NCBI GenBank assembly: GCA_030523345.1
Contig: JAUNIR010000003.1
Location: 1-64,000, forward strand
Reading direction: 5' to 3'
DNA length: 64,000 nucleotides
Source of the DNA: Lachnospiraceae bacterium
Lineage (GTDB): Bacteria > Bacillota > Clostridia > Lachnospirales > Lachnospiraceae
Shown here: piece by piece, positions 1 to 64,000 of the stretch
Position numbering within the stretch: position 1 is the first letter of the stretch
Layout of the letters: the number at the start of each line of letters is the position of its first letter
The notes under the pieces: model-generated
Told to the model about the DNA's origin: nothing
Seen by the model: only the letters and a program-made list of their open reading frames with translations
Database searches by the model: none
Made by a program: the position numbers and the translations under genes

Positions 1-2
1 GC

Positions 3-875
3 CGTGGATATGTTCCCCGTTACGAGCGAACACCTAAAAATGGGTGGTTTGACATGAAAAAAATACAATTACCGTTACCGCCTAATAATGTCCAAAAGGA
101 GATAGTGAAGGTAATTGAAGAAAAATGTCTTGAAATTGATAATATGATTCATGCTACAGAGGCTTCTATAGATGAGTACAAATTGCTTAGACAAGATATC
201 ATAGAGAATGCAGTTACTAAGGGATTAGATAAAAATATTAACTTCAAAGATAGTGGTGATAAGGCTTTCGGGCAGATACCGAGTCATTGGTCAATGAAGA
301 AGATAAAAAGATTGTTTGCAATAACAAAAAATATTGCAGGAGAAGAAGGTCATCAGGTTCTGTCGATAACTCAAAAAGGTATCGTTCCAAAAGATATATC
401 GAAAAATGAAGGGCAAATGGCATCTGATTATAGCGGGTATCAACTTGTGAATATTGGAGATTTTGCAATGAATCACATGGATTTGCTCACGGGATGGGTT
501 GATATATCTTCATATGATGGGGTAACAAGCCCTGACTACAGAGTGTTTGTTATGAAAGATGAAGGAAAAAATAGTAAAAAGTATTACCTGTACGTTATGC
601 AAATGTGCTATTTCAGAGAAATATTCTATAGCCTTGCGCAAGGTGTTAGTGAGTTTGGAAGATGTAGATTACAGGCTGATAAATTCTTGCATTTTGAAAT
701 AATGAATCCGCCATATGAAGAGCAGTGCTCAATTGCGAATTATTTAGATGAAAAGATAGGTGAAGTAGATTCAATTATCGACCAAAAAGAAAAAATGGTT
801 AGTGAACTCAAAGCATATAGAGCAGCAATGATTTACGAATATGTAACAGGAAAGAAGGAGGTGTCTAAGTCATGA
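3..875 (+). CDS. hsdS: Type I restriction-modification specificity subunit HsdS (3' part)
   Basis: The frame is open from base 3 and the start lies upstream of the window. HsdS recognises the target DNA for the type I complex. Visible order: the end of one target-recognition domain, a central conserved helix ending in LLRQDIIENAVTKG, a second recognition domain opening with GQIPSHW, and a C-terminal conserved helix with IANYLDEKIGEVD and an ELKAYR segment. This half-subunit duplication is the HsdS hallmark. The internal ATG at base 54 is not the start, because the family-like sequence continues in frame upstream of it. The stop overlaps the hsdR start (ATGA), so the two are translationally coupled. 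hsdM is expected just upstream. Function is sure; sequence specificity is not predictable. Confidence 0.93.
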   Translation, partial: RGYVPRYERTPKNGWFDMKKIQLPLPPNNVQKEIVKVIEEKCLEIDNMIHATEASIDEYKLLRQDIIENAVTKGLDKNINFKDSGDKAFGQIPSHWSMKKIKRLFAITKNIAGEEGHQVLSITQKGIVPKDISKNEGQMASDYSGYQLVNIGDFAMNHMDLLTGWVDISSYDGVTSPDYRVFVMKDEGKNSKKYYLYVMQMCYFREIFYSLAQGVSEFGRCRLQADKFLHFEIMNPPYEEQCSIANYLDEKIGEVDSIIDQKEKMVSELKAYRAAMIYEYVTGKKEVSKS

Positions 876-3800
876 GCGTAGATATTACTACTGAAAAGCG
901 ATTTGAAGAAGACATTGAAGTGTCATTCTTATCGCCTGCAGGCGGTTATACAAAGAATAATGATGCTTATGATCCAGGACTAGGCCTTTTTAAGGACACC
1001 TTAATCCGCTTTGTTCAGAAGACACAGCCTACTGAATGGAAGAGATTCATTATGCAGAATGCTATGGATCCAGAGCGCAAGTTCTGTCTGGCATTTAATA
1101 CTGCTTGTGATATGGACGGTCTTGTGGCTGTTATGCGTCATGGATTTAAGCATCGTGGAATTACATTCAGAGTATGTTATTTTAGACCGGAAACATCATT
1201 GAATCAGACAGCAGCAGCTCTTTATGCTAAGAATGAAATTACTGTAAATCGTCAGTGGTTTTACTCTACAGATTCTCACAATTCTGTAGATATGGTGATT
1301 GCAGTAAATGGCATTCCTGTATTTGCATTTGAACTTAAGAACCAATACACCGGACAGACCGTTGATAATGCTAAGCGTCAGTGGATGTATGACAGGGATC
1401 CGAGAGAAATCTGTTTCCAGTTTAATAAGCGCATTCTTGGATTCTTCTGTGTTGATCAGTTGGAAGCGTGGATGACTACCAAGTTGGATGGAAAAGACAC
1501 ATTCTTCCTTCCGTTTAATCAGGGGTCGAATGGTGCAGGTAATGATGGCGGTAAAGGAAATCCCGCAAACCCTGATGGCTATCCTACAGCATATCTGTGG
1601 GAGTACGTATTCCAGAAGGACAGCATGATGGATATACTTCAAAAGTTTATCCATTTACAGGTTAAGGAAGATAAGAAGCTTCTGGCTGATGGTTCGGAGC
1701 GTATTACAAAGAAAAAGGCTCTGATATTCCCAAGATATCATCAGCTTGATGTAGTTCGTAGATTGATTGCAGATGTGCAGGAAAACGGTTCAGGTATGAA
1801 TTATCTGATTCAGCATAGTGCAGGTTCCGGAAAATCAAATTCAATTGCATGGACAGCATACAGATTGGCATCACTTCACAATGAAGATAATACATCTGTA
1901 TTCAGTAGTGTAATTGTTGTTACAGACCGTACTGTGCTGGATGCTCAGTTGCAGGAAACTATTTCCGGGTTTGATCATACAATAGGAGCAGTTGAAACAA
2001 TCGGAGAAGATAAAAATTCAAAGGATCTTCGTGATGCCATTAATAACGGTGCAAGAATCATTGTTACTACGCTGCAGAAATTCCCTGTAATTTATCAGGA
2101 AGTAGATAAGGTGGCAGGAAGGAATTTTGCCATCATCGTTGATGAGGCCCATTCTTCTCAGACAGGTAGTTCTGCAATGAAATTAAAGGCTGCTCTTGCT
2201 GATACAGAAGCAGCTCTAAGAGAGTATGCAGAAATCGAAGGTAAGGCAGAGGATGAAATAGACAGAAACGACAAACTTGTACAGGAAATGATTACACATG
2301 GCAAGCATCCGAATTTGTCGTTCTTTGCATTCACAGCTACACCAAAAGCTGCAACGCTTGAAATGTTTGGTACACCTTGGGATGATGGAACATTCCACCC
2401 TTTCCATATTTACAGTATGCGCCAGGCGATAGAGGAAGGATTCATTCTGGATGTATTGCAGAATTATATGACATATAATACCTGCTTTAAGATTGCAAAG
2501 AACACTGAAGAGAATCCAGAGCTTCCGGAGAGCCGTGCGACCAAGATCATTAAAAAATATGAAAAGTTGCATCCTTACAATATCAGCCAGAAGGCTCAAA
2601 TTATTGTCGAGACATTCCGTGATACTACCAGACATAAGATTGGTGGTAGAGGAAAGATGATGGTTGTAACAGATTCACGTCTTGCAGCTGTACGTTATTT
2701 CCACGAAATCAAGAGATACATAGAGGAACAGAAATATGCTGATATGGATGTACTGACAGCTTTCTCAGGAACTGTTCAGGATGGAGATCAGGAATATACT
2801 GAGTCTGGTCTGAATGTTCGTAAGGATGGAAGCCATATATCTGAGACTCAGACTAAGGCTGAGTTCCATGATAATTTCAATGTACTTGTAGTTGCTGAGA
2901 AATATCAGACTGGATTTGATGAGCCTTTGCTTCATACAATGATCGTTGATAAGAAGCTTAAGAATGTTAAAGCAGTACAGACATTATCACGACTTAACAG
3001 AACATGTCCTGGTAAAGTAGATACATTTGTCTTGGATTTTGCAAATAAGAAGGAAGATATTCTGGATGCATTCCAGCCTTTCTATCAGGAAACAAGCCTG
3101 GAGCAGGAAGTAAATGTGGATCTTATCTACCAGACTGAGCGAGAGCTTCTGGATTATGCCATATATAATGAAAATGATATTGTTGCATTCATTGAAGTAT
3201 GGAATAAGCCTGGCAGACAGGATGCTACTGCTATGGGTAGAATGACAAGTGTTCTTAAGCCTGTAGCAGATAGATACAATCTTAAGAACCCTGAGGAAAG
3301 ATATCAGTTCAGAAGACTTTGTCGAAGCCTCATCAGATGGTACAGCTATTTGACTCAGGTTGTAAGAATGTTTGATAAAGATATGCACAAGGAATATTTA
3401 TTCCTCAGCTATTTGATTGGATTACTTCCGGTTGAACAGGAAGAACCGGTAGATTTAGACGGTAAATTGAAGCTTGAGTATTACAAGCTGCAGAAGACTT
3501 TTGAAGGTGCAATCCAGCTTGAAAACATGGATGGACAGTATGTACCTTCAAAGCAGAAGGGTGTTCAGGGTAAGCGTGAGAAGAGTACCTTGGATGAAAT
3601 ACTTGAAAAGATTAACGAGAAGTTCAAGGGCGATTTCACGGATGGTGACAAGGTAATGCTTGGAGCTCTTCATGATAAACTCATGGGAGATGAGAAGCTT
3701 GCGAGCTCTGCACGTACATCTGATCCGAGAATCTTCACTGAAAGCATCTTCCCGGCTGCATTTGGTACAGCTGCAATGGATAGTTATATGGAGTCACAGG

Positions 3801-3910
3801 ATAGCTATTCATCGTTGTTTGAGGATAAGAATAAATACAATGCAATTATGGGTGCATTGGCTGGCGTTATTTATCGTGAAATGAGAAGTAAGGAACCAAC
3901 CTTAGTATAA
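872..3910 (+). CDS. hsdR: Type I restriction endonuclease subunit HsdR
   Basis: This is the 1012-residue motor/nuclease subunit of the type I complex, which translocates unmethylated DNA and cleaves it. The N-terminal PD-(D/E)xK nuclease is visible as a conserved Asp near residue 140 followed by ELK at 154-156. A superfamily 2 helicase follows: Walker A GSGKS at about 318-322, DEAH at 424-427, and an FTATPK motif near 487. The C-terminal third carries the QTLSRLNR-type motif and the helical region that docks to HsdM/HsdS. The start ATG overlaps the hsdS stop by 4 bases. Length and motifs are complete, so it appears intact and functional, provided hsdM lies upstream. Confidence 0.96.
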   Translation: MSVDITTEKRFEEDIEVSFLSPAGGYTKNNDAYDPGLGLFKDTLIRFVQKTQPTEWKRFIMQNAMDPERKFCLAFNTACDMDGLVAVMRHGFKHRGITFRVCYFRPETSLNQTAAALYAKNEITVNRQWFYSTDSHNSVDMVIAVNGIPVFAFELKNQYTGQTVDNAKRQWMYDRDPREICFQFNKRILGFFCVDQLEAWMTTKLDGKDTFFLPFNQGSNGAGNDGGKGNPANPDGYPTAYLWEYVFQKDSMMDILQKFIHLQVKEDKKLLADGSERITKKKALIFPRYHQLDVVRRLIADVQENGSGMNYLIQHSAGSGKSNSIAWTAYRLASLHNEDNTSVFSSVIVVTDRTVLDAQLQETISGFDHTIGAVETIGEDKNSKDLRDAINNGARIIVTTLQKFPVIYQEVDKVAGRNFAIIVDEAHSSQTGSSAMKLKAALADTEAALREYAEIEGKAEDEIDRNDKLVQEMITHGKHPNLSFFAFTATPKAATLEMFGTPWDDGTFHPFHIYSMRQAIEEGFILDVLQNYMTYNTCFKIAKNTEENPELPESRATKIIKKYEKLHPYNISQKAQIIVETFRDTTRHKIGGRGKMMVVTDSRLAAVRYFHEIKRYIEEQKYADMDVLTAFSGTVQDGDQEYTESGLNVRKDGSHISETQTKAEFHDNFNVLVVAEKYQTGFDEPLLHTMIVDKKLKNVKAVQTLSRLNRTCPGKVDTFVLDFANKKEDILDAFQPFYQETSLEQEVNVDLIYQTERELLDYAIYNENDIVAFIEVWNKPGRQDATAMGRMTSVLKPVADRYNLKNPEERYQFRRLCRSLIRWYSYLTQVVRMFDKDMHKEYLFLSYLIGLLPVEQEEPVDLDGKLKLEYYKLQKTFEGAIQLENMDGQYVPSKQKGVQGKREKSTLDEILEKINEKFKGDFTDGDKVMLGALHDKLMGDEKLASSARTSDPRIFTESIFPAAFGTAAMDSYMESQDSYSSLFEDKNKYNAIMGALAGVIYREMRSKEPTLV

Positions 3911-3922
3911 GGAGATGTGAGA

Positions 3923-4792
3923 ATGCCTAGAGGAAAAAGTATAAATATGTATCTCATGGACGGAGATGTAAATGGTCGTATCAAATGTACACTTGCGAAT
4001 TGGACTGGACTGGCTTTTAAGATACCGAGAACATCGCTAGATACTTGTAAGGATCGAGATGAGCTTAAGCAAACTGGTGTATATTTTTTATTTGGTAAAG
4101 ATGAGTCGAATGATAAAAACGTTGTATATGTGGGTCAAGCCGGAGTGAGAAAAAACGGTGAGGGTATTCTTAATCGTTTATTAGAACATAACAGAAATCC
4201 TAAAAAAGATTACTGGACAGAGGCAATTGCTATTACAACATCAAATGATTCACTTGGACCTACTGAGATAAGCTACTTAGAACATCGTTTTTGCCAGCTT
4301 GCAATGGAAGCAAATCGATATGAAGTAAAGAATGGAAATGATCCTACACCAGGAAATCCTTCTGAGGAGAAGCAGAGTGAGTTAGAGGACTTTATCGATT
4401 ACGCAAAAGTAATTGTAGGTACTCTTGGACATAAGGTGTTTGTTCCTCTGGTTTCAATTGAGGAGATTGCTTCTCAAGATACGCAGGAATTGTTCTGTAC
4501 AAGAAGTGGAGTTAGGGCAGTTGGCATAAGAACATCGGATGGTTTTGTAGTTAAAAAGGGTAGCTGTATTGCAGATAAGCTCACAAAGAGCTGTCCGGAG
4601 TTTGCTATTAAAAAACGCGAGCAATACAAAGATAAGATTGATGCTAAAAACATGCTTCTCGAAGATATTTTATTTAATACACCATCTGGAGCAGCCGCAT
4701 TCGTTTGTGGTGCAAGTACAAATGGAAATGTTGAATGGAAGACTGCAGAAGGTGTTACATTAAAAGAACTTGAAGCAAAGTCCGAAGAATAA
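3923..4792 (+). CDS. GIY-YIG nuclease family protein with C-terminal DUF4357
   Basis: A 289-residue protein. The N-terminal half has a GIY-YIG-like fold: GVYFLF and VYVGQA form the two-strand motif, an Arg follows in the NRLLEH helix, and the likely metal-binding Glu is in TEISYLEHRF. The C-terminal half has the PSGAAAFVCG...NGNVEW signature of DUF4357. ATG 3923 is preferred over an upstream GTG at 3917 because AAGGAG at 3909-3914 sits 8 bases before the ATG. It lies 12 bases behind hsdR and ends at a terminator, so it is the last gene of the restriction operon. Proteins of this architecture recur as accessory genes in type I systems. Its role (extra nuclease or regulator) is unknown. Confidence 0.85.
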   Translation: MPRGKSINMYLMDGDVNGRIKCTLANWTGLAFKIPRTSLDTCKDRDELKQTGVYFLFGKDESNDKNVVYVGQAGVRKNGEGILNRLLEHNRNPKKDYWTEAIAITTSNDSLGPTEISYLEHRFCQLAMEANRYEVKNGNDPTPGNPSEEKQSELEDFIDYAKVIVGTLGHKVFVPLVSIEEIASQDTQELFCTRSGVRAVGIRTSDGFVVKKGSCIADKLTKSCPEFAIKKREQYKDKIDAKNMLLEDILFNTPSGAAAFVCGASTNGNVEWKTAEGVTLKELEAKSEE

Positions 4793-4796
4793 AATT

Positions 4797-4836
4797 AGCA
4801 GCACTGATACTAATATGATCGGTGCTGCTATTTCTT
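4797..4836 (+). terminator. Rho-independent terminator of the type I RM operon
   Basis: AGCAGCACTGAT (4797-4808) pairs with ATCGGTGCTGCT (4818-4829) with one wobble. The hairpin is followed by ATTTCTTT and then TTTTTT. It lies between the RM operon and the convergent DNA polymerase gene and probably works for both strands. It is also the left limit of recognisable phage genes. Confidence 0.8.
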
Positions 4837-6824
4837 TAGTCTTTTTTATAAAATGGAGTTGTATAACCATCTGCCCTAAGTAGAATATCAGGCATCCAGT
4901 CAGGAACCCTGGCCATCTGTTTACAAAGCTCATCAAGAGATACATTGTTTTGACATTCGATGATAAGTTCATCATGTACATGGCCGCAAATAAAGCAATG
5001 GGAGAGGGTTTTCATTGCATTCATAAGAAGGTCTCTACTTACCGCCTGGACAATATTCTCGACGAATTTTGGACCATAACTTTCTAAGCGTTCCCATTTC
5101 TTTGTGGAACCCACACCTTCATAAGTGACAGATTCACCGCCGAATTTATTCTCACCCATTTTAGGTTTTACATAGCTTAAGGTTCTGCCGGATGGAAGTT
5201 TGATAAATAACATACCACTTTTCCAGAAGAATTTAATACCGTGAGTTTCAGTTCTTGTATGGAGCTTAACCACAGTCTTTACTGCATTATCAACATCCCA
5301 CCAGAACTGTACAATATTTGGATTTGCATCACGCCAGGCATCGACAAGTGGTTGCAATTCATCTTCGGTAAGGCCCATTTCAATAGCACCCATAGCTTTT
5401 AATGCTCCTACAGATCCACCATAACCAAGTGCCAATTCTGCAATTTTACCTTTTTGTCTAAGGTGGGCATTCTGACCATGCTTTTCAACTGGAACACCAA
5501 ACATTGCAGAAGCACTGGCGCAATAAATATCCCCGTTTTCTTTGAATACTTTTGAACGCCATGTCTCACCAGCTAAGTGGGAGAGGACCCTAGCCTCGAT
5601 AGCAGAAAAGTCTGCTACATAAAATTCATATCCTTTTTTAGGAATAAATGCTGTTCTAATAAGCTGAGATAATGTATCTGGGATATCGTCATATAACATT
5701 TCCAATGAATCATAATCACCCTGGCGAACAAGTTCTCTGGCTTCAGCAAGGTCATCCATATGATTTTGAGGAAGGTTCTGTAACTGGATAATACGACCAG
5801 CCCAGCGGCCAGTACGATTAGCACCATAAAACATAAACATACCTCTAGCACGACCATCTTTGCAGACTGCATTTTCCATAGCCTGATACTTTTTAACACT
5901 ACTTTTAGCAAGCTGCTGACGAAGGGAGAGTACCTGCGCAAGGTCATCTGGTGCAGTTTTAATCATCTCGGCAACTGCCTTTTTTCCAAGAGTATCTGTT
6001 TCAAGACCCTGGTCCAATAACCATGCTTTCATTTGTGCTACGGAGTTGGGATTATCAAGGTCAGTCATTTCTTTCATTTGATCTGAGATTTCACCTTTGG
6101 AGCGATCATCAAATGCAATTGCATTAGTTACAACATCCATATCAATTCCAATGCCACGATCATTAATTTCCTGGTCGATATGATATTCATCCCACACAAA
6201 GTCTGGTACCGGGAACTTAGCCAAACGTTCTTTGATAGCAAGCTCAACCTCAACATCGCGTACATTGTAGGCTTTGAAAGTAGACCACTTGTCGGGTGCA
6301 TGCTCAGGAAGATTTCTGGTTCTTCCACCGTTGGTTTTTGTGGGTTTGCAAGGAACACAGAAGTAACGAATCAGGTCTTTACCTTCTTTCATTTTCTGAT
6401 CCTTTAGTCCAAGTACAGCACCGACACCTTCCAAACTAAGTGGTAATCCCATATATGCAGACCATACCATGCTGCAGCGCCAAGACTCTGGATTTAAGTA
6501 ATTGCAAACAGTATCTTCTGGAATGCTGTAGCTTACAAAGCGCTCTGGATAATTCTTTCTGAGCCAGTTGGAAAGACATATTCTTTCAAAGGAAGCATTA
6601 AAGGCCCACTTGATAATATTGTCGTTTGTGAGTGCATCCAGGATATCATCAGGAAGAGTATCACCTGATGTAAGGTCGTATACTGTAACCGGTCCATTAT
6701 TTATTGATACAGCAAAAAGCAGTATCTCGAAGTTTTCTGATTCAGAGTAGCGGTAGACGCCACCTTTCTTAATATCGACATCACTGTATGTTTCCAAGTC
6801 GATAGACATTTCCTGTATTGTCAT
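4836..6824 (-). CDS. Phage family A DNA polymerase with 3'-5' exonuclease domain
   Basis: A 662-residue replicative polymerase of the phage. The N-terminus is a DnaQ-like 3'-5' exonuclease (MSIDLETYSDVD, first metal site DxE). The C-terminal polymerase carries motif A DFSAIEARV (about residue 405), motif B with QKGKIAELALGYGG, and motif C HVHDELIIE (about residue 616). No 5'-3' exonuclease is present, as is usual in phage members. AGGAGG lies just upstream of the start at 6824. It is the last gene of a minus-strand operon with DUF2815 and DUF2800. In related phages that module usually reads in the same direction as the primase and structural genes, so its orientation here is unusual. Confidence 0.95.
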   Translation of the reverse strand: MTIQEMSIDLETYSDVDIKKGGVYRYSESENFEILLFAVSINNGPVTVYDLTSGDTLPDDILDALTNDNIIKWAFNASFERICLSNWLRKNYPERFVSYSIPEDTVCNYLNPESWRCSMVWSAYMGLPLSLEGVGAVLGLKDQKMKEGKDLIRYFCVPCKPTKTNGGRTRNLPEHAPDKWSTFKAYNVRDVEVELAIKERLAKFPVPDFVWDEYHIDQEINDRGIGIDMDVVTNAIAFDDRSKGEISDQMKEMTDLDNPNSVAQMKAWLLDQGLETDTLGKKAVAEMIKTAPDDLAQVLSLRQQLAKSSVKKYQAMENAVCKDGRARGMFMFYGANRTGRWAGRIIQLQNLPQNHMDDLAEARELVRQGDYDSLEMLYDDIPDTLSQLIRTAFIPKKGYEFYVADFSAIEARVLSHLAGETWRSKVFKENGDIYCASASAMFGVPVEKHGQNAHLRQKGKIAELALGYGGSVGALKAMGAIEMGLTEDELQPLVDAWRDANPNIVQFWWDVDNAVKTVVKLHTRTETHGIKFFWKSGMLFIKLPSGRTLSYVKPKMGENKFGGESVTYEGVGSTKKWERLESYGPKFVENIVQAVSRDLLMNAMKTLSHCFICGHVHDELIIECQNNVSLDELCKQMARVPDWMPDILLRADGYTTPFYKKD

Positions 6825-6844
6825 AAGAACCTCCTATAAAAACA

Positions 6845-6874
6845 GGGCAGCAGCACTGTGAGGTACCGCCGCCC
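6845..6874 (-). promoter_or_regulatory. GC-rich hairpin before the DNA polymerase gene
   Basis: On the minus strand GGGCGGCGG pairs with CTGCTGCCC (9 pairs including wobbles), with a 12-base loop, followed by a run of T and then the polymerase ribosome site. It resembles a terminator or attenuator that would lower polymerase expression relative to upstream genes; an mRNA-processing or stabilising hairpin is also possible. Confidence 0.55.
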
Positions 6875-6879
6875 GCTTA

Positions 6880-7077
6880 CTACTTATTTTCTTTATCTGT
6901 GGCAGTTTCCTTTTTCTTAGATAAGCTAGGGAAGAGCCAGAAGATTAATCTTTTCATTACTCCGAAGAACCACTTCCAGATTGCTACAAGACCGAAGCCC
7001 CAGAAGAATAATGATATTCCAAGGAGTGTACCTCTGATAGAGGCATCAATTAATTGATTTACCATTTCGATTGTCAT
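6880..7077 (-). CDS. Small phage membrane protein, unknown function
   Basis: A 65-residue protein. Residues about 17-50 are hydrophobic and aromatic (LLGISLFFWGFGLVAIW, then a second W/F-rich stretch). This predicts one or two membrane segments followed by a charged Lys/Glu-rich cytoplasmic tail. It lies between DUF2815 and the polymerase gene in the early operon, flanked on each side by a GC-rich hairpin. No family was recognised. Its place in a replication operon suggests anchoring of replication proteins or superinfection exclusion, but this is only inference. Confidence 0.6.
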   Translation of the reverse strand: MTIEMVNQLIDASIRGTLLGISLFFWGFGLVAIWKWFFGVMKRLIFWLFPSLSKKKETATDKENK

Positions 7078-7104
7078 TGATTGTCACCTGTCTTTCATAA
7101 AGGT

Positions 7105-7126
7105 GGCGGCAGGCGAACCCACCGCC
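7105..7126 (-). promoter_or_regulatory. Strong UUCG-loop hairpin between DUF2815 and membrane gene
   Basis: On the minus strand GGCGGTGGG, loop TTCG, CCTGCCGCC form 9 pairs with a UUCG tetraloop, in otherwise AT-rich DNA. No long T-run follows. RNA processing, mRNA stabilisation or partial termination are the options. Confidence 0.55.
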
Positions 7127-7150
7127 TTGGTTGTTACTTGGTTACAGTGA

Positions 7151-7714
7151 TTAGCTTAAGAAATCGTCATCATCATCTGTCGCGAAATCTGACTCAGCAC
7201 TAGACTTACCACCGAGAGGCTCACCGTCACGCATCTTCTGAAGGTTGTTAAGACCGCAGGCAATACCACGATTACCATTAGAGTTGAAAGCGTAAAGGTT
7301 GATAGAAGCTCTACCGTATACACCACTGTATACTTCTGAGCGGTCGAGGATAGGCTGACAATCAGCGTCAACAATACCAGGTGCAGTAGCGCTGTTGGCA
7401 TTGATGAAGTAAGAGTTAGCATATGCTTCATCACCAGGTCTTTCCTTGTCACCGTCACGAAGCGGATTCTTGATTACATCAAGAGCAGGACATACCTTTG
7501 CGGAACCCTTAAGCTTTGATTCACCTTCCTCATAAGCTGCCTGGATAGCGGCCTTGATCTTGTTGATAGTTACTGTATCGCTCTTTGGAATGATTAACGA
7601 TACGCTGTACTTTGGAGCTCCTCCGTTGATGCTCTTAGCATCCCATACATTTGCATAGCTCCATCTTGTGTTTACTCCTGTGATTACCTTTGTTGGATTC
7701 TGAACTTTAGACAT
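7151..7714 (-). CDS. DUF2815 family phage protein (ssDNA-binding-like)
   Basis: A 187-residue protein matching the DUF2815 family by its start (NPTKVITGVNTRWSYANVW), the NP-L-RDGD segment, the YANSYFINA core and a GGAPKYSV strand. The tail is very acidic (DDDDDF at the end), as in single-stranded DNA-binding proteins, where such a tip recruits partners. In related phages it sits between DUF2800 and DNA polymerase A, as here. The likely role is covering ssDNA during phage replication. Family assignment is firm; biochemical function is inference. Confidence 0.85.
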   Translation of the reverse strand: MSKVQNPTKVITGVNTRWSYANVWDAKSINGGAPKYSVSLIIPKSDTVTINKIKAAIQAAYEEGESKLKGSAKVCPALDVIKNPLRDGDKERPGDEAYANSYFINANSATAPGIVDADCQPILDRSEVYSGVYGRASINLYAFNSNGNRGIACGLNNLQKMRDGEPLGGKSSAESDFATDDDDDFLS

Positions 7715-7730
7715 TATTTTTTCCTCCTAA

Positions 7731-8855
7731 TTAATTGTCTTTGAAATCATCTGTTGCTGTATTCATAGCCGGGCGTTTATCGCTTTCCGGTACTAATGCA
7801 GGTTTACCGGGTGGTTTATATACGAGCCCACCCAAGAGCTCATCAAACTGTTTCTTTCCAAGAAGACTGCTCATAGCTGTAATGCCAAGGAGCTTCTTTT
7901 CATATGGATCAAAACCAGCTTCTGTAACTGCGGTTGCAACTGCAGCTTCATCTGTGAACTTACGATTGGATCTTCCTTCGACGATTTTCCAACCTTCAAA
8001 GTGAGTTCCAGCCTGGGCCTGAACTAATGCGTAATCCTTGATATCATTTCCCCAGGCAATAAGCTGGTCGACCTTTTCAAGAATTGCTGCAATTTCCATC
8101 TCATCGAGAGTGTCAGGCATTGCAAAATCATACTGTGCTAATTCAAGATTGAACTCCGCACGCTTACGACAAGTTGCTTTTACTTTGCAGAACTGGCAGT
8201 GTTCACCAGCCTTAAATTCACCCTTGCCTTCATAAGCAAGTGCAGCAGTAGGAGCCAATACTTCATCTGCCCATTTAAGGAGTTCTTCCTTAGTGCAGCT
8301 CCAAGTGCTGATGTTATCGCGACGAGGCTGGAAGATTGTCATGGTTACACGGTCAATGTCATAGATGCCATCGAAGGCTTCCAAAGCGCCGAGTGCATAA
8401 CACATCATCTGGCTGTTATGGTCGCTTTCAACTAAAACACCAAGTCCGTGCTTGTAGTCGATTATCTGAAGAACCTGGTCTGCCAAGATAAGACAGTCGC
8501 CGGTACCGAAGCCATTCTCAACCCAGCGAGAAAAATCAAGACGCTGCTCAATAAAGACCATAGGGTCGGTGCAGTATTTCTTTGCTTCTTCTAACTGCTC
8601 AAGAACGTAGCTGCAGTATTCCTCAGCGCAGTTCTGCATTTCTGCGTTGTAATATGTTAAGTTCTCTGTCGGATCCTTCACATCCTTACCGATTGCCTTT
8701 TCTACAAGATATGCGCACAACTCATGACAGTCGGTGCCTTCCTGCGCAAAGGAACTGGTCTGGTCTGGAAGAGACTCACACAGCTTTGCTGATGGTGGAC
8801 AGTTGAGCCACCTGTGAGAAGCGGAAGCAGAGAGAAATGCGTGTTTAGTCGGCAT
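7731..8855 (-). CDS. DUF2800 family protein, PD-(D/E)xK nuclease-like
   Basis: A 374-residue protein of the DUF2800 family, related to Cas4/RecB-type exonucleases. The conserved start SASASHRWLNCPPSAKL, an IIDYKHG motif (nuclease Asp...D-Y-K core) and a late CQFCKVKATCRKR cluster for a Cys-bound iron-sulfur site are visible. ATG 8855 is chosen because AGGTGA lies 6 bases before it; an upstream TTG would touch the ribosome site. It overlaps the upstream gene by 11 bases, so the operon is tightly coupled. Likely role: recombination or end-processing during phage replication. Confidence 0.85.
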   Translation of the reverse strand: MPTKHAFLSASASHRWLNCPPSAKLCESLPDQTSSFAQEGTDCHELCAYLVEKAIGKDVKDPTENLTYYNAEMQNCAEEYCSYVLEQLEEAKKYCTDPMVFIEQRLDFSRWVENGFGTGDCLILADQVLQIIDYKHGLGVLVESDHNSQMMCYALGALEAFDGIYDIDRVTMTIFQPRRDNISTWSCTKEELLKWADEVLAPTAALAYEGKGEFKAGEHCQFCKVKATCRKRAEFNLELAQYDFAMPDTLDEMEIAAILEKVDQLIAWGNDIKDYALVQAQAGTHFEGWKIVEGRSNRKFTDEAAVATAVTEAGFDPYEKKLLGITAMSSLLGKKQFDELLGGLVYKPPGKPALVPESDKRPAMNTATDDFKDN

Positions 8856-9210
8856 TTGCAATCACCTGCGCTTCCTCTACCAATGCTGCGTAATCCTTCT
8901 CATCAAGATCACTTAAGCGATTAGCACCGAACTTCTGTAAAAGTGCTTTTGCTTCAGCTTTCTTGCCCTGTCCGGAAAGAGCTGCCATAATACCACGTAC
9001 CTCAGTGAAGGTATAAGTCTTAGGTGCTTCTGTTTCTGCAGGAGCAGTAGCAGGTTCATCGGTAGTTTCCTTTTTCTTAGTAGCCTTCTTTGGTTCAGGC
9101 TCTGAAGTTTCAGAGAACATAGCCTTTAATTCATTAGCTGCTTCAATCATTTTCTGGCCAGCGGTGATCATCTCATCAAGGACCAGATCAAGGTTTGACA
9201 TCTTACTCAT
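8845..9210 (-). CDS. Phage early-operon protein, unknown function
   Basis: A 121-residue protein in two parts. Residues about 1-45 are a helical segment beginning MSKMSNLDLVLDEM. A Lys/Glu/Pro/Ala-rich linker follows, then a compact C-terminal domain (TFTEVRGIMAALSGQGK...LLQKFGANRLSDLDEKDYAAL) resembling a small helical binding module. ATG 9210 is chosen because GGAGGTGA lies just before it; a longer frame upstream lacks this support. It overlaps both neighbours (8 and 11 bases). Similar proteins sit next to DUF2800 in Clostridia prophages. Function unknown; a DNA- or partner-binding accessory to DUF2800/DUF2815 is plausible. Confidence 0.7.
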   Translation of the reverse strand: MSKMSNLDLVLDEMITAGQKMIEAANELKAMFSETSEPEPKKATKKKETTDEPATAPAETEAPKTYTFTEVRGIMAALSGQGKKAEAKALLQKFGANRLSDLDEKDYAALVEEAQVIANAD

Positions 9211-9373
9211 CTTTGTCACCTCCGTCGTATTTTTCAAGGACTGCCTTAAGGCCGGTAGCTGCTGCAAGCAGGATCTCTACGCAGGAAATAAAATCCTTTG
9301 CCTTTGTAAGGAAGTCGTCACCCTTTGTAACTACAGTGTCAATTGCTGTGATTACTTCATTCTTCTTACTCAT
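9203..9373 (-). CDS. Small phage early protein, unknown function
   Basis: A 56-residue protein (MSKKNEVITAIDTVV start) predicted to be mostly helical, with an Ala/Leu-rich central helix (ILLAAATGLKAVL) and a highly charged C-terminus. GAGGA lies 8 bases before ATG 9373. The stop overlaps the next start through the octamer ATGAGTAA, the same junction as the one upstream. The gene is clearly part of the translationally coupled early operon. No family recognised. Confidence 0.6.
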   Translation of the reverse strand: MSKKNEVITAIDTVVTKGDDFLTKAKDFISCVEILLAAATGLKAVLEKYDGGDKDE

Positions 9374-9524
9374 TTTCGTGTTCCTCACTTTCACTTGTGT
9401 TTGCTTTAGATTGTCTTAGTTTGGCTGCCAGTCTCTTTGCTACAACGCTGATGGCGATGAGAGTATCAATAAGCTCTTCATCAACTTCGTCGATAGCACT
9501 GGCTGAATCATTCGTTTGTGCCAT
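9366..9524 (-). CDS. Small phage early protein (52 residues), first gene of early operon
   Basis: Begins MAQTNDSASAIDEVDEE and ends SESEEHENE. A central amphipathic helix (IDTLIAISVVAKRLAAKL) sits between acidic ends. GTGAGGT precedes ATG 9524. It overlaps the next gene by the octamer ATGAGTAA. It is the first good reading frame after leader element A (9541-9615). It is supported by operon position, ribosome site and coupled overlap rather than by homology. Function unknown. Confidence 0.6.
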   Translation of the reverse strand: MAQTNDSASAIDEVDEELIDTLIAISVVAKRLAAKLRQSKANTSESEEHENE

Positions 9525-9540
9525 TAGTCTCAACCTCACT

Positions 9541-9615
9541 TTCCGATTGGCTTTTTGCCTTTCTAACTTCCTAAGTTCAGAGCCGAGATGTTTTTCCGGG
9601 CTTTTTGAAAATTTC
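9541..9615 (-). promoter_or_regulatory. Structured leader element A of the phage early operon
   Basis: Minus-strand core GCCCGGAAAA (9592-9601), then CTTAGGAAGTTAGA, then a small hairpin GGC-AAAAA-GCC (9549-9559) just before the ribosome site. The same layout recurs at 11985-12045 and 43255-43330 with different hairpin sequence but a 5-base loop each time. It heads an operon containing DUF2800, so it may be an instance of the published DUF2800 RNA motif (candidate cis-regulatory RNA). A 26-codon open frame (9563-9643) overlaps it but has poorly spaced ribosome binding. Confidence 0.6.
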
Positions 9616-9689
9616 TTAAAAAAATTTTTTGAGCTCGGTTCATTGCTCCTGTCTTTCTAAGTGGAAGCGGGAGAGAAAATTCCGGGGTA

Positions 9690-9721
9690 AATAAAAAAAA
9701 ACATGTTGAGATTATTCAACA
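9690..9721 (-). terminator. Leftward terminator or attenuator upstream of the early operon
   Basis: On the minus strand TGTTGA-ATAATC-TCAACA is followed by TG and ten T. It would stop leftward transcription just before leader A. The 9525-9939 gap therefore holds leader A, this terminator, and a rightward promoter and leader for the 9940 gene; no further gene was seen in it. Confidence 0.65.
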
Positions 9722-9847
9722 CAGGATAAGAGGAAGATTATATTTACAATGAAAAAAGAGCTGGGTGACGATATAATGATAGGTAGAAAGAATTCCGATT
9801 TTCAGAACAATAACAAATTTTAATTTATTGCCCGTTTTGGAATGGAT

Positions 9848-9875
9848 TAAAGTTTTTACGGTTAAGTACCGATAT
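9848..9875 (+). promoter_or_regulatory. Sigma28 (FliA/SigD)-like promoter of the 9940 gene
   Basis: TAAAGTTT at 9848-9855 and ACCGATAT at 9868-9875 give TAAA-N16-ACCGATAT, close to the classical flagellar sigma factor consensus. The direct-repeat operators seen before the 47.7-52.1 kb genes are not clearly present here; only a degenerate CCGTTTTGGA half is visible at 9832-9841. Confidence 0.6.
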
Positions 9876-9892
9876 AAGAAGTAGGAAACTGT

Positions 9893-9928
9893 AAGTAAAT
9901 GGAATTACTTAATAAGACCTCAAGGAGG
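9893..9928 (+). promoter_or_regulatory. GGA-loop hairpin leader overlapping the ribosome site region (CsrA-site-like)
   Basis: AAGTAA (9893-9898), loop ATGGAA, TTACTT (9905-9910) form a perfect 6-pair stem whose loop presents A-N-GGA. A second AAGGA overlaps the ribosome site (AGGAGG, 9923-9928). One GGA in a hairpin loop plus one in the Shine-Dalgarno region is the usual layout of CsrA-repressed leaders. Homologous leaders occur at 10982 and 53085. Confidence 0.55.
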
Positions 9929-9939
9929 ATGGAGAACAT

Positions 9940-10977
9940 ATGCAGATTAATGGAATGAATGTTTATATGGGTGCCTATGCAGAGAGGCATCAGAGTAATT
10001 ATCAAATAGGACAACAGAAATTAGTTATTTCAGAGGAAAAGTCTGCTGAAATAGCTAAAGGAATAAAAGAAGCATATACGAATCTTCATCTTCAAGATAG
10101 AGGAGTACATACAACAATTTCTCAAGAAGATATGGATTTCCTTTGTAGTGAAGAGGGTTTCCAAAAGATGAAACAGGATGCTCAAAACTTATATGTGGTT
10201 AATGCTAATCAACAAAAGGCTATTGCCGCGGGAAGAGATTCCGAGGATTCGTTTTGGAACAATACAGGAAATCAGTGGCTTACATTTAGCGAATCATTAA
10301 ATAATAGTGGTTTCTTTGATGATATGAGTGATGAGCAAGTGAAATCATTTGAGGATTCATTAGCATATATCACTTCTGGCATGGATAGATTAAGCCGTAG
10401 TCAATATGAAACAGGGATGGACTTCAGTTCATTTAATGAGGAATTCAAATATTTCATGACTTCGGCTGAGGCTACTACAGAACTTGAATCTTCAACTGCT
10501 GCTCTTAGATATATGTCAGACAAAATGATTCCAGAAGAGCAAAGAGAAGATTTTAATAACTTAATAGATATGTATCATAAACACAATTCAGAGATTATTT
10601 CTGAATATGTAAATCCGATGGAAAGCTTTAATCGTGTTGTGGCGGGTATCAATGCAACAAGAGAAAAGAATCCTGATGCTTTGGAACCAGTAGCTCAAAA
10701 ACCAGTTGCAGAATATAAATATACAGTAATGCTTGGTAATGTTCAAAAGTCTGAAAATGACAGGAAGGCATTCGGAGACGAGATGAAGGATATCTTTTCA
10801 CAGTTATCTTCTGGAAAAACAGATGATGTATGGGAAAAGGTTCAGAAGAAGTTAGCTGAATATGCAACAGATGAATCCGATGATGAGGGCTTGAATGCTC
10901 ATGTGGCATCGCAGGCAGATTATCTGTTTAAGCATATGAGGGATGTTTGGCAGATGGTTTTAAACATGCAGAAATAA
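9940..10977 (+). CDS. Orphan protein, possible flagellar-coupled export substrate; unknown function
   Basis: A 345-residue, hydrophilic, mostly helical protein without signal peptide or membrane segment. The start MQINGMNVYMG resembles the short M-x-I-N starts of flagellin-type proteins. No catalytic motif was recognised. An Asn/Ser/Asp/Glu-rich body and a late helical domain (FGDEMKDIFSQLSSGK) are visible. It has its own sigma28-like promoter and a GGA-hairpin leader. The next gene (11025) follows with a related leader, so the pair forms an operon. It lies between two phage modules but looks like host cassette material related in style to 47.7-54.1 kb. Function unknown; the export idea rests on N-terminus and promoter type only. 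Confidence 0.7.
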   Translation: MQINGMNVYMGAYAERHQSNYQIGQQKLVISEEKSAEIAKGIKEAYTNLHLQDRGVHTTISQEDMDFLCSEEGFQKMKQDAQNLYVVNANQQKAIAAGRDSEDSFWNNTGNQWLTFSESLNNSGFFDDMSDEQVKSFEDSLAYITSGMDRLSRSQYETGMDFSSFNEEFKYFMTSAEATTELESSTAALRYMSDKMIPEEQREDFNNLIDMYHKHNSEIISEYVNPMESFNRVVAGINATREKNPDALEPVAQKPVAEYKYTVMLGNVQKSENDRKAFGDEMKDIFSQLSSGKTDDVWEKVQKKLAEYATDESDDEGLNAHVASQADYLFKHMRDVWQMVLNMQK

Positions 10978-10981
10978 ATAA

Positions 10982-11015
10982 GTAAACGGAATTACCAAAT
11001 AAGAATACAGGGAGG
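10982..11015 (+). promoter_or_regulatory. GGA-loop hairpin leader before the 11025 gene
   Basis: GTAA (10982-10985), loop ACGGAA, TTAC (10992-10995), then ACAGGGAGG as the ribosome site, which contains a second AGGGA. It is homologous to the leaders at 9893 and 53085; the stem is 4 pairs here and 6 in the others. Confidence 0.5.
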
Positions 11016-11024
11016 TTGATTACG

Positions 11025-11666
11025 ATGGGATTTTCAGTTGATACAACAGGTTATGTTCATACATATGAAGCATATCGTGTTCCGAAGGGAACAACAGTAA
11101 AGAATGCCGCAGGTGAGGATGTTATTCTTTCCAAAGATGAAGACACATTAGTGCTTACGGAGGCTGCAAGCAGGCAGCTTGTAAAAGATCGTAGAGATTA
11201 TGGAAGTGCTTTGCAAGCAAAGGCTGAGATTGCAGCACAAAAGACTCAAGAAGAAGCTGCAAAGAAACATGCTCAAGACCAAGCTAAAGCCATGTCTGTG
11301 TTTAGAAGTTTATCTAATGGTGATGAGGTTCCTTCAACTGATGAGAGCAAATTAATGGAATATGATCAAAAATTATATCAAGCGGCCAAGGCTGCACAGG
11401 CTATGGCTCAGATGGCAAAGAAACAGGCGGAGAAAAAAGCATCTGAATGGGATGATAAAGAAGAACAAGAATATGAAGAGAAAATGAAAAAACTCTGTGA
11501 TGATTCAAACGAAGCCGCATGGGGAATGAAAACAGAGTTTGATAAGTTTTCTGCAGAACAAAAGAGTAATATTGTTGAAGTGGATTCGAGTGGAGTGGAT
11601 TTCTCTAATTTTAAGACAATTGGTCTTGGTGGTGTTACAGGAGCATATATCGATTTATCTTTGTAG
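11025..11666 (+). CDS. Orphan coiled-coil protein, paralogue of the 47735 protein
   Basis: A 213-residue protein, MGFSVDTTGYVHTYEAYRVP start. ATG 11025 is chosen because GGGAGG at 11010-11015 lies 9 bases upstream. Residues about 70-160 form an Ala/Lys/Glu-rich coiled coil. Within it the stretch AMSVFRSLSNGDEVP...L-EYDQKLYQAA aligns with AMSVMSKIASGGKVS...L-EYNPEMYAMA of the 47735 protein, so the two are paralogues on opposite sides of the prophage body. No signal peptide or membrane segment. It is second in an operon with 9940 and is followed by two terminators. Function unknown. Confidence 0.65.
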   Translation: MGFSVDTTGYVHTYEAYRVPKGTTVKNAAGEDVILSKDEDTLVLTEAASRQLVKDRRDYGSALQAKAEIAAQKTQEEAAKKHAQDQAKAMSVFRSLSNGDEVPSTDESKLMEYDQKLYQAAKAAQAMAQMAKKQAEKKASEWDDKEEQEYEEKMKKLCDDSNEAAWGMKTEFDKFSAEQKSNIVEVDSSGVDFSNFKTIGLGGVTGAYIDLSL

Positions 11667-11709
11667 TGATTATAAGGAATCGTGTGTACTACACATATTT
11701 CATAGAGGG

Positions 11710-11780
11710 GGTGTTCAGAAATGGACACCTCTTATTTTATTGTTTTGCACACCCTTGGTGGTTAGGGTGTGCACCTTTTA
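11710..11780 (+). terminator. Two tandem terminators ending the 9940-11666 operon
   Basis: First hairpin GGTGTTCA-GAAA-TGGACACC (11710-11729) then TCTTATTTTATT. Second hairpin GCACACCC (11747-11754) with GGGTGTGC (11765-11772) then ACCTTTT. The first is nearly the same as the one at 54143-54166, and the sequence after both also resembles each other. Confidence 0.8.
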
Positions 11781-11933
11781 ACTTGTATCAAAGTAACTTA
11801 TGGATTGTTATATTGGGATTATAATGATAGCATCAAAGCATCAAATTTTAGTTTAATCCGTTAGTTGGATTGCACCGAAATTGAAATTTAGCTGTAAAGC
11901 ATAGTATCGAAAATGAAATATAAATATGTACGT

Positions 11934-11970
11934 AAGGATATCGCAGGAATGCGGTGTCCTTATTTTTTTT
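11934..11970 (+). terminator. Rho-independent terminator before phage leader B
   Basis: AAGGA pairs with TCCTT and CGCA pairs with TGCG around a GGAA loop, followed by TATTTTTTTT (11961-11970). In the 11667-12071 gap it separates the host-like operon from the phage operon. Between the tandem terminators and this one, about 150 bases of AT-rich sequence hold no gene I can support. Confidence 0.7.
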
Positions 11971-11984
11971 GTCCTTTTTTATGA

Positions 11985-12045
11985 TTGGCCCGGAAAAATG
12001 AAAACCAACCTTACTTAGGAAATTAGAGGATGAATTCCTCACAAC
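11985..12045 (+). promoter_or_regulatory. Structured leader element B of the primase operon
   Basis: GCCCGGAAAA (11988-11997), then TTACTTAGGAAATTAGA, then hairpin GAGGA-TGAAT-TCCTC (12026-12040), then the ribosome site of the 12072 gene. The order is the same as in elements A and C. An ATG inside the hairpin (12030) could be read in frame with the downstream gene but is buried in the stem and has no ribosome site. Confidence 0.6.
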
Positions 12046-12071
12046 AATTTAACGAAAGTGAGGTGAGACCG

Positions 12072-12494
12072 ATGGGTAGTGGTTTCAAGAATCAAGAAGG
12101 GTACGATGACCCAACTGCAGGACAGGCTATTGCGCAGGTAGTTAAGGAAGAGAAGAAATATAGACCTCTTGTTTATATCTGCTCACCATTCTCAAGTGAT
12201 CCGGTTGGAAACACAGAGAAGGCAAAGCGCTACAGCAGATATGCAGTTGACGCAGGTGCAATTCCATTTGCTCCACATTTGCTGCTTCCTCTTTATATGA
12301 AGGAAGAAAGTGAAAGAGGGCTGGCACTGTTTATGGATATGGTTTTCCTAAGTAAGTGCGATGAGCTTTGGGTCTTTGGAGACAAGATCTCCAGTGGCAT
12401 GCAGGCTGAGATTGACAAAGCAACCAGAAAGAATATGAAGATTCGCTATTTCACAGATGCATGCTGTGAAAAGAACACAGAACAGGAGGACTAA
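12072..12494 (+). CDS. DUF4406-like protein, nucleoside deoxyribosyltransferase fold
   Basis: A 140-residue protein. The core YICSPFSSDPVGNTEKAKRYS, then FAPHLLLPLYM, then LWVFGDKISSGMQAEI has the pattern of DUF4406/nucleoside 2-deoxyribosyltransferase-like proteins: phosphate-binding SPF-SD turn, conserved Glu in an alpha helix, and SxGMxxEI motif. ATG 12072 is preferred to an in-frame ATG at 12030 because AGGTGA lies 5 bases upstream and the earlier ATG is inside leader B. It is followed 2 bases later by the primase gene. A role in phage nucleotide metabolism is likely; exact substrate unknown. Confidence 0.75.
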   Translation: MGSGFKNQEGYDDPTAGQAIAQVVKEEKKYRPLVYICSPFSSDPVGNTEKAKRYSRYAVDAGAIPFAPHLLLPLYMKEESERGLALFMDMVFLSKCDELWVFGDKISSGMQAEIDKATRKNMKIRYFTDACCEKNTEQED

Positions 12495-12496
12495 CG

Positions 12497-14803
12497 ATGG
12501 AGCTGATTTTATACACAGCAAATTGCACCGGGGTACGCAGTAATTGTTTGTATCCCAATCGTGTGGTCATAACGGATAAGGATGGCCTTTGTGCAGCCAT
12601 CAAGTTTGACCATGTAGCAGCAAAGTACAAAGACAACTATCGAAGCAATGACAACTTCGAAGAGGCGACTGGCATTTTCATGGATAACGATAATGACCAT
12701 TCAGAGAATCCGGAGGACTGGCTTACTGCAGAGAAGCTTTCTGAACTTTTATCAGAAGTGGATCATGCAATTACACCAAGTCGTAATGATATGAAAGCTA
12801 AGAATGGAAAAGCAGCAAGACCTCGTCAGCATGTATATTTTCCAACTTCTGTTTTTACAGATAAGGATCAGTATGCAGCGCTTAAGTCTGCTATTCAGAG
12901 AGCATTTCCTTTCTTTGATGATAATGCAACAGACGCAGCTAGATTCTTCTTTGGATCCGATGCGGCAGCAGATGCGGTTATCTGGAATGAAGGCTGGCTT
13001 ACTATCGACGAATATGTGGATGATGACCTGACAGTGGATACGGATGCAACGACTCCGGATGATGACTTTGATGGTAGTTCATCGCGTGGTCCTATTTTAG
13101 AAGGAAGTCGTAATAAGACCATGAGCCTTTTTGCAGGTAAGGTCTTAAAGCGTTACGGCCATACAGAGAAAGCAAAGGAAGTGTATCTGGAACATGCGAA
13201 GAAATGTGATCCGCCGCTTGATAAGGAAGAACTCGATACCATTTGGAATAGTGCAGTTCGTTTCTTTAATAAAAAAGTAGTTACATCTGAAGGATATGTT
13301 CCACCAGATGAGTATAACGATGAGTTTGGTGCCGCTTCCTTAAAGCCTGATGATTATTCAGATATTGGTGAAGCAAAGGTTCTGGCCCGTGAGTATGGTG
13401 AAGAACTCAAATACACCAGCGCTACAGATTACCTTCGCTATGATGGCGAGTGCTGGAGAGAAGATAAGCAGATGGCAGTTGGTGCAACAGAGGAGTTTTT
13501 GGATTTGCAGCTTGCAGATGCTCTCGACGCAGTTCATTCATCAAAGGAAGCATTAAAGCTTGCAGGTGTTTCAGAGGAACTTGTAAACGCTGGTGGCAAA
13601 GCATTAGAAAAGGCTTGTACGACAGATGACCTTATGAAGCTTTTGATGCAGTTCTTATCTGCAACTAGTTATTTGAAGTTTGTAATGAAATGCCGCAATT
13701 ATAAGAACCTTGTTAATGTCCAGAATGCTGCAAAGCCAATGTTATCAATTAGCGTTAGTGCTCTTGATAAGGACCCGTTCCTCATCAATACGCCGCAGGC
13801 CACTTTTGATATGTCAAAGGGAATGGCAGGAGAGCAGGAGCATGATCCGCACGACCTTATTACAAAGATTACAGAATGCTCGCCTGGTGATGATGGCAGA
13901 GAACTTTGGGAGGATGCGCTTAATACATTCTTCTGCGGTGATAAGGAGCTGATTGACTATGTTCAGCAGACAGTTGGTGTGGCAGCAGTCGGTAAGGTTT
14001 ATCAGGAACATATGATTATTGCTTATGGTGGCGGTGCCAATGGTAAGTCTACTTTCTGGAATACCATTTATCGTGTTATGGGCGATTATGCAGGAAAGAT
14101 TTCTGCAGAAGCACTCACTATGAACTGCAAGAGAAATGTAAAACCTGAGATGGCCGAGCTTAAAGGAAAGCGTCTCATCATTGCATCAGAAATGGAAGAA
14201 GGTATGCGGCTTAATACAGCTACTGTAAAGCAGCTTTGCTCCACTGATGAAATTCAGGCGGAGAAAAAGTATAAGGATCCATTTGCATTTGTGCCTTCTC
14301 ATACACTCGTGCTTTATACGAACCACCTGCCAAAGGTCGGTGCGAATGATGATGGTATCTGGCGCCGCCTTGTAGTTATTCCCTTTAATGCAAAGATTAC
14401 CGGTAAGAGCGACATCAAAAATTACGCTGATTACCTTTATGCGAAAGCTGGCAGCTACATCATGAAGTGGATTATTGAAGGCGCCTGCAAAGCAATCGCA
14501 GCAGACTTCCATATTGATGAACCTGAGATTGTCAAAGATGCTATTCAGGCATACCGCGAGGATAACGACTGGCTTGGGCAGTTCATTGATGAATGCTGTG
14601 ATATGGATCCTTCGTATTCTGAAAAGTCTGGTGAGATTTATCAGGCGTATCGTGCTTATTGCATGACTAATGGTGAATATGTTCGTAGCACATCTGATTT
14701 TTACAATGCTATGGAAAAGGCTGGAATTGAGAGACGCAGAACTAATAAAGGAAACTTGGTTATTGGCGTCAAATTAAAGGAAGGTCAGGATTTCTTGGAT
14801 TAG
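12497..14803 (+). CDS. Phage/plasmid primase-helicase, P4/D5 type
   Basis: A 768-residue replication protein. The N-terminal ~250 residues resemble a primase-polymerase-like domain (ATGIFMDNDNDHSE acidic site, RQHVYFP). A D5-N-type linker follows, then a superfamily 3 helicase with Walker A GGGANGKS at 511-518, a Walker B-like LIIASEMEE, and an Asn sensor in LYTNHLP. GAGG precedes the start. It probably opens and primes the phage origin together with the family A polymerase encoded on the opposite strand at 4.8-6.8 kb. The stop codon lies at the first copy of an iteron-like repeat (14803), suggesting the origin is directly downstream. Confidence 0.92.
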   Translation: MELILYTANCTGVRSNCLYPNRVVITDKDGLCAAIKFDHVAAKYKDNYRSNDNFEEATGIFMDNDNDHSENPEDWLTAEKLSELLSEVDHAITPSRNDMKAKNGKAARPRQHVYFPTSVFTDKDQYAALKSAIQRAFPFFDDNATDAARFFFGSDAAADAVIWNEGWLTIDEYVDDDLTVDTDATTPDDDFDGSSSRGPILEGSRNKTMSLFAGKVLKRYGHTEKAKEVYLEHAKKCDPPLDKEELDTIWNSAVRFFNKKVVTSEGYVPPDEYNDEFGAASLKPDDYSDIGEAKVLAREYGEELKYTSATDYLRYDGECWREDKQMAVGATEEFLDLQLADALDAVHSSKEALKLAGVSEELVNAGGKALEKACTTDDLMKLLMQFLSATSYLKFVMKCRNYKNLVNVQNAAKPMLSISVSALDKDPFLINTPQATFDMSKGMAGEQEHDPHDLITKITECSPGDDGRELWEDALNTFFCGDKELIDYVQQTVGVAAVGKVYQEHMIIAYGGGANGKSTFWNTIYRVMGDYAGKISAEALTMNCKRNVKPEMAELKGKRLIIASEMEEGMRLNTATVKQLCSTDEIQAEKKYKDPFAFVPSHTLVLYTNHLPKVGANDDGIWRRLVVIPFNAKITGKSDIKNYADYLYAKAGSYIMKWIIEGACKAIAADFHIDEPEIVKDAIQAYREDNDWLGQFIDECCDMDPSYSEKSGEIYQAYRAYCMTNGEYVRSTSDFYNAMEKAGIERRRTNKGNLVIGVKLKEGQDFLD

Positions 14804-15009
14804 TGGAAGTCGTGTAACTGTAAACACATGAATTTTTATAGAGAAAAGCGTATGTGGAGGTCGTGTAGGTCAAAACAGAAACTTTTCTCTATATGAAAAT
14901 ACCCATTAGTGGAGGTCGTGTAACTCTATATATAAAAGTCCCTATAGAGAGATTTTTTATAAAAAATTGCTATAAGGGAGTTTTATGAAACGACATACAC
15001 GACCTCCAC
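14803..15009 (+). repeat. Iteron-like cluster behind the primase; candidate replication origin
   Basis: Three direct copies of GTGGARGTCGTGTA (14803, 14854, 14909) and one inverted copy (14996-15009), in AT-rich DNA. The first and third copies share the longer ATTAGTGGARGTCGTGTAACT core apart from one or two bases. TATAGAGAAAAG (14837-14848) is perfectly complementary to CTTTTCTCTATA (14882-14893), forming a 12-pair stem that encloses the second copy. There is no gene in 14804-15036. Iterons next to an SF3 primase-helicase suggest an origin; a structured RNA is the alternative. Confidence 0.55.
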
Positions 15010-15036
15010 GCCGGGCAATTTTGATGGAGATTAGGC

Positions 15037-15321
15037 ATGCGAGAGAGTTCGATTGAAAAGCAGTTAGTAAAAGAAGTTAAGCTGCGTGGAGGCATGTGTG
15101 AGAAGTGGGTTTCTGGAACTGTAGGGTGGCCCGACCGAATTGTTTTATTACCTGATGAGAAAATCGGGTTCGTGGAAGTGAAGGCCCCAGGCAAAGAACC
15201 ACGTCCCCTTCAAACACATAGGCACAAGCAGCTAAGAAAACTTGGATATAAAGTTTACGTTCTGGATCGACCAGAGCAGATTGGAGGAATCCTTGATGGA
15301 ATACAAAATTCAGGAATTTAA
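15037..15321 (+). CDS. VRR-NUC domain protein
   Basis: A 94-residue stand-alone VRR-NUC nuclease (virus-type replication-repair nuclease). Motifs: an early Glu in SSIEKQLVKEVK, GWPDRIVLLPD (catalytic Asp), FVEVKAPGKEP (E-V-K), and a Q-T-H-R-H-KQLRKLGY helix. Length is typical. It overlaps the following helicase gene by 26 bases. In phages of this type it always partners the SNF2-like helicase, probably as a structure-specific endonuclease in replication or recombination. Confidence 0.92.
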   Translation: MRESSIEKQLVKEVKLRGGMCEKWVSGTVGWPDRIVLLPDEKIGFVEVKAPGKEPRPLQTHRHKQLRKLGYKVYVLDRPEQIGGILDGIQNSGI

Positions 15322-16669
15322 GCCTCATGATTACCAGAAGTTCGCAGCGGATTTTATTATGAATCATCCGATAAGTGCAGTCATCCTATTTTTAGGAGCA
15401 GGAAAAACAGTAATAACCCTGACTGCGATAGAGAAGTTAATGTATGAGGATTTTGAAGTAGGAAAGGTGTTAATTATCGCACCGCTTAGAGTTGCAAAGG
15501 TTACCTGGAAAGATGAAATCTTGAAATGGCAGCATTTAAGGCATATGTCATATGCGGTAGCAGTTGGAACTGAAAAAGAGAGAATGGAAGCACTTCATAA
15601 AAATGCGGATATCACAATTATTAACCGTGAGAATTTGCAGTGGCTTATTGAGAAAAGTGGAGTTCCTTTTGATTACGATATGGTAGTAATTGATGAGCTG
15701 TCATCTTTCAAGAACTGGCAGTCAAAAAGATTTAGAGCTTTTATGAAGGTAAGACCGAAGGTGAAAAGAATCGTAGGTCTTACTGGTACACCGGCTCCTA
15801 ATTCTTTGATGGATTTATTTGCAGAGTTCAAATGTCTGGATATGGGCGAGAGACTTGGCAGATTTATAACCCAATATAGAACTGGCTACTTTACACCAGA
15901 TAAGATGAATGGCCAGATTGTATATTCTTACAAATTGCTGCCAGGAGCAGAGGAACGTATCTATGAGAAAATCTCAGATATCACGATTTCCATGAAAGCC
16001 TTAGATCACCTTAAAATGCCGGAGCTTATTTCCAATAGATATCCGGTATATATGGATGAAGCCGAAGAAGCAAAATATCAGGCTATGAAAAATGACCTGA
16101 TTTTACCTTTTAAGGATGAAGATGAAATTACTGCAGCAAATGCAGCAGCACTTTCAGGTAAATTATGCCAGATGGCCAATGGTGCGGTATATTCCGATAA
16201 TGGAGAAACGGTTCATATCCATGATCGCAAGTTAGATGCCTTAGAGGATATTATCGAAGCTGCACAGGGACCGATTTTATTATGCTATTGGTTTAAGCAT
16301 GATTTAGAGCGAATTACAAATCGCCTTGATGAGCTAAAAGTCGGATATTCCAAGATTTCCAGTGAGGAGAGTATTAGAAAATGGAATGAAGGCAAATATC
16401 AGGTTGGTTTAATTCACCCAGCTTCAGCAGGTCACGGACTTAACCTACAGCATGGTGGAAATGTGATTGTATGGTTCGGGCTTACTTGGTCTTTGGAATT
16501 ATACGACCAGACAAACGCGAGACTGTGGCGCCAGGGACAACAGGCGTCAACTGTAGTGGTACAGCACATCGTAACTGCCGGAACTATTGATGAAAGAATT
16601 CTGGATGCTATTTCTAAAAAGGAAAAAGGCCAGAATGCTTTAATCGATGCAGTAAAAGCAGAACTGTAA
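15296..16669 (+). CDS. Phage SNF2/DEAD-like helicase
   Basis: A 457-residue SF2 helicase of the SNF2 group. Motif I GAGKT follows an unusual FL where relatives carry D-MGLGKT. Motif II is VIDELSSFKN, motif III is GLTGTPAPNS, and motif VI is DQTNARLWRQGQ with its arginine fingers. ATG 15296 is chosen because GGAGG lies 7 bases upstream; a longer in-frame start at 15242 lies inside the VRR-NUC gene and lacks a ribosome site. It works with VRR-NUC in phage DNA processing. Confidence 0.92.
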   Translation: MEYKIQEFKPHDYQKFAADFIMNHPISAVILFLGAGKTVITLTAIEKLMYEDFEVGKVLIIAPLRVAKVTWKDEILKWQHLRHMSYAVAVGTEKERMEALHKNADITIINRENLQWLIEKSGVPFDYDMVVIDELSSFKNWQSKRFRAFMKVRPKVKRIVGLTGTPAPNSLMDLFAEFKCLDMGERLGRFITQYRTGYFTPDKMNGQIVYSYKLLPGAEERIYEKISDITISMKALDHLKMPELISNRYPVYMDEAEEAKYQAMKNDLILPFKDEDEITAANAAALSGKLCQMANGAVYSDNGETVHIHDRKLDALEDIIEAAQGPILLCYWFKHDLERITNRLDELKVGYSKISSEESIRKWNEGKYQVGLIHPASAGHGLNLQHGGNVIVWFGLTWSLELYDQTNARLWRQGQQASTVVVQHIVTAGTIDERILDAISKKEKGQNALIDAVKAEL

Positions 16670-16733
16670 ATGAGCTTTAAGCCGAGTCAATCAGAGTCAA
16701 TCCGAGGGATCACTTTATAAGGAGGTCACGAAG

Positions 16734-17177
16734 ATGACAGCGAAAGAATACTTGTCACAAGGGTACAGGTTGGAACAGCGTATTCGTTTGGTAAGGGAAG
16801 AAATCGACAATCTGCAGGAATTAGCAGGCAGTGTTTCCTCTACTGGTTTTGAAGAGCACTACAACGCTACCAGAAATACAGAGGCTCCGTTTATTAGAAC
16901 CATATACAAGATTATGGAACTTGAGGATAAGCAGAACAGCCTACTTAATCAGCTACTGGAATTCAAGCAGGAGATGTGCGAGGTTATTGATTCAGTAGAT
17001 GATCTCAACGAGCGCATGGTTCTTTATTACAGATACATTGGTAATGAGAGCTGGCAGGATATCGGAAAGAGGTTATTCGTTGATGAAAGAACTGTTCGTA
17101 GATGGCATAACAAAGCATTATCACATGTTGTACTTCCAGAGAACCCAATGGTGCTTGAGAAAAAATTGCTTTTATAA
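16734..17177 (+). CDS. DUF1492/sigma-70-like late-transcription regulator
   Basis: A 147-residue protein. The N-terminal coiled coil (YLSQGYRLEQRIRLVREEIDN) and the C-terminal helix-turn-helix (ESWQDIGKRLFVDERTVRRWHNKAL) match the DUF1492/ArpU-like sigma-4-fold group. AAGGAGGTCACGAAG precedes the start. In this position (after the helicase, before HNH and terminase) such proteins are thought to activate the late operon. It is followed by a terminator at 17269, which could be a site of late-gene antitermination or simple operon separation. Confidence 0.82.
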   Translation: MTAKEYLSQGYRLEQRIRLVREEIDNLQELAGSVSSTGFEEHYNATRNTEAPFIRTIYKIMELEDKQNSLLNQLLEFKQEMCEVIDSVDDLNERMVLYYRYIGNESWQDIGKRLFVDERTVRRWHNKALSHVVLPENPMVLEKKLLL

Positions 17178-17268
17178 AAAGTTGCCGGGTTTGTCTGTAG
17201 ATGTCCATGCGCACCTTATGTTATAGTTATAATGACAGAAATGTAAAATGAATACGGCAAAGCCAAGC

Positions 17269-17302
17269 AGCCCAGGTGGAGAAATCCATGCTGGGCTTTT
17301 CT
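17269..17302 (+). terminator. Terminator between early and late gene blocks
   Basis: AGCCCAG (17269-17275) pairs with CTGGGCT (17291-17297), followed by TTTCT. It lies between the DUF1492 regulator and the late block. Confidence 0.65.
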
Positions 17303-17322
17303 ATTGCCAGAAGGAGGTTTAC

Positions 17323-17427
17323 ATGTCGTATCGCAAAGTCGGATACTTGGAGCAGTGCTATTACATCATTAAGTACAAACTGCAGCAGGTGTTTAGAAGG
17401 AGGAAGGACAATGCCAAGAAAACCTAA
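17323..17427 (+). CDS. Very small phage protein (34 residues) before HNH gene
   Basis: Begins MSYRKVGYLEQCYYIIKYK and ends in a Lys/Arg-rich tail (VFRRRKDNAKKT). AAGGAGG lies 5 bases before the start. It overlaps the HNH gene by 17 bases, so the two are coupled. Short Tyr/Lys-rich proteins of this kind are common directly before the HNH gene in related prophages. Function unknown; a cofactor of the HNH enzyme or simply a translational coupler is possible. Confidence 0.65.
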   Translation: MSYRKVGYLEQCYYIIKYKLQQVFRRRKDNAKKT

Positions 17428-17770
17428 GAAGCCTTGTGCTTTCCCAGGCTGTCCTGAACTTACGGACAAAAGGTTCTGCGAGAAGCATCAAAAGCAAGAG
17501 AATGCCAGGTACGAGAAGTATGACAGGGATCCTGCTGTACGCCGTAGGTATGGACGAGTGTGGAAGCGCATCAGAGACAGCTACGTTAAGACACATCCTT
17601 TTTGTGAAGTTTGTTTTGAGAAGGGTGTGATTGTACCAGTTGAAGAGGTGCATCACAAGAAGCCGCTGGCTGAAGGTGGAACACATGACAGAGACAATCT
17701 GATCTCCCTTTGCAAGAGTTGTCACGCAAAGATACATGCTGAGCGTGGTGACAGATGGCACAACAAATAA
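17411..17770 (+). CDS. Phage HNH endonuclease
   Basis: A 119-residue protein. Basic start MPRKPKKPCAFPGCPEL, two Cys pairs (CAFPGC, CEVCF) for a structural zinc, then the HNH core EVHHKKPLAEGGTHDRDNL with LCKSCHAKIHAE. GGAGG precedes ATG 17411; a longer frame upstream is the other phase of the small gene. HNH proteins immediately before the terminase genes assist DNA packaging cleavage in HK97-type phages. Confidence 0.92.
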   Translation: MPRKPKKPCAFPGCPELTDKRFCEKHQKQENARYEKYDRDPAVRRRYGRVWKRIRDSYVKTHPFCEVCFEKGVIVPVEEVHHKKPLAEGGTHDRDNLISLCKSCHAKIHAERGDRWHNK

Positions 17771-17773
17771 TTA

Positions 17774-17979
17774 GTGGAGGTCGTGAAAATCATTTGTAAA
17801 AAATAATTATAAAAAAGAAAAATAGTTTTTCACCGGTGTAAGTCGTGGAGGTAGGGGCGGTAAAAATCTCTAAAAATATTTTTTTACGCCAACGGTGCCG
17901 GGGTCAAACGTGCAAAAATCCGATTTCAAACAGGGTATTAAACCCTTAATCGTTACTAAGTTAGAAAGCAGGTGCAAAT
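17774..17979 (+). other. Non-coding pre-terminase region with two more iteron-like copies; possible packaging site
   Basis: GTGGAGGTCGTG recurs at 17774, and a permuted GTCGTGGAGG lies near 17842. AT-rich tracts, a GC-rich GGTGCCGGGG segment (17895-17904) and no open frame follow, up to the small terminase gene. In HK97-type phages cos lies directly before or within terS, so this is the natural cos candidate. No cohesive-end motif can be proved by eye. Confidence 0.4.
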
Positions 17980-18519
17980 ATGGCGAAAGATGGAACTGCC
18001 AGAGGCGGTGCAAGAGCTGGTGCTGGTCGTAAAGCCAAGGCACTAGCAGACAGAGTGATGGCGGGTGAGGCAGCAAGAGCAATTGAGCTTCCGGATCCAC
18101 CACAATTCGAAGGAGCAGATGTTCCTCCGATAAAAGAATATTTGAAAGCAAAGCAAAAGGCCGGTAAGGACTTATGCGCAGCAGAGGTTTATGAAGAAAC
18201 ATGGAAGTGGCTGAAGGAGCGCGGCTGTGACAGGTTAGTAAACACCCAGCTAGTAGAGCAATATGCTATGAGCGTTTCCAGATGGATCCAGTGCGAGGAA
18301 TGTATTAGTGAGTTTGGTTTCTTGGCCAAGCACCCGACCACAGGTAATGCAATCGCCAGTCCTTATGTTTCTATGAGCCAACAGTATATGAAACAAGTAA
18401 ATCAGATCTGGTACCAGATATTCCAGGTAGTGAAGGAGAATTGCTCGCAGCCATTTTCCGGAAATACTCCACAGGATGATGTTATGGAACGACTTCTGAT
18501 GACAAGGAAAGGAATGTAA
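17980..18519 (+). CDS. terS: Terminase small subunit, P27 family
   Basis: A 179-residue DNA-recognition subunit of the packaging motor. The Gly/Ala/Arg-rich start (GTARGGARAGAGRKAK) is typical of P27-type small terminases. It is followed by a helical region with YEETWKWLKERG and the family-like block YAMSVSRWIQCEECISEFG...SPYVSMSQQYMKQVNQIW. It directly follows the non-coding region likely to hold the packaging site. The large subunit is separated by about 5.7 kb of SAM-related and accessory genes, a common but notable insertion. Confidence 0.88.
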   Translation: MAKDGTARGGARAGAGRKAKALADRVMAGEAARAIELPDPPQFEGADVPPIKEYLKAKQKAGKDLCAAEVYEETWKWLKERGCDRLVNTQLVEQYAMSVSRWIQCEECISEFGFLAKHPTTGNAIASPYVSMSQQYMKQVNQIWYQIFQVVKENCSQPFSGNTPQDDVMERLLMTRKGM

Positions 18520-18521
18520 GC

Positions 18522-19304
18522 ATGATTGAAAAAGTAAATCCATGTCACCCTGATAAGGTGGCAGACAGAATTGCAGGAGCCATCGTGGACTTGGCTTATG
18601 CTGCAGAAGAGAATCCAAAGATTGCAGTTGAGGTTTTGATTGGACATGGAACTTGCCATGCAATTATTGAAACAAGCGCTGCTCTGGATGAGCTTGATAT
18701 TACTGATGCGATTTTTAGAATTGCCGGTGATGTTGAAGTTGATATTGTAATTGTTCCACAGGATAAGCATTTATCAGATAATCAGGCAGCAGGCTTTAAG
18801 TGTGGTGATAATGGTATCTTTAAGGGCATGCCTCTTACAGAGGAACAGAAAGCTCTCTCAAAGATTGCTCGTGAAATCTACACTTTATATCCAACCGATG
18901 GAAAGTACATTCTTGATGAGGCGAGACTGATCATCTGCCAGAGCAATGCAAAAAGTGTAGTTTTGAAAGAAAAGTACACTAATGCTGAAATCAATCCATT
19001 AGGTGATTGGACAGGTGGCCCGGATGTAGATACCGGTGCAACAAACAGAAAGCTTGGATCCGATATGGCTGATTCAGTTACAGGTGGTGGCCTTCATGGA
19101 AAAGACCTTAGTAAGGCAGATGTAAGTGTAAATATTCACGCATTCTTAAAAGCACAGAAAACTGGAAAACCAGTTACACTTTGCTGCGCGATTGGAGACG
19201 ACACTATTGATGGCGTGCCTTATGCGGATGTCGTAGCTGAAGCAAGAGAGTTCATTCATTCAGTAGGCGGATTTGAGAAGTTCGCTGAGTGGGGCTTATT
19301 CTGA
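18522..19304 (+). CDS. metK: Phage S-adenosylmethionine synthetase (short form)
   Basis: A 260-residue protein versus about 390 in bacterial MetK. Retained: HPDKVADRIAGAIVD (methionine/ATP site), VEVLIGHGTCHAI, a NPLGDWTGGPDVDTGATNRKL block equivalent to the phosphate-binding loop, and GGGLHGKDLSKADVS (K-D near the active site). It lacks most of the third repeat, as in other phage forms. It starts 2 bases after terS and overlaps the radical SAM gene. Together with the methyltransferase and radical SAM enzyme it would raise the local SAM supply in infected cells. Activity is inferred. Confidence 0.85.
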   Translation: MIEKVNPCHPDKVADRIAGAIVDLAYAAEENPKIAVEVLIGHGTCHAIIETSAALDELDITDAIFRIAGDVEVDIVIVPQDKHLSDNQAAGFKCGDNGIFKGMPLTEEQKALSKIAREIYTLYPTDGKYILDEARLIICQSNAKSVVLKEKYTNAEINPLGDWTGGPDVDTGATNRKLGSDMADSVTGGGLHGKDLSKADVSVNIHAFLKAQKTGKPVTLCCAIGDDTIDGVPYADVVAEAREFIHSVGGFEKFAEWGLF

Positions 19305-20389
19305 GAATAGCAGTTATTGATGCAGACCTTGTTGGGAGAAAACGCCACCGGTTTCCTAACCTGGCGTGCATGAAGATTTCAGGATTTCACAAGGCTGCTG
19401 GTGATGATGTGATATTGAAACTTGATTATGAAGGGTTAGATGAATTCGATAAAATTTATCTTTCTAAGGTGTTTAGTGATACGCCAGTTCCAGAGGATGT
19501 GCTTATAAGAAATAATGTAAGCTACGGTGGGACTGGCTTTTATTATGACAAAGCGCCAAAGCTCCCTGATGAAGTAGAACATCACATGCCGGATTATCAT
19601 TTATACGATGATTGGGTAAACGATAGACTTGCAGCAGGCGATAAGCGTGTCGAGTATAAATATTATTTGGATTATTCCATTGGATTTCTTACCAGAGGAT
19701 GTTTCAGAGGGTGCCAGTTTTGTGTGAATAAAAATTACAAGAAGGTAAGCTGCCATAGCCCACTTTCAGAATTTTATGATCCAAGTCGGAAAAAGATATG
19801 TATGCTCGATGATAATTTTTTAGGCTGCCCTTCTTGGAAGGAAATGCTGCAGGAAGTACAAGCTACTGGAAAACCATATCAATTTAAGCAGGGCCTTGAT
19901 GAAAGGATCTTGACGGATGAGAAATGCGAGCTGTTGTTTTCTGGAAAATACGACGGAGATTATATTTTTGCTTTTGATAATATTGCGGATGCAGAGCTGA
20001 TTGAAAGAAAGATAAAGCTGGCCAGGAATTATACCGATGCAGTAATGAAGTTTTATTGTTTCACTGGTTTTGATAGAAACGATAGGTGGGACGATGATTT
20101 CTGGAAGCAAGATATTTTTGATTTGCTTATCAGGATTGAGATTTTAATGAGAAATAGGTGCATGCCTTATGTGATGCGATTCAATCGATATGAGGAAAGT
20201 CCATACAGGGGAATGTACATTACAATTGCAAGGTGGTGTAATCAACCATCATTTTATAAAAAGAAGAGCCTTCGAGAATTTGGTTTATTAAATGCAGAAG
20301 GCAGTGCCTGTAGAAGGTATCTAAGCGACTTTGAGGAGAAGTTCCCAGAGGTCGCTTATTTTTATGATTTGAAATTTGAAAAGGAGTAG
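19289..20389 (+). CDS. Phage radical SAM enzyme
   Basis: A 366-residue protein counted from GTG 19289. Radical SAM cluster GCFRGCQFC gives CxxxCxxC at about residues 138, 142 and 145. A preceding B12-binding-like or unrelated N-terminal domain (RIAVIDADLVG, FPNLACMKISGFHK) and a TIM-barrel-like remainder (LDDNFLGCPSWKEML, QFKQGLDERIL) follow. The start is unclear: the natural N-terminus LRIAVID would need CTG 19301, where a coupled ATGA overlap would be expected; GTG 19289 is the nearest standard start. It overlaps metK by 16 bases. Substrate unknown; nucleotide or DNA modification is possible given the neighbours. Confidence 0.85.
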   Translation: MGLILRIAVIDADLVGRKRHRFPNLACMKISGFHKAAGDDVILKLDYEGLDEFDKIYLSKVFSDTPVPEDVLIRNNVSYGGTGFYYDKAPKLPDEVEHHMPDYHLYDDWVNDRLAAGDKRVEYKYYLDYSIGFLTRGCFRGCQFCVNKNYKKVSCHSPLSEFYDPSRKKICMLDDNFLGCPSWKEMLQEVQATGKPYQFKQGLDERILTDEKCELLFSGKYDGDYIFAFDNIADAELIERKIKLARNYTDAVMKFYCFTGFDRNDRWDDDFWKQDIFDLLIRIEILMRNRCMPYVMRFNRYEESPYRGMYITIARWCNQPSFYKKKSLREFGLLNAEGSACRRYLSDFEEKFPEVAYFYDLKFEKE

Positions 20390-20395
20390 TGAGAC

Positions 20396-21655
20396 ATGGG
20401 AAAGACAACAACCAAAATGGAACTGGTCGCAGTATCCAAGCTAGTACCATATGTAAATAATGCCCGAACTCATAATGAGGAACAGATCACAAAACTTAGA
20501 TCTTCCCTTCGTGAGTTCGGGTTTATTAATCCTGTCATTATTGATAAGGATTACGGAGTAATTGCAGGGCACGGAAGACTTATGGCTGCAAAGGCAGAGG
20601 GAATTGAGGAAGTTCCATGTGTATTTGTGGACTATCTTACCGAAGCTCAGAAGAAAGCATACATCTTGGCAGATAACCGAATGGCAATGGATGCCGGCTG
20701 GGATGAGGAATTGTTAAGACTTGAAATTGAAGCATTGCAGGCAGAAGCATTTGATATTGGACTTACTGGTTTTGATGACCAGGAAATTTCAGACTTATTT
20801 GCTTCGGATGATGATACTGGTGCAGAGGATGATGATTTTGATTTATCAGCAGCATTGGAGCAGGCAGCGTTCGTTGAGCGTGGTGATATCTGGACAGTTG
20901 GGCGTCACAGACTTATGTGTGGTGATGCCACCAGCGCAGATGATGTAGCTGCACTTATGGATGGAAAGAAGGCAAACCTCATTATTACAGATCCACCTTA
21001 CAATGTGGCTTTTGAGAGTTCCGATGGTCTTTCTATTAAGAATGACAAGATGGCCGGTGATAAGTTTTACGAGTTCCTTCTTGCAGCATTTAAGAATATG
21101 GCAGACAACCTGGAAAAGGGTGGAGCTGCTTATGTATTCCATGCTGATACAGAAGGTCTTAATTTTAGAAAAGCATTTATTGATGCAGGGTTCCATTTAT
21201 CCGGATGCTGCATTTGGGTTAAGAACTCACTTGTTCTTGGTAGAAGCGATTACCAGTGGCAGCACGAACCAGTGCTTTATGGTTTCCTTCAGAACGGTAA
21301 ACACTTCTGGAGTTCAAAAGCTGGAAGAAGCCAGACAACCATCTGGAACTTCGATAAGCCTAAGAAGAATAAGAACCATCCAACATCAAAGCCACTTGAT
21401 CTGCTTGCATATCCGATTGGAAATTCCAGTCAAGAAAATGCAATCGTTATTGATACCTTTGGAGGATCAGGTTCCACACTTATGACTTGTGAGCAGACGA
21501 ACCGCATCTGCCACACTATGGAGCTTGATGAGAAGTATGCATCGGTTATCTTAAGACGCTATGTGGAAGATACCGGTGATACTGAAAATGTGTATGTCAT
21601 TCGAAATGGTGAGAAGCTTATGTACTCCGATTTGGTGAAAGAACTTGAGGTGTAA
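20396..21655 (+). CDS. ParB-domain DNA methyltransferase (fused)
   Basis: A 419-residue fusion. Residues about 1-110 are a ParB/sulfiredoxin-type nuclease domain (KLVPYVNNARTHNEEQI, GVIAGHGRLMAAK). From about 170 it is a DNA-modification methylase with catalytic DPPY at 199-202 (then NVAF) and SAM-binding FGGSGS at 355-360. The order DPPY then FxGxG fits the N6-adenine/N4-cytosine beta class. It starts 6 bases after the radical SAM gene. It probably protects phage DNA from host restriction, relevant to the type I system beside it, or marks DNA for packaging. The SAM synthetase nearby supplies its cofactor. Confidence 0.92.
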   Translation: MGKTTTKMELVAVSKLVPYVNNARTHNEEQITKLRSSLREFGFINPVIIDKDYGVIAGHGRLMAAKAEGIEEVPCVFVDYLTEAQKKAYILADNRMAMDAGWDEELLRLEIEALQAEAFDIGLTGFDDQEISDLFASDDDTGAEDDDFDLSAALEQAAFVERGDIWTVGRHRLMCGDATSADDVAALMDGKKANLIITDPPYNVAFESSDGLSIKNDKMAGDKFYEFLLAAFKNMADNLEKGGAAYVFHADTEGLNFRKAFIDAGFHLSGCCIWVKNSLVLGRSDYQWQHEPVLYGFLQNGKHFWSSKAGRSQTTIWNFDKPKKNKNHPTSKPLDLLAYPIGNSSQENAIVIDTFGGSGSTLMTCEQTNRICHTMELDEKYASVILRRYVEDTGDTENVYVIRNGEKLMYSDLVKELEV

Positions 21656-21760
21656 ATTACACAAGTAAATGCGGAGCTTTTTGGTACATATACACTCGAT
21701 AAAAGACTGGATATATGTGCGGTTTAGAGTGATATATGTACTACACCAAATTGAAGGAGG
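21653..21760 (+). repeat. Recurring intergenic element, copy 1
   Basis: Begins TAAATTACACAAG in the stop codon of the methyltransferase and ends at the next ribosome site. Core: GGATATATGTGCGGTTTAGA then GTGATATATGTAC, in which GATATATGT repeats at a 21-base period. GTACATATACACTC upstream is inverted against GAGTGATATATGTAC. Similar elements precede 22989, 23613 and 44030. Promoter, operator or structured RNA are possible. Confidence 0.5.
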
Positions 21761-21769
21761 TACATTACC

Positions 21770-22477
21770 ATGATTGTTTATTACGACGTAACGGGCGCAG
21801 CCAGAAAGAACCTGGTTGCAGCGATTGAAAGATTAACAGGAGAAAAAGCAAAGTACCTTGGAGTTCCAAGCTGCGCATACAAAATTGGAAATTACGAGGT
21901 TTCAAAGGATGGAAGCCTTAGCTGGCCGGACCTTGATGATGCCGATCCAGAGTTACTTAGCAAGCGCGAGCTTTTGATTGAGCGCCTTTGTGAGGAAGGA
22001 TTCGAGGGTTACTTCCCAGGATACGAAGAAGACCAGAATGAGGCCAACACGGGCGCGACAGAGGCCGAAGAAAGCCTCGGACTTAGCGTAACAATACCAT
22101 TTGAAGACATGGCGCTTGGGAATCTTGGAAACCTGCTGGAATCAAAAGGCGAACTTATAAAAAGAGCCCTTGGAATTAACGACATCAGGATTGAAGTAAA
22201 CGAGGACAGCGTAACATTTCCTTGGTTTGAAGAAGCAAATCCGGAAGACATGATGGCCTACACAAAGTTCATTGCAGCCCTTTGCAAAATGTCAAAAGAG
22301 CAGAAGCGAATCTCAGCAAAGCAGAAGGAAATTGTGAATGAGAAATACGAGTTCAGATGCTTCCTTCTTAGACTAGGGTTCATCGGTGATGACTCGAAGC
22401 CAGAAAGAAAGATTCTGATGAGAAACCTTTCTGGTTCCGCAGCTTTTAAGAACGGAAGCAAAGGAGGCGAGGAATAA
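21770..22477 (+). CDS. Virulence-related protein family (phage/ICE accessory)
   Basis: A 235-residue protein with the start MIVYYDVTGAARKNLVAAIE and the YLGVPSCAYKIGNYEVSKDG block found in proteins annotated as virulence-related in Clostridia phages and conjugative elements. A second domain begins SLGLSVTIPFEDM with a TFPWF segment and a Lys-rich helix. The C-terminus (FKNGSKGGEE) carries the ribosome site of the next gene (stop and start share one base). No enzymatic motif was recognised; function unknown. It is the first of six small accessory genes between methyltransferase and large terminase. Confidence 0.75.
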   Translation: MIVYYDVTGAARKNLVAAIERLTGEKAKYLGVPSCAYKIGNYEVSKDGSLSWPDLDDADPELLSKRELLIERLCEEGFEGYFPGYEEDQNEANTGATEAEESLGLSVTIPFEDMALGNLGNLLESKGELIKRALGINDIRIEVNEDSVTFPWFEEANPEDMMAYTKFIAALCKMSKEQKRISAKQKEIVNEKYEFRCFLLRLGFIGDDSKPERKILMRNLSGSAAFKNGSKGGEE

Positions 22478-22707
22478 TGAGAATACCAACCAGAGAGATA
22501 ATCGAAAGACTCAGAAGTGAATACCCTGCAGGTTGCAGGGTGGAGCTTCTTTCTATGGATGATCCACAAGCACCACCAGTTGGTACATTGGGAACGGTAA
22601 TCGGTGTTGATGATGTTGGAAGTATTATGGTTTCTTGGGATAACGGTAGCGGACTGAATGTTGTTTACGGTGAGGATTGCTGCAGAAAGGTGGAGAACAA
22701 TGGATAA
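22477..22707 (+). CDS. DUF4314 family protein
   Basis: A 76-residue protein: YPAGCRVELLSMDDPQAPP, then GTLGTVIGVDDVGSIMVSWDNGSGLN is the DUF4314 signature, a small beta-barrel (SH3-like) fold. It overlaps both neighbours (1 base and 8 bases). Widespread next to DUF5049 in phages and integrative elements. Function unknown; nucleic acid or partner binding is plausible. Confidence 0.9.
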   Translation: MRIPTREIIERLRSEYPAGCRVELLSMDDPQAPPVGTLGTVIGVDDVGSIMVSWDNGSGLNVVYGEDCCRKVENNG

Positions 22708-22876
22708 GACAATAAAAGAACAGATTTTGAAGGTAAGGGATACAGCCCTTTGCAATATGTTTGACCTTGGTATGGTAAAGGCAATCGCAGCGGAGCTTGA
22801 TTGCCCGGAGCTGGTAACATTTATCGATATCAACACCGATGATTATGTTCATTTTATCCTTCACGGGGACGAATAA
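22700..22876 (+). CDS. DUF5049 family protein
   Basis: A 58-residue protein: start MDKTIKEQILKVRDTALCNM, then a MVKAIAAELDCPELV helix and a TDDYVHFILHGDE end. ATG 22700 overlaps the DUF4314 stop by 8 bases and has GTGGAG ahead of it. DUF4314 and DUF5049 occur as a pair in many Clostridia phages. Function unknown. The stop codon forms the beginning of the next recurring intergenic element. Confidence 0.85.
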   Translation: MDKTIKEQILKVRDTALCNMFDLGMVKAIAAELDCPELVTFIDINTDDYVHFILHGDE

Positions 22877-22975
22877 ACTACACAATATGATGCACAGATC
22901 TTTGTCACATTTATGCTGATAATTAACTGGATATATGTGTGGTTTAGAGCGAATATGTACCTACCAAAAGAAAAG
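22874..22975 (+). repeat. Recurring intergenic element, copy 2
   Basis: TAAACTACACAAT at the DUF5049 stop, then about 56 bases later GGATATATGTGTGGTTTAGA, then GCGAATATGTAC and the ribosome site. Same spacing as copy 1. Confidence 0.5.
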
Positions 22976-22988
22976 GAGGCACATTGCC

Positions 22989-23432
22989 ATGAAAGAAATG
23001 TTAGCAATTTACAACAGAGAACAGGAGCTTTTAGCAAGATACAGAAAAGCAAAGGAGAACGGAGATGAAGCGGGAATGCAGGATGCCAGAGATAAGCATA
23101 ATGCAGTGGAAGCGCATCTTGAAGCGCAGGGTAAAGAATTCTGCTGGGCATACAGACTTTTTGAAGAGCAGCAGGAAAGAGGAAACGCCTACATCGACCT
23201 GCACGATACCATGCAGGATGCATTGATCCCGGTTTACATTGATACACTTAGGAAGCATGGATTTAAGAATTTTACATTTTCAAGCACCTGGTCAAGCGCA
23301 GTTGAAACAGCCTGGATTTTCACTCAGTGCGGATGCAGTTTGAAGGGGTTGATTGAAATTAACAGCCAGTACAAAAACTTCATGGGAGATGGTTACGAGA
23401 AAGCGCACGGTTACCTTTTTAGCATCGACTAA
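22989..23432 (+). CDS. Accessory protein, unknown function
   Basis: A 147-residue, soluble, largely helical protein. It starts MKEMLAIYNREQELLARYRKAK with a Lys/Glu-rich helical region, followed by AYIDLHDTMQDALIPVYIDTLRKHGF and a conserved-looking FTFSSTWSSAVETAWIF...GLIEINSQ block. AAGGAGG lies upstream of ATG 22989. It is preceded by copy 2 of the recurring element and followed by a terminator, so it is probably its own transcription unit. Similar proteins accompany DUF4314/DUF5049 in integrative elements. No known motif. Confidence 0.7.
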   Translation: MKEMLAIYNREQELLARYRKAKENGDEAGMQDARDKHNAVEAHLEAQGKEFCWAYRLFEEQQERGNAYIDLHDTMQDALIPVYIDTLRKHGFKNFTFSSTWSSAVETAWIFTQCGCSLKGLIEINSQYKNFMGDGYEKAHGYLFSID

Positions 23433-23444
23433 AGCAAAGCCAGG

Positions 23445-23468
23445 AAGCCCTGAAGCGGGGCTTTTTGG
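23445..23468 (+). terminator. Rho-independent terminator after the 22989 gene
   Basis: AAGCCC (23445-23450) pairs with GGGCTT (23458-23463), ending in a short T-run. Confidence 0.7.
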
Positions 23469-23474
23469 TCGTTG

Positions 23475-23590
23475 TAAACTACACAATAAATACCGCCTTT
23501 TTACTACATATATTTGTGTAGTATATGCCTCAGAATTAAGTGGATATATATCTCATTTAGAGCGAATATGTACATACCGAAAGGGAAAAC
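23475..23590 (+). repeat. Recurring intergenic element, copy 3
   Basis: TAAACTACACAATA, then 67 bases to GGATATATATCTCATTTAGA, then GCGAATATGTACATACC before the next gene. It is more diverged and about 11 bases longer than copies 1 and 2. Confidence 0.45.
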
Positions 23591-23612
23591 AAGCAAAGCG
23601 GAGGATACGAAA

Positions 23613-23873
23613 ATGAGATTTATTGATAAGACAGGCTGCACAAGCGCATTTGAAAAGGGAGCAGACAAGGAAATCGAAAGCCTCGGAAAACTTACAAAGA
23701 AGGCTTGCAAGATCGCAAAAGAAAACAAGCTCGGAGTTCTTAAGACAAGACAGGGAGCTTACAGAATCATCAAAGAAAGCGGACTTGGAGCTTACGAGGA
23801 TTTCCTTACAGACCTTGCAGAAGTTGACGAATTTTTCAAGAACCTGGATGCACACAAGGCAACAAAGTACTAA
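23613..23873 (+). CDS. Small accessory protein, unknown function
   Basis: An 86-residue, Lys/Glu-rich, probably all-helical soluble protein (MRFIDKTGCTSAFEKG start, GAYRIIKESGLGAYEDFL centre). GGAGG lies upstream. It is preceded by copy 3 of the recurring element and closely followed by the 23891 gene. No family or motif recognised. Confidence 0.6.
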   Translation: MRFIDKTGCTSAFEKGADKEIESLGKLTKKACKIAKENKLGVLKTRQGAYRIIKESGLGAYEDFLTDLAEVDEFFKNLDAHKATKY

Positions 23874-23890
23874 GAAAGGCGGGAAGCAAA

Positions 23891-24142
23891 ATGAAAAATG
23901 GATGGCATGAAGGAACAATTGGAATTCCAAAGGACGGACACAACAGAGTCGCACATTATTGGGTTAAGAGCTACGCAAGGAAAAGCCAGTACGGAATTGA
24001 AGGCGGTAAGATTTCAAAGCTTTTGATTAGAATCGGCGGTGAGACGGTTGCTGATTACGACAGAGGCTGGAACATTGAGCCAGATGAAAACGACGAGATG
24101 GTGCAGATAGCAATTGCGATTTTGATGAAAGAATACAACTAA
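23891..24142 (+). CDS. Small accessory protein, unknown function
   Basis: An 83-residue protein with alternating strands and one C-terminal helix. The central YGIEGGKISKLLIRIGGETVAD and the W-N-I-E-P-D stretch look like a small alpha-beta domain conserved in phage and integrative elements. AAAGGCGGG upstream serves as ribosome site. It is the last accessory gene before the large terminase; a small inverted GGCCGG-GAGA-CCGGCC hairpin follows at about 24160-24176. Function unknown. Confidence 0.6.
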   Translation: MKNGWHEGTIGIPKDGHNRVAHYWVKSYARKSQYGIEGGKISKLLIRIGGETVADYDRGWNIEPDENDEMVQIAIAILMKEYN

Positions 24143-24218
24143 AGTACCCAGAGGAATGGGGCCGGGAGACCGGCCTTGTTCTTGTAGGTATTTTACTTAC
24201 AGAAAGAGGTGATGCAAA

Positions 24219-25814
24219 TTGGCGAAGAAATACAAGCCAACGAAGTTCATGGCGAAGGATTCTTATTACGATGAAGATGCAGCCGATTATGCAGTGAGCT
24301 TCATAGAATGTTTATGCCATACAAAAGGAACATGGGCTGGTAAGAAGTTCAAGCTCCTGGAATGGCAGGAGGAAATTATAAGAGACCTGTTTGGAGTGTT
24401 AAAACCCAACGGGTACAGACAATTTAATACCGCTTATGTAGAGATACCTAAGAAGAATGGGAAGAGCGAACTTGCTGCGGCAATCGCTCTTTTACTTTGC
24501 TGTGGAGACGGTGAGCAGCGTGCAGAGATCTATGGTTGTGCTGCTGATAGAGGCCAGGCAACTATTGTATTTGATGTAGCTGCAGATATGGTGAGGATGT
24601 GCCCGGCGCTTAATAAAAGGTGCAAGATACTGACCGCATCAAAAAGAATTGTTTACACACCAACGAACAGTTTCTATCAGGTACTTTCTGCAGAAGCCTA
24701 TAGTAAGCACGGTTTCAATATTCACGGAGTTGTGTTTGATGAGCTGCATACCCAGCCAAACAGAAAATTATTTGATGTTATGACAAAGGGTTCTGGTGAT
24801 GCCAGAATGCAGCCGCTGTATTTCCTGATTACAACTGCAGGAACAGATACCAACTCTATTTGTTATGAAACACATACAAAGGCGCTGGATATTATCGAAG
24901 GAAGAAAAGTGGATCCAACTTTTTATCCGGTTATTTATGGAGCCGGTACCGAGGAAGATTGGACGGATCCTAAAGTTTGGAAGAAAGCAAATCCATCACT
25001 TGGAGAGACCATTGGAATGGATAAGGTTAAGGCAGCATGTGATTCCGCAAGACAAAATCCTGGAGAGGAGAACTCGTTCAGGCAACTTCGTCTTAATCAG
25101 TGGGTGAAGCAGGCGGTCAGATGGATGCCTATGGAAAAATGGGATGCTTGTGCTTTTCCTGTTAATCCAGAGGATTTAGAAGGCAGGGTTTGTTATGGAG
25201 GACTTGACCTTTCAAGTACGACGGACCTTACATCATTTTGTTTGGTGTTCCCGCCAGAGGAAGAAGAGGAACCATATTATATTTTGCCATACTTCTGGGT
25301 GCCAGAAGATACACTGGACCTTCGTGTAAAACGAGATCATGTTCCTTATGACATTTGGGAGCGCCAGGGTTATATCCAGACCACAGAAGGAAATGTTGTT
25401 CACTACGGATATATTGAAAAATTCATAGAGCACCTGGGTGAGCTTTATAACATCAGAGAGATTGCTTTCGATAGATGGGGCGCTGTGCAGATGGTTCAGA
25501 ACTTGGAGAACATGGGATTTACAGTTGTTCCTATGGGACAGGGATTTGCTTCAATGTCACCTCCAACAAAGGAACTTATGAAGCTAACACTGGAAAAGAA
25601 GCTGGCTCACGGAGGACATCCGGTTCTTCGCTGGAATATGGATAACATTTATATTCGTACTGATCCAGCCGGAAATATAAAAGCTGATAAAGCAAAATCT
25701 ACTGAAAAGATAGATGGTGCGATTGCTTGCATCATGGCTTTGGATAGAGCAATCAGATGCGGCAATGATACAAGCGAGAGTGTATATGATTCGAGAGGGT
25801 TGTTGGTGTTTTGA
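24219..25814 (+). CDS. terL: Terminase large subunit, HK97-like
   Basis: A 531-residue packaging ATPase-nuclease. Walker A variant PKKNGKS at 77-83, Walker B VVFDE with Asp174-Glu175, and the RNase H-like nuclease Asp in YGGLDLSSTTDLTSF with later acidic residues (FDRWGA, DGAIA). It starts at TTG 24219: AGAGGTGA lies 6 bases upstream, and no ATG is near. It overlaps a very small frame by one base (TGATG). The length is typical of phage Terminase_1 proteins. Confidence 0.95.
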   Translation: MAKKYKPTKFMAKDSYYDEDAADYAVSFIECLCHTKGTWAGKKFKLLEWQEEIIRDLFGVLKPNGYRQFNTAYVEIPKKNGKSELAAAIALLLCCGDGEQRAEIYGCAADRGQATIVFDVAADMVRMCPALNKRCKILTASKRIVYTPTNSFYQVLSAEAYSKHGFNIHGVVFDELHTQPNRKLFDVMTKGSGDARMQPLYFLITTAGTDTNSICYETHTKALDIIEGRKVDPTFYPVIYGAGTEEDWTDPKVWKKANPSLGETIGMDKVKAACDSARQNPGEENSFRQLRLNQWVKQAVRWMPMEKWDACAFPVNPEDLEGRVCYGGLDLSSTTDLTSFCLVFPPEEEEEPYYILPYFWVPEDTLDLRVKRDHVPYDIWERQGYIQTTEGNVVHYGYIEKFIEHLGELYNIREIAFDRWGAVQMVQNLENMGFTVVPMGQGFASMSPPTKELMKLTLEKKLAHGGHPVLRWNMDNIYIRTDPAGNIKADKAKSTEKIDGAIACIMALDRAIRCGNDTSESVYDSRGLLVF

Positions 25815-25882
25815 TGATTACGTTAATTATTGGATTTTTGGTGATACGTGAAGGTATCAATCAAATGATAGAAGGGATGTGA
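25814..25882 (+). CDS. Possible 22-residue membrane peptide between terminase and portal
   Basis: ATG overlaps the terL stop (TGATG). It encodes a hydrophobic MITLIIGFLVIREG followed by a polar end, and stops 4 bases before the portal gene. It may be a coupling peptide that carries ribosomes to the portal start (GATGTGAGAAG). Supported only by position and composition. Confidence 0.35.
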   Translation: MITLIIGFLVIREGINQMIEGM

Positions 25883-25886
25883 GAAG

Positions 25887-27215
25887 ATGGGAATATTTAG
25901 TGGATTGTTTCGTGGCAGAGATGCACCTAGCAATAGAACAAGTGGTAGCTCTTATAACTTTTTTATGGGTAATTCAACATCCGGAAAAAGAGTAAATGAG
26001 CGAAGTGCAATGCAAATGACTGCGGTGTATTCATGCGTCCGTATTTTATCAGAGGCAATTGCAAGCCTGCCACTTAATGTTTACAGATACAACAAAGATG
26101 GCGGTAAAGAAAAGGCCTATGATCATCCGCTTTTTCGATTACTCCATGATGAGCCGAACCCGGAGATGACTTCTTTTATTTTCAGGGAAACGCTTATGAC
26201 GCATTTGCTTTTATGGGGTAATGCTTATGCACAGATTATCAGGAATGGAAAAGGTGAAGTGGTAGCGCTGTATCCTTTGATGCCGGATAGAATGACTGTG
26301 GATAGAGATGAAAAAGGCCAGCTTTATTACAAGTATACAAAGAGTAATGATGATGCACCTACGATGGAAGGCACGACAGTTTATTTGGATCCTTCCGATG
26401 TGTTGCATGTTCCAGGACTTGGCTTTGATGGCTTAGTTGGTTATTCACCAATTGCTATGGCCAAGAATGCGATAGGACTTGCAATTGCAGCAGAGGAGTA
26501 TGGTTCAAAATTCTATGCCAATGGTGCAGCGCCTTCGGGTGTGTTGGAACATCCCGGCACATTAAAAGATCCTGCCAAAGTAAGAGATAGTTGGAACGCA
26601 GCATTCGGTGGTAGTTCCAATAGTCATAAGGTTGCGGTTTTAGAAGAAGGACTTAAGTATACGCCAATTTCAATATCTCCAAATGAAGCACAATTCTTGG
26701 AGACCAGAAAATTTCAGATTAATGAGATAGCTCGAATTTTCCGAGTGCCGCCACATATGGTCGGTGATTTGGAGAAGTCGAGCTTTTCTAATATTGAGCA
26801 GCAGTCACTGGAGTTTGTGAAGTACACATTGGACCCTTGGGTAATTAGATGGGAACAGTCCTTGTATCGAGCACTTCTTTCAAATGAAGAAAAGAAGGAT
26901 TACTTCTTCAAGCTTAATGTTGAAGGCTTACTTCGAGGTGACTATGCAAGCCGCATGAACGGATATGCAACAGCCAGACAGAACGGTTGGATGAGTGCAA
27001 ATGATATCCGTCAGCTTGAGGACCTTGATAGGATCCCGGCTGAACTTGGCGGTGATTTGTATTTAGTTAATGGCAATATGCTGCCGCTAGTGGATGCTGG
27101 TGCAGCTTATGCAAATAAAGAAAAGGAGGAGACAGATTCTGATGAAGAAACAGAAGAAGTTCTGGAATTGGAAAAACCAAGCAGGAACGGACGAAGGTCA
27201 GGAAAGAGTTCTTGA
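25887..27215 (+). CDS. Portal protein, HK97 family
   Basis: A 442-residue protein. Typical blocks: SAMQMTAVYSCVRILSEAIA near the start, LPLNVYR, HPLFRLLHDEPNPEMTSF, a WGNAYAQIIRNGKGEV stretch and the NEIARIFRVPPHMVGD clip segment. It forms the dodecameric vertex through which DNA enters. The acidic Ser/Glu-rich C-terminus overlaps the protease gene by 74 bases in another frame, the usual arrangement for this family. Confidence 0.95.
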   Translation: MGIFSGLFRGRDAPSNRTSGSSYNFFMGNSTSGKRVNERSAMQMTAVYSCVRILSEAIASLPLNVYRYNKDGGKEKAYDHPLFRLLHDEPNPEMTSFIFRETLMTHLLLWGNAYAQIIRNGKGEVVALYPLMPDRMTVDRDEKGQLYYKYTKSNDDAPTMEGTTVYLDPSDVLHVPGLGFDGLVGYSPIAMAKNAIGLAIAAEEYGSKFYANGAAPSGVLEHPGTLKDPAKVRDSWNAAFGGSSNSHKVAVLEEGLKYTPISISPNEAQFLETRKFQINEIARIFRVPPHMVGDLEKSSFSNIEQQSLEFVKYTLDPWVIRWEQSLYRALLSNEEKKDYFFKLNVEGLLRGDYASRMNGYATARQNGWMSANDIRQLEDLDRIPAELGGDLYLVNGNMLPLVDAGAAYANKEKEETDSDEETEEVLELEKPSRNGRRSGKSS

Positions 27216-27942
27216 GCTATATGGAACAATCGCAGAAACATCATGGTTTGACGATGATGTGACTCCTAAGATGTTCCACGATGAGCTTTTTGCCGGAAGT
27301 GGTCCTGTAACAGTTTGGCTCAATTCCCCTGGCGGAGACTGCATTGCGGCAAGCCAGATTTACACCATGCTTATGGATTATCAGGGTGATGTGACGGTCA
27401 AGATTGATGGAATCGCTGCCAGTGCAGCCTCCGTTATTGCAATGGCAGGCACAACAGTGCTTATGGCACCTACAGCTTTAATGATGATTCATAACCCAAT
27501 GACTATGGCCTACGGAAATCACGAGGACATGGAGAAAGCAATCGAGATGCTTGATGAGGTCAAGGAAAGCATTATCAATGCCTACGAGATTAAAACAAGT
27601 ATGTCTCGTGCAAAGCTGTCACACCTTATGGATTCGGAAACTTGGATGAATGCAAATAAAGCAATCGAACTTGGTTTTGCAGATGACATTTTGGTGGATG
27701 AGAAAAAGAGTGCGGATGACATTCCTGCATATGCATTCTCGGGCAAAGAAACAGAGACAAGGCTTATGAACAAGCTGATGACTCACTTTAAGCCAAAGGA
27801 TGAGGCAGTGAAGAAAACGCCTGCACAGGCAGCAGTAATACCGGCAGAGAAACCTGCCAATGTAACTATGCCAGTTAATGAAGAAGAGACTGGCACATCA
27901 ATTGAGGAACTCGAAAAGAGACTCAGTCTAATTAAACCTTAA
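27142..27942 (+). CDS. ClpP-like head maturation protease
   Basis: A 266-residue S14 (ClpP-type) prohead protease. Nucleophile Ser94 in GIAASAAS, His117 in MMIHNPM, an oxyanion-type SPGGD motif, and a later acidic residue complete the triad. ATG 27142 fits the family's N-terminus and follows AAAAGGAGG (27121-27129) at longer than usual spacing; translation coupling from the overlapping portal frame is likely. It cleaves the capsid delta domain during head maturation. Confidence 0.92.
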   Translation: MKKQKKFWNWKNQAGTDEGQERVLELYGTIAETSWFDDDVTPKMFHDELFAGSGPVTVWLNSPGGDCIAASQIYTMLMDYQGDVTVKIDGIAASAASVIAMAGTTVLMAPTALMMIHNPMTMAYGNHEDMEKAIEMLDEVKESIINAYEIKTSMSRAKLSHLMDSETWMNANKAIELGFADDILVDEKKSADDIPAYAFSGKETETRLMNKLMTHFKPKDEAVKKTPAQAAVIPAEKPANVTMPVNEEETGTSIEELEKRLSLIKP

Positions 27943-27957
27943 GGAGGAATTTGAACA

Positions 27958-29181
27958 ATGAGTAAGATTAATGAATTACGCACACAGCGTGCAAAGGCAT
28001 GGGAGCAGACAAAGGCATTTCTTGACTCCCACAGAAACGAGAAGGGCATTCTTTCAGCAGAAGACACACAGACCTATGAGAGAATGGAGCAGGAGATTGT
28101 AGACCTCGGTCATGAAATCGAGCGTCAGGAGAGAATGGATGCAATGGAGCGTGAGATGGCAGCTCCTACAGCAACACCTATTACAGAAAAGCCTGACAAC
28201 AAGAAGAAGGACGAAAAGACAGGTCGTGCTTCTGATGCATACAAGAAGGCATTCTGGGATCAGGTTCGTGCAAAGGACGGTGTTTCATACGAGGTTCGTA
28301 ATATGCTTTCTGAAGGAACTGATTCAGAAGGTGGATACCTTGTACCAGACGAGTTTGAAAAGACTCTTATTCAGGCACTTGAAGAGGATGGTGTTGTGCG
28401 TAACCTTGCACACGTATTTACTACTTCAAACGGTCTTCACAAGATTCCTATCGTTACAACAAAGGGTGTAGCGAACTGGATTGATGAAGGTGCAGCTTAC
28501 GGAGAGAGTGATGATGTATTTGGTGCAGAGCAGATTGATGCTCACAAGGTCGGTACAATCATCAAGGTATCTGAGGAACTCTTAAATGACTCTGCATTTG
28601 ACCTTGAGGCATATTTCCAGTCAGAGTTTGCAAGACGTATCGGTAACAAGGAAGAGGAAGCATTCCTTATCGGTGATGGTAGCAAGAAGCCTACTGGTAT
28701 TCTTAATGCTACAGGTGGTGCAGATATTGGTGTAACTGCTGCAAGTGCAACAGCTATTACAGCAGATGAAATCATCGACCTTTACTACAGCCTTAAGTCA
28801 CCTTACCGTAAGAACGCTATCTGGATGCTTAATGATTCTACAGTACGTGCTATCAGAAAGCTTAAGGATGCAAACGGTCAGTACTTATGGCAGCCTGCGC
28901 TTAGAGAAGGCGAGTTCGATACTCTTATGGGTAAGAAGATCGTAACATCTGTATTTGCTCCTGAGATGGAAGCAGGTGCTAAGACAGTTATGTTCGGTGA
29001 CTTCTCTTACTACTGGATTGGTGATAGACAGGGCGTAACATTCAAGCGTCTCAATGAGAGATATGCAGATTACGGTCAGGTTGGCTTCCTTGCTTCTAAG
29101 AGAGTTGATGGTAAGCTTATCCTTCCTGAAGCTATCAAGGTTCTTCAGATGAAGGCCGGTGCAACTACAACTAAGGCGTAA
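27958..29181 (+). CDS. Major capsid protein, HK97 fold
   Basis: A 407-residue protein. Residues about 1-100 are a charged coiled-coil delta (scaffold) domain (LRTQRAKAWEQTKAF), removed by the protease. The mature shell part opens with SEGTDSEGGYLVPDEF and continues to P-domain sequences RFNERYADY-like (FKRLNERYADYGQ). Codon choice is visibly optimised (many AAG, CTT, GTT), fitting very high expression. A strong GGAGGAATTTG lies upstream, and a hairpin follows. Confidence 0.95.
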   Translation: MSKINELRTQRAKAWEQTKAFLDSHRNEKGILSAEDTQTYERMEQEIVDLGHEIERQERMDAMEREMAAPTATPITEKPDNKKKDEKTGRASDAYKKAFWDQVRAKDGVSYEVRNMLSEGTDSEGGYLVPDEFEKTLIQALEEDGVVRNLAHVFTTSNGLHKIPIVTTKGVANWIDEGAAYGESDDVFGAEQIDAHKVGTIIKVSEELLNDSAFDLEAYFQSEFARRIGNKEEEAFLIGDGSKKPTGILNATGGADIGVTAASATAITADEIIDLYYSLKSPYRKNAIWMLNDSTVRAIRKLKDANGQYLWQPALREGEFDTLMGKKIVTSVFAPEMEAGAKTVMFGDFSYYWIGDRQGVTFKRLNERYADYGQVGFLASKRVDGKLILPEAIKVLQMKAGATTTKA

Positions 29182-29194
29182 GCAATTTAGGAGT

Positions 29195-29216
29195 GGTCTT
29201 ACCTTCGGGTAGGGCC
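29195..29216 (+). terminator. UUCG-loop hairpin after the capsid gene
   Basis: GGTCTTACC-TTCG-GGTAGGGCC (9 pairs with wobbles). The following T-run is interrupted (ATTTCCGATTTT), so it may act as a partial terminator or mRNA stabiliser that keeps capsid mRNA above downstream neck mRNA. Confidence 0.6.
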
Positions 29217-29244
29217 ATTTCCGATTTTGAAGGAGGAGAGGTTA

Positions 29245-30345
29245 ATGTTACCAACAACATACAGAAAGATGGAATACATCGAGAATGCAACGCTCGGTTC
29301 CTACATTGATACAGGCCTCTTTGCTTCTTTGGATATGGTGGTTGTAGTTGATGGCTATGCTATTGAGGGAAACACAGCACTCTTTGGTTCAAGAACTGAG
29401 CCAATGAGTGCAGATTGTTTTACTTTGCAATTCTTGGGTGCGGTTAGTATGGTTTATAGATTTAACATAAATTCTGTACAGAAATCTGCACCATTATCTT
29501 TTCCAAAAGGAGAAAGGCATATCTTCGTTTTTGGAAATACAGAGTTTCGAATTGATGATTCTGTGATTGGAAAAGCAAATGCAAGAGCGCTTGAAAGTTA
29601 CTATCCAATTTATATGCTTGGTGCCATGAATAACTTAGGAGAGGCTTCTGCTTTTGGACTTACTCGTATATATTCAGCGAAGTTTTATAGAGGCGGGGTG
29701 ATAGTCGGAGACTTCATTCCGTGTATGTCAGCCGAGGGTGAAATTGGTTTTTACAATGATGTGGATGGCAGTTTTCATGGCAATGCAGGTACTGGTGAAT
29801 TAACCGGAGCTGCAGAGTCTTTCTTTATGATTGAGATTGCATCCCAGCCGAAAAAAGTATCTTACAAAAAGGGTGAGAGTATTGACCTAACCGGAATGGT
29901 TGTTGAAGCCATTTGTGAAAGTGGATATAGAGAGGCTGTTAGTGATTATGAGGTGCGAGGTTATGATTCTTCAAAACTTGGAGCACAGGTTATTACCGTA
30001 GCATACCAGGGAATGACAGATAGCTTTGCTGTTGTTGTGGAAGAAGAACCAGAACCACCGATTGTAGTTCCATTTATTACACTTGATGAAATGAAGCAGT
30101 ATTTGAGAGTTGATTTTGAAGATGATGATGCTCTTATAGATATGCTGATTAAGTCATCAGAAAAGCTATGTATGGATATAGCAAGAGTCGAGGAAAAGAC
30201 AGAATACGAGAACCTTGAAAATGCAAAAATAGCAGTAATGTATGCTGTAGCATTTCAGTATGAACATAGAGAAGATGCTGATCATCATAAGCTCACTTTG
30301 ACACTTAGAGATTTACTTTTTGGTGAAAGAAAGGCGGGATTTTAA
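29245..30345 (+). CDS. Head-tail connector with N-terminal lectin-like and Ig-like domains (fusion)
   Basis: A 366-residue fusion. Residues about 1-190 look like a concanavalin A-type lectin domain (YIDTGLF, YPIYMLGAMN, RIYSAKFYRGGVIVGDFIPC, then IGFYNDVDGSFHGNAGTG). About 195-265 is a bacterial Ig-like domain (ASQPKKVSYKKGESIDLTGM, then LGAQVITVAYQGMTDSF). From about 275 it is a gp6-like head-tail connector (FITLDEMKQYLRVDFEDDD, IDMLIKSSEKLCMDIARV). AGGAGGAGAGG lies before ATG 29245. A connector alone is normally about 100 residues, so roughly 270 residues were added. The added domains could be displayed at the neck for glycan or mucus binding. Confidence 0.82.
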   Translation: MLPTTYRKMEYIENATLGSYIDTGLFASLDMVVVVDGYAIEGNTALFGSRTEPMSADCFTLQFLGAVSMVYRFNINSVQKSAPLSFPKGERHIFVFGNTEFRIDDSVIGKANARALESYYPIYMLGAMNNLGEASAFGLTRIYSAKFYRGGVIVGDFIPCMSAEGEIGFYNDVDGSFHGNAGTGELTGAAESFFMIEIASQPKKVSYKKGESIDLTGMVVEAICESGYREAVSDYEVRGYDSSKLGAQVITVAYQGMTDSFAVVVEEEPEPPIVVPFITLDEMKQYLRVDFEDDDALIDMLIKSSEKLCMDIARVEEKTEYENLENAKIAVMYAVAFQYEHREDADHHKLTLTLRDLLFGERKAGF

Positions 30346-30677
30346 TGGAAGTAGCACTATTAAATGCTCGCATTACCTTCCAGAAAAATGAGCTTGTAAA
30401 AGATGCCATAGGTAATCATAAGAATGAGTGGAAGGATTATTATTCCTGCTATGCAACGGTCAGCGGTGAGAGTGGTTCAGAAAGAAGCATTGCAGCAAAC
30501 ACATTTTATAATGCCGATATTGCATTCACGGTTAGGTATTGCAAAGCACTAAAAAATGCTGACCCGACAAAGCTTCGGGTGGTATTTAATGATGAGCTAT
30601 ATAACATCACATTTATCGACCACATGAATTTCAAGAACAAGAGTCTGAAATTCAGATGCCAGAAAGTGAGGAGATAG
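30345..30677 (+). CDS. Phage head closure (head-tail adaptor) protein
   Basis: A 110-residue protein with the small beta-barrel pattern of the SPP1 gp16-like adaptor family: start ARITFQKNELVKDAIGNHKNEW, YYSCYATVSGES, DIAFTVRYC, FNDELYNITFIDHMNFKNK. It overlaps the connector stop by one base (TAATG). It plugs the portal/connector channel and joins the tail. Confidence 0.88.
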   Translation: MEVALLNARITFQKNELVKDAIGNHKNEWKDYYSCYATVSGESGSERSIAANTFYNADIAFTVRYCKALKNADPTKLRVVFNDELYNITFIDHMNFKNKSLKFRCQKVRR

Positions 30678-30678
30678 C

Positions 30679-31059
30679 ATGGGAAATGTGAAGATTGATA
30701 ATATGGCTAAGGAGATCATGGACGGGCTAATGTCCTATAAGGATTTAGCAACAGACGATATGAAAGCTGCTGTAAGGAAAGCAGGAAAAACAGCAAAGAA
30801 AGAGATCCAGGCGAACGCTCCAAAGAAAACGGGTGCTTATTCGAAGAGCTGGTCTGTAAAGACCACAAAAGAAACTTCTGAATCTTTGGAACTTACAGTG
30901 TACTCTCCGAAGAAGTATCAGTTAGCGCATTTGCTGGAAAAGGGCCACGCCAAAAGAGGTGGTGGCAGAACAAAAGCTATCCCACATATCGCACCTGCAG
31001 AAGAGACTGCTTGTAAGGAATTAGAAGCGGATATTAAAAGGGCGCTGGGAGGTTCATGA
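30679..31059 (+). CDS. HK97 gp10-family neck protein
   Basis: A 126-residue protein: AVRKAGKTAKKEIQANAPKKTG, SKSWSVK, YQLAHLLEKGHAKRGGG and IAPAEE are the gp10-family blocks. It starts 1 base after the adaptor gene. Neck protein acting in tail completion or head-tail joining. Confidence 0.9.
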   Translation: MGNVKIDNMAKEIMDGLMSYKDLATDDMKAAVRKAGKTAKKEIQANAPKKTGAYSKSWSVKTTKETSESLELTVYSPKKYQLAHLLEKGHAKRGGGRTKAIPHIAPAEETACKELEADIKRALGGS

Positions 31060-31376
31060 TGGAAGAATTAGTTAAGATAATTGAAGAGATGGGTATCCCT
31101 TTTGCATACGATCATTTTGCAGAGGGTGAAAGTCCTGACCCTCCGTTTATATGTTACTTGATTCCAAACGACGATAACTTTGCCGCAGATGGAATTGTGT
31201 ATTACAAGATAGACGCAGTAAGGATTGAATTATATACGGATTTTAAGGATCCGGAAACAGAGAACAAGGTAACTGCCGTGCTGGAAAGTCACGGTATTTT
31301 TTATGCCAGAACGGAAGTGTGGATAGAGGAAGAAAAGCTCTATGAAGTCACTTTCGAATTTGAAATACCAGGTTAG
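31056..31376 (+). CDS. Tail terminator/completion protein
   Basis: A 106-residue protein with ATGA coupling to the previous gene (a second ATG follows at once). FICYLIPNDDNFAADGIVYYKI and VRIELYTDFKDPETENKV resemble the small tail terminator family that follows gp10 in this gene order. It caps the tail tube at the head end. Confidence 0.8.
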   Translation: MMEELVKIIEEMGIPFAYDHFAEGESPDPPFICYLIPNDDNFAADGIVYYKIDAVRIELYTDFKDPETENKVTAVLESHGIFYARTEVWIEEEKLYEVTFEFEIPG

Positions 31377-31388
31377 GAGGAAATCGAA

Positions 31389-31979
31389 ATGGCAAATAAA
31401 AAGAATAAGGTTAAGTACAACCTTAAAAATGTACATTATGCTTTGCTGAACATTGATGAAGCAGGCAACGTATCGTATGGCACTCCTGTGGCTATTCCAG
31501 GTGCTGTATCGATTGGTCTTGATGCAAATGGTGAGCCTAGTAACTTCTATGCAGATGGTTATGCATATTACACCATCAGTAACAACATGGGTTATGAAGG
31601 CGATCTTGAAATCGCGATGGTTCCGGAGTCATTCCGTGTGGATGTTCTTAAGGAAAAGCTCGATGACAACAACGTTCTTATTGAGGATGCAAATGTGGAG
31701 ACTGCCAACTTTGCACTTATGTTTGAGTTTGATGGTGATGTAAAGAAGATCCGTCACGTGCTTTATAAGTGTGCAGCAAGTAGACCTTCTATTGAATCTG
31801 AGACAAACGAAGATGAAATCGAAGTAAAGACTGAGACACTTTCTCTTAAGGCAACACCACTTGCAAATGGATTTGTTAAGGCTAAGACCGGTGATAATAC
31901 TACCGATGAAGTTTACCAGAATTGGTACAACGAGGTGTATCTCACATCAACTACTGAAGCAGAAAGTGGGGAGTCATAA
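31389..31979 (+). CDS. Major tail protein
   Basis: A 196-residue tail tube protein of the phi13-type family: KVKYNLKNVHYALLN, PGAVSIGLDANGEPSNFYAD, YEGDLEIAMVPESFR and a long FALMFEFDGD...RHVLYKC block. Codon usage is strongly biased, as for the capsid. GGAGG precedes it. It shares one base with the chaperone start. Confidence 0.92.
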   Translation: MANKKNKVKYNLKNVHYALLNIDEAGNVSYGTPVAIPGAVSIGLDANGEPSNFYADGYAYYTISNNMGYEGDLEIAMVPESFRVDVLKEKLDDNNVLIEDANVETANFALMFEFDGDVKKIRHVLYKCAASRPSIESETNEDEIEVKTETLSLKATPLANGFVKAKTGDNTTDEVYQNWYNEVYLTSTTEAESGES

Positions 31980-32356
31980 TGAGTATTGTAAGAAATGTTG
32001 AGATCGATGGAAAGCAGGTGCCATTTAAGGCATCTGCAGCAATTCCTCGTATCTATAGAGTAAAGTTTAACAGGGATATTTATAAAGACCTTCGTTCCTT
32101 AGAGAAGGCAGTCGGTGAAGGCGATGAGGATAATTCAAACCTTGATTTATTCTCGCTTGAGATGTTTGAGAACATTGCTTATGTTATGGCAAAGCATGCG
32201 GATCCGAACATTCCAAACTCACCGGAGGAGTGGCTTGATGAGTTTAATACTTTTTCTATTTATCAGGTATTACCTTCTATCATTGAGCTTTGGGGACTTA
32301 ATGTTCAGACGGACATTCAGTCTAAAAAAAACTTCGCCCAACTGACAGAGAAATGA
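31979..32356 (+). CDS. Tail assembly chaperone, unshifted (gpG-like) form
   Basis: A 125-residue protein located between major tail protein and tape measure, as for lambda G. It begins MSIVRNVEIDGKQVPFKASA and carries helical RIYRVKFNRDIYKDL and YQVLPSIIELWGLN segments. Most ribosomes end here at 32356. The run of eight A before the stop (32324-32331) is the frameshift site that makes the longer form. Confidence 0.9.
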   Translation: MSIVRNVEIDGKQVPFKASAAIPRIYRVKFNRDIYKDLRSLEKAVGEGDEDNSNLDLFSLEMFENIAYVMAKHADPNIPNSPEEWLDEFNTFSIYQVLPSIIELWGLNVQTDIQSKKNFAQLTEK

Positions 32357-32520
32357 CAACACCATTATTCCTACTCCGCTGCGTGCAGCTTGGCATAAGC
32401 ATTCATGATTTGGACCTGCTTACTATTGGTCTTGTAAATGACATGTATGCGGAGAACGGGAATGATGATTATAAGGGCTATAAGGAATTAGCAACACAGG
32501 CAGATTTTGATAAGTTTTAG
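31979..32520 (+). CDS. Tail assembly chaperone, -1 frameshift fusion (gpGT-like) form
   Basis: Slippery heptamer A-AAA-AAC at 32326-32332 lies in the correct zero frame. After a -1 slip, reading continues from base 32332 as LRPTDREMTTPLFLLRC and ends at TAG 32520 (join 31979-32332, 32332-32520; 180 residues). The downstream piece RE-MTTPLFLLR...LDLLTIGLVNDMY is the T-part conserved in phages of this type. Both forms chaperone the tape measure protein during tail assembly. Confidence 0.9.
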
Positions 32521-32526
32521 TAGTTA

Positions 32527-32555
32527 AGCATCGGCAGAAATGTCGGTGCTTTATT
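32527..32555 (+). terminator. Hairpin before the tape measure gene
   Basis: AGCATCGGCA-GAAA-TGTCGGTGCT (10 pairs, wobbles included) followed by TTATTT. It would reduce read-through into the tape measure gene, setting the tail-protein ratio. A similar hairpin lies after the fibre gene. Confidence 0.65.
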
Positions 32556-32584
32556 TGTGATTATTTTAGAGAGGAGGAAGACCG

Positions 32585-35500
32585 ATGGCAAGTAGAATAC
32601 AGGGTATTACTGTAGAGATTGGTGGAGATACTACCAAACTTCAAACTGCTCTTAAGGGACTGAATGGTGAAATCAAATCTACCCAGGCTCAGCTTAAGGA
32701 TGTGGAGAAGTTACTTAAAATGGATCCGGGTAATACAGAGCTTCTTGCACAGAAGGAAAAACTCCTGGCGCAGGCTGTTGATGAAACGAAGCAGAAACTT
32801 GAGACTTTGAAAACAGCAGCAGAGCAAGCCAACACAGCACTTGAAAATGGTGACATTTCAAAAGAGCAGTATGATGCACTTCAAAGAGAAATCATTGAGA
32901 CTGAGCAGGAATTAAAGAAACTGGAAGCTGCAGCAAATGAGTCGTCTACAGCACTTCAGAAAATTGGTGCTGCCGGTGAAAAGATGAAGACCGTAGGTGA
33001 TAATATTTCCTCTGCTGGTCAGAAACTTCTTCCAGTTACAGCTACCGTTACAGCACTTGGTACCGCATCCGTAACAACAGCGGCAAACTTTGAATCCGCT
33101 ATGAGTCAGGTTCAGGCGACAATGGGTGTTACAAAAGATTCCATGTCAACGCTTGATGGCCAGAGTGTTAATACAATGGATGCATTATCAGAGCTGGCAA
33201 AGGAGATGGGTTCTTCCACAGCCTTTTCTGCAACAGAGTGTGCGGAGGCACTTAATTACTTAGCACTTGCCGGTTATAGCACGCAGGAAATGGCAGATAC
33301 CCTTCCTACAGTTCTTAACCTGGCAGCGGCCGGTGGTATTGATTTAGCTTCAGCGTCTGATATGGTAACCGATGCAATGTCAGCTCTTGGTATGGAAACA
33401 TCCGAAGCAGATACAATGGTTGACCAGATGGCCAAGACTGCATCAAGTACCAATACTTCGGTAGCACAGCTTGGTGAAGGTATTCTTACAATCGGTGCAA
33501 CTGCAAAGTCTATAAAGGGAGGAACCGCAGAACTTAATACTGCACTTGGTATCTTGGCTAATAACGGTATCAAGGGTGCAGAGGGTGGTACCCACTTAAG
33601 AAATATTATTCTTTCATTGCAGAATCCTACGGATAAAGCAGCAGCGCAGATGGAAGCGCTCGGTGTATCTGTATATGACTCCGAAGGTAATATGAGATCC
33701 ATGAATGACATACTTGGTGATTTGAATACCAGTATGGAAGGAATGACCTCGGAAGAAAAAGCAAACATTATTAGTACCATTTTCAATAAGACAGACCTTT
33801 CGTCAGTAAATGCTCTGTTAGCAAATACTGGTGAGACCTGGGATAACTTGCAGGGCTCTATTACAAATAGTGCCGGAGCAGCTCAGCAGATGGCTGATAC
33901 CCAGCTCGACAATTTACAAGGTCAGTTAACATTACTTAAGTCAGCTCTTGAAGGGCTGGCTATTTCTTTTGGTCAGCTTTTAATGCCTGCAATCAAAAGT
34001 ATTGTAGGTGTAATCCAGAGCGTAGTTGATTGGCTTAACAGCCTGGATGAAGGAACCAAGAAAACGATTGTAACGATTGCACTTGTAGCAGGTGCGCTTG
34101 GACCGGTGCTAATTGTGGTTGGAAAAGTTATATCTGCCATTGGTACGATTATGACAATTGTACCTAAGATTGGTGGACTTCTTTCTGGATTGCAGGGAGT
34201 TGTTGCAGCGTTTAATGCTGTATGTGCAGCGAACCCATACGTGCTTATTATTGCAGCAGTCATTGCGGTAATTGCAATCTTTGTTGTGTTGTGGAATAAG
34301 TGTGAGGCCTTTAGGAATTTCTGGATTAATCTCTGGGAAGGAATCAAGTCGATTGTTTCAAAAGCAGTGGAAGGAATCAAAGCAGTATTCGGAGTGATTA
34401 TTGATTTCATTAAAAATAACTGGCAGGCACTTCTTTTGATGTTGGTTAATCCGTTTGCGGGAGCATTTAAGCTCTTGTATGACAACTGCGAAGGTTTCAG
34501 GAATTTCATTAATGGTTTTATTGAAAAAATCAAAGCAATATTCTCTGCGGTGGTGGACTTCTTTAAGAATAACTGGCAGGCGTTATTGTTGCTGCTTGTT
34601 AATCCGTTTGCAGGAGCATTTAAGCTTTTGTATGACAACTGTGAAGGCTTCAGGAATTTTATCAATGGAGCATTAGAGGCGATTAAGACAGCCATATCAA
34701 ATGCGTGGGAAGCAATAAAGACTGGTATCACAACAGCCTGGACAGCGATATCGACGTTTTTCACGACGATTTGGGAAGGTATCAAGAATATCTTTACAAC
34801 TGTTATTGAGGCGATAAAGCTGGCGATTACCACTTGGGTTAATACAGTAAAAACAGTTATTACGACAGTATTTACTGCGATTCAGACTTTCTTTACTACC
34901 ATTTGGACAGCGATATCGACATTTTTCACCACGATCCTGACGACAATTCAGACCACATTTACTACGATCTGGAATGCAATAAAGACTGCAGTTACGACAG
35001 TGATCACAGCTATCCAGACAGTTATTACAACGGTATGGAATGCAATTAGTACAGCGATTACAACGGTGATGAATACCATAAAGAATACGATTAGTACTTT
35101 GTGGAATGGAATCAAAACCACAATCTCAACTATTGTGAATGGCATTAAGACTACAGTGAGCACGGTGTTCAATAATATTCTTACTGCGATAAAAACAACA
35201 GTTGGAAATATAGCATCTTCAATTAAGTCTGGTTTCCAGACAGCGATTAGTTATATTACTAGCCTTCCTTCGCAGGCCCTTCAGTGGGGTAAGGATATGA
35301 TTATGGGAATTGTAAATGGCATCAAATCCTGCATGAGTGCAGTTGGAGATGCTGTTAAGGGAGTGGCAGATAAGATTAAGTCATTCCTGCACTTCTCAGT
35401 TCCGGATGAAGGTCCACTTACTGATTATGAATCTTGGATGCCTGACTTTATGGATGGACTGGCTAAGGGAATTAATAAGAGTAAGAGTGTGGTGGCCAAA

Positions 35501-35752
35501 GCAGTGGAAGGTGTATCTCAGGATATGGTAATCAATCCACATGTGAGCGCTACAACAACTGCAATGGAGAGTTCTTCGGATACTTCAGCGCAGAATACAG
35601 CAAGCATTGTAGGAGCCATTAGAGAAGCATTTGCAGGTATCAATACGCAGGGTGGAGATACGGTTATTCCGGTTTATATTGGAGGCACAATGCTTGATGA
35701 AATCGTGGTAAATGCACAGCAAAGAATAAACTTAAGAAGTGGAGGAAGATAA
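32585..35752 (+). CDS. Tail tape measure protein
   Basis: A 1055-residue protein. The N-terminal ~120 residues are a coiled coil (TKLQTALKGLNGEIKSTQ). A PhageMin_Tail-type core follows (FESAMSQVQATMG, MGSSTAFSATECAEALNYLA, LAAAGGIDLASASDMVTDAM). Hydrophobic segments near 490-590 follow. A 51-residue tandem duplication (NNWQALL...NCEGFRNFIN) lies at about 610-710. A Thr/Ile/Trp-rich array of about 11-residue repeats (TTIW-AI-T) covers roughly 718-870. No lysozyme or peptidase domain was seen. It sets tail length and may form the DNA channel. Confidence 0.95.
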   Translation: MASRIQGITVEIGGDTTKLQTALKGLNGEIKSTQAQLKDVEKLLKMDPGNTELLAQKEKLLAQAVDETKQKLETLKTAAEQANTALENGDISKEQYDALQREIIETEQELKKLEAAANESSTALQKIGAAGEKMKTVGDNISSAGQKLLPVTATVTALGTASVTTAANFESAMSQVQATMGVTKDSMSTLDGQSVNTMDALSELAKEMGSSTAFSATECAEALNYLALAGYSTQEMADTLPTVLNLAAAGGIDLASASDMVTDAMSALGMETSEADTMVDQMAKTASSTNTSVAQLGEGILTIGATAKSIKGGTAELNTALGILANNGIKGAEGGTHLRNIILSLQNPTDKAAAQMEALGVSVYDSEGNMRSMNDILGDLNTSMEGMTSEEKANIISTIFNKTDLSSVNALLANTGETWDNLQGSITNSAGAAQQMADTQLDNLQGQLTLLKSALEGLAISFGQLLMPAIKSIVGVIQSVVDWLNSLDEGTKKTIVTIALVAGALGPVLIVVGKVISAIGTIMTIVPKIGGLLSGLQGVVAAFNAVCAANPYVLIIAAVIAVIAIFVVLWNKCEAFRNFWINLWEGIKSIVSKAVEGIKAVFGVIIDFIKNNWQALLLMLVNPFAGAFKLLYDNCEGFRNFINGFIEKIKAIFSAVVDFFKNNWQALLLLLVNPFAGAFKLLYDNCEGFRNFINGALEAIKTAISNAWEAIKTGITTAWTAISTFFTTIWEGIKNIFTTVIEAIKLAITTWVNTVKTVITTVFTAIQTFFTTIWTAISTFFTTILTTIQTTFTTIWNAIKTAVTTVITAIQTVITTVWNAISTAITTVMNTIKNTISTLWNGIKTTISTIVNGIKTTVSTVFNNILTAIKTTVGNIASSIKSGFQTAISYITSLPSQALQWGKDMIMGIVNGIKSCMSAVGDAVKGVADKIKSFLHFSVPDEGPLTDYESWMPDFMDGLAKGINKSKSVVAKAVEGVSQDMVINPHVSATTTAMESSSDTSAQNTASIVGAIREAFAGINTQGGDTVIPVYIGGTMLDEIVVNAQQRINLRSGGR
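34411..34716 (+). repeat. Tandem 153-base duplication in the tape measure gene
   Basis: AATAACTGGCAGG starts near 34415 and again near 34568, a 153-base (51-codon) period. The two units differ at scattered third positions but agree at almost every residue, so the duplication is selected or fairly recent. A third, partial NCEGFRNF-like stretch (KCEAFRNFWIN) lies just upstream. Confidence 0.75.
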
Positions 35753-35753
35753 G

Positions 35754-36116
35754 ATGGCATTTATTCAATATCTGAACTTCAATGGCGCGAATCTTCCTCT
35801 GCCGGATTCGTATGATATTGATTTATCCGCTGTAGAGGCAGATACAACAGGAGAAACAGAAGCAGGTACAACACAAAGAGATGTGGTGAGACAGGGAGTC
35901 GTTGGTATTTCCGTTTCATTTTCTGTATCTGCTGCCTGGCTAAAAAGGCTTACTGCATATTCAAAGCAGGATAAGCTGACGGTCAGGTATTTTAATACTG
36001 AGACCTTAGATATCAGTGAAACGGAAATGTATATCACTGGTTTTAAGGCAAAGCTAGAGAAGGACACTTCCAGAAAAGGACTCTGGAGTGTTTCTTTTAA
36101 TTTGAATGAATTTTAG
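35754..36116 (+). CDS. DUF6711-like distal tail protein
   Basis: A 120-residue protein in the Dit position (between tape measure and tail-tip protein): FIQYLNFNGANLPLPDSYDIDL start, TTQRDVVRQGVVGISVSFS centre. ATG 35754 is chosen because GGAGGAAG lies just upstream; an in-frame GTG at 35739 is part of the tape measure end. The baseplate hub adaptor role is inferred from position. Confidence 0.75.
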   Translation: MAFIQYLNFNGANLPLPDSYDIDLSAVEADTTGETEAGTTQRDVVRQGVVGISVSFSVSAAWLKRLTAYSKQDKLTVRYFNTETLDISETEMYITGFKAKLEKDTSRKGLWSVSFNLNEF

Positions 36117-36128
36117 GAGGTGGTTTTC

Positions 36129-38153
36129 TTGTATCCTGTTTCAGATGCATTTTTGAAAGAGATAGATTCGAATAGTAGAAAATATTACTGGACCGGTACG
36201 ATTACCACCAAAGGCAAAGTAACGTATGACTTTACGAATGAAGATATTGTAAAGGGCAGCGGTTATATTACCCGTTCCTGCTGTGGAAGTAGCGAGATTG
36301 AACTTGGATCCGTTTATGCAGCAGAAATGGGTATTACTTTGTTTACGAACATTGACAGATATACGCTTGATGGAGCAACGGTCAAATTGTACTTTCATTT
36401 GATACTTCCAGGAGGTAAGGAAGAGACTATTCCAATGGGGATCTATGAAGTGACAGAAGCAAATCGTAATCTGAAAACAATAGAGATTAAAGCATATGAT
36501 TACATGCTTCGATTTGATAAGAAGTTGAACCTGGAATCATCAAGCGGTACACCATATAACTTTTTGAATGTCATCTGTACAGCTTGCAAGGTGGGAATGG
36601 CCCAGACGCAGACTGATATTGATAAGATGACAAACGGAAAAGAAACTCTAGGTATATATTCTGAAAATGATATCGAGACATACAGAGATTTATTATTTTA
36701 TGTAGCGCAGGTGCTTGGATGTGTGTGCCAGATTAATCGTGAAGGAAAGCTGGAGCTTATTCCGTATAACAATACTGCAGTAAGAACCGTTGAAGCAAAG
36801 CATAGATATGACAGTTCTTATTCTGACTTTGTAACTAGGTATACAGCAATTTCCTCCACTAATAAAATCACAGAAGAATCTGAGTATTATGCGCTGGACC
36901 CGGATGATGCGCTTACCATGAATTTGGGGGTCAATCCGCTTTTACAGTTTGGACTGAAAACGACTAGAGCCAGACTACTTAATGCAATCTTGCAGGCAGT
37001 GTCAAAAGTCGAGTATGTACCTTTTGACAGTAACACGATTGGCAATCCGGCACTGGATCCTATGGATTGTTTGGTGTTTTCAGGAGGGCATGCTGATGCA
37101 ACAAAGATATCTTGTATTACCAGTATTACCTATAACATCAACGGTAAGCATACATTAAAGTGCGTAGGTAAGAATCCAAAGTTAGCAGAGGCTAAAAGTA
37201 AGAATGATAAAAATATCAGTGGTCTTTTGAATCAGGTGGAAGAAAATAAGACTGTTGTATATGACTTTGTAAATGTGGCGCCTTATGTAATTTATGATAA
37301 GTTTGTCGAGGTTTTGGATATTACTTTTGTTTCAAAGGAATCTACCAGCGCTATGTTTTTAGCAGAGGTGTTGGTGGACATTGAAGCTTATGAAATGACA
37401 AAGAAGATATCTGGAAAAGCAAGCTATGAATCTGAGGAGGAAGAAGAAACTGAAAAGAAGGTGGACTTTTCCTTTGTAGAGAAAACTCATCCGTATATTG
37501 AGATTATGTACAAAATCAATGGGGATGAGATAGAGGAGTTCCATCCAACGCAAATCTGCCATGAAGGAAAGCAGCTTATTACTTTATTCTTCCCGCTAAG
37601 TTCTGTGGAAGAAAATAGTGAGAATACTTTTACTATGTGGTTAAAGGTCGAGGATGGATTTGGAAAGATTGGTGAAACACAAATAAGAGCTACTCTTAGT
37701 GGTCAGGGTCTTGTTGCTGGTATCGGTGATTGGAATGGTCGTATTTCTGTTACAGATTCCTTTGCAGATATTGCGATTAATCATCCAGGAGTTAAGGTTC
37801 ATAAACTTGTATCAAGTGCTAGTGCCATACTTCCTAAGCAGGCAAAGCCAATGTTCTCACAGTCATTTGGAAGAATCGAAATTGCACCATTACAGTTTGG
37901 TTATGACCTTCTTAATGAGAGAGTTACCTGTGTTGAAGTTATTCATACATTTACAATGGATAAAGATTTCCCAGGTGAATATGATCCTTTGGTTATCGAG
38001 CTTAATGAGGAAAATGCATACCGCATGATTTGTGATTACACCTATGTATCTGCGGAAGAGGATATCGCCTACGGTAAGCTGCAGGTGCTTGATATTGATA
38101 CAACTCCATTTGAAAGAGTGGAGAGCATGGAGGTGAGCATATGCGAATCGTAG
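36129..38153 (+). CDS. Tail tip/baseplate protein (tail-associated, siphovirus hub-like)
   Basis: A 674-residue protein. It starts YPVSDAFLKEIDSNSRKYYW and continues with GSGYITRSCCGSSEIELGSV, and its N-terminal half resembles the hub domains of phage tail proteins. The C-terminal half is beta-rich and has an acidic patch (ESEEEEETEKK). TTG 36129 is chosen because AGGAGG at 36115-36120 is 8 bases before it and the known N-terminus starts at that Tyr-Pro; a GTG at 36120 overlaps the ribosome site. It overlaps the next gene by 13 bases. Confidence 0.75.
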   Translation: MYPVSDAFLKEIDSNSRKYYWTGTITTKGKVTYDFTNEDIVKGSGYITRSCCGSSEIELGSVYAAEMGITLFTNIDRYTLDGATVKLYFHLILPGGKEETIPMGIYEVTEANRNLKTIEIKAYDYMLRFDKKLNLESSSGTPYNFLNVICTACKVGMAQTQTDIDKMTNGKETLGIYSENDIETYRDLLFYVAQVLGCVCQINREGKLELIPYNNTAVRTVEAKHRYDSSYSDFVTRYTAISSTNKITEESEYYALDPDDALTMNLGVNPLLQFGLKTTRARLLNAILQAVSKVEYVPFDSNTIGNPALDPMDCLVFSGGHADATKISCITSITYNINGKHTLKCVGKNPKLAEAKSKNDKNISGLLNQVEENKTVVYDFVNVAPYVIYDKFVEVLDITFVSKESTSAMFLAEVLVDIEAYEMTKKISGKASYESEEEEETEKKVDFSFVEKTHPYIEIMYKINGDEIEEFHPTQICHEGKQLITLFFPLSSVEENSENTFTMWLKVEDGFGKIGETQIRATLSGQGLVAGIGDWNGRISVTDSFADIAINHPGVKVHKLVSSASAILPKQAKPMFSQSFGRIEIAPLQFGYDLLNERVTCVEVIHTFTMDKDFPGEYDPLVIELNEENAYRMICDYTYVSAEEDIAYGKLQVLDIDTTPFERVESMEVSICES

Positions 38154-39637
38154 AAGATGAATATAACTGGAAGCGGGCGGATCCAACAGTAATTACTCTG
38201 ACAGAAACGCCAACTTCCATAGAATTTGATACGCCGCTAAAGATTTATCGATTTAGAGGTGAGGGTGAATTTAGCATATTTGCGGATGAAGAAATGTCAG
38301 AGCTCATTTACTCTGGCATTTTTCCTTTTGAGCCAGAGATACCGATTTGCTGCACGGGTCTTACTTTTGTTGCAGGAATTGTAGAGTCTGGAGATGAAGA
38401 GGAAGAGTCAGAGGATGGAGAAAACGACCAGAGTGATGATAATACTTCAGAGCCGGATTCTGATACTGAGACCGAGGAAGTGGAAGATGATATGCAAGAT
38501 AATGAGGAAGATGAAAAGGCCCCAGTTCCAAAGGAGCCGATTGAGCCAACTGCAATTACACTTGTTTCTGAGACTGGTATTCAGAAAACAGTCCTTGATG
38601 ACTATTTGAATACAACAGAGGGAATGAGCTATATCAGCAATGGGTATAACGATGATGGAACATATTCTACCGCAGGACTTCCGGAGTTTATTTTTAATGG
38701 TGTTGCAGCAAGCACTATTTATATTTCAAGTAATCACTGGATTGGATTTGGAGTGAATACTTCGCAGCTTTATATCTTGCAAAGAGATGGTTGTTCCACT
38801 GCAATCTGGAGGCAAGAAGGTACATGCGGTAATGGTGTGAAGTTCTTAAAAATTAGGTTTGAAGGTTATACCGTTTATAGCCAGAGAGTTGATAGCAACA
38901 GACTGATATTTGAGCTATTTATCATGTCCAACAAGGATATGTTCCTTAATGTTATTCAGACACCGACAAGTGGCAATACCGGTACTTCACAGATGGTTTG
39001 TAATAACCAGACAACGATGCTTTCTTTGGCAGATCCAACAGGAGCAGGCGGTGGTACAATGGTGAGTTTCTATCACCTTGATGAAGAAGGGAAGACCTGG
39101 AATATTGTCTATGATAATTACAAAGGTATCGATTATTTCTCATATGGTTTTTTACTTAAGGCAGATGGGATGTATTGCACTGTCGTAGATGGAGTACTAA
39201 AGGAACTCATGGAAGAAGTACCAACAGCAGCAGATTTTTATGAGTTTGGTTTTCTTGAGGTTCCGGCAAGTGAGATTATGGTTGGAATTGATAATCCGCA
39301 GATTCTTTATTGGAGAGCTGGTGGAGATACAGAACTGATTAAGGATGTTGTGAAGGCTTATCCTTATCCGCATACAATTAAATGTGAGATTGATATGAGC
39401 CATATTTCTATCCTTGGAATCATGATGATGACTGCACAGTATTCCGGAGACGTAAGAGTAAAGTATTCACTCGATAATGAGGAAACGTACTCTGATGAGA
39501 TATCTATGGATGAGTGGCTTAATACGGATGTGGTGGAGCTTTGGAATAGCCTGCCAGAAAATAAAAAGCTGTTTTTGCTTTTTGTACTGCACGATAATGC
39601 TACAATTTCCCGATTCAAAATAACCTATGAGAATTAA
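38141..39637 (+). CDS. Baseplate/fibre protein with acidic linker, unknown function
   Basis: A 498-residue protein. N-terminal domain of about 85 residues, then a strikingly acidic linker at about 85-130 (runs such as GDEEEESEDGEN and TETEEVEDDMQD), then a beta-rich domain (FIFNGVAASTIYISSNHWIGFG). The NSSN-type H-W-I-G-F-G pattern resembles domains of phage side-fibre proteins. The C-terminal part has a V-KYSLD-EETYSD stretch. It starts within the end of the hub gene. Likely a receptor-binding or linker protein; the target is unknown. Confidence 0.65.
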   Translation: MRIVEDEYNWKRADPTVITLTETPTSIEFDTPLKIYRFRGEGEFSIFADEEMSELIYSGIFPFEPEIPICCTGLTFVAGIVESGDEEEESEDGENDQSDDNTSEPDSDTETEEVEDDMQDNEEDEKAPVPKEPIEPTAITLVSETGIQKTVLDDYLNTTEGMSYISNGYNDDGTYSTAGLPEFIFNGVAASTIYISSNHWIGFGVNTSQLYILQRDGCSTAIWRQEGTCGNGVKFLKIRFEGYTVYSQRVDSNRLIFELFIMSNKDMFLNVIQTPTSGNTGTSQMVCNNQTTMLSLADPTGAGGGTMVSFYHLDEEGKTWNIVYDNYKGIDYFSYGFLLKADGMYCTVVDGVLKELMEEVPTAADFYEFGFLEVPASEIMVGIDNPQILYWRAGGDTELIKDVVKAYPYPHTIKCEIDMSHISILGIMMMTAQYSGDVRVKYSLDNEETYSDEISMDEWLNTDVVELWNSLPENKKLFLLFVLHDNATISRFKITYEN

Positions 39638-39649
39638 AGGAGGGATTTC

Positions 39650-41047
39650 ATGTTAAAGGGAAAAATGACAATAGAACTTACCGATGTGAATACCGGTGAG
39701 AAAGAAACAATCGAAGAAGAGAACATGGTCACAAATGCCCTGGCAGAGATTTTTAGACCTCTTGGACATTTGATGAACGCGGACTCTATTTATAATAACA
39801 ACAATATGTATTACCAGAAGTTTTTGGGTGGTTTGCTTTTGTTTGATAATCCTATCGAAGAAGATGCAAATCAGCTCTTTGCTCCGGCAAATACTAACCT
39901 TGTGGGATGTGCTGTTTATAATACGCAGAACAACACAACTGGAAAAATGCGTGGTGGATATAACCAGACAGAGAGTGAGTTTAACGCCAAGCAGAGATAT
40001 ATGAAGTTTGTGTATGACTTTTCTACCTCGCAGGCAAACGGAACAATCTCATGTGTGGCACTTACCCATCAGCAGGGTGGTTATACAAGTTACGGAAGTA
40101 GTGATGCTGTTCTTCAGAGTCAGTCGATGGTAATCACTCCATTTTCAAGTACTCTCCATTACGTATATCCAAGCTGCACAGGAGCGAGCACAGGGGATCA
40201 ATATTCTGGATATACCCTTGGTACAACAGAATTGTTGTTCTTGCTGGATACCGATAATGATATGGCTTATTATTTCAAAATTAAAAGTGCAAACACGATA
40301 TCGATTGTGAGAAGAAGGTTGTATCTTAAGTCTGTATCGATTTTCGAGAATCCATACAGCCAGAAAGCACTTATTGATGAAACAGAGCTTGACCAGCTAA
40401 GCATTTCCCTGTCCACAAACTATATTTCTTTTAACTTTGATACCAAGAATAATTATTTGTATATCTGCTCGTCTGCGAATTACTATACAGCACCAAATGG
40501 CACATATCAGATAACAAGGATTCGATTAAGAGATTATGCGATATCACAGTGGACTATGACAAACACGGCAAATGAGAATATCAATACAAATGGTATGAGA
40601 TTTGCGTTTTGTTACGATGGTTTTATTTATTTAAGAGGGTACAATTCTCCTTATGAAACCTATAAGGTTGAAATAGGAAACTCTGCTAACATTACAAAGA
40701 TTAAGAGAAGTGGTATGTCATCTAATGATTGCATTCCTGTTTTTGCAATTGACGGAAGAATCTATTATCAATATTTTAGCAACAGTCCACATCTGTACAT
40801 CCTAAATACGGAAACGGATGAAATGCTAAAGACTGAGAATTATTGTATTTATGCAGCTAATAATTCTCCGGCATACACACCTGTTCTTAACCATCCATTG
40901 CACATGTATTGCAGTTATGGTAGCTGGTCAACGGGACCATTCTTTATTGTGGCGAATTACCTCGGCACAATTAATAATCTGTCAGAACCGGTAACAAAGA
41001 CCGCAGACAAGACTATGAAAATAACATATACAATCCAGGAGCAGTAA
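39650..41047 (+). CDS. Phage minor structural protein, probable tail fibre/receptor-binding
   Basis: A 465-residue protein with an N-terminal MTIELTDVNTGEKETIEEENMVTNAL block seen in virion-attached proteins of related phages. A long repeated beta-strand region follows, rich in Tyr, Ser, Thr and Asn (DNDMAYYFKIKSAN, NTISIVRRR). The composition suggests a carbohydrate- or surface-contacting propeller or fibre. AAAGGAGGG precedes it and a terminator hairpin follows. No enzyme motif seen. Confidence 0.65.
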   Translation: MLKGKMTIELTDVNTGEKETIEEENMVTNALAEIFRPLGHLMNADSIYNNNNMYYQKFLGGLLLFDNPIEEDANQLFAPANTNLVGCAVYNTQNNTTGKMRGGYNQTESEFNAKQRYMKFVYDFSTSQANGTISCVALTHQQGGYTSYGSSDAVLQSQSMVITPFSSTLHYVYPSCTGASTGDQYSGYTLGTTELLFLLDTDNDMAYYFKIKSANTISIVRRRLYLKSVSIFENPYSQKALIDETELDQLSISLSTNYISFNFDTKNNYLYICSSANYYTAPNGTYQITRIRLRDYAISQWTMTNTANENINTNGMRFAFCYDGFIYLRGYNSPYETYKVEIGNSANITKIKRSGMSSNDCIPVFAIDGRIYYQYFSNSPHLYILNTETDEMLKTENYCIYAANNSPAYTPVLNHPLHMYCSYGSWSTGPFFIVANYLGTINNLSEPVTKTADKTMKITYTIQEQ

Positions 41048-41079
41048 GCATCTATCAGTAAATGGTAGGTGCTTTTATT
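41047..41079 (+). terminator. Terminator after the tail fibre gene
   Basis: AGCATCTATCA-GTAAA-TGGTAGGTGCT, then TTTATT. Its sequence resembles the hairpin before the tape measure gene. Confidence 0.65.
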
Positions 41080-41107
41080 ATGCAAAAAATCAAAGGAGGA
41101 ACGAAGC

Positions 41108-41443
41108 ATGAATGAGAGCATTAGAGAATTTCTAACCTGGCTTAGCGCACTTGGTATTCCATCCATTTTCGCTATGACCGCCTGGTGTATCAAGAGCTGT
41201 ATTCATTACACCAGACAACTTAAGACATTAGCGAAAGCGCAGCAGGCACAGATGAGATCGCAGCTTTTAGAACAGTACCATTTCTATATGGACTCAGGCT
41301 GGATTTCAGAAGAACACATGGAGGATTGGGAGAATCAGTACAAGGCATATCACAGCCTTGGCGAGAACGGTATTCTCGACAGCAGACGAGAGCAGCTTTT
41401 ATTGCTGCCAAATAAAAAGAAGGAGGAACAGGACAATGAGTAA
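41108..41443 (+). CDS. Small membrane-anchored phage protein in the lysis module
   Basis: A 111-residue protein. An N-terminal membrane segment ([21 protein letters not shown]) is followed by a cytoplasmic coiled coil ([24 protein letters not shown]) and an end with [21 protein letters not shown] precedes ATG 41108. It overlaps the holin gene by 8 bases through ATGAGTAA. Proteins of this layout recur just before holins; a holin partner or pinholin-type role is possible but unproven. Confidence 0.7.
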
Positions 41444-41645
41444 CTATTGGAAGAACTGGCTTAAAGCCGCAGGTATTAGAGCAATTAAGACTGTCGCACA
41501 GACAGCTATTGCAACAATTGGAACTACTGCAGTAATGGGTGATGTGAACTGGGTAATGGTCGCGAGTGCATCGGCGCTTGCGGGTATCTTATCTTTACTT
41601 ACCAGTATCGCAGGTATCCCGGAAGTAAAGGAAGGTGATGAGTAA
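41436..41645 (+). CDS. Holin, phi LC3/r1t-like
   Basis: A 69-residue protein: an amphipathic start [21 protein letters not shown], membrane segments [13 protein letters not shown] and [20 protein letters not shown], and a charged end (EVKEGDE). It matches small class II phage holins. It forms membrane holes that release the endolysin, whose gene starts one base before this stop. Confidence 0.9.
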
Positions 41646-43174
41646 TGAAGCTTGTTGAAAGCATTCTTACAAAAAATCCGTGCTATACCGCTGGAAGAAA
41701 GATTGATGTTAAAGGGCTGATGTTACATTCGGTTGGGTGCTCCCAGCCGAAGGCATCAGCTTTTATTAATTCATGGAATAGTCCAACTTTTGAGAGGGCT
41801 TGTGTTCATGGTTTTATTGATGGAAATGACGGTACTGTTTACCAGACACTTCCTTGGGATCATAGAGGTTGGCATTGTGGCAGCTCTATCAATGGTAGCG
41901 GAAATAATACGCATATCGGAGTTGAGATGTGTGAGCCTGCTTGTATCACTTATACTGGCGGAGCTACTTTTAAGTGTTCTGACTTGGCAACAGCGAAGGC
42001 TGTAGCAGAAAGAACCTATCATGCAGCAGTTGAGCTTTTTGCTATGCTTTGTGATAAATTTGGTCTGGATCCTTTAGCAGATGGTGTGGTTATTAGCCAT
42101 AAGGAAGGTCATACAAGAGGTATCGCATCAAATCATGGTGATCCAGAGCATTTGTGGAGTCAGCTTGGTATGGGCTACACGATGGATACATTCCGTAAGG
42201 CGGTGAAAGCTAAGATGGGTGGAAGTGTTAAGACTTCTGGAACACAGGCATCTGAGTTTGCTAATCTTACAGAAGCACAGGCTGTTGCTAAGATTGGACC
42301 TCTTTGTAGGGAAGATATGAAGAAGAGTGGTATTCTTGCTTCGGTATCTGCAGCACAGTTCATTCTGGAAAGTGGATATGGTAAGAGCGAACTTGCACAG
42401 AATGCAAATAACTGTTTCGGAATGAAGAAGTCACTTTCTGGTAATAGCTGGAGCGGTTCTTCTTGGGATGGTACAAGCATCTATACAAAAAAGACGCAGG
42501 AACAGCACCCTGACGGAACTTATGAAACCATTACTGCTGATTTTAGAAAGTATCCTTGCGTTGAGGATTCTGTTGCTGATCATAGTGCATATCTTCTTGG
42601 AGCTAAGAATGGAAGAGCACTTCGCTATAAGGGTATTAAGGGAATGACTGATTATAAGGCAGTGGCTCAACTCATCAAAGACGGAGGATATGCTACTTCG
42701 CTTACTTATGTGGAGAAGCTTTGTAATATCATTGAGAAGTGGAACCTTACTCAGTATGATACTCAGGCAGCAGATACACCAAAGCCTGAATCACCTGATA
42801 CAGTGAAGACCTTCCCTGAAACACCTTTTACTGTTAAGGTACTTATTGACGATTTGAATTATCGTTCGGAGCCTTCTATGAAGGGAACTGTCAATGGGCA
42901 GACCCGTCGAGGCGTATTTACAATTATGGAAGTCAAGGATGGTTGGGGACGACTTAAGAGTGGTGCTGGCTGGATCTGGCTTGAAAATCCAACTTACTGT
43001 ACGGTACAGGGAACTGTCGCAAAAAAGGAGACAGTTGCTAAAACAGTTGACGAACTTGCAAAAGAAGTTATTCGAGGTGACTGGGGTAATGGCCAGGAGC
43101 GAAAGGAAAAGTTAACTGCAGCAGGTTATGATTATGGCACAATTCAAAAGAGAGTAAATGAACTCTTAAAATAA
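41645..43174 (+). CDS. Modular endolysin: amidase, glucosaminidase, SH3 and Cpl-7-like domains
   Basis: A 509-residue cell-wall hydrolase. Residues about 1-175: N-acetylmuramoyl-L-alanine amidase of the type 2/PGRP fold (LHSVGC, GWHCG, ISHKEGH with zinc ligands). About 200-375: glucosaminidase (ILASVSAAQFILESGYGKS, NCFGMKKS). About 390-440: SH3-like wall-binding part (NYRSEPSMKGTV). About 460-509: CW_7/Cpl-7 domain (VIRGDWGNGQERKEKLTAAG). Having two catalytic domains is a strong lysin. It overlaps the holin by one base. No signal peptide, so release depends on the holin. Confidence 0.95.
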   Translation: MKLVESILTKNPCYTAGRKIDVKGLMLHSVGCSQPKASAFINSWNSPTFERACVHGFIDGNDGTVYQTLPWDHRGWHCGSSINGSGNNTHIGVEMCEPACITYTGGATFKCSDLATAKAVAERTYHAAVELFAMLCDKFGLDPLADGVVISHKEGHTRGIASNHGDPEHLWSQLGMGYTMDTFRKAVKAKMGGSVKTSGTQASEFANLTEAQAVAKIGPLCREDMKKSGILASVSAAQFILESGYGKSELAQNANNCFGMKKSLSGNSWSGSSWDGTSIYTKKTQEQHPDGTYETITADFRKYPCVEDSVADHSAYLLGAKNGRALRYKGIKGMTDYKAVAQLIKDGGYATSLTYVEKLCNIIEKWNLTQYDTQAADTPKPESPDTVKTFPETPFTVKVLIDDLNYRSEPSMKGTVNGQTRRGVFTIMEVKDGWGRLKSGAGWIWLENPTYCTVQGTVAKKETVAKTVDELAKEVIRGDWGNGQERKEKLTAAGYDYGTIQKRVNELLK

Positions 43175-43184
43175 AGCTATTTTT

Positions 43185-43225
43185 GCGGGCTTGGAGGGAG
43201 AAATCCTTCTGGGTCCGCTTTTTTT
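43185..43225 (+). terminator. Strong terminator of the late operon
   Basis: GCGGGCTTGGAGGG pairs with CCTTCTGGGTCCGC (with mismatches), followed by seven T (43219-43225). It ends the late operon; the recombinase operon that follows has its own leader. Confidence 0.8.
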
Positions 43226-43254
43226 ATTTGTAAGAATTTGAAGAAAATCAAAGA

Positions 43255-43330
43255 AATTTTCAAAAGGCCCGGAAAATGAACTGCTAGCTCGACTTTGTAA
43301 GGTAAGAGAAGGTCGCGAACCTTCGAACGA
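43255..43330 (+). promoter_or_regulatory. Structured leader element C of the recombinase operon
   Basis: AAATTTTCAAAAGGCCCGG, then GGAAAA (core GCCCGGAAAA 43267-43276), CTCGACTTTG, AAGGTAAGAG, then hairpin GAAGGT-CGCGA-ACCTTC (43308-43324), and the ribosome site. The upstream AAATTTTCAAAA is also present in element A. It has the best hairpin of the three copies. Confidence 0.6.
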
Positions 43331-43347
43331 TTATGGAGGTAGAGACA

Positions 43348-43755
43348 ATGACTGACAAACAGAAGAACCAGATAGCAGTTTATCGAGAACAGGGAAAGAG
43401 CTATACAGATATTTCAAAGCTGATGGACCTTTCTATTAATAGCATAAAGACCTACTGCAAGAGACATGGGCTTGGAGGAAAACTCGCGTATGAAGCAGAA
43501 GTGGAATCAGATACTTCTTGTGAATACTGCGGAAAGCCAGTAGCGCAGAATCCTGGAAGAAAAAAGAAGCGCTTCTGTTCCAATAAGTGCAGAAATGCAT
43601 GGTGGAATGAGCACCAGGATCAGGTGAACAAGAAGGCACACTATGAATTTGTATGTCCTCATTGCCAGAAACCTTTTAGTGTGTATGGTAATAAAAACCG
43701 CAAGTTTTGCAGCCATTTTTGCTATGTGGAGGACCGCTTTGGAGGTGATCGTTAA
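43348..43755 (+). CDS. HTH plus zinc-ribbon protein of the recombinase operon
   Basis: A 135-residue protein. The N-terminal helix-turn-helix (NQIAVYREQGKSYTDISKLM, SINSIKTYCKRHG) is sigma-70-region-4-like. Two Cys-rich modules follow: CEYCGKPV...KRFCSNKCRNAWW and VCPHCQKPF...KFCSHFC, both probable zinc binders. GGAGG precedes ATG 43348. It is the first gene of the recombinase operon behind leader C and is a common companion of such recombinases. Likely transcriptional control of excision. Confidence 0.8.
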   Translation: MTDKQKNQIAVYREQGKSYTDISKLMDLSINSIKTYCKRHGLGGKLAYEAEVESDTSCEYCGKPVAQNPGRKKKRFCSNKCRNAWWNEHQDQVNKKAHYEFVCPHCQKPFSVYGNKNRKFCSHFCYVEDRFGGDR

Positions 43756-43967
43756 TGCAGGTATTAAATGATTCACCGGCTATGGTAGAGACTGCTCCAA
43801 GGGCAATGACACCAGAAGCAATGCAGCAGGATTTTGATTATATGATGGCAGAAAAAATGTCAAGGAAGCTCTATGAAAAGGGGCTGATTTCGATTGACGA
43901 ATTACACAAATTATCGGAGCTGAATCGCCAGAAATTCTCACCGTTTTATGCGGATTTAATGGCCTAA
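43755..43967 (+). CDS. SHOCT-like small protein
   Basis: A 70-residue protein with a C-terminal SHOCT-type motif (KLYEKGLISIDELHKLSEL). Its start shares one base with the previous stop. The family usually acts as an oligomerisation or membrane-tether module. It lies between the HTH protein and the first recombinase in phage and ICE relatives; it may help recombinase regulation. Confidence 0.75.
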   Translation: MQVLNDSPAMVETAPRAMTPEAMQQDFDYMMAEKMSRKLYEKGLISIDELHKLSELNRQKFSPFYADLMA

Positions 43968-44018
43968 ATAGCTTGATAATATGTGGCTTTAGAGTGATGT
44001 ATAGTACGACCAAACTAG
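43966..44018 (+). repeat. Recurring intergenic element, copy 4 (shortened)
   Basis: TTGATAATATGTGGCTTTAGA, then GTGATGTATAGTACGACCAAA, ahead of the recombinase ribosome site. It matches the right half of copies 1-3. Being next to a serine recombinase gene, it could also be part of an attachment or regulatory site. Confidence 0.45.
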
Positions 44019-44029
44019 GAGGTGAAACG

Positions 44030-45589
44030 GTGGCAAAGATAACAAAAATTGAAGCTACACAGAGCTTCAGCCAGGTAAAGAAAATAAGAGTTGCGGCATA
44101 TGCCAGAGTTTCTACTAGCTCAGAAGAGCAGCTTTCAAGTTTAGAAATTCAGAAGGAACATTATGACCGATTCATTGGTGATAATCCTGAATGGGAATAT
44201 GCTGGGCTCTACTACGATGAAGGTATAAGCGGCTTGAAGTTAGCAAACAGAGATGGCTTGCTTAGACTTTTGAAAGACTGTGATGACGGAAAGATTGATA
44301 GGGTTATTACAAAGTCCATCAGCCGATTTTCAAGAAATGTCACAGACTGCCTTGAGATGGTACGAAGGCTCACAAGGAACGGTATTTACATCCTTTTTGA
44401 AAAGGAGAATATCGACACCGAGCACATGAGCTCAGAGCTTATGCTTTCCATCTTGAGTTCTATTGCAGAAAGTGAATCAAGGTCCATTTCTGAAAACAGC
44501 AAGTGGTCTGTAAAACACCGCTTTGAAGCAGGAACATTTATTATAAGCTACCCGCCATACGGATATGACAATGTGGATGGCAAGATGGTAATTGTTCCTG
44601 AAGAAGCTGAGGTTGTAAGAAAGATATTTGATATGGCCATTTCAGGATCCGGTTCTTACATTATTGCAAATTGGCTTAACAGCCAGGGCATTACTCCAAA
44701 GAGAGGGACCAAGTGGCACCCATCAACGGTGCAGGGAGTTCTTAAGAATGAGAAGTATACCGGGGATGTTATTTTCCAGAAGTCATACACGGATGAGAAC
44801 TTTAACAGGCATACCAATTATGGTGAGAAAAACATGTACCTTTGCAAAAATCATCACGAGGCAATTATTAGCCATGAGATTTTTGACAAGGTTGCAGATG
44901 TGATGAGCCAGCGAGGTGCAGAGAAAAGGATTGACGCAGGGGATGGAAAATACCTACAGAGATATGCCTTTTCAGGAAAGCTTATCTGTGGCGATTGCGG
45001 TAGTACATTTAAGAGAAGACGTCACTACAAGCCAAGCGGAGAGTATATTGCTTGGACTTGCAATTTGCACCTGGATGATAAAGAAGCCTGCTCAATGCTT
45101 TACATTACCGACGAAGCAATCAAGACCGCTTTTGTAAGAATGATGCGAAAACTAACTGCCTGTAGAGAACAGATTTTAAGACCTTTCTTAGAGGCACTCA
45201 GGGGAGTAAACAATAAGGATTTATTGCTTCAGATTATCGAGCTTGAGGAAAAAATCGAGAAGAACACTGAGCAGCAAAACGTTCTGGTGAGCCTCATGCG
45301 CTCCGGATATATTGAGCCGACACTTTTTCATTCAGAAAGAAATGAGCTGGTGCAGGAAGCAGCAGAGCTTGAACGCAAGAGAAAAGGCCTATCAATGTGC
45401 GTTAATGGAGATCTTGAACATACCGACGAGGCATCAAAGCTACTTAAGTTCTTTATAAGAACAACGGAAATTACTGAATACTCGGATGAGTTATTTCTTG
45501 AATATGTAGATAACATGACGGTCCTTTCAAGAGAGAAGATAGTTTTCAATCTGAAGTGTGGACTTAAGTTAATGGAAAGGTTGGTGTAA
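44030..45589 (+). CDS. Large serine recombinase (first of the triplet)
   Basis: A 519-residue recombinase. N-terminal resolvase domain with nucleophile Ser28 in YARVSTSS, and the catalytic Arg block in KSISRFSRNV. A Recombinase domain (PPYGYDN...GILNSQGITPK type) follows, then a zinc-ribbon (CGDCGSTFKRR...C) and a long coiled coil. It starts at GTG 44030: AGGAGGTGAAACG is just upstream and no ATG is suitable. Likely the integrase/excisionase of the element together with the 46007 protein. Its target att site is not identified. Confidence 0.93.
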   Translation: MAKITKIEATQSFSQVKKIRVAAYARVSTSSEEQLSSLEIQKEHYDRFIGDNPEWEYAGLYYDEGISGLKLANRDGLLRLLKDCDDGKIDRVITKSISRFSRNVTDCLEMVRRLTRNGIYILFEKENIDTEHMSSELMLSILSSIAESESRSISENSKWSVKHRFEAGTFIISYPPYGYDNVDGKMVIVPEEAEVVRKIFDMAISGSGSYIIANWLNSQGITPKRGTKWHPSTVQGVLKNEKYTGDVIFQKSYTDENFNRHTNYGEKNMYLCKNHHEAIISHEIFDKVADVMSQRGAEKRIDAGDGKYLQRYAFSGKLICGDCGSTFKRRRHYKPSGEYIAWTCNLHLDDKEACSMLYITDEAIKTAFVRMMRKLTACREQILRPFLEALRGVNNKDLLLQIIELEEKIEKNTEQQNVLVSLMRSGYIEPTLFHSERNELVQEAAELERKRKGLSMCVNGDLEHTDEASKLLKFFIRTTEITEYSDELFLEYVDNMTVLSREKIVFNLKCGLKLMERLV

Positions 45590-45591
45590 GC

Positions 45592-46014
45592 ATGGCAGGA
45601 CATACGCCTTATGGCTATAAGATAGTGGATGCGAGAGCAGTTATTGATGAACCAGCCGCAGAGAAGCTAAGGCAGCTTTATTTGGAATTTGTTGAGTGCG
45701 GATCCATGAGAGCCGCAGCGACTAAGGTTGGAATTGAAAAGACGCATTCGGTAATTGGCAGGTTACTTAATAAGGAACTTTATACAGGGACTGATTATTA
45801 CCCAGCAATTATCGATAAGGAGTTATTTGATAAGGCCCAGGAGAGAAGAAAGAACAATGCTAGAAGCCAGAACCGCATCAGGCCTTATGAGATAAAGGAA
45901 CCGGAACCAGAGCCGGTCAATTTTCACCTAAAGAAAGTAAGCACAAAGTTTGATGATCCATACAAACAAGCAGAATATGCCTACGGGCTAATTGAGGAGG
46001 AATTCGATGAATGA
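45592..46014 (+). CDS. Recombinase-domain protein lacking the catalytic domain (second of the triplet)
   Basis: A 140-residue protein. It carries only the Recombinase-type DNA-binding part ([47 protein letters not shown]) and an acidic/charged C-terminus, with no resolvase domain and no Ser motif. It sits between two full recombinases and overlaps the next gene by 8 bases. This middle, catalysis-free gene is a known companion in such triplets and probably acts as a directionality or assembly partner. It is not simply a fragment, since its ends are clean and the overlap is coupled. Confidence 0.8.
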
Positions 46015-47578
46015 GAATGTAACCTTGATACCGGCAAGAAGACGTGCTGGCAGCAGGATTATAACAAAAGAAGAAAAGCCTAAACTCAGAGTCGCAGCGT
46101 ACTGCCGAGTTAGTACTGACAGCGATGAGCAGGCAGGAAGTTATGAAGTCCAGGTTCAGCATTACACCGATTATATAGAAAGAAATGCCGACTGGGAGCT
46201 TGCAGGCATTTATGCAGATGATGGTATTTCCGGAACTAATACAAAGAAAAGAGAAGCCTTCAATGATATGATTGATGATTGTATGGCTGGCAAAATCGAT
46301 ATGGTGATAACAAAGTCCATCAGTCGATTTGCCAGAAATACCATTGATTGTCTTAAGTATGTGCGCCAGCTCAAAGAGAAGAATATTGCTATTGTTTTTG
46401 AAAAGGAAAACATCAATACCCTGGAAGCCAGCGGAGAATTGCTTCTCACCATAATGGCCAGCCTCGCGCAACAGGAAAGTGCCTCTTTATCCCAGAACGT
46501 TAAGCTTGGCTTGCAATTTAGATATCAGGAAGGAAAGGTTCAGGTCAATCATAATCATTTCCTTGGTTATACAAAAGACGAAGAAGGGAACCTGATTGTG
46601 GATGAAGAAGAAGCCAAGATTGTAAGGCGAATCTACTTAGAGTTTTTAAATGGCGCTAGCTTAAGGGATATCAGTGAAGGCCTGGAACGAGACAAAATCA
46701 AGACAGGCGGTAAAAGGGAAAAGTGGCATCAAAGCACAATTCTTGGAATTCTAAAGAATGAAAAGTATATCGGAGATGCGCTTTTGCAGAAAACCATTAC
46801 TACGGACTTTATTGAAAAGACCAGAATTAAGAATGATGGAACAGCGCCGCAGTATTATGTGAAGGATAGTCAGGAAGCAATTATCTCCAGAGATGTTCAT
46901 GCGCAGGTGCAGGAAGAATTGGTGCGAAGGGCGAACCTTTTTAGCGGAGAGGATGGAAAAAAGCGACGCATCTATTCCAGCAAGTATGCGCTTTCAAGCA
47001 TATGCACATGTTCCAGATGCGGTGATATTTACAGAAGAATCGCCTGGAACAATCGAGGAAAGCGTAGTACGGTTTGGCGCTGCTGTACTAGAGTTGAGAA
47101 TGGACCGGCGGCATGTGATGCACCAACGGTACCGGAAGAAGAACTGCAGCAGGCCACGGTAAAAGCCATCAACAGTGCAATTAAGTGTTCTGCATCGATG
47201 CTTGAGATACTTAGTGAGAATTTAAAAATAGTATCTGCAGATGATGATTCCGGAGAGCTTGAGCAGATCAACGAGCTTCTTAAGGTAAAGCAGAAAGAAC
47301 TTGTAAAGCTGGCCCATGCAAACAAGGATTACACAGCTATCACAAGTGAGATTGATATTCTTCAGGAAAAGAAGCAGAAGATCCTTGTTAAAAAAGCTCA
47401 GACAGAGGGCGTAAAAATAAGAATCAAGGAGATGCAGGAGTTCCTATTAGGATCCGACCAGGAGCTTGAAGAGTACGACGAGATTATGGTCAGAAGATAT
47501 GTTGAGAGCATAAAGATATTTGATGATAAGTTCATTGTTATTTTTAAGGCTGGCAATGAGATAGAGGTTTCAAGATAA
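46007..47578 (+). CDS. Large serine recombinase (third of the triplet)
   Basis: A 523-residue recombinase. Nucleophile Ser36 in [21 protein letters not shown] and the [12 protein letters not shown] helix complete the catalytic domain. The Recombinase domain includes the [16 protein letters not shown] segment, followed by [10 protein letters not shown] zinc ribbon and a coiled coil. GAGGAGG precedes ATG 46007. Immediately downstream begins host-like repeated intergenic DNA, so this gene marks the right end of the phage; attR should lie in 47579-47734. Confidence 0.93.
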
Positions 47579-47583
47579 ACCAA

Positions 47584-47624
47584 GCGTCCGAGGTGGCATG
47601 ATACCACTTCCGGGCGTGTTTTAT
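47584..47624 (+). terminator. Terminator module T1 of the orphan cassette
   Basis: GCGTCCGAGGTGGCATGAT pairs with ATACCACTTCCGGGCGT (near-complete palindrome) and is followed by GTTTTATTT. Two more copies lie at 48601 and 49752, each followed by the direct-repeat operator. The one here lies just after the last phage gene and so may be part of the host sequence at the insertion edge. Confidence 0.7.
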
Positions 47625-47697
47625 TTCCAAAATTGAAATATCCGTTCCAATTTTGACTTGGGCATTAAGTAATGAGATTCAGGTTTCGATAGTATAA
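47625..47697 (+). promoter_or_regulatory. Direct-repeat operator plus sigma28-like promoter P1
   Basis: TTCCAAAATTGA (47625) and TTCCAATTTTGA (47645), period 20. TAAG at 47666 and TTCGATAG at 47685 (15 bases between). The same layout (repeat pair, 9-base gap, TAAG-N15-NNCGATA) occurs at 48645 and 51941, and with small changes at 49789. Direct repeats two helical turns apart are typical for LytTR regulators. Confidence 0.65.
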
Positions 47698-47734
47698 ATA
47701 GAAATCTAAGTAATGAAGATCAGGAGGCGCTTAA

Positions 47735-48532
47735 ATGAATATAGGGAATACAATAGCACATTATGCTCATAATTATGCTTCTAGTGCTTCTACTGTGTCT
47801 GCTACAGAAAAGGCATTAAATGCTTATAAAGATAACTCCAAGAATGTTTCATCAAAAAATACTGATACTGTGGAGATTTCATCAGATGGATATGAAATGC
47901 AATCAAAGGCAGATAAACTGACTGCGACATCCGGACAAGATAAACTTGGTATAACTCAAGGAGAAAATCCAAATAGTTATGTGATTCACTTTGACAATAT
48001 TGCGTTGGCTCATAGAGCTGTTGAAAGAGGATATATAACTGTTAATGGCCAGGACATCCAATTATCTGACGAAGTAAAAAAGAAAATTTTGGAAACTAGT
48101 CAGAAGGCTTTTGAAGCTAGTGAAAAGGCAACAATGCAGTATGCTATGCAACATAATTCTATTGTAGCAAGGCAACAGGCAGAAGCGTGGGGCGAAGAGT
48201 CGAAAAGAATGTCCAGAGCAATGTCTGTAATGTCAAAGATTGCTTCTGGAGGAAAAGTATCTGAAGCTGATAGAAAGTTCTTGGCTGAGTATAATCCAGA
48301 AATGTATGCTATGGCCATTAGTGCAGAGATGATGGCAGAAAGGCAGGAAAAACAAGAAGAGAAGCATCTTTCTGAAATTCGAGAGGAGTCAAAGGAACAA
48401 ATTCCAACAGAGGATTATGCTAAAGAGCTTGGTGAATTAAAGCATGAATATACAGAGGCTACTTTGGAAGTTTCGTTTGATAATGGAAATGCCGTTGTTG
48501 GGGAAGTAGGAACTAATACATTTAATTATTAA
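47735..48532 (+). CDS. Orphan coiled-coil protein, paralogue of the 11025 protein
   Basis: A 265-residue hydrophilic protein without signal peptide or membrane segment. It starts MNIGNTIAHYAHNYASSAST, a Ser/Asn-rich flexible stretch, then a folded region with SYVIHFDNIALAHRAVERGYI, then an Ala/Glu/Lys coiled coil. The block AMSVMSKIASGGKVS...L-EYNPEMYAMA aligns with the 11025 protein. AGGAGG precedes the start. It is the first gene behind promoter P1. Unknown function; late-flagellar-type expression is suggested by the promoter. Confidence 0.65.
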   Translation: MNIGNTIAHYAHNYASSASTVSATEKALNAYKDNSKNVSSKNTDTVEISSDGYEMQSKADKLTATSGQDKLGITQGENPNSYVIHFDNIALAHRAVERGYITVNGQDIQLSDEVKKKILETSQKAFEASEKATMQYAMQHNSIVARQQAEAWGEESKRMSRAMSVMSKIASGGKVSEADRKFLAEYNPEMYAMAISAEMMAERQEKQEEKHLSEIREESKEQIPTEDYAKELGELKHEYTEATLEVSFDNGNAVVGEVGTNTFNY

Positions 48533-48600
48533 AATTGTATGATGAGCAGATTATTTCTATGATTGCTTATAGATAAAAAAGAAGAACTAATTGATTATGT

Positions 48601-48644
48601 GCGTCCGGGGGTGGCATGATACCACTTCTGGGCGTGTTTTTTGT
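48601..48644 (+). terminator. Terminator module T2 of the orphan cassette
   Basis: GCGTCCGGGGGTGGCATGAT pairs with ATACCACTTCTGGGCGT, followed by GTTTTTTG. It is a copy of the 47584 module. The 48533-48842 gap holds this terminator, operator-promoter P2 and a structured leader; no further gene. Confidence 0.7.
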
Positions 48645-48715
48645 TTCCAGAATTGATATATTCGTTCCAATTTTGATATGGGCGTTAAGGAATAAGGATT
48701 AGATATCGATAAGAT
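48645..48715 (+). promoter_or_regulatory. Direct-repeat operator plus sigma28-like promoter P2
   Basis: TTCCAGAATTGA (48645) and TTCCAATTTTGA (48665), period 20; TAAG 48686, then 15 bases, then ATCGATAA (48705). Confidence 0.65.
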
Positions 48716-48773
48716 AAATAGAAAACTATTCTTGAAAAGGATTTCATATAGTTAAACTTATAGAATTGTATTG

Positions 48774-48842
48774 CCGCTCGGACCTTTCTGGAGAGCGGTG
48801 CAGCTATGACTGACAGATTGGCTGCGGAAGGGATGGTAATAT
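48774..48842 (+). promoter_or_regulatory. Double-hairpin leader L1 with paired GGA motifs
   Basis: Hairpin 1: CCGCTC, loop GGACCTTTCTGGA, GAGCGG (48774-48798). Hairpin 2: GCAGCT (48800-48805) with GGCTGC (48820-48825). Then GGAAGGGATGG as ribosome region. Copies at 52073 and 53495 keep the loop unchanged and conserve hairpin 2 by compensating changes. A short frame ATGACTGACAGATTGGCT (48806) overlaps the main start. Confidence 0.65.
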
Positions 48843-49736
48843 ATGCAAATTAATAGAACAGATATATTACAAAGTCAGCAGATTAATTCATCAAAACATG
48901 TGAATACAACTCAGAAGTCATTTGGAGATGTGTTCTCAAAGAAAATATCAAGTAAGAAGGATGAGTATATTGCTTCTGAGATAGGTGCATACACTTATGC
49001 TACATATAATTCGAAAGGGATTATACCAGGAGATATTAAAAGCACTGAAACAGATCAATATACCATTAGTGGCAGAGATGGTGGATATTTGCGAATTGAA
49101 AATAAAGAAACAAAAGAAGGATTTATGTGGAAACTTGGAGAGAATAGTATCCAGGTTGATGCAGAAACTGGTCAGAAGTTTCTGATAAATGATTTGGGTG
49201 CAGGTTTCTTTAATATGGTTGCTGTTGATTCAACATTGGAAAATGCTATCAAGGAGTCATTAGGTGTTGATGAATTAGAGGAAAAACAACTCGAAAATTT
49301 TACTGTTCACCAAGATGGAAATACGGGAATATATTATATAACAGCAAATGGGTATGAAAGTCAGGGGGGACAACTTATTTTAGACGATAATGCAAAACAA
49401 AAGTTAGATGCTCTTGCTGATAAATATATGGAGCAATACCCACAGTTGTTGAAAAACAAGCAGGAGGCATGGTTCTACGCAACATTTGAAGTTAGGGGTA
49501 TGGCGAAACGAACAAATAGTGGAATTATGACAATTAGCCCTAATAGTATCTCATTTAAAGACAAATATAATGAGAATAGTTGGACTAGCGTATTTGATCC
49601 AAGAGATTGGGGAAATGTAAAGTCAAAATATGACAGCGGTTCTGGTGATTTAGATTATAGCAAGTGGCTATATTGGGATAGTTTCTTTAAATCAAATAAA
49701 ATTTCAGGAACTCTTATTCAAGCTGATACAAATTAA
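48843..49736 (+). CDS. Orphan protein, unknown function
   Basis: A 297-residue protein starting MQINRTDILQSQQINSS. There is a Ser/Asn-rich N-terminal tail, then a folded alpha-beta region (YTISGRDGGYLRIENKETKEG, MWKLGENSIQVD) and a C-terminal domain with FVYATFEVRGMAKRTNSGIMTI-like strands (F-E-V-R-G-M-AKRTNSG). No signal peptide, membrane helix or enzyme motif. Promoter P2 and leader L1 precede it and terminator T3 follows, so it is monocistronic. Same style as the other cassette members but no clear sequence homology with them. Function unknown. Confidence 0.65.
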   Translation: MQINRTDILQSQQINSSKHVNTTQKSFGDVFSKKISSKKDEYIASEIGAYTYATYNSKGIIPGDIKSTETDQYTISGRDGGYLRIENKETKEGFMWKLGENSIQVDAETGQKFLINDLGAGFFNMVAVDSTLENAIKESLGVDELEEKQLENFTVHQDGNTGIYYITANGYESQGGQLILDDNAKQKLDALADKYMEQYPQLLKNKQEAWFYATFEVRGMAKRTNSGIMTISPNSISFKDKYNENSWTSVFDPRDWGNVKSKYDSGSGDLDYSKWLYWDSFFKSNKISGTLIQADTN

Positions 49737-49751
49737 ATAAGTATCTATATT

Positions 49752-49788
49752 CGTCCGGGGTGGAATACCACTTCCGGGCGTTTTTTAT
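49752..49788 (+). terminator. Terminator module T3 of the orphan cassette
   Basis: CGTCCGGGGTGG-AATA-CCACTTCCGGGCG, then TTTTTTATT. It is a shorter copy of the 47584 module, ahead of operator-promoter P3. Confidence 0.7.
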
Positions 49789-49856
49789 TTCCAAAATTGA
49801 TATATTCGTTCCAATTTTGCAATAGAGTTGAACTATAAAGCTATTGTTCCGATAAT
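49789..49856 (+). promoter_or_regulatory. Direct-repeat operator plus promoter P3 of the LytTR/kinase operon
   Basis: TTCCAAAATTGA (49789) and TTCCAATTTTGC (49809), period 20. TTGA (49828) with 15 bases to TTCCGATAAT (49847). Operators ahead of the regulator's own gene indicate feedback control. Confidence 0.6.
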
Positions 49857-49906
49857 ATTATAAGGGTTACTATGCCCTAGTTTATTGTGGCAGGAGTTGT
49901 TGCTGT

Positions 49907-50632
49907 ATGGTTAAAATTGCGATATGTGAAGATGACATATTTTATATGAAAAAAGCAAAGCAACTAGTTGAAGATTTCTTTAAGGAAAGAGAACTGAGAT
50001 TTAGCTTGATAACTTTCCAATCTGGCATAGAGCTGACAAAGAATTTTCGAGAAAATTATGACATTCTTTTTCTAGATATTAGCATGGAAGAGATGGATGG
50101 TCTCGAGGCTGCCAGGTGGTTAAGAGAAAATGGCTCGAAGGCTTGTATTGTTTTCCTTACTGGTTATCCAGAATATTCGCTTGAAGGTTATAAAGTTGAT
50201 GCACACAGGTATCTACTCAAAAACGCAGAAAACATAAAAGAAGCATTAAATGAATGTTTGAGCAGTGCATTGGAGAAAATGCAAAAGGATGAGAAGAAGA
50301 TAGATTTAGATGTTCAGGGTGGAATTTTATCGATTGCTCCATCAAAGATTGTATATGCAGAGAGTAAGGTTCACAGGGTTACGATTCATGTGTTAGAAAA
50401 TTCCGGGGATATGCAGGAATACTATATGTATGATCGCTTGGATCATGTTCAGGAACAATTAGCACACTTAGGCTTTATGCGTATCCACCAAAGTTACCTA
50501 ATTAATAGAGAATACCTAAAAACTGTATGCAGGTATAAAGCAGAGCTTATTGCAGGTATTAGCTTGGGTATTTCTAAGAAGTATTACAAAGACTTAGAAG
50601 ATTACTATATCCGTATGAGAGGAGAATTCTAA
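49907..50632 (+). CDS. LytTR-family response regulator
   Basis: A 241-residue regulator. REC domain with acidic pocket (ICEDD), phospho-acceptor Asp57 in LFLDISMEEMDG, and Lys in the conserved beta-5 region (YLLKNAE). C-terminal LytTR DNA-binding domain (IVYAESKVHRVTIHV, RIHQSYLINREYL). It shares one base with the kinase start. LytTR proteins bind two direct repeats about two turns apart; such repeats (TTCCAAAATTGA/TTCCAATTTTGA) precede this gene and three neighbours, making it their likely regulator. No AgrB/AgrD genes are visible. Confidence 0.9.
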   Translation: MVKIAICEDDIFYMKKAKQLVEDFFKERELRFSLITFQSGIELTKNFRENYDILFLDISMEEMDGLEAARWLRENGSKACIVFLTGYPEYSLEGYKVDAHRYLLKNAENIKEALNECLSSALEKMQKDEKKIDLDVQGGILSIAPSKIVYAESKVHRVTIHVLENSGDMQEYYMYDRLDHVQEQLAHLGFMRIHQSYLINREYLKTVCRYKAELIAGISLGISKKYYKDLEDYYIRMRGEF

Positions 50633-51939
50633 TGTTTCCAATAATATCTTGTACCATTTTGACATTGGTTCAGATTGTGACATATATAAGTTTACTTGAG
50701 GTGTTTGCCGAGACGAGGCCATGGTTTCAAAAACATAAAGTGTTAGTAACAATATTGGCTACTGCAAATTGCATTTTATGGGCCTTTGTTTTAGATGCTT
50801 ACTTGTACATAAAACTCGTGACGACAGTCTTGTCATATTTTGTTATCGCCAAGTTTGTGGTAAATGCAAAAAATACAGCGGTATCAGCTCTAACTATGAT
50901 GTACTACAATTTGTTGATTTTGCTGGAATTCATAATTGCAATGGTTTCTATGAAACTGGAACTCTTCAGCGCTGTAAGAGAACAATGGGAGTATGATTTT
51001 TTACGACTGCAAATTGTTCTTGTAGAGGTTGTGATTCTTATTGCAATTTTTGTTGTAGGTAAGAAAAATAAAGGAAAACTCAAAGAAATTATGAGACTTT
51101 TGGAAACAAGAGACTGGGTAGGAATATTTATAATTTCATTTGTTTCGTCTTTGATTATTTCTATTACAGCAAAGGAATCCGGTATGGTAGATATGTATCA
51201 TTTGGATTTGTTTATAGTTCTGATAGGTCTTTCCACTGTATTTATGAATGTGGCTATTATTAGATTATTCATCCAGTCTGTAAAGAGGCAGAAACATATT
51301 CTTGAAAGTGAGGCAATCCTAAATCGTGTAAAAAATGAGACAATGCTTTATCGTTCTATTTCTGATTACTTAGATAAGCAGAGAAAAAGAGCGCATGAAT
51401 TTGATAATCAACTGGATGCTATTAAGGGCATGCTTGAGCAGGGAAATATAAAGGAACTAGGGGAGTACGTAAATATTTTGAAAGAAAAGAAACCGAAGGA
51501 ACGACCTATCATTGATACGAACCATGTTATAGTAAATGCTATTTTGAATACTAAGTATGTTGAGATGCGAGACAAGGACATTTTGTTTGTCATGAAGATA
51601 AACGATTTGTCTGGTTTGACAATTCGTGATGATGACCTGGTTGTGCTGCTTTCCAACCTTTTGAATAATGCGATTGAAGCCTGTGAGCAAGCGAAAGAGA
51701 AAGTTGTAAAGATGAAGTTTGTGATTGAGGATAACCAGATTATTTTATCGGTTAAGAACTCCATTGCAGAACTTCCAACGCAGGTGGATGGAAAGATAGT
51801 AACTTCTAAGACAGACCATCCGGAAGAACATGGTATAGGTCTTAAGAATGTTGAAGAAGTAATAGAAAAGTACAATGGTGGTTATGTAATTGATTTTGAT
51901 AATGAATTGTTTTCAATTTCAATGATGATTCCATTATAA
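50632..51939 (+). CDS. GHKL-family sensor histidine kinase, AgrC-like
   Basis: A 435-residue membrane kinase. About six membrane helices cover residues 1-210 (for example LTLVQIVTYISLLEVF and VVILIAIFVVGKK), as in AgrC/ComD peptide receptors. The phosphorylated His is near 255 in AHEFDNQLDAIKG. The ATPase domain has NLLNNAIEACEQ (N box) and GIGLKNVEEVIEKYNG (G box). It pairs with the LytTR regulator. The signal is not known: no peptide precursor or processing gene lies beside it, so a peptide or other extracellular cue made elsewhere is probable. Confidence 0.9.
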   Translation: MFPIISCTILTLVQIVTYISLLEVFAETRPWFQKHKVLVTILATANCILWAFVLDAYLYIKLVTTVLSYFVIAKFVVNAKNTAVSALTMMYYNLLILLEFIIAMVSMKLELFSAVREQWEYDFLRLQIVLVEVVILIAIFVVGKKNKGKLKEIMRLLETRDWVGIFIISFVSSLIISITAKESGMVDMYHLDLFIVLIGLSTVFMNVAIIRLFIQSVKRQKHILESEAILNRVKNETMLYRSISDYLDKQRKRAHEFDNQLDAIKGMLEQGNIKELGEYVNILKEKKPKERPIIDTNHVIVNAILNTKYVEMRDKDILFVMKINDLSGLTIRDDDLVVLLSNLLNNAIEACEQAKEKVVKMKFVIEDNQIILSVKNSIAELPTQVDGKIVTSKTDHPEEHGIGLKNVEEVIEKYNGGYVIDFDNELFSISMMIPL

Positions 51940-51940
51940 T

Positions 51941-52010
51941 TTCCAATTTTGACTATATCGTTCCAATTTTGATAACAGCGTTAAGAAATTCAATTATGGC
52001 TTCGATAGGA
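51941..52010 (+). promoter_or_regulatory. Direct-repeat operator plus sigma28-like promoter P4
   Basis: TTCCAATTTTGA (51941) and again (51961), period 20. TAAG at 51982, 15 bases, TTCGATAG at 52001. It begins two bases after the kinase stop. Confidence 0.65.
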
Positions 52011-52072
52011 TAAGTAGGAGACTATATTTTGAAACGGATTTCATTTGTAAAATACTAATTCATAATACGCAG

Positions 52073-52139
52073 CCGCTCGGACCTTTCTGGAGAGCGGTGT
52101 GGCCATGACTGATAGATTGGCTACGGAAAGGAGAAACAA
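52073..52139 (+). promoter_or_regulatory. Double-hairpin leader L2 with paired GGA motifs
   Basis: Hairpin 1: CCGCTC, GGACCTTTCTGGA, GAGCGG (52073-52097). Hairpin 2: GTGGCC (52099-52104) with GGCTAC (52119-52124): G-C, U-A, G-U, G-C, C-G, C-G, against GCAGCT/GGCTGC in L1, so base pairing is kept while sequence changes. A short frame starts ATGACTGATAGATTGGCT (52105). Confidence 0.65.
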
Positions 52140-53009
52140 ATGGGAATTGGAGCAATTGGTAACGGTATAGGAACTAATGACATAATAAGAACTAATAGCA
52201 GACGTGTCTTAGGGGAAAAGTTTAATTATTCATTAGAAACTGTAAATAGTGGAAGTAAAGTGAATGAACCATTGATGTCGTTCTCGAACCCTAAAACTGG
52301 GGAGAGCATAGAAATACATCGTTCTGATGTGTATGCAGAGGATAATCCTCTTTATGTATTAAAGGGGAGAACAGCAGAGGGAGATAGCTTCGAGAGAACA
52401 GTTCATGCCTGGATTATTGATCCAAGGAATTGTGACTATTCTGAAATGATGGTTCTTAATTTGGAAACAGGAAACACTTCTCCGGCAGATAAAGCAAGAG
52501 TAGATGCTTTGTTTGATAGCATAGTAGAAAAAGGAAAAGAAGATGACGAGGCGGCTGTAACAAAATACTTAGACAAAGCTGATTACAGCACTGCAATGAA
52601 AGATGTTCTTGATGAGTATAAGAAAGCTGGTAACTGGGACAGCTATCTTTCGATGGATAAGTGGCAGCAAAGCATAAAAGATTATACCTCAGTGCCTGTA
52701 TATTTTAATCGTGATATCATGAATAATTCATCTACGATAGAACGAAATGGTGTAAAAGGTGCGTGTAGCTTTGCATCCGTTAAAACTGCAGAAGATATAA
52801 TGAAGGAAATTGATGACAGAGTTAAAGCAGCAGAAAAGAATGGACCTACTTTACGAGAGGCATTAGCAAATCATTGTCCAAATGCAAAGAACATGCTTTA
52901 TGGAATGGTAGGTTCATCAGACGTTATGACATTTGATGAATGCGTAAAGTATTTAGAAGAACAATTCAAAATAATGGATGAAAAAGCAAAATCTTCTTTG
53001 GTTGGATAA
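52140..53009 (+). CDS. Orphan protein, paralogue of the 53569 protein
   Basis: A 289-residue protein with a Gly/Asn-rich start MGIGAIGNGIGTNDII. The core TGESIEIHRSD...AEGDSFERTVH...YSEMMVLN and the later AMKDVLDEYKKAGNWDSYL match TGESIGIFYDE...ADGSENEMKIN...YVEMLALS and AMKEMVNDALKDGRMDTYL of the 53569 protein, so the two are homologous. No signal peptide or membrane segment. Behind promoter P4 and leader L2. Unknown function. Confidence 0.65.
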   Translation: MGIGAIGNGIGTNDIIRTNSRRVLGEKFNYSLETVNSGSKVNEPLMSFSNPKTGESIEIHRSDVYAEDNPLYVLKGRTAEGDSFERTVHAWIIDPRNCDYSEMMVLNLETGNTSPADKARVDALFDSIVEKGKEDDEAAVTKYLDKADYSTAMKDVLDEYKKAGNWDSYLSMDKWQQSIKDYTSVPVYFNRDIMNNSSTIERNGVKGACSFASVKTAEDIMKEIDDRVKAAEKNGPTLREALANHCPNAKNMLYGMVGSSDVMTFDECVKYLEEQFKIMDEKAKSSLVG

Positions 53010-53084
53010 GTTCTAGATTTTTTATGCGACTTTATGATTTTATGGTTCAGTAAAGAATTTTAACGGAGTACATAGAAACAAATA

Positions 53085-53129
53085 AAGTAAACGGAATTAC
53101 TTAATAAGAATACAGGGAGGTTGAATTCG
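53085..53129 (+). promoter_or_regulatory. GGA-loop hairpin leader before the broken 53130 gene
   Basis: AAGTAA (53085-53090), loop ACGGAA, TTACTT (53097-53102), then ACAGGGAGG. Nearly the same as the leaders at 9893 and 10982, about 43 kb away across the prophage. Confidence 0.55.
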
Positions 53130-53478
53130 ATGGGAATTAATGTAACAGATTATCGATATTTGTTTGATGCCATGTTCGGTAATAACAATAATGGGAAAAA
53201 TATGGGGATGATGAAATCCTCTGATTTATCAACGAGATCAGGACAAGCTCAACTTAGGGCTGCTGGCATTGATAGCATCGGCATTAAATTCATTGATTAA
53301 AGTTGCAAATGGTCAAATTCCTATGAATATGTTTCATAGTAGCCGAACACAGGATAATAGCGAATATGCTAAAAAGGGGTTGCAGGCATTTGGAATTGAT
53401 ACATCAAAACCATTTATTATTAATGAAAAAGCCTTTCATTTTGATAGCGAAGGAAAGATTCGTTTAGGAGACAAATAA
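53130..53478 (+). pseudogene. Orphan-cassette gene broken by a frameshift
   Basis: ATG 53130 (MGINVTDYRYLFDAMFG, good ribosome site) is open only to 53300. A second frame from about 53269 (ASALNSLIKVANGQIPMNMF to the end GKIRLGDK) continues to 53478 with no start or ribosome site of its own. Joined by a one-base shift near 53262-53275 they make a normal ~115-residue protein. A sequencing error, true decay or recoding cannot be told apart here. Confidence 0.6.
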
Positions 53479-53494
53479 ATTAAATTCAAAAATA

Positions 53495-53568
53495 CCGCTT
53501 GGACCTTTCTGGAGAGCGGAGTAGCTGTGATTGATAGAACAGCCATAAGAAAAATGGAGGTTAGATTT
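53495..53568 (+). promoter_or_regulatory. Double-hairpin leader L3 with paired GGA motifs
   Basis: Hairpin 1: CCGCTT, GGACCTTTCTGGA, GAGCGG (one wobble). Hairpin 2: GCTGT (53524-53528) with ACAGC (53539-53543). The loop of hairpin 1 is identical in all three copies. No sigma28-like promoter was found directly upstream, so it may be read through from P4 or the 53.0 kb region. Confidence 0.6.
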
Positions 53569-54123
53569 ATGAGTATATCAGGTGTAGGTAATAATTATAG
53601 TTTTAACGCAGCAAACATTGGAAACAATTCATCCAGTCGTGTCAGCGGAGAACAAAAAAAGTTCAACATGGATAAGGAGTATAAGTTGCAGGCTAACTCT
53701 GTGTTATCAACTGTGAGAATAGAAACAGGTGAGTCTATAGGCATTTTTTATGATGAAACTTCAACAAAGAGTAATCCGGTAATGCTTGCAAAGATTATTG
53801 ATGCTGATGGTAGCGAAAACGAGATGAAAATTAATATTAACGATGTTAATCCAAGTGATGCATCTTATGTTGAAATGCTGGCGTTATCAGCTCATCTCAA
53901 AACTGAAGGTAAGATAGAGGGACCTGCAGGAGCATTTGCAACAATGGTATTTAATGCGAGAGTAAAAGAGGCAAATGAAAGAAACATATATGCAAAAGAA
54001 GATTTTATGCCAGCTATGAAGGAAATGGTAAATGATGCGTTAAAAGACGGACGTATGGATACATACCTTAGATATCTTAAAGAATTAGATATTTACAGTA
54101 ACTGGGGTAAGAAATCCAATTAA
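53569..54123 (+). CDS. Orphan protein, paralogue of the 52140 protein
   Basis: A 184-residue protein beginning MSISGVGNNYSFNAANIGNN, a short flexible tail like the flagellin-type M-x-I-x starts. The folded part has TGESIGIFYDE and a late AMKEMVNDALKDGRMDTYLRYL block, both shared with the 52140 protein. ATG 53569 has GGAGG upstream; the longer frame from the leader (GTG-type start near 53527) is in frame and might give a minor longer form. A terminator follows. Unknown function. Confidence 0.65.
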   Translation: MSISGVGNNYSFNAANIGNNSSSRVSGEQKKFNMDKEYKLQANSVLSTVRIETGESIGIFYDETSTKSNPVMLAKIIDADGSENEMKININDVNPSDASYVEMLALSAHLKTEGKIEGPAGAFATMVFNARVKEANERNIYAKEDFMPAMKEMVNDALKDGRMDTYLRYLKELDIYSNWGKKSN

Positions 54124-54142
54124 GTTGTTATATATTTTTCAT

Positions 54143-54178
54143 GGGGTGTTCAAAAGTGGACACCCCTTATTTCTTTAT
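54143..54178 (+). terminator. Terminator ending the orphan cassette
   Basis: GGGGTGTTCA-AAAG-TGGACACCCC (10 pairs) then TTATTTCTTTATTTT. Nearly the same as the first hairpin at 11710. The next 165 bases (to 54343) hold no gene; a TATAAT-like box is seen near 54290. Confidence 0.8.
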
Positions 54179-54343
54179 TTTGAACACCCTGTGTTCGTTG
54201 TTGAATTGTATCAATATCTAAGGGGGAATGAAGCTGTATGGGCATCCGGGAGTGGAGACACTTTAGATTGATTTTGTTCGTGGTTTGGAATATAATATTT
54301 AAGTGTAGATTAGTTTCACTTTCGGTTTCTTTGGAGGTCTAAC

Positions 54344-54535
54344 ATGGAATATTTATCAATTAAACAAACATCTGATAAGTGGGGGATATCCGTCAGAAGA
54401 ATACAAGTGCTGTGTTCTGAAGAACGAATCCCTGGAGCAACAAAGATAGGATCATATTGGGCTATCCCAGCGGATGCAGAAAAGCCGGATGACCAGAGAA
54501 TTAAGAGTGGAAAGTATATAAAAGAGAAGGAATAA
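54344..54535 (+). CDS. Small helix-turn-helix DNA-binding protein
   Basis: A 63-residue protein with an excisionase/MerR-like helix-turn-helix (LSIKQTSDKWGISVRRIQVLCSEERIPGATKIGSYWAIP). GGAGG precedes it. It is followed 19 bases later by the DUF2971 gene; the pair is likely a co-regulated cassette. Targets unknown. Confidence 0.8.
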   Translation: MEYLSIKQTSDKWGISVRRIQVLCSEERIPGATKIGSYWAIPADAEKPDDQRIKSGKYIKEKE

Positions 54536-54554
54536 TATAGAGGAGGTATTATAT

Positions 54555-55547
54555 TTGGCAGAGGAGAAAAGATATTCGGGTAGATTATTTGGAATTCCTT
54601 TTACCAGTGAAGCACCATTTGTAATAGTCGATGATACATTGGACGTAAACAATGTTTCTGGTGTAAATATTAACATATCAGAAAAGGTAAGAGAATATAG
54701 GCAACTGGGATATACAACTGATTTGGGTACGCTAAAGTTTATTTTTGATAAGAGAACTATCCGCAGTTCGAGCCTAAATAATGCAAAATTGAATGATCGT
54801 ATGGAAAAAGTGAGAAAAGGTGTGGAGCAGTTTGCTGGGAGCAGATTCATCACATGCTTTACACATATGGAAAGTGAATGTATACCCTTTTGGGCTTATT
54901 ATGGTGGGGCAGATAAGACAAGAAAAATTCAGTTGGTATTTGACAACTTTGCTAACAAGTTTGATGAGCTATTCTATTTAGATTATCTACTCAGGGATGA
55001 TTGCAAGGTATTCTTTAGTTCTGAAGAATATAATCGTACAATAAATCAAAATGGACTTGTAGGAGCTGGCTTGGGATTGCCGGAGATTAACACAGATTTT
55101 GACACAAGAAGCGCAGTAAAATCAATCAGTATTTTTGATGTAGATTATCTTAAAGCAGATGATGAAGTTTTTACTTCAGATTATTCAGGGGTAGGAACCG
55201 TAGAATTTAAGCCATCATCGGGATTGAGTTACGCAGATGGTAGTTTACAAATTCAACAGTTTAACATTTCATGTTTAGGAAGACAGAAATCAGATCCTTG
55301 GAGTTATGAATGTGAAACAAGGATTATGCTTTCTTTGTCTAGCCCTGAGTTTTCAGAATGGGATTATTTAGATCTTAGATTCAAAGACGAATTGTTTATG
55401 AATATGAGAATTATATTGAGTCCGTGGGTTTCTGATGAGGCCAATCGTGAATTGTTACAGATGATCGAAGATTGGAACATTTCAGATGAAATCAAGAAAA
55501 CAATCAGGATTCAGCGTAGTGTAGTAGAGGGGACATTAAACCTTTAA
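54555..55547 (+). CDS. DUF2971 family protein
   Basis: A 330-residue protein. The DUF2971 core is visible as GTLKFIFDKRTIRSSSLNN (K-F..DK..LR), FITCFTHMESECIPFWAYYGG and later acidic strands. It starts at TTG 54555 with AGGAGG 8 bases upstream. Members are often found in mobile or defence-rich regions, but no activity is established. It is paired with the HTH gene before it. Confidence 0.82.
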   Translation: MAEEKRYSGRLFGIPFTSEAPFVIVDDTLDVNNVSGVNINISEKVREYRQLGYTTDLGTLKFIFDKRTIRSSSLNNAKLNDRMEKVRKGVEQFAGSRFITCFTHMESECIPFWAYYGGADKTRKIQLVFDNFANKFDELFYLDYLLRDDCKVFFSSEEYNRTINQNGLVGAGLGLPEINTDFDTRSAVKSISIFDVDYLKADDEVFTSDYSGVGTVEFKPSSGLSYADGSLQIQQFNISCLGRQKSDPWSYECETRIMLSLSSPEFSEWDYLDLRFKDELFMNMRIILSPWVSDEANRELLQMIEDWNISDEIKKTIRIQRSVVEGTLNL

Positions 55548-55692
55548 TTAGAAGGGCATTATTTAATTATGGCGCAAATGACACAATCGTTAAAAGGTGA
55601 ACCCACCTTAAAGGGTTATCGTTATAAGGTTGTAGTGGACCAGTTCCCTATAACAGATAAAGTGGTAGACGTACTTGGTGTTCAGTCGAGCC

Positions 55693-56121
55693 ATGTTGAA
55701 AGTAGATCCAAAGTACGATGTGATGGGAAATAAGGTAAAAGCAGTTATTTTGTGGATAATACCAGCTGTATGCATTTTCTGTTCATCGATAACATTAGTA
55801 ACAGGGCTTGGATATGATGGCAATGTAGGATTTTTTGCACCACTTTTTGTCGGTTTTATATTCATAGTTATTGGCAACTATCTGCCAAAAATGAAGCAGT
55901 CATACATAGTAGGAATTAAGATTCCATGGACTTTGTCAGATGAAGACAATTGGAATAAGACGCATAGGCTTGCTGGATTTTTGTGGGTTATAAGTGGAAT
56001 TGTATTGATGGCGGCAGCGTTTATAAAGGTTAAAGGATTTGTATTAATACCAGTGCTAATAGTTATGACTTTAGGGCCAGTCTGTTATTCATATTTTTTA
56101 TATAAGAATAAGAGTAAATGA
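55693..56121 (+). pseudogene. N-terminally truncated SdpI-like immunity membrane protein
   Basis: About 142 residues with four or so membrane helices: DPKYDVMGNKVKAVILWIIP, FVGFIFIVIGNYLPKM, then the SdpI signature IPWTLSDEDNWNKTHRLAGF. Full SdpI proteins have another ~65-70 residues in front (DUF1648-type region with more membrane helices), absent here. An unrelated open frame (55579-55731, KGYRYKVVVDQFPI) sits in its place, and no ribosome site precedes the ATG. Looks like a recombination scar at the edge of the HTH/DUF2971 cassette. Confidence 0.65.
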
Positions 56122-56162
56122 TGGTAAGATATAAATAATGGTTAAGAAAATTTGAGGGAAAA

Positions 56163-56918
56163 ATGTCAGAGCAATTTGAAAGAACAGAATTGATTATTGG
56201 AAAAGATAACATAGTCAAATTAAAGGATTCCCGTGTGGCTGTTTTTGGGGTAGGCGGAGTTGGTGGCTATGTTGTGGAAGCCCTTGCTAGGAGTGGGGTA
56301 GGAACGCTTGACCTTATTGATAATGATCAGGTGTGTATTTCTAACATCAACAGGCAGATTATAGCTACTCACAAGACTGTTGGGATGAATAAGGTTGATG
56401 CATTTAAGGAAAGAATTCTTGACATAAATCCAGAGGCTATTGTCAACACATATAACACTTTTTATATGCCAGACACGAAAGACCAATTTGACTTTAAAAA
56501 CTATGATTATGTGGTTGATGCCATAGATACGGTGACTGGAAAGATACAGCTTGTAATGCAGGCAAAGGAAGCAGATGTGCCAATTATAAGCAGTATGGGT
56601 GCGGGAAACAAAATTAATCCGACGATGTTTGAGGTCACAGATATATATAAGACTTCGGTATGCCCTCTTGCAAAAGTTATGAGATATGAACTTAAAAAGA
56701 GAGGGGTAAAGAAACTTAAGGTTGTTTACTCTAAGGAAAAGCCAATGGTGCCGAGGACGGATTTTGATGATGTGGATGGTTCCTGCGGTGTGGATTCTTT
56801 GAAGAGTATGAGTCCAGGAAGACGTTCTACACCTGGGAGCAATGCTTTTGTACCATCAGTTGTGGGACTCATTATAGCGAGCGAAGTAGTAAAAGATATC
56901 TGTGGTTTACATAATTAG
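56163..56918 (+). CDS. tcdA: tRNA threonylcarbamoyladenosine dehydratase TcdA
   Basis: A 251-residue ThiF/E1-like enzyme that cyclises t6A37 in tRNA. It has GVGGVGGYVVEALARSGVG nucleotide-binding loop, ISNINRQIIA, and KTSVCPLAKVMRYELKKRG with the conserved Cys region. C-terminal PGSNAFVPSVVGLIIASEVV is typical. It starts a run of sulfur and tRNA/hydrogenase-related genes, 9 bases before larE. TcdA works with a CsdE/SufE-type partner elsewhere. Confidence 0.9.
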   Translation: MSEQFERTELIIGKDNIVKLKDSRVAVFGVGGVGGYVVEALARSGVGTLDLIDNDQVCISNINRQIIATHKTVGMNKVDAFKERILDINPEAIVNTYNTFYMPDTKDQFDFKNYDYVVDAIDTVTGKIQLVMQAKEADVPIISSMGAGNKINPTMFEVTDIYKTSVCPLAKVMRYELKKRGVKKLKVVYSKEKPMVPRTDFDDVDGSCGVDSLKSMSPGRRSTPGSNAFVPSVVGLIIASEVVKDICGLHN

Positions 56919-56927
56919 GGGAAGGCG

Positions 56928-57758
56928 ATGGAAGTGCACATTAATCCGACAAAAGAACAACTTGAAAAATATGATCAGCTGATTTCGTATTTTGAATCTA
57001 TCGGAAGCGTGGCGGTTGCTTTTTCTAGTGGAGTAGATTCAACTTTTCTATTATTTGCGGCAAAAGAGGCTCTTGATGATAAGGCGATTGCAATAACAGC
57101 AAGTCCTGTGTCCTTTCCCAAAAGAGAGCTTAATGAATCTATAGAATTTTGCAAAGATCATGGTATCCGCCAGGAAATTTGTGAAGTAGATGAACTTAAA
57201 ATAGAAGGTTTTGTTGAGAATCCTAAAAATAGATGTTACCTATGCAAAAAAGAATTGTTCAGAAGAATGCTTGATATTACGAAAGCTAATAACTTAAGTG
57301 AACTGGTAGAGGGATCAAACCTTGATGATGAAGGAGACTATAGACCAGGCCTTCAGGCTATAAAAGAGCTTGGCATAAAGAGCCCTCTTAGAAAGATTGG
57401 ATTTACTAAAGACGATATCCGTGTATTATCAAAACACTTGAATATACCTACCTGGGGAAAGCCATCCTTGGCCTGCCTATCTACAAGATTTGCTTATGGA
57501 GAGACTATTACAAAAGATAAGCTGCTGATGGTCGACAAGGCTGAAGGATTACTTCTTGATTTAGGATTTAAGCAGATGAGAGTAAGAATCCATGGCACAA
57601 TGGCAAGAATTGAAGTAATGCCTGAAGATTTTGAAAAATTAATATCAGAGGAAATTAGAAATACAATTATAAAAAGCTTTAAGGAATATGGTTTCACATA
57701 TATTTCTTTGGATCTTATAGGATATAGAACTGGAAGCATGAATGAAGTGCTTAAGTAA
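56928..57758 (+). CDS. larE: ATP-dependent sacrificial sulfur transferase LarE
   Basis: A 276-residue PP-loop protein. SSGVDST is the ATP pyrophosphatase loop; LVEGSNLDDEGDYRPG and KPSLACLSTRF (with the sacrificial Cys) are LarE hallmarks. LarE donates a sulfur to the nickel-pincer cofactor of lactate racemase; larB and larC are not in this window, so the role may be broader (nickel or another thiolation). It overlaps hydE by 17 bases. Confidence 0.9.
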   Translation: MEVHINPTKEQLEKYDQLISYFESIGSVAVAFSSGVDSTFLLFAAKEALDDKAIAITASPVSFPKRELNESIEFCKDHGIRQEICEVDELKIEGFVENPKNRCYLCKKELFRRMLDITKANNLSELVEGSNLDDEGDYRPGLQAIKELGIKSPLRKIGFTKDDIRVLSKHLNIPTWGKPSLACLSTRFAYGETITKDKLLMVDKAEGLLLDLGFKQMRVRIHGTMARIEVMPEDFEKLISEEIRNTIIKSFKEYGFTYISLDLIGYRTGSMNEVLK

Positions 57759-58866
57759 AGATATGACTATACAAGGATTGGTTGATAAACTTTATAACAG
57801 CGGAAATTTAGATGATGATGAATTATGTAAACTTATAGCTGACGATGAAAAAAATGACTTATGTAAACTACATGTAGAAAAAAGCGTTGAGTTATGTAAA
57901 CTAGAACAAACATCATTATTTAAAATGGCAGATTCAAAACGACGCGAAATATATGGTGAAGATGTATATATTCGAGGTCTAATCGAAATGACCAACTATT
58001 GCAAAAACGACTGTTTTTACTGTGGAATAAGGCGAAGTAATAGTTGTGTTAAAAGATATCGCATGACAGACGATGAAATTATGTCAACTTGTCAAAGAGG
58101 GTATGAACTAGGTTTTCGTACATTTGTACTTCAGGGTGGTGAAGATTCATTTTATACAGACAGTAAAATGTGTGAGATAGTTTCGAAAATCAGAAATCGC
58201 TATCCTGATTGTGCTATTACCTTATCCATTGGAGAAAAGAGTAGGGAAAGCTATAAAGCATATTTCGAAGCTGGGGCAAATAGATACTTGTTGAGACATG
58301 AGACAGCTTCGGACAGTCATTACAGGAAACTTCACCCTGATTACATGAGTCTTGATAACAGAAAACGATGCTTATACGATTTGAAGGAAATAGGGTATCA
58401 GGTAGGATCTGGGTTTATGGTAGGATCACCTTATCAAACGACAGATGATTTGATTAAGGATATAAGATTTTTACAGGACCTTGATCCGGACATGATTGGC
58501 ATAGGTCCGTTTATACCGGCAGCTAATACACCCTTCGAAAAATTTGCAAATGACGGACTTGAGCTTACACTAAGGATGATTGCAATTTTAAGACTTATTT
58601 TTCCATATGCTCTTATTCCTGCAACTACAGCACTTGGTTCTATTCATCCCGAGGGAAGAGAAATGGGACTTATGTCAGGTGCAAATGTAATTATGCCTAA
58701 CCTGACGCCCACTCAGAATAGAAAGAATTATAAGCTTTATGATAATAAGATATGTATGGACGACGATCCCGAAATATGCATTGGATGCATTGAAAACAGA
58801 GTGAGCAAAGCCGGGTATAAGATTGTGAATAATATTGGAAACCCAAAGAGAAAAGAGTTCAAATAA
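57742..58866 (+). CDS. hydE: [FeFe]-hydrogenase maturation radical SAM enzyme HydE
   Basis: A 374-residue radical SAM enzyme for H-cluster assembly. CKNDCFYC gives CxxxCxxC at Cys87, Cys91, Cys94; further blocks FVLQGGEDS, YLLRHETASDSHY, GSGFMVGSPYQT. ATG 57742 is preferred: GGAAG precedes it, while ATG 57763 lacks a ribosome site. Residues about 28-50 contain LCKL three times (DNA TTATGTAAACT at 57823, 57859, 57892), a small expansion before the barrel. hydF and hydG are not in this window. Confidence 0.9.
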   Translation: MKCLSKDMTIQGLVDKLYNSGNLDDDELCKLIADDEKNDLCKLHVEKSVELCKLEQTSLFKMADSKRREIYGEDVYIRGLIEMTNYCKNDCFYCGIRRSNSCVKRYRMTDDEIMSTCQRGYELGFRTFVLQGGEDSFYTDSKMCEIVSKIRNRYPDCAITLSIGEKSRESYKAYFEAGANRYLLRHETASDSHYRKLHPDYMSLDNRKRCLYDLKEIGYQVGSGFMVGSPYQTTDDLIKDIRFLQDLDPDMIGIGPFIPAANTPFEKFANDGLELTLRMIAILRLIFPYALIPATTALGSIHPEGREMGLMSGANVIMPNLTPTQNRKNYKLYDNKICMDDDPEICIGCIENRVSKAGYKIVNNIGNPKRKEFK

Positions 58867-58882
58867 AAAAGAGACTAGATAA

Positions 58883-60049
58883 ATGGATAATATTGAAATT
58901 ACGTATGAAAGAATTAAAGAATGGGATGATAAGTCTTACCTTTTTGTTGATGTAAGGGATGAAGGTTCAGTTTCTTATGGGACAATACCGTCAGCAGTGT
59001 GCATTTCGGCTATTAATCTAGAACAGAGAAAAGAGGAATTACCAAAGGATAAAAAAATTATTATCTATTGTGCCAGGGGAGTTGTAAGTATTGAGCTTGC
59101 TGAGAGTCTTAAGGAAAGTGGATATGATGCATACTCACTTCAGGGGGGATACTACAGATACCTTGCTATAAAGATGCAGGAAGATATAGAAAACGAGAAG
59201 GAAAAGGCTGAGCAGATTGAGCTTAGTATAAGAAAGAAGTTTCATAAGGAGCTTTTTTCAAAATTTGCAAAGGCTATAAACGAATATGAACTCGTTAAAG
59301 AAAATGATCATATTGCAGTGTGCATCTCAGGTGGAAAAGACTCAATGCTTATGGCGAAGCTTTTTCAAGAGTTGAAAAGACACAACAAGTTTCACTTTGA
59401 CCTGACATTCCTCGTAATGGATCCTGGATACAGCAAGGAAAACCGTCAGCTTATCGAACAAAATGCCAGGATAATGGATATTGATATTACTGTGTTTGAA
59501 TCGGATATTTTTGATGCAGTGGATACAATAGAAAAGTCACCTTGTTATTTGTGTGCAAGAATGAGAAGAGGACATCTTTATAAAAGAGCAAAGGAACTAG
59601 GTTGCAATAAAATTGCGCTAGGCCACCATTATGACGATGTAATAGAAACGATTCTTATGGGGATGCTGTATGGGGCTCAGGTTCAGACTATGATGCCAAA
59701 ACTTCATAGTACAAATTTTGAGGGAATGGAACTAATTAGGCCATTGTATTTGATAAGAGAAGAGGATATTAAGCATTGGAGAGATTATAATGATCTGAAT
59801 TTCCTACAGTGCGCCTGTCATTTTACAGAGACATGTTCGAGCTGCAGAGATGATGGTAGTAGTAATTCGAAACGTTTGGAAATAAAGAAGCTTATCGCGG
59901 AACTTAAGAAAGTAAATCCATTTGTTGAATCTAATATATTTAGAAGTGTTGAAAACGTTAATTTGAGTACTGTTGTTGCCTATAAGGAAAATGGAGTGAG
60001 ACACCATTTCCTTGAAAAATATGATAGCATTAAAGACGAAACTTTTTAG
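58883..60049 (+). CDS. Rhodanese-TtcA-type fusion protein
   Basis: A 388-residue fusion. Residues about 1-100: rhodanese domain with catalytic Cys in IYCARGVVS. From about 130: PP-loop domain like TtcA (tRNA 2-thiocytidine synthesis) with ISGGKDSML, PCYLCARMRRG and a late CSSCRDD cluster that may bind iron-sulfur. Rhodanese and thiolase in one chain suggest direct sulfur hand-over. It follows hydE by 16 bases, and belongs to the same transcription unit as tcdA-larE-hydE. Exact tRNA target unproven. Confidence 0.85.
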   Translation: MDNIEITYERIKEWDDKSYLFVDVRDEGSVSYGTIPSAVCISAINLEQRKEELPKDKKIIIYCARGVVSIELAESLKESGYDAYSLQGGYYRYLAIKMQEDIENEKEKAEQIELSIRKKFHKELFSKFAKAINEYELVKENDHIAVCISGGKDSMLMAKLFQELKRHNKFHFDLTFLVMDPGYSKENRQLIEQNARIMDIDITVFESDIFDAVDTIEKSPCYLCARMRRGHLYKRAKELGCNKIALGHHYDDVIETILMGMLYGAQVQTMMPKLHSTNFEGMELIRPLYLIREEDIKHWRDYNDLNFLQCACHFTETCSSCRDDGSSNSKRLEIKKLIAELKKVNPFVESNIFRSVENVNLSTVVAYKENGVRHHFLEKYDSIKDETF

Positions 60050-60169
60050 CAATTATTATATTACGGAAATCTATTCTTCATGGTAAAATATGAAGTGGTT
60101 TTATGAAATGAATAAGACGTAAAGAACGATATAGATAAGCATGTATATATCGAAGGAAAGGATAATATT

Positions 60170-60409
60170 ATGACATACAAAACTTCTGGAACATGCTCTC
60201 AGGCAATTAATTTTGATGTTGAGGATGGAATTGTTAAGAATGTAAAATTCATCGGTGGCTGCAACGGAAATACACAGGGCGTTGGGGCACTCGTTGAAGG
60301 TATGAAAGTGGAAGAAGTTATTGCTCGATTAAAAGGTATTAAGTGTGGTATGAGACCAACTTCATGTCCTGACCAGCTTGCAAGAGCGTTGGAGAGCATA
60401 AATGGATAA
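60170..60409 (+). CDS. TSCPD-domain protein
   Basis: A 79-residue protein. TSGTCSQAINFDVEDG and IKCGMRPTSCPDQLARALE are the TSCPD-type signature, with four Cys conserved. Similar domains occur fused to ribonucleotide reductases. A weak promoter (TAAAAT near 60085) may lie upstream. It overlaps the thioesterase gene by 8 bases. Function unknown. Confidence 0.85.
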   Translation: MTYKTSGTCSQAINFDVEDGIVKNVKFIGGCNGNTQGVGALVEGMKVEEVIARLKGIKCGMRPTSCPDQLARALESING

Positions 60410-60803
60410 TAGATTCGAAGAATTTGATCGAATTATGAGGGAAGAACCAGGCTTTATTAAGGAGATGGGCATCGAACTCATAGAAATAAAAGAGGGTTAC
60501 GCTAGGGGTAGGATACTTCTAAGTCAGAAGCACAATAACCCTATGGGTACTGTTCATGGCGGTTTGATATTCGGCCTTGCTGACACAATTGGCGGTAGAG
60601 CTGCTATGAGTTATGGAGATAAAGTGGTGACCCTTAATGCAAACATTTGCTATCTCAATGCGGCAGCTTCGACTTCATATATAGAGGCAGAAGCTACGGA
60701 AGTTAAGAATGGCAAAACAACAGCAATATACGATGTGATGATTCGTACTGCCGAAGGTGTTGAGGTTGCAAAAGTTGTGTTGTCTTATTTTAAAGTTGGT
60801 TGA
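60402..60803 (+). CDS. PaaI-type hotdog thioesterase
   Basis: A 133-residue hotdog-fold protein: YARGRILLSQKHNNPMGTVHGGLIFGLADTIGG is the PaaI family signature, with the HGG loop and the Asp (ADT). Hydrolyses acyl- or aryl-CoA thioesters; substrate unknown. Coupled to the TSCPD gene by the 8-base overlap. Confidence 0.9.
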   Translation: MDNRFEEFDRIMREEPGFIKEMGIELIEIKEGYARGRILLSQKHNNPMGTVHGGLIFGLADTIGGRAAMSYGDKVVTLNANICYLNAAASTSYIEAEATEVKNGKTTAIYDVMIRTAEGVEVAKVVLSYFKVG

Positions 60804-60821
60804 CATAAAATGGTGATTTAG

Positions 60822-61676
60822 TTGATAGATGTAATTTTAGATACAGTTTTCGATTTTATAAAACTGCTTCCATTCTTGTTTATTACGTATTTAGTAATGG
60901 AGTGGATTGAACATAATACTCATGAGGGAAGTCAAAACCTCATCAAAAAGGCAGGCCCATTTGGGCCTATTTTGGGTTCAATTCTTGGCGTATTCCCACA
61001 GTGTGGATTTTCTGCAGCAGGATCGACATTTTATGCTGGAAGAATTATTTCCATGGGAACTCTCATCGCAATATACATGTCAACATCAGATGAAATGCTT
61101 CCTGTTATGATTGCCGAGGCTGCACCAATCGGATTAATTATAAAGATACTTGCTGTTAAAATCGTGTGTGCGATGATGGGTGGATTTATAATTGATTTAT
61201 TTATTTTTCCAACAAGAAAAATTGAAGTAGAAGTAGATGTTGACGAGCTCTGTACAGACGAACAATGTGGGTGCAAATCTGGCGGACACAATGTACTTAT
61301 TCCTGCCATTAGACATACGTTAAAGACGGGCATTTTTATATTTATCGTATCATTTGTTTTGAACGTAACTTTAGAATTTGCCGGAGAAGGTGCTTTGCCA
61401 TCAGTATTTACAGACATTCCTTTTGTTGAAAATATGATAGCGGCGGTAGTCGGACTTATTCCAAATTGTGCGGCATCAGTTGCGCTTACAACACTTTTCA
61501 TTGAAGGGGCAATTAGTTTTTCTGCTCTAATAAGTGGTCTGTTAGCCGGCGCTGGGGTTGGGCTACTTGTGCTTTTTAGAGTCAATAATCATCAGAAGGA
61601 GAATCTAAGAATACTTGGACTTCTTTATGGATTCTCAGTTGTGTTTGGATTTGTGGTATCAATTATTGGATTGTAA
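60822..61676 (+). CDS. Membrane permease, arsenic-efflux/manganese-type family
   Basis: A 284-residue protein with about eight membrane helices. The repeated VFPQCGFSAAG and GLIPNCAASVALT motifs (Pro-x-Cys/Asn, Cys-containing) in two halves are typical for the ArsP-type putative metal(loid) permeases. A cytoplasmic Cys-rich loop (CTDEQCGCKSGGH) could bind metal. It starts at TTG 60822. Cargo is not certain; arsenic, manganese and sulfur anions have all been suggested for relatives. Confidence 0.72.
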   Translation: MIDVILDTVFDFIKLLPFLFITYLVMEWIEHNTHEGSQNLIKKAGPFGPILGSILGVFPQCGFSAAGSTFYAGRIISMGTLIAIYMSTSDEMLPVMIAEAAPIGLIIKILAVKIVCAMMGGFIIDLFIFPTRKIEVEVDVDELCTDEQCGCKSGGHNVLIPAIRHTLKTGIFIFIVSFVLNVTLEFAGEGALPSVFTDIPFVENMIAAVVGLIPNCAASVALTTLFIEGAISFSALISGLLAGAGVGLLVLFRVNNHQKENLRILGLLYGFSVVFGFVVSIIGL

Positions 61677-61769
61677 GTAATAGACTGAGCGTGCTGTAAA
61701 AGTTTTAATGTAATAAGTGGTTGAGTATAAATATGGTTGACATAACATATAGGCATTAGGGGGAAGCAT

Positions 61770-62111
61770 ATGATTGAAAAATTAATGAGTCTTAATCATT
61801 TTACATATAAAAAGCCGTTTTCTGGATCTGATAAAGGAAACAGATTTAAATATATTATCCAGATGGTAGTCAAAGAAATATACCCAGAAGTTCCTGAACT
61901 TTTTGAGGGAAGTAGGGAAGATATCAGCGAAGGCATGAAAGATGTAGAACCTGTAAAAGTTAAGGTCTTTAATGTGACATGCTGGAGTGGAGAAAAAAAC
62001 TCTAAGAATACGCCTGACGAAGAAAAGCAGATTAGAGAATTTGAGTTCAGTGAAGAGGGCTATGAAGAAGCACTTAAATGGCTTCAGGAAGAGAGTGATA
62101 AAATCGCTTAG
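61770..62111 (+). CDS. Conserved hypothetical protein
   Basis: A 113-residue soluble protein, MIEKLMSLNHFTYKKPFSGS start, with a core strand VEPVKVKVFNVTCWSG and a helical, Glu-rich C-terminus. AGGGGGAAGC precedes it. No family recognised; similar small proteins occur near serS in Lachnospiraceae. Function unknown. Confidence 0.6.
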   Translation: MIEKLMSLNHFTYKKPFSGSDKGNRFKYIIQMVVKEIYPEVPELFEGSREDISEGMKDVEPVKVKVFNVTCWSGEKNSKNTPDEEKQIREFEFSEEGYEEALKWLQEESDKIA

Positions 62112-62211
62112 TTAAATTGACATTTAGTGTAAGAATTACCGAAATGATAGTCATAAGTAAGTGAAATAATCATTCAGGAGTGGTATAATATTTGTTCTGG
62201 GGGTATAGGAA

Positions 62212-62511
62212 ATGGCAAGTGATAAGGTTGACAGAGCTCAGCAGCGTATTGATGAGGAAAATGCGCAACATGGTAACTGTGACTGGCTTACGCAGGAAGT
62301 TTGTGACAGATATCGAGAAGCCGCAAAAGAAATTAACGATTTTGATCCACAGGACATAAGACGTCACAGAGAATTGCGTAAAGAACTGCAGGCAAAATAT
62401 GGTCTTACAGAAGTGGAAGCGATTAATATTTTGAATGGAAATAATATAAGTGATTATCTTCTGAAATATAGAAGAATTATGAATAGGGAACCATTAGTTT
62501 CAAAAAAGTAA
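62212..62511 (+). CDS. Conserved hypothetical protein
   Basis: A 99-residue charged helical protein: start MASDKVDRAQQRIDEENAQH, middle IRRHRELRKELQAKYGLTEVEA, end NREPLVSKK. No motif recognised. It ends in a terminator that covers its stop codon and precedes serS. Confidence 0.6.
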   Translation: MASDKVDRAQQRIDEENAQHGNCDWLTQEVCDRYREAAKEINDFDPQDIRRHRELRKELQAKYGLTEVEAINILNGNNISDYLLKYRRIMNREPLVSKK

Positions 62512-62521
62512 TAACTTTTTT
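62502..62521 (+). terminator. Terminator before serS
   Basis: AAAAAAGT-AATA-ACTTTTTT (8 pairs) overlapping the stop of the 62212 gene. The 49 bases before serS are too short for a T-box leader. Confidence 0.65.
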
Positions 62522-62560
62522 AAAGCTTTATATAGAATATTTTTTTAAGGAGACATAGAT

Positions 62561-63847
62561 ATGTTAGACATGAAATTTGTCAGAGAAAATCCTGACATTG
62601 TAAAGCAGAACATTAAAAACAAATTCCAGGACGATAAGCTTCCTATGGTTGACGAAGTTATCGATCTTGATGCAAAGAGAAGAGCAGCTCAGCAGGAAGC
62701 TGATGATCTCAAGGCTAAGAAAAATCAGATTTCTAAGCAAATTGGTGCTTTAATGGCTCAGGGCAAAAAGGAAGAAGCTGAAGAGGTTAAAAAGCAGGTT
62801 GCAGCTAACGCAGCAAGACTTTCAGAGCTTGAAGCATTAGAGTCAGAGCTTGCTGAAAAGGTAACAAAGATTATGATGGTACTTCCTAACATCATTGATC
62901 CATCAGTACCTATTGGTAAGGATGATTCTGAGAATGTCGAAGTTACAAAGTATGGTGAGCCTGTAGTTCCAGATTTTGAAGTACCATATCATACAGAGAT
63001 AATGGAAAGATTTGACGGTATTGATATAGATGCAGCAGGACGTGTTGCTGGTAACGGATTCTACTACTTAATGGGTGATATCGCAAGACTTCATTCAGCA
63101 GTTATTTCATATGCAAGGGATTTTATGATTGACAGAGGATTCACATATTGCATTCCACCTTTCATGATTCGTTCTAATGTAGTTACAGGCGTTATGAGCT
63201 TCGCTGAAATGGATGCAATGATGTACAAGATTGAAGGTGAAGACCTTTACCTTATTGGAACATCAGAGCATTCAATGATTGGTAAGTTTATTGATCAGAT
63301 TGTTCCAGAAGAATCACTTCCACAGACGCTTACTTCATATTCACCATGTTTCAGAAAAGAAAAAGGAGCACATGGTATTGAAGAGCGTGGAGTATATAGA
63401 ATTCACCAGTTTGAAAAGCAGGAAATGATTGTTGTTTGTAAGCCAGAAGAGTCACCAATGTGGTTCGACAAATTATGGCAGAATACAGTAGATCTTTTCC
63501 GTTCAATGGACATCCCTGTACGTACACTTGAGTGTTGTTCAGGAGATCTTGCTGACCTTAAGGTTAAGTCATTTGACGTAGAAGCATGGTCGCCTCGTCA
63601 GAAGAAATATTTTGAAGTGGGTTCATGTTCTAACCTCGGAGATGCTCAGGCAAGAAGACTTAAAATCAGAGTCAATGGTAAGGATGGCAAGTATTTTGCT
63701 CATACACTTAACAATACAGTTGTTGCTCCACCACGTATGCTTATTGCATTCCTTGAGAACAATCTTAATGCAGATGGATCAGTCAATATTCCTGAGGTTT
63801 TAAGACCATACATGGGTGGAAAAGAAAAGTTAGTTCCAAAGCACTAA
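62561..63847 (+). CDS. serS: Seryl-tRNA synthetase
   Basis: A 428-residue class II aminoacyl-tRNA synthetase. Residues about 1-110: the tRNA-binding coiled coil (KKNQISKQIGALMAQGKK). The core has motif 2 (SPCFRKEKGAHGIEERGVYRIHQFEKQEM) and motif 3 (LNNTVVAPPRMLIAFLEN). AAGGAGACATAG precedes it. Standard housekeeping gene. Confidence 0.97.
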   Translation: MLDMKFVRENPDIVKQNIKNKFQDDKLPMVDEVIDLDAKRRAAQQEADDLKAKKNQISKQIGALMAQGKKEEAEEVKKQVAANAARLSELEALESELAEKVTKIMMVLPNIIDPSVPIGKDDSENVEVTKYGEPVVPDFEVPYHTEIMERFDGIDIDAAGRVAGNGFYYLMGDIARLHSAVISYARDFMIDRGFTYCIPPFMIRSNVVTGVMSFAEMDAMMYKIEGEDLYLIGTSEHSMIGKFIDQIVPEESLPQTLTSYSPCFRKEKGAHGIEERGVYRIHQFEKQEMIVVCKPEESPMWFDKLWQNTVDLFRSMDIPVRTLECCSGDLADLKVKSFDVEAWSPRQKKYFEVGSCSNLGDAQARRLKIRVNGKDGKYFAHTLNNTVVAPPRMLIAFLENNLNADGSVNIPEVLRPYMGGKEKLVPKH

Positions 63848-63946
63848 TAGTATGGCGAAGAGACGCTAATACGCAGGTGTTAGATGATTGGATGTGCTTT
63901 TAGTGCTAGTTGTTTGAAAGAGAAATCAAATCCAAAATATTGAAAC

Positions 63947-64000
63947 ATGGATAATAAAGACTTAAGATTAGCAGTTTTGATAGACTCGGAGAACATTTCT
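63947..64000 (+). CDS. NYN-domain protein (5' end only)
   Basis: The first 18 codons are MDNKDLRLAVLIDSENIS. The LAVLIDxENIS start is that of NYN (PIN-like nuclease) proteins, often with C-terminal OST-HTH domains. The rest lies beyond the window. There is little ribosome site (a weak TGAAAC); the start is tentative. Confidence 0.6.
   Translation, partial: MDNKDLRLAVLIDSENIS

Follow-up and report, generated by a model that had tools for sequence, protein, structure and literature searches.

The genes around a LytTR two-component pair appear to form a regulon linked to the flagellum. The window that we analysed is a 64,000-nucleotide stretch of DNA from a Lachnospiraceae bacterium, and all features described below are on its plus strand. 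In our reading, to which we give a probability of roughly 0.57, the LytTR protein activates sigma28-type promoters in front of predicted hook-stage export substrates, and an RNA leader shared with the hook gene flgE ties these proteins to hook synthesis. A signal would arrive at the AgrC-like kinase, and the phosphorylated LytTR protein would bind direct repeats immediately 5' of a weak -35 element and recruit sigma28 polymerase there, so that both the signal and flagellar progress would be required. The transcript would form a double hairpin and, in leaders of the GGACC type, the GGACC strand could alternatively pair with the Shine-Dalgarno sequence; through this alternative pairing, translation of flgE and of the island genes would be switched jointly by a flagellar factor, either CsrA or a protein or ligand not yet known. 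The island proteins would then exit via the hook-type export gate. We also consider a broader proposal, held tentatively at somewhat below even odds, in which a class-wide hook-gene RNA switch was copied onto fast-evolving small proteins behind sensor-activated sigma28 promoters, the RNA frees translation only during hook export, and gut Clostridia use the flagellum as an all-purpose route for secreting proteins induced by the signal.

The leader in front of the island genes is also found at the hook gene. The preliminary description had recognised a shared leader upstream of the genes at 48843 and 52140 (copy 1, 48774..48831; copy 2, 52073..52130); this held, but a third copy (53495..53552) had been overlooked, and the leader is not private to these genes. 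The search that located the double hairpins gave no match in any of 100 shuffles, and an RNA model made without the window sequences recovered all three window copies (1e-7 to 5e-6). A copy lies directly upstream of flgE in the same genome (5.7e-8), the leader likewise adjoins flgE in relatives, and it was directly upstream of flgE in 28 of 28 examined loci from other families of the class. In our first set, flgE was behind 19 of the 139 leader copies that had a downstream open reading frame, leader counts being lower bounds with 18-19 candidates scored per genome. In the copies that we read, the downstream gene was either flgE or one for a small unknown protein, a few doubtful ORF picks aside. 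Because the leader is common to the island genes and flgE, we predict that the small proteins are synthesised and exported along with the hook, and the leader likely couples their translation to hook synthesis. In Salmonella, the hook protein FlgE is controlled post-transcriptionally by assembly stage. The control proposed here would similarly act on hook synthesis after transcription, but in another phylum, and we know of no shared RNA element for the Salmonella case. If our reading is correct, a whole bacterial class would have, at its hook gene, a conserved cis-regulatory RNA that is new, and this would provide a handle on the post-transcriptional timing of hook synthesis.

The leader might instead be essentially a CsrA target, which we consider rather unlikely. 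CsrA, antagonised by FliW, would then repress the island genes and flgE as it does flagellin, with the double hairpin as the landing site; control of the flagellin leader by CsrA and FliW is known for B. subtilis hag. The gene csrA is present in the window genome and in 99 of 102 genomes with the leader, and, of 30 GGACC-type non-flgE genes, 8 have a CsrA-type hexaloop hairpin (ANGGAN) no more than 150 nt upstream of the leader (shuffle 0.66, maximum 3). Two such candidates are in the window, TGAA-AAGGAT-TTCA upstream of copy 1 (48733..48746) and TGAA-ACGGAT-TTCA upstream of copy 2 (52030..52043); the first appears in the predicted fold, but the second is missing from the minimum-energy fold. 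According to PMC4894983, the C. jejuni flaA leader also carries GGA in two hairpins, and flgE is listed there, in one row of a table, as enriched with CsrA. Our leaders resemble it as short two-hairpin 5' leaders with a GGA on flagellar mRNAs. They differ in that the targets are the hook gene and accessory genes, in that the conserved loop of the second hairpin is a different one (UGANYGAYAGA, without GGA), and in that GGA sits in a bulge in the RNA model. Several other results argue against CsrA as the main factor. A hexaloop was within the double hairpin in only 3 of 137 copies, and GGACT-type genes had no excess of CsrA sites (2 of 88 with a hexaloop; shuffle 2.0). The hexaloops at flgE (6 of 19; shuffle 0.33, maximum 3) may be coding, since five of the six fall within the conserved NIDGAV end of the preceding gene. 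Finally, the leader is present in three genomes (G002, G137 and G240) in which csrA was not detected at the cut-off.

For the proteins encoded behind the leader, we predict a role as hook-stage substrates of flagellar export. They are a 297-aa protein (48843..49736; F27-GDV-F31), a 289-aa protein (52140..53009; F28-NYS-L32, in a low-confidence N-terminus), and, behind copy 3, a 184-aa relative of the latter (53569..54123). A 265-aa protein of unknown function (47735..48532) has the promoter module without a double-hairpin leader, and no gate-like motif was seen in it. The products had been described as orphan paralogues. Neither word fits well: the proteins encoded at 52140, 48843 and 47735 have 97, 68 and 36 database matches, respectively (own and near-identical entries counted), and detectable likeness among the four intact small proteins was confined to 52140 and 53569 (29%, 9e-14). 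To call them small soluble proteins was also too simple, as some resemble hook-stage export substrates.

The resemblance lies in the N-terminal region. The N-termini of the 48843 and 52140 proteins are probably disordered, with a motif reminiscent of the gate signal in flagellar substrates that are exported early. In the structure model of 48843, residues 1-62 have pLDDT below 50, including a helix over F27, and the remainder is mostly confident. F27 is the best conserved of the first 60 positions of this family, the start excepted (F in 24 of 27 rows, with position +4 hydrophobic in 25 of 27), and the N-terminus is otherwise variable. In the 52140 family, F28 is present in 27 of 30 rows, but it is outside the motif pattern that was tested against controls. 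That pattern was found in 44 of 84 leader proteins, compared to 12.5 in shuffles (maximum 23) and 188 of 567 control ORFs (Fisher p = 9e-4, with related genomes counted as independent); the 84 were left after removal of 15 of 139 downstream ORFs shorter than 80 aa and 21 of the remaining 105 non-flgE proteins that were too alike, and they still include wrong ORF picks (e.g., L058, L112, L120, L127). Among the three leader proteins of the window, 48843 alone has the strict motif: 52140 was not counted because a K precedes the F, and 53569 because it has no match. The motif is therefore not specific, and its excess over the control ORFs is modest. No fold match was obtained for two of the proteins. 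For comparison, the export signals of FlgD are SIAV at residues 2-5 and FLTLL at 36-40 (PMC8983047). By eye, small non-polar residues were noted in the N-termini MGIG, MSIS and MQIN.

It is unlikely, in our judgement, that the leader proteins are unexported cytoplasmic flagellar regulators or structural accessories (e.g., hook-length or anti-sigma-like proteins) whose motif mimics an export signal. The motif is present in the 188 control ORFs too, and a Pfam scan of 65 of 79 representatives (L058, L112, L120, L127 and ten others were left out) assigned DUF6033 to 11 of the 65 and DUF3879 to 1, domains for which we know of no function. The conservation of F27 and the fact that flgE, which encodes an exported protein, has the same leader both argue against this alternative. 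In Campylobacter, the sigma28-dependent Fed and Cia proteins are secreted via the flagellum. The predicted export of the island proteins is comparable in that proteins without a structural role would be expressed alongside flagella and leave the cell through them; the island differs in phylum, in the RNA leader shared with flgE, and in the hook-type signals. If the export reading is correct, one 60-nt RNA would suffice as a query for finding candidate flagellar-exported proteins in Lachnospiraceae and relatives, and DUF6033, like many unnamed families, would gain a context and a role that can be tested.

The leader is a covarying RNA family that occurs class-wide and has no Rfam match. With Rfam 15 there were no matches at gathering in the whole window, none to the leader at E≤5 in the region 47500-54300, and none to the leader at E≤1 in 10 of 20 further loci and 12 of 28 class loci that were scanned. 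Covariation was 0.250 versus 0.201 in shuffles for an unfitted alignment (n=20), 0.606 versus 0.265 for 96 distinct model-fitted sequences, and 0.716 versus 0.247 for 28 sequences from other families fitted to the model structure. Two weaker measures were less distinctive: pairs with two-sided change in the 96-sequence alignment were equalled in 52 of 500 shuffles, and pair types in the 28-sequence alignment in 276 of 500. Shine-Dalgarno complementarity was present in GGACC-type leaders and was not found in the 53 GGACT-type leaders tested. That the double hairpin is a riboswitch aptamer, with a small molecule governing translation of hook and accessory genes, seems improbable. The near-invariant nucleotides are found in loops, both internal and apical, of two short helices that covary, the distribution is class-wide, and pairing of hairpin 1 versus the Shine-Dalgarno sequence could be a switch, all of which would suit an aptamer; but the leader is just ~60 nt long, had no Rfam match in the copies scanned, and in the copies read does not precede metabolic or transport genes.

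Four copies of a 93-nt promoter module are in the island. They start at 47616, 48636, 49780 and 51932, and the latter three share 81, 61 and 67% identity with the first. Each has a pair of direct repeats with a 20-bp period, presumably the LytTR site, at 47625..47656 (module 1; 47625/47645, TTCCAAAATTGA N8 TTCCAATTTTGA), 48645..48676 (module 2; 48645/48665), 49789..49820 (module 3; 49789/49809) and 51941..51972 (module 4; 51941/51961, two identical copies of TTCCAATTTTGA). After a gap of 8-9 nt there is a sigma28-like promoter, at 47666..47692 (TAAG-N15-TTCGATAG), 48686..48712 (TAAG-N15-ATCGATAA), 49829..49855 (TGAA-N15-TCCGATAA) and 51982..52008 (TAAG-N15-TTCGATAG), and in all four modules CGATA starts 29-30 nt past the second repeat. 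The repeats, gap and NNCGATA had thus been described correctly in all four promoters; the TTGA reported for one of them was off by one base, as the box at 49829 reads TGAA. Terminator-like hairpins were seen by modules 1 (47585..47624, CGTCCG...CGGGCG, upstream of the module), 2 (48602..48640) and 3 (49752..49788), the first and last of which are absent from the scanner's terminator-like sites. When as many as 3 mismatches were allowed, four matches to the repeat pair were found in the 2.84-Mb genome, all within the island, with none on the opposite strand and none for a reversed control.

The LytTR regulator likely activates the sigma28-type promoters of the island. As the preliminary description had said, one of the promoters (module 3, 49789..49855) precedes the two-component genes, which encode a LytTR response regulator (49907..50632; LytTR 1e-15, receiver 4e-13) and an AgrC-like, GHKL-type sensor kinase (50632..51939; GHKL 1.3e-25). 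This arrangement resembles AgrA/VirR-type regulons in its regulator and GHKL kinase and in repeats about two turns apart that are also found before the regulator gene. Unlike in those regulons, the island repeats precede a sigma28-type -10 box; we know of no LytTR regulon with that arrangement, and, if our reading is correct, the island would provide a LytTR-activated sigma28-type promoter.

The reading of a LytTR-type repeat pair with a sigma28-type -10 box is supported by conservation across species. A search of related genomes showed that the design recurs with diverged repeat sequences, before two-component and target genes, in a sister species (G193) and other Lachnospiraceae. The sister species has another repeat (ATAGTCGTTTTA, 21-bp period) at 6 genome sites, compared to 0 forward and 1 reverse for controls, with CGATA at 32-33 nt in 5 of the 6, and the -10 box is CCGATA in several relatives. 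By criteria chosen after examples had been seen, the repeat pair plus box was upstream of 13 of 25 regulator-query ORFs (the window's own counted, and those with less than 150 nt of upstream sequence omitted; shuffles 0.08, maximum 2), 5 of 116 non-flgE leader genes (shuffles 0.30, maximum 2), and 0 of 19 flgE genes. Across the examined loci (21 overlapping ones omitted), 25 of 636 ORFs had the composite, and 10 of these 25 encode response regulators.

It is highly doubtful that the CGATA boxes are coincidental and that transcription depends on the housekeeping sigma factor together with the LytTR activator: one locus (L033) has similar two-component genes and four repeat pairs without CGATA, and TTGAAC-N17-GATAAT matches at 49828, but CGATA is at a near-fixed distance from diverged repeats across many genomes, and sigma70-like matches in the window (25, versus 28.7 in shuffles) are not in excess.

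The island is like the late flagellar sigma28 (FliA) regulon in its NNCGATA -10 boxes, and unlike it in the upstream repeat pair and in the -35 elements, as in activator-dependent promoters. The window has TAAG three times and TGAA once, the consensus being TAAA at N15-17; the B. fibrisolvens sigma28 promoter given in PMC3720852 reads TAAA-N16-17-MCGATAa. A sigma28-like promoter was within 250 nt upstream of 10 of 120 non-flgE leader genes (shuffles 2.0, maximum 7), with no excess for GGACT-type leaders. The window genome encodes FliA (272.7 bits; cut-off 189.6), and FliA was present in 101 of 102 genomes with a detected leader, compared to 152 of 299 of all genomes, related genomes again counting as independent in the Fisher tests.

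The island between 47.6 and 54.2 kb is organized around four copies of one promoter module. It holds four intact small-protein genes, one broken gene and one pair of genes encoding a LytTR response regulator and a GHKL kinase. The 93-nt modules (n = 4) lie upstream of the genes starting at 47735, 48843, 49907 (the LytTR gene) and 52140, and each contains two TTCCA-type boxes at 20 bp spacing, followed 29-30 nt downstream by a CGATA that in all four sits in TAAG/TGAA-N15-NNCGATA, a sigma28-like box. The same terminator-like hairpin is found upstream in three modules, with that of module 2 alone passing a terminator scanner. Because hairpin and promoter plan are repeated together, the modules look like duplicated cassettes. 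Allowing up to 3 mismatches, the repeat pair occurs four times in its own genome, always within the island (controls, 0).

The composite promoter proposed in the preliminary description is strongly supported by its recurrence in relatives, where diverged repeats keep a conserved geometry before response regulators and leader-borne small proteins. In G193, a sister species of the same genus, the repeat pair is ATAGTCGTTTTA-N9-ATAGTCGTTTTA with a 21 bp period, so that the sequence differs and the plan is unchanged. Four sites in two G193 islands precede regulator genes (one split) and leader genes, with CGATA 32-33 nt after each; genome-wide there are six sites (controls, 0 and 1), five of them with CGATA at 32-33 nt. 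In further islands, TTTCGTTCCC pairs lie upstream of ...CTGCCGATAT. We then scored a scripted composite (two 10-mers agreeing at 8 or more positions, a period of 20-22, 24-35 nt before CGATA), the criteria having been fixed only after such examples had been viewed. It was upstream of 13 of the 25 ORFs matched by queries with the island two-component proteins (shuffles, 0.08), of 5/116 non-flgE leader genes (shuffles, 0.30) and, in the scripted count, of 0/19 copies of the hook gene flgE. Of the 636 ORFs (120 aa or longer) in the loci collected by then, 25 had the composite: 10 response regulators, 7 leader-borne or 52140-like small proteins or the window's 47735, and 8 mixed. If regulators and their sites co-evolve, repeats that diverge in sequence and keep their geometry are the expected outcome. 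From these sequences we infer that LytTR proteins bind the repeats and that sigma28 uses the promoters; transcription would be LytTR-activated and sigma28-dependent. LytTR regulons, sigma28 genes and CsrA leaders are each already known; among the papers listed in a literature search, none described a LytTR-sigma28 composite promoter.

LytTR-type two-component genes recur in many leader-gene islands across the family (many loci, L020-L047). At one fetched locus, L033, four repeat pairs (CCGTTTTCTGCAAA, 20 bp; 7684, 14926, 15859 and 17576) lie near a similar two-component pair without CGATA; regulators of this type may act together with a different sigma factor. At the csrA locus of the window's own genome, a small ORF (L013, 714-1184) is preceded by the composite, either by chance or as part of the regulon.

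The double-hairpin RNA leader is a conserved structure. It had been described before 48843 and 52140 and is present at both, and is not confined to them: a third window copy precedes 53569. Other Lachnospiraceae have diverged copies before relatives of 52140. A covariance model built on 20 of these copies, none from the window, gave 54 matches, every one on the query gene's strand, and these include the three window copies (E 1e-7 to 5e-6). The 20 sequences, aligned without fitting to the model, pair in 97.5% of cells (covariation 0.250 vs 0.201 shuffled); among 47 distinct model-fitted sequences 95.6% pair, with both sides changing in 10/18 pairs, and 96 distinct sequences score 0.606 vs 0.265 shuffled. 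In the consensus, hairpin 1 has a GGA bulge then C, and UGANYGAYAGA forms the loop of hairpin 2. The leader matched no Rfam 15 family in the window or in the 10 of 20 and 12 of 28 fetched loci that were scanned.

The leader is also found at flgE. Model R2 detected copies in 51/299 family genomes, including several weak matches about 20 kb before fliA, the sigma28 gene; flgE was directly downstream in 18 of the 20 fetched loci of this or a similar kind. A downstream ORF was present for 139 of 141 distinct copies and was flgE in 19 cases; many others were small proteins beginning MSVNGIG, MSIAGLG, MAMEIT or similar, and some were wrong ORF picks. The successive model R3 found copies in 102/299 genomes. 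Among the copies listed, at least 53 shared contig and strand with fliA, 16.2-25.6 kb away (median 20.7 kb), and all 13 fetched preceded flgE. The leader also precedes flgE in the window's own genome (E 5.7e-8) and at 11 of 16 further flgE loci (E 0.003 or better) from genomes where the scan had yielded no flgE copy. In a class-wide draw, 38/291 genomes had copies, and 36 of these belonged to other families; in all 28 of the latter examined (25 via one script, 3 via a second) the leader preceded flgE, with covariation of 0.716 vs 0.247.

FliA was present in 101/102 leader genomes vs 152/299 overall (G042 lacked it at the cut-off), and CsrA in 99/102 vs 152/299 (G002, G137 and G240 lacked it); the small co-occurrence p-values overstate independence because the genomes are related. 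Among the papers listed in a literature search, none described an RNA element at the flgE gene in this bacterial class, and the main text of a 2010 candidate-RNA paper (PMC2864571) does not mention flagellar, flgE or hook in a word search. We file the island system as resting on a new RNA family.

In GGACC-type leaders, GGACCUU can pair with the Shine-Dalgarno sequence. Mean pairing was -7.9 kcal/mol for 42 flgE genes vs -4.1 with shuffled strands, and -7.5 vs -5.3 for 30 other GGACC-type genes; it was absent from the GGACT-type leaders of 53 genes (-2.3 vs -2.5). Swapped partners pair nearly equally, which indicates complementarity and not gene-specific covariation. The GGACT-type leaders, which do not show the complementarity kept by flgE leaders, are expanded in islands of the genomes G264, G262 and G268 and at loci L018-L034; G264 alone yielded up to 13 leader copies. 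The module-2 and module-4 transcripts have CsrA-type hexaloops just before the leader, and these two are among the 8/30 GGACC-type genes with such a hexaloop (shuffles 0.66, maximum 3). In predicted folds, only partly better than shuffles (z -2.76 for module 2, -1.11 for module 4), the hexaloop hairpin forms in the module-2 transcript and not in the module-4 transcript. Hexaloops at flgE (6/19) are mostly within the conserved end of the preceding gene and may be coding. CsrA is the first candidate for an RNA partner, and translation of the leader genes would be coupled to that of the hook. The fold predicted for transcript 1 (48712-48842) pairs the sequence immediately 5' of the hexaloop with the Shine-Dalgarno region, a possible second way to hide the ribosome site.

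Flagellar secretion of non-structural proteins is known, and the gate signal of early export substrates has the general form Fxxx-hydrophobic. The structure model of 48843 has pLDDT <50 at residues 1-62, including a helix at 27-36, and is mostly confident elsewhere. The family's N-terminus is variable, yet F27 is kept in 24/27 rows and a hydrophobic position 31 in 25/27 (rows picked from 68 matches, the window protein included). In 52140, whose model is weak (mean pLDDT 66.9), F28 is kept in 27/30 rows, and residue 32 is hydrophobic in 30/30; the five FlgE listed have such residues at 41. For comparison, the published export signals of FlgD are SIAV at 2-5 and FLTLL at 36-40 (PMC8983047). The simple gate-like motif is in 44/84 leader proteins (shuffles 12.5, maximum 23). 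Because it also occurs in 33% of control ORFs and, among the three window leader proteins, in 48843 alone, export of the leader proteins is only predicted. The gene at 47735 has the promoter and neither leader nor gate-like motif.

Behind 52140, a DUF3879-type gene (53130-53479) looks broken, its 5' frame ending at 53300 and the remainder lying in a different frame; its first piece matches Pfam only at E 0.08. On the other side, the stretch 41645-47578 holds a gene for an endolysin-like amidase/glucosaminidase and, behind it, three genes or gene fragments of serine recombinases (43973, 45592 and 45992); the island is thus bordered by the end of a phage-like module.
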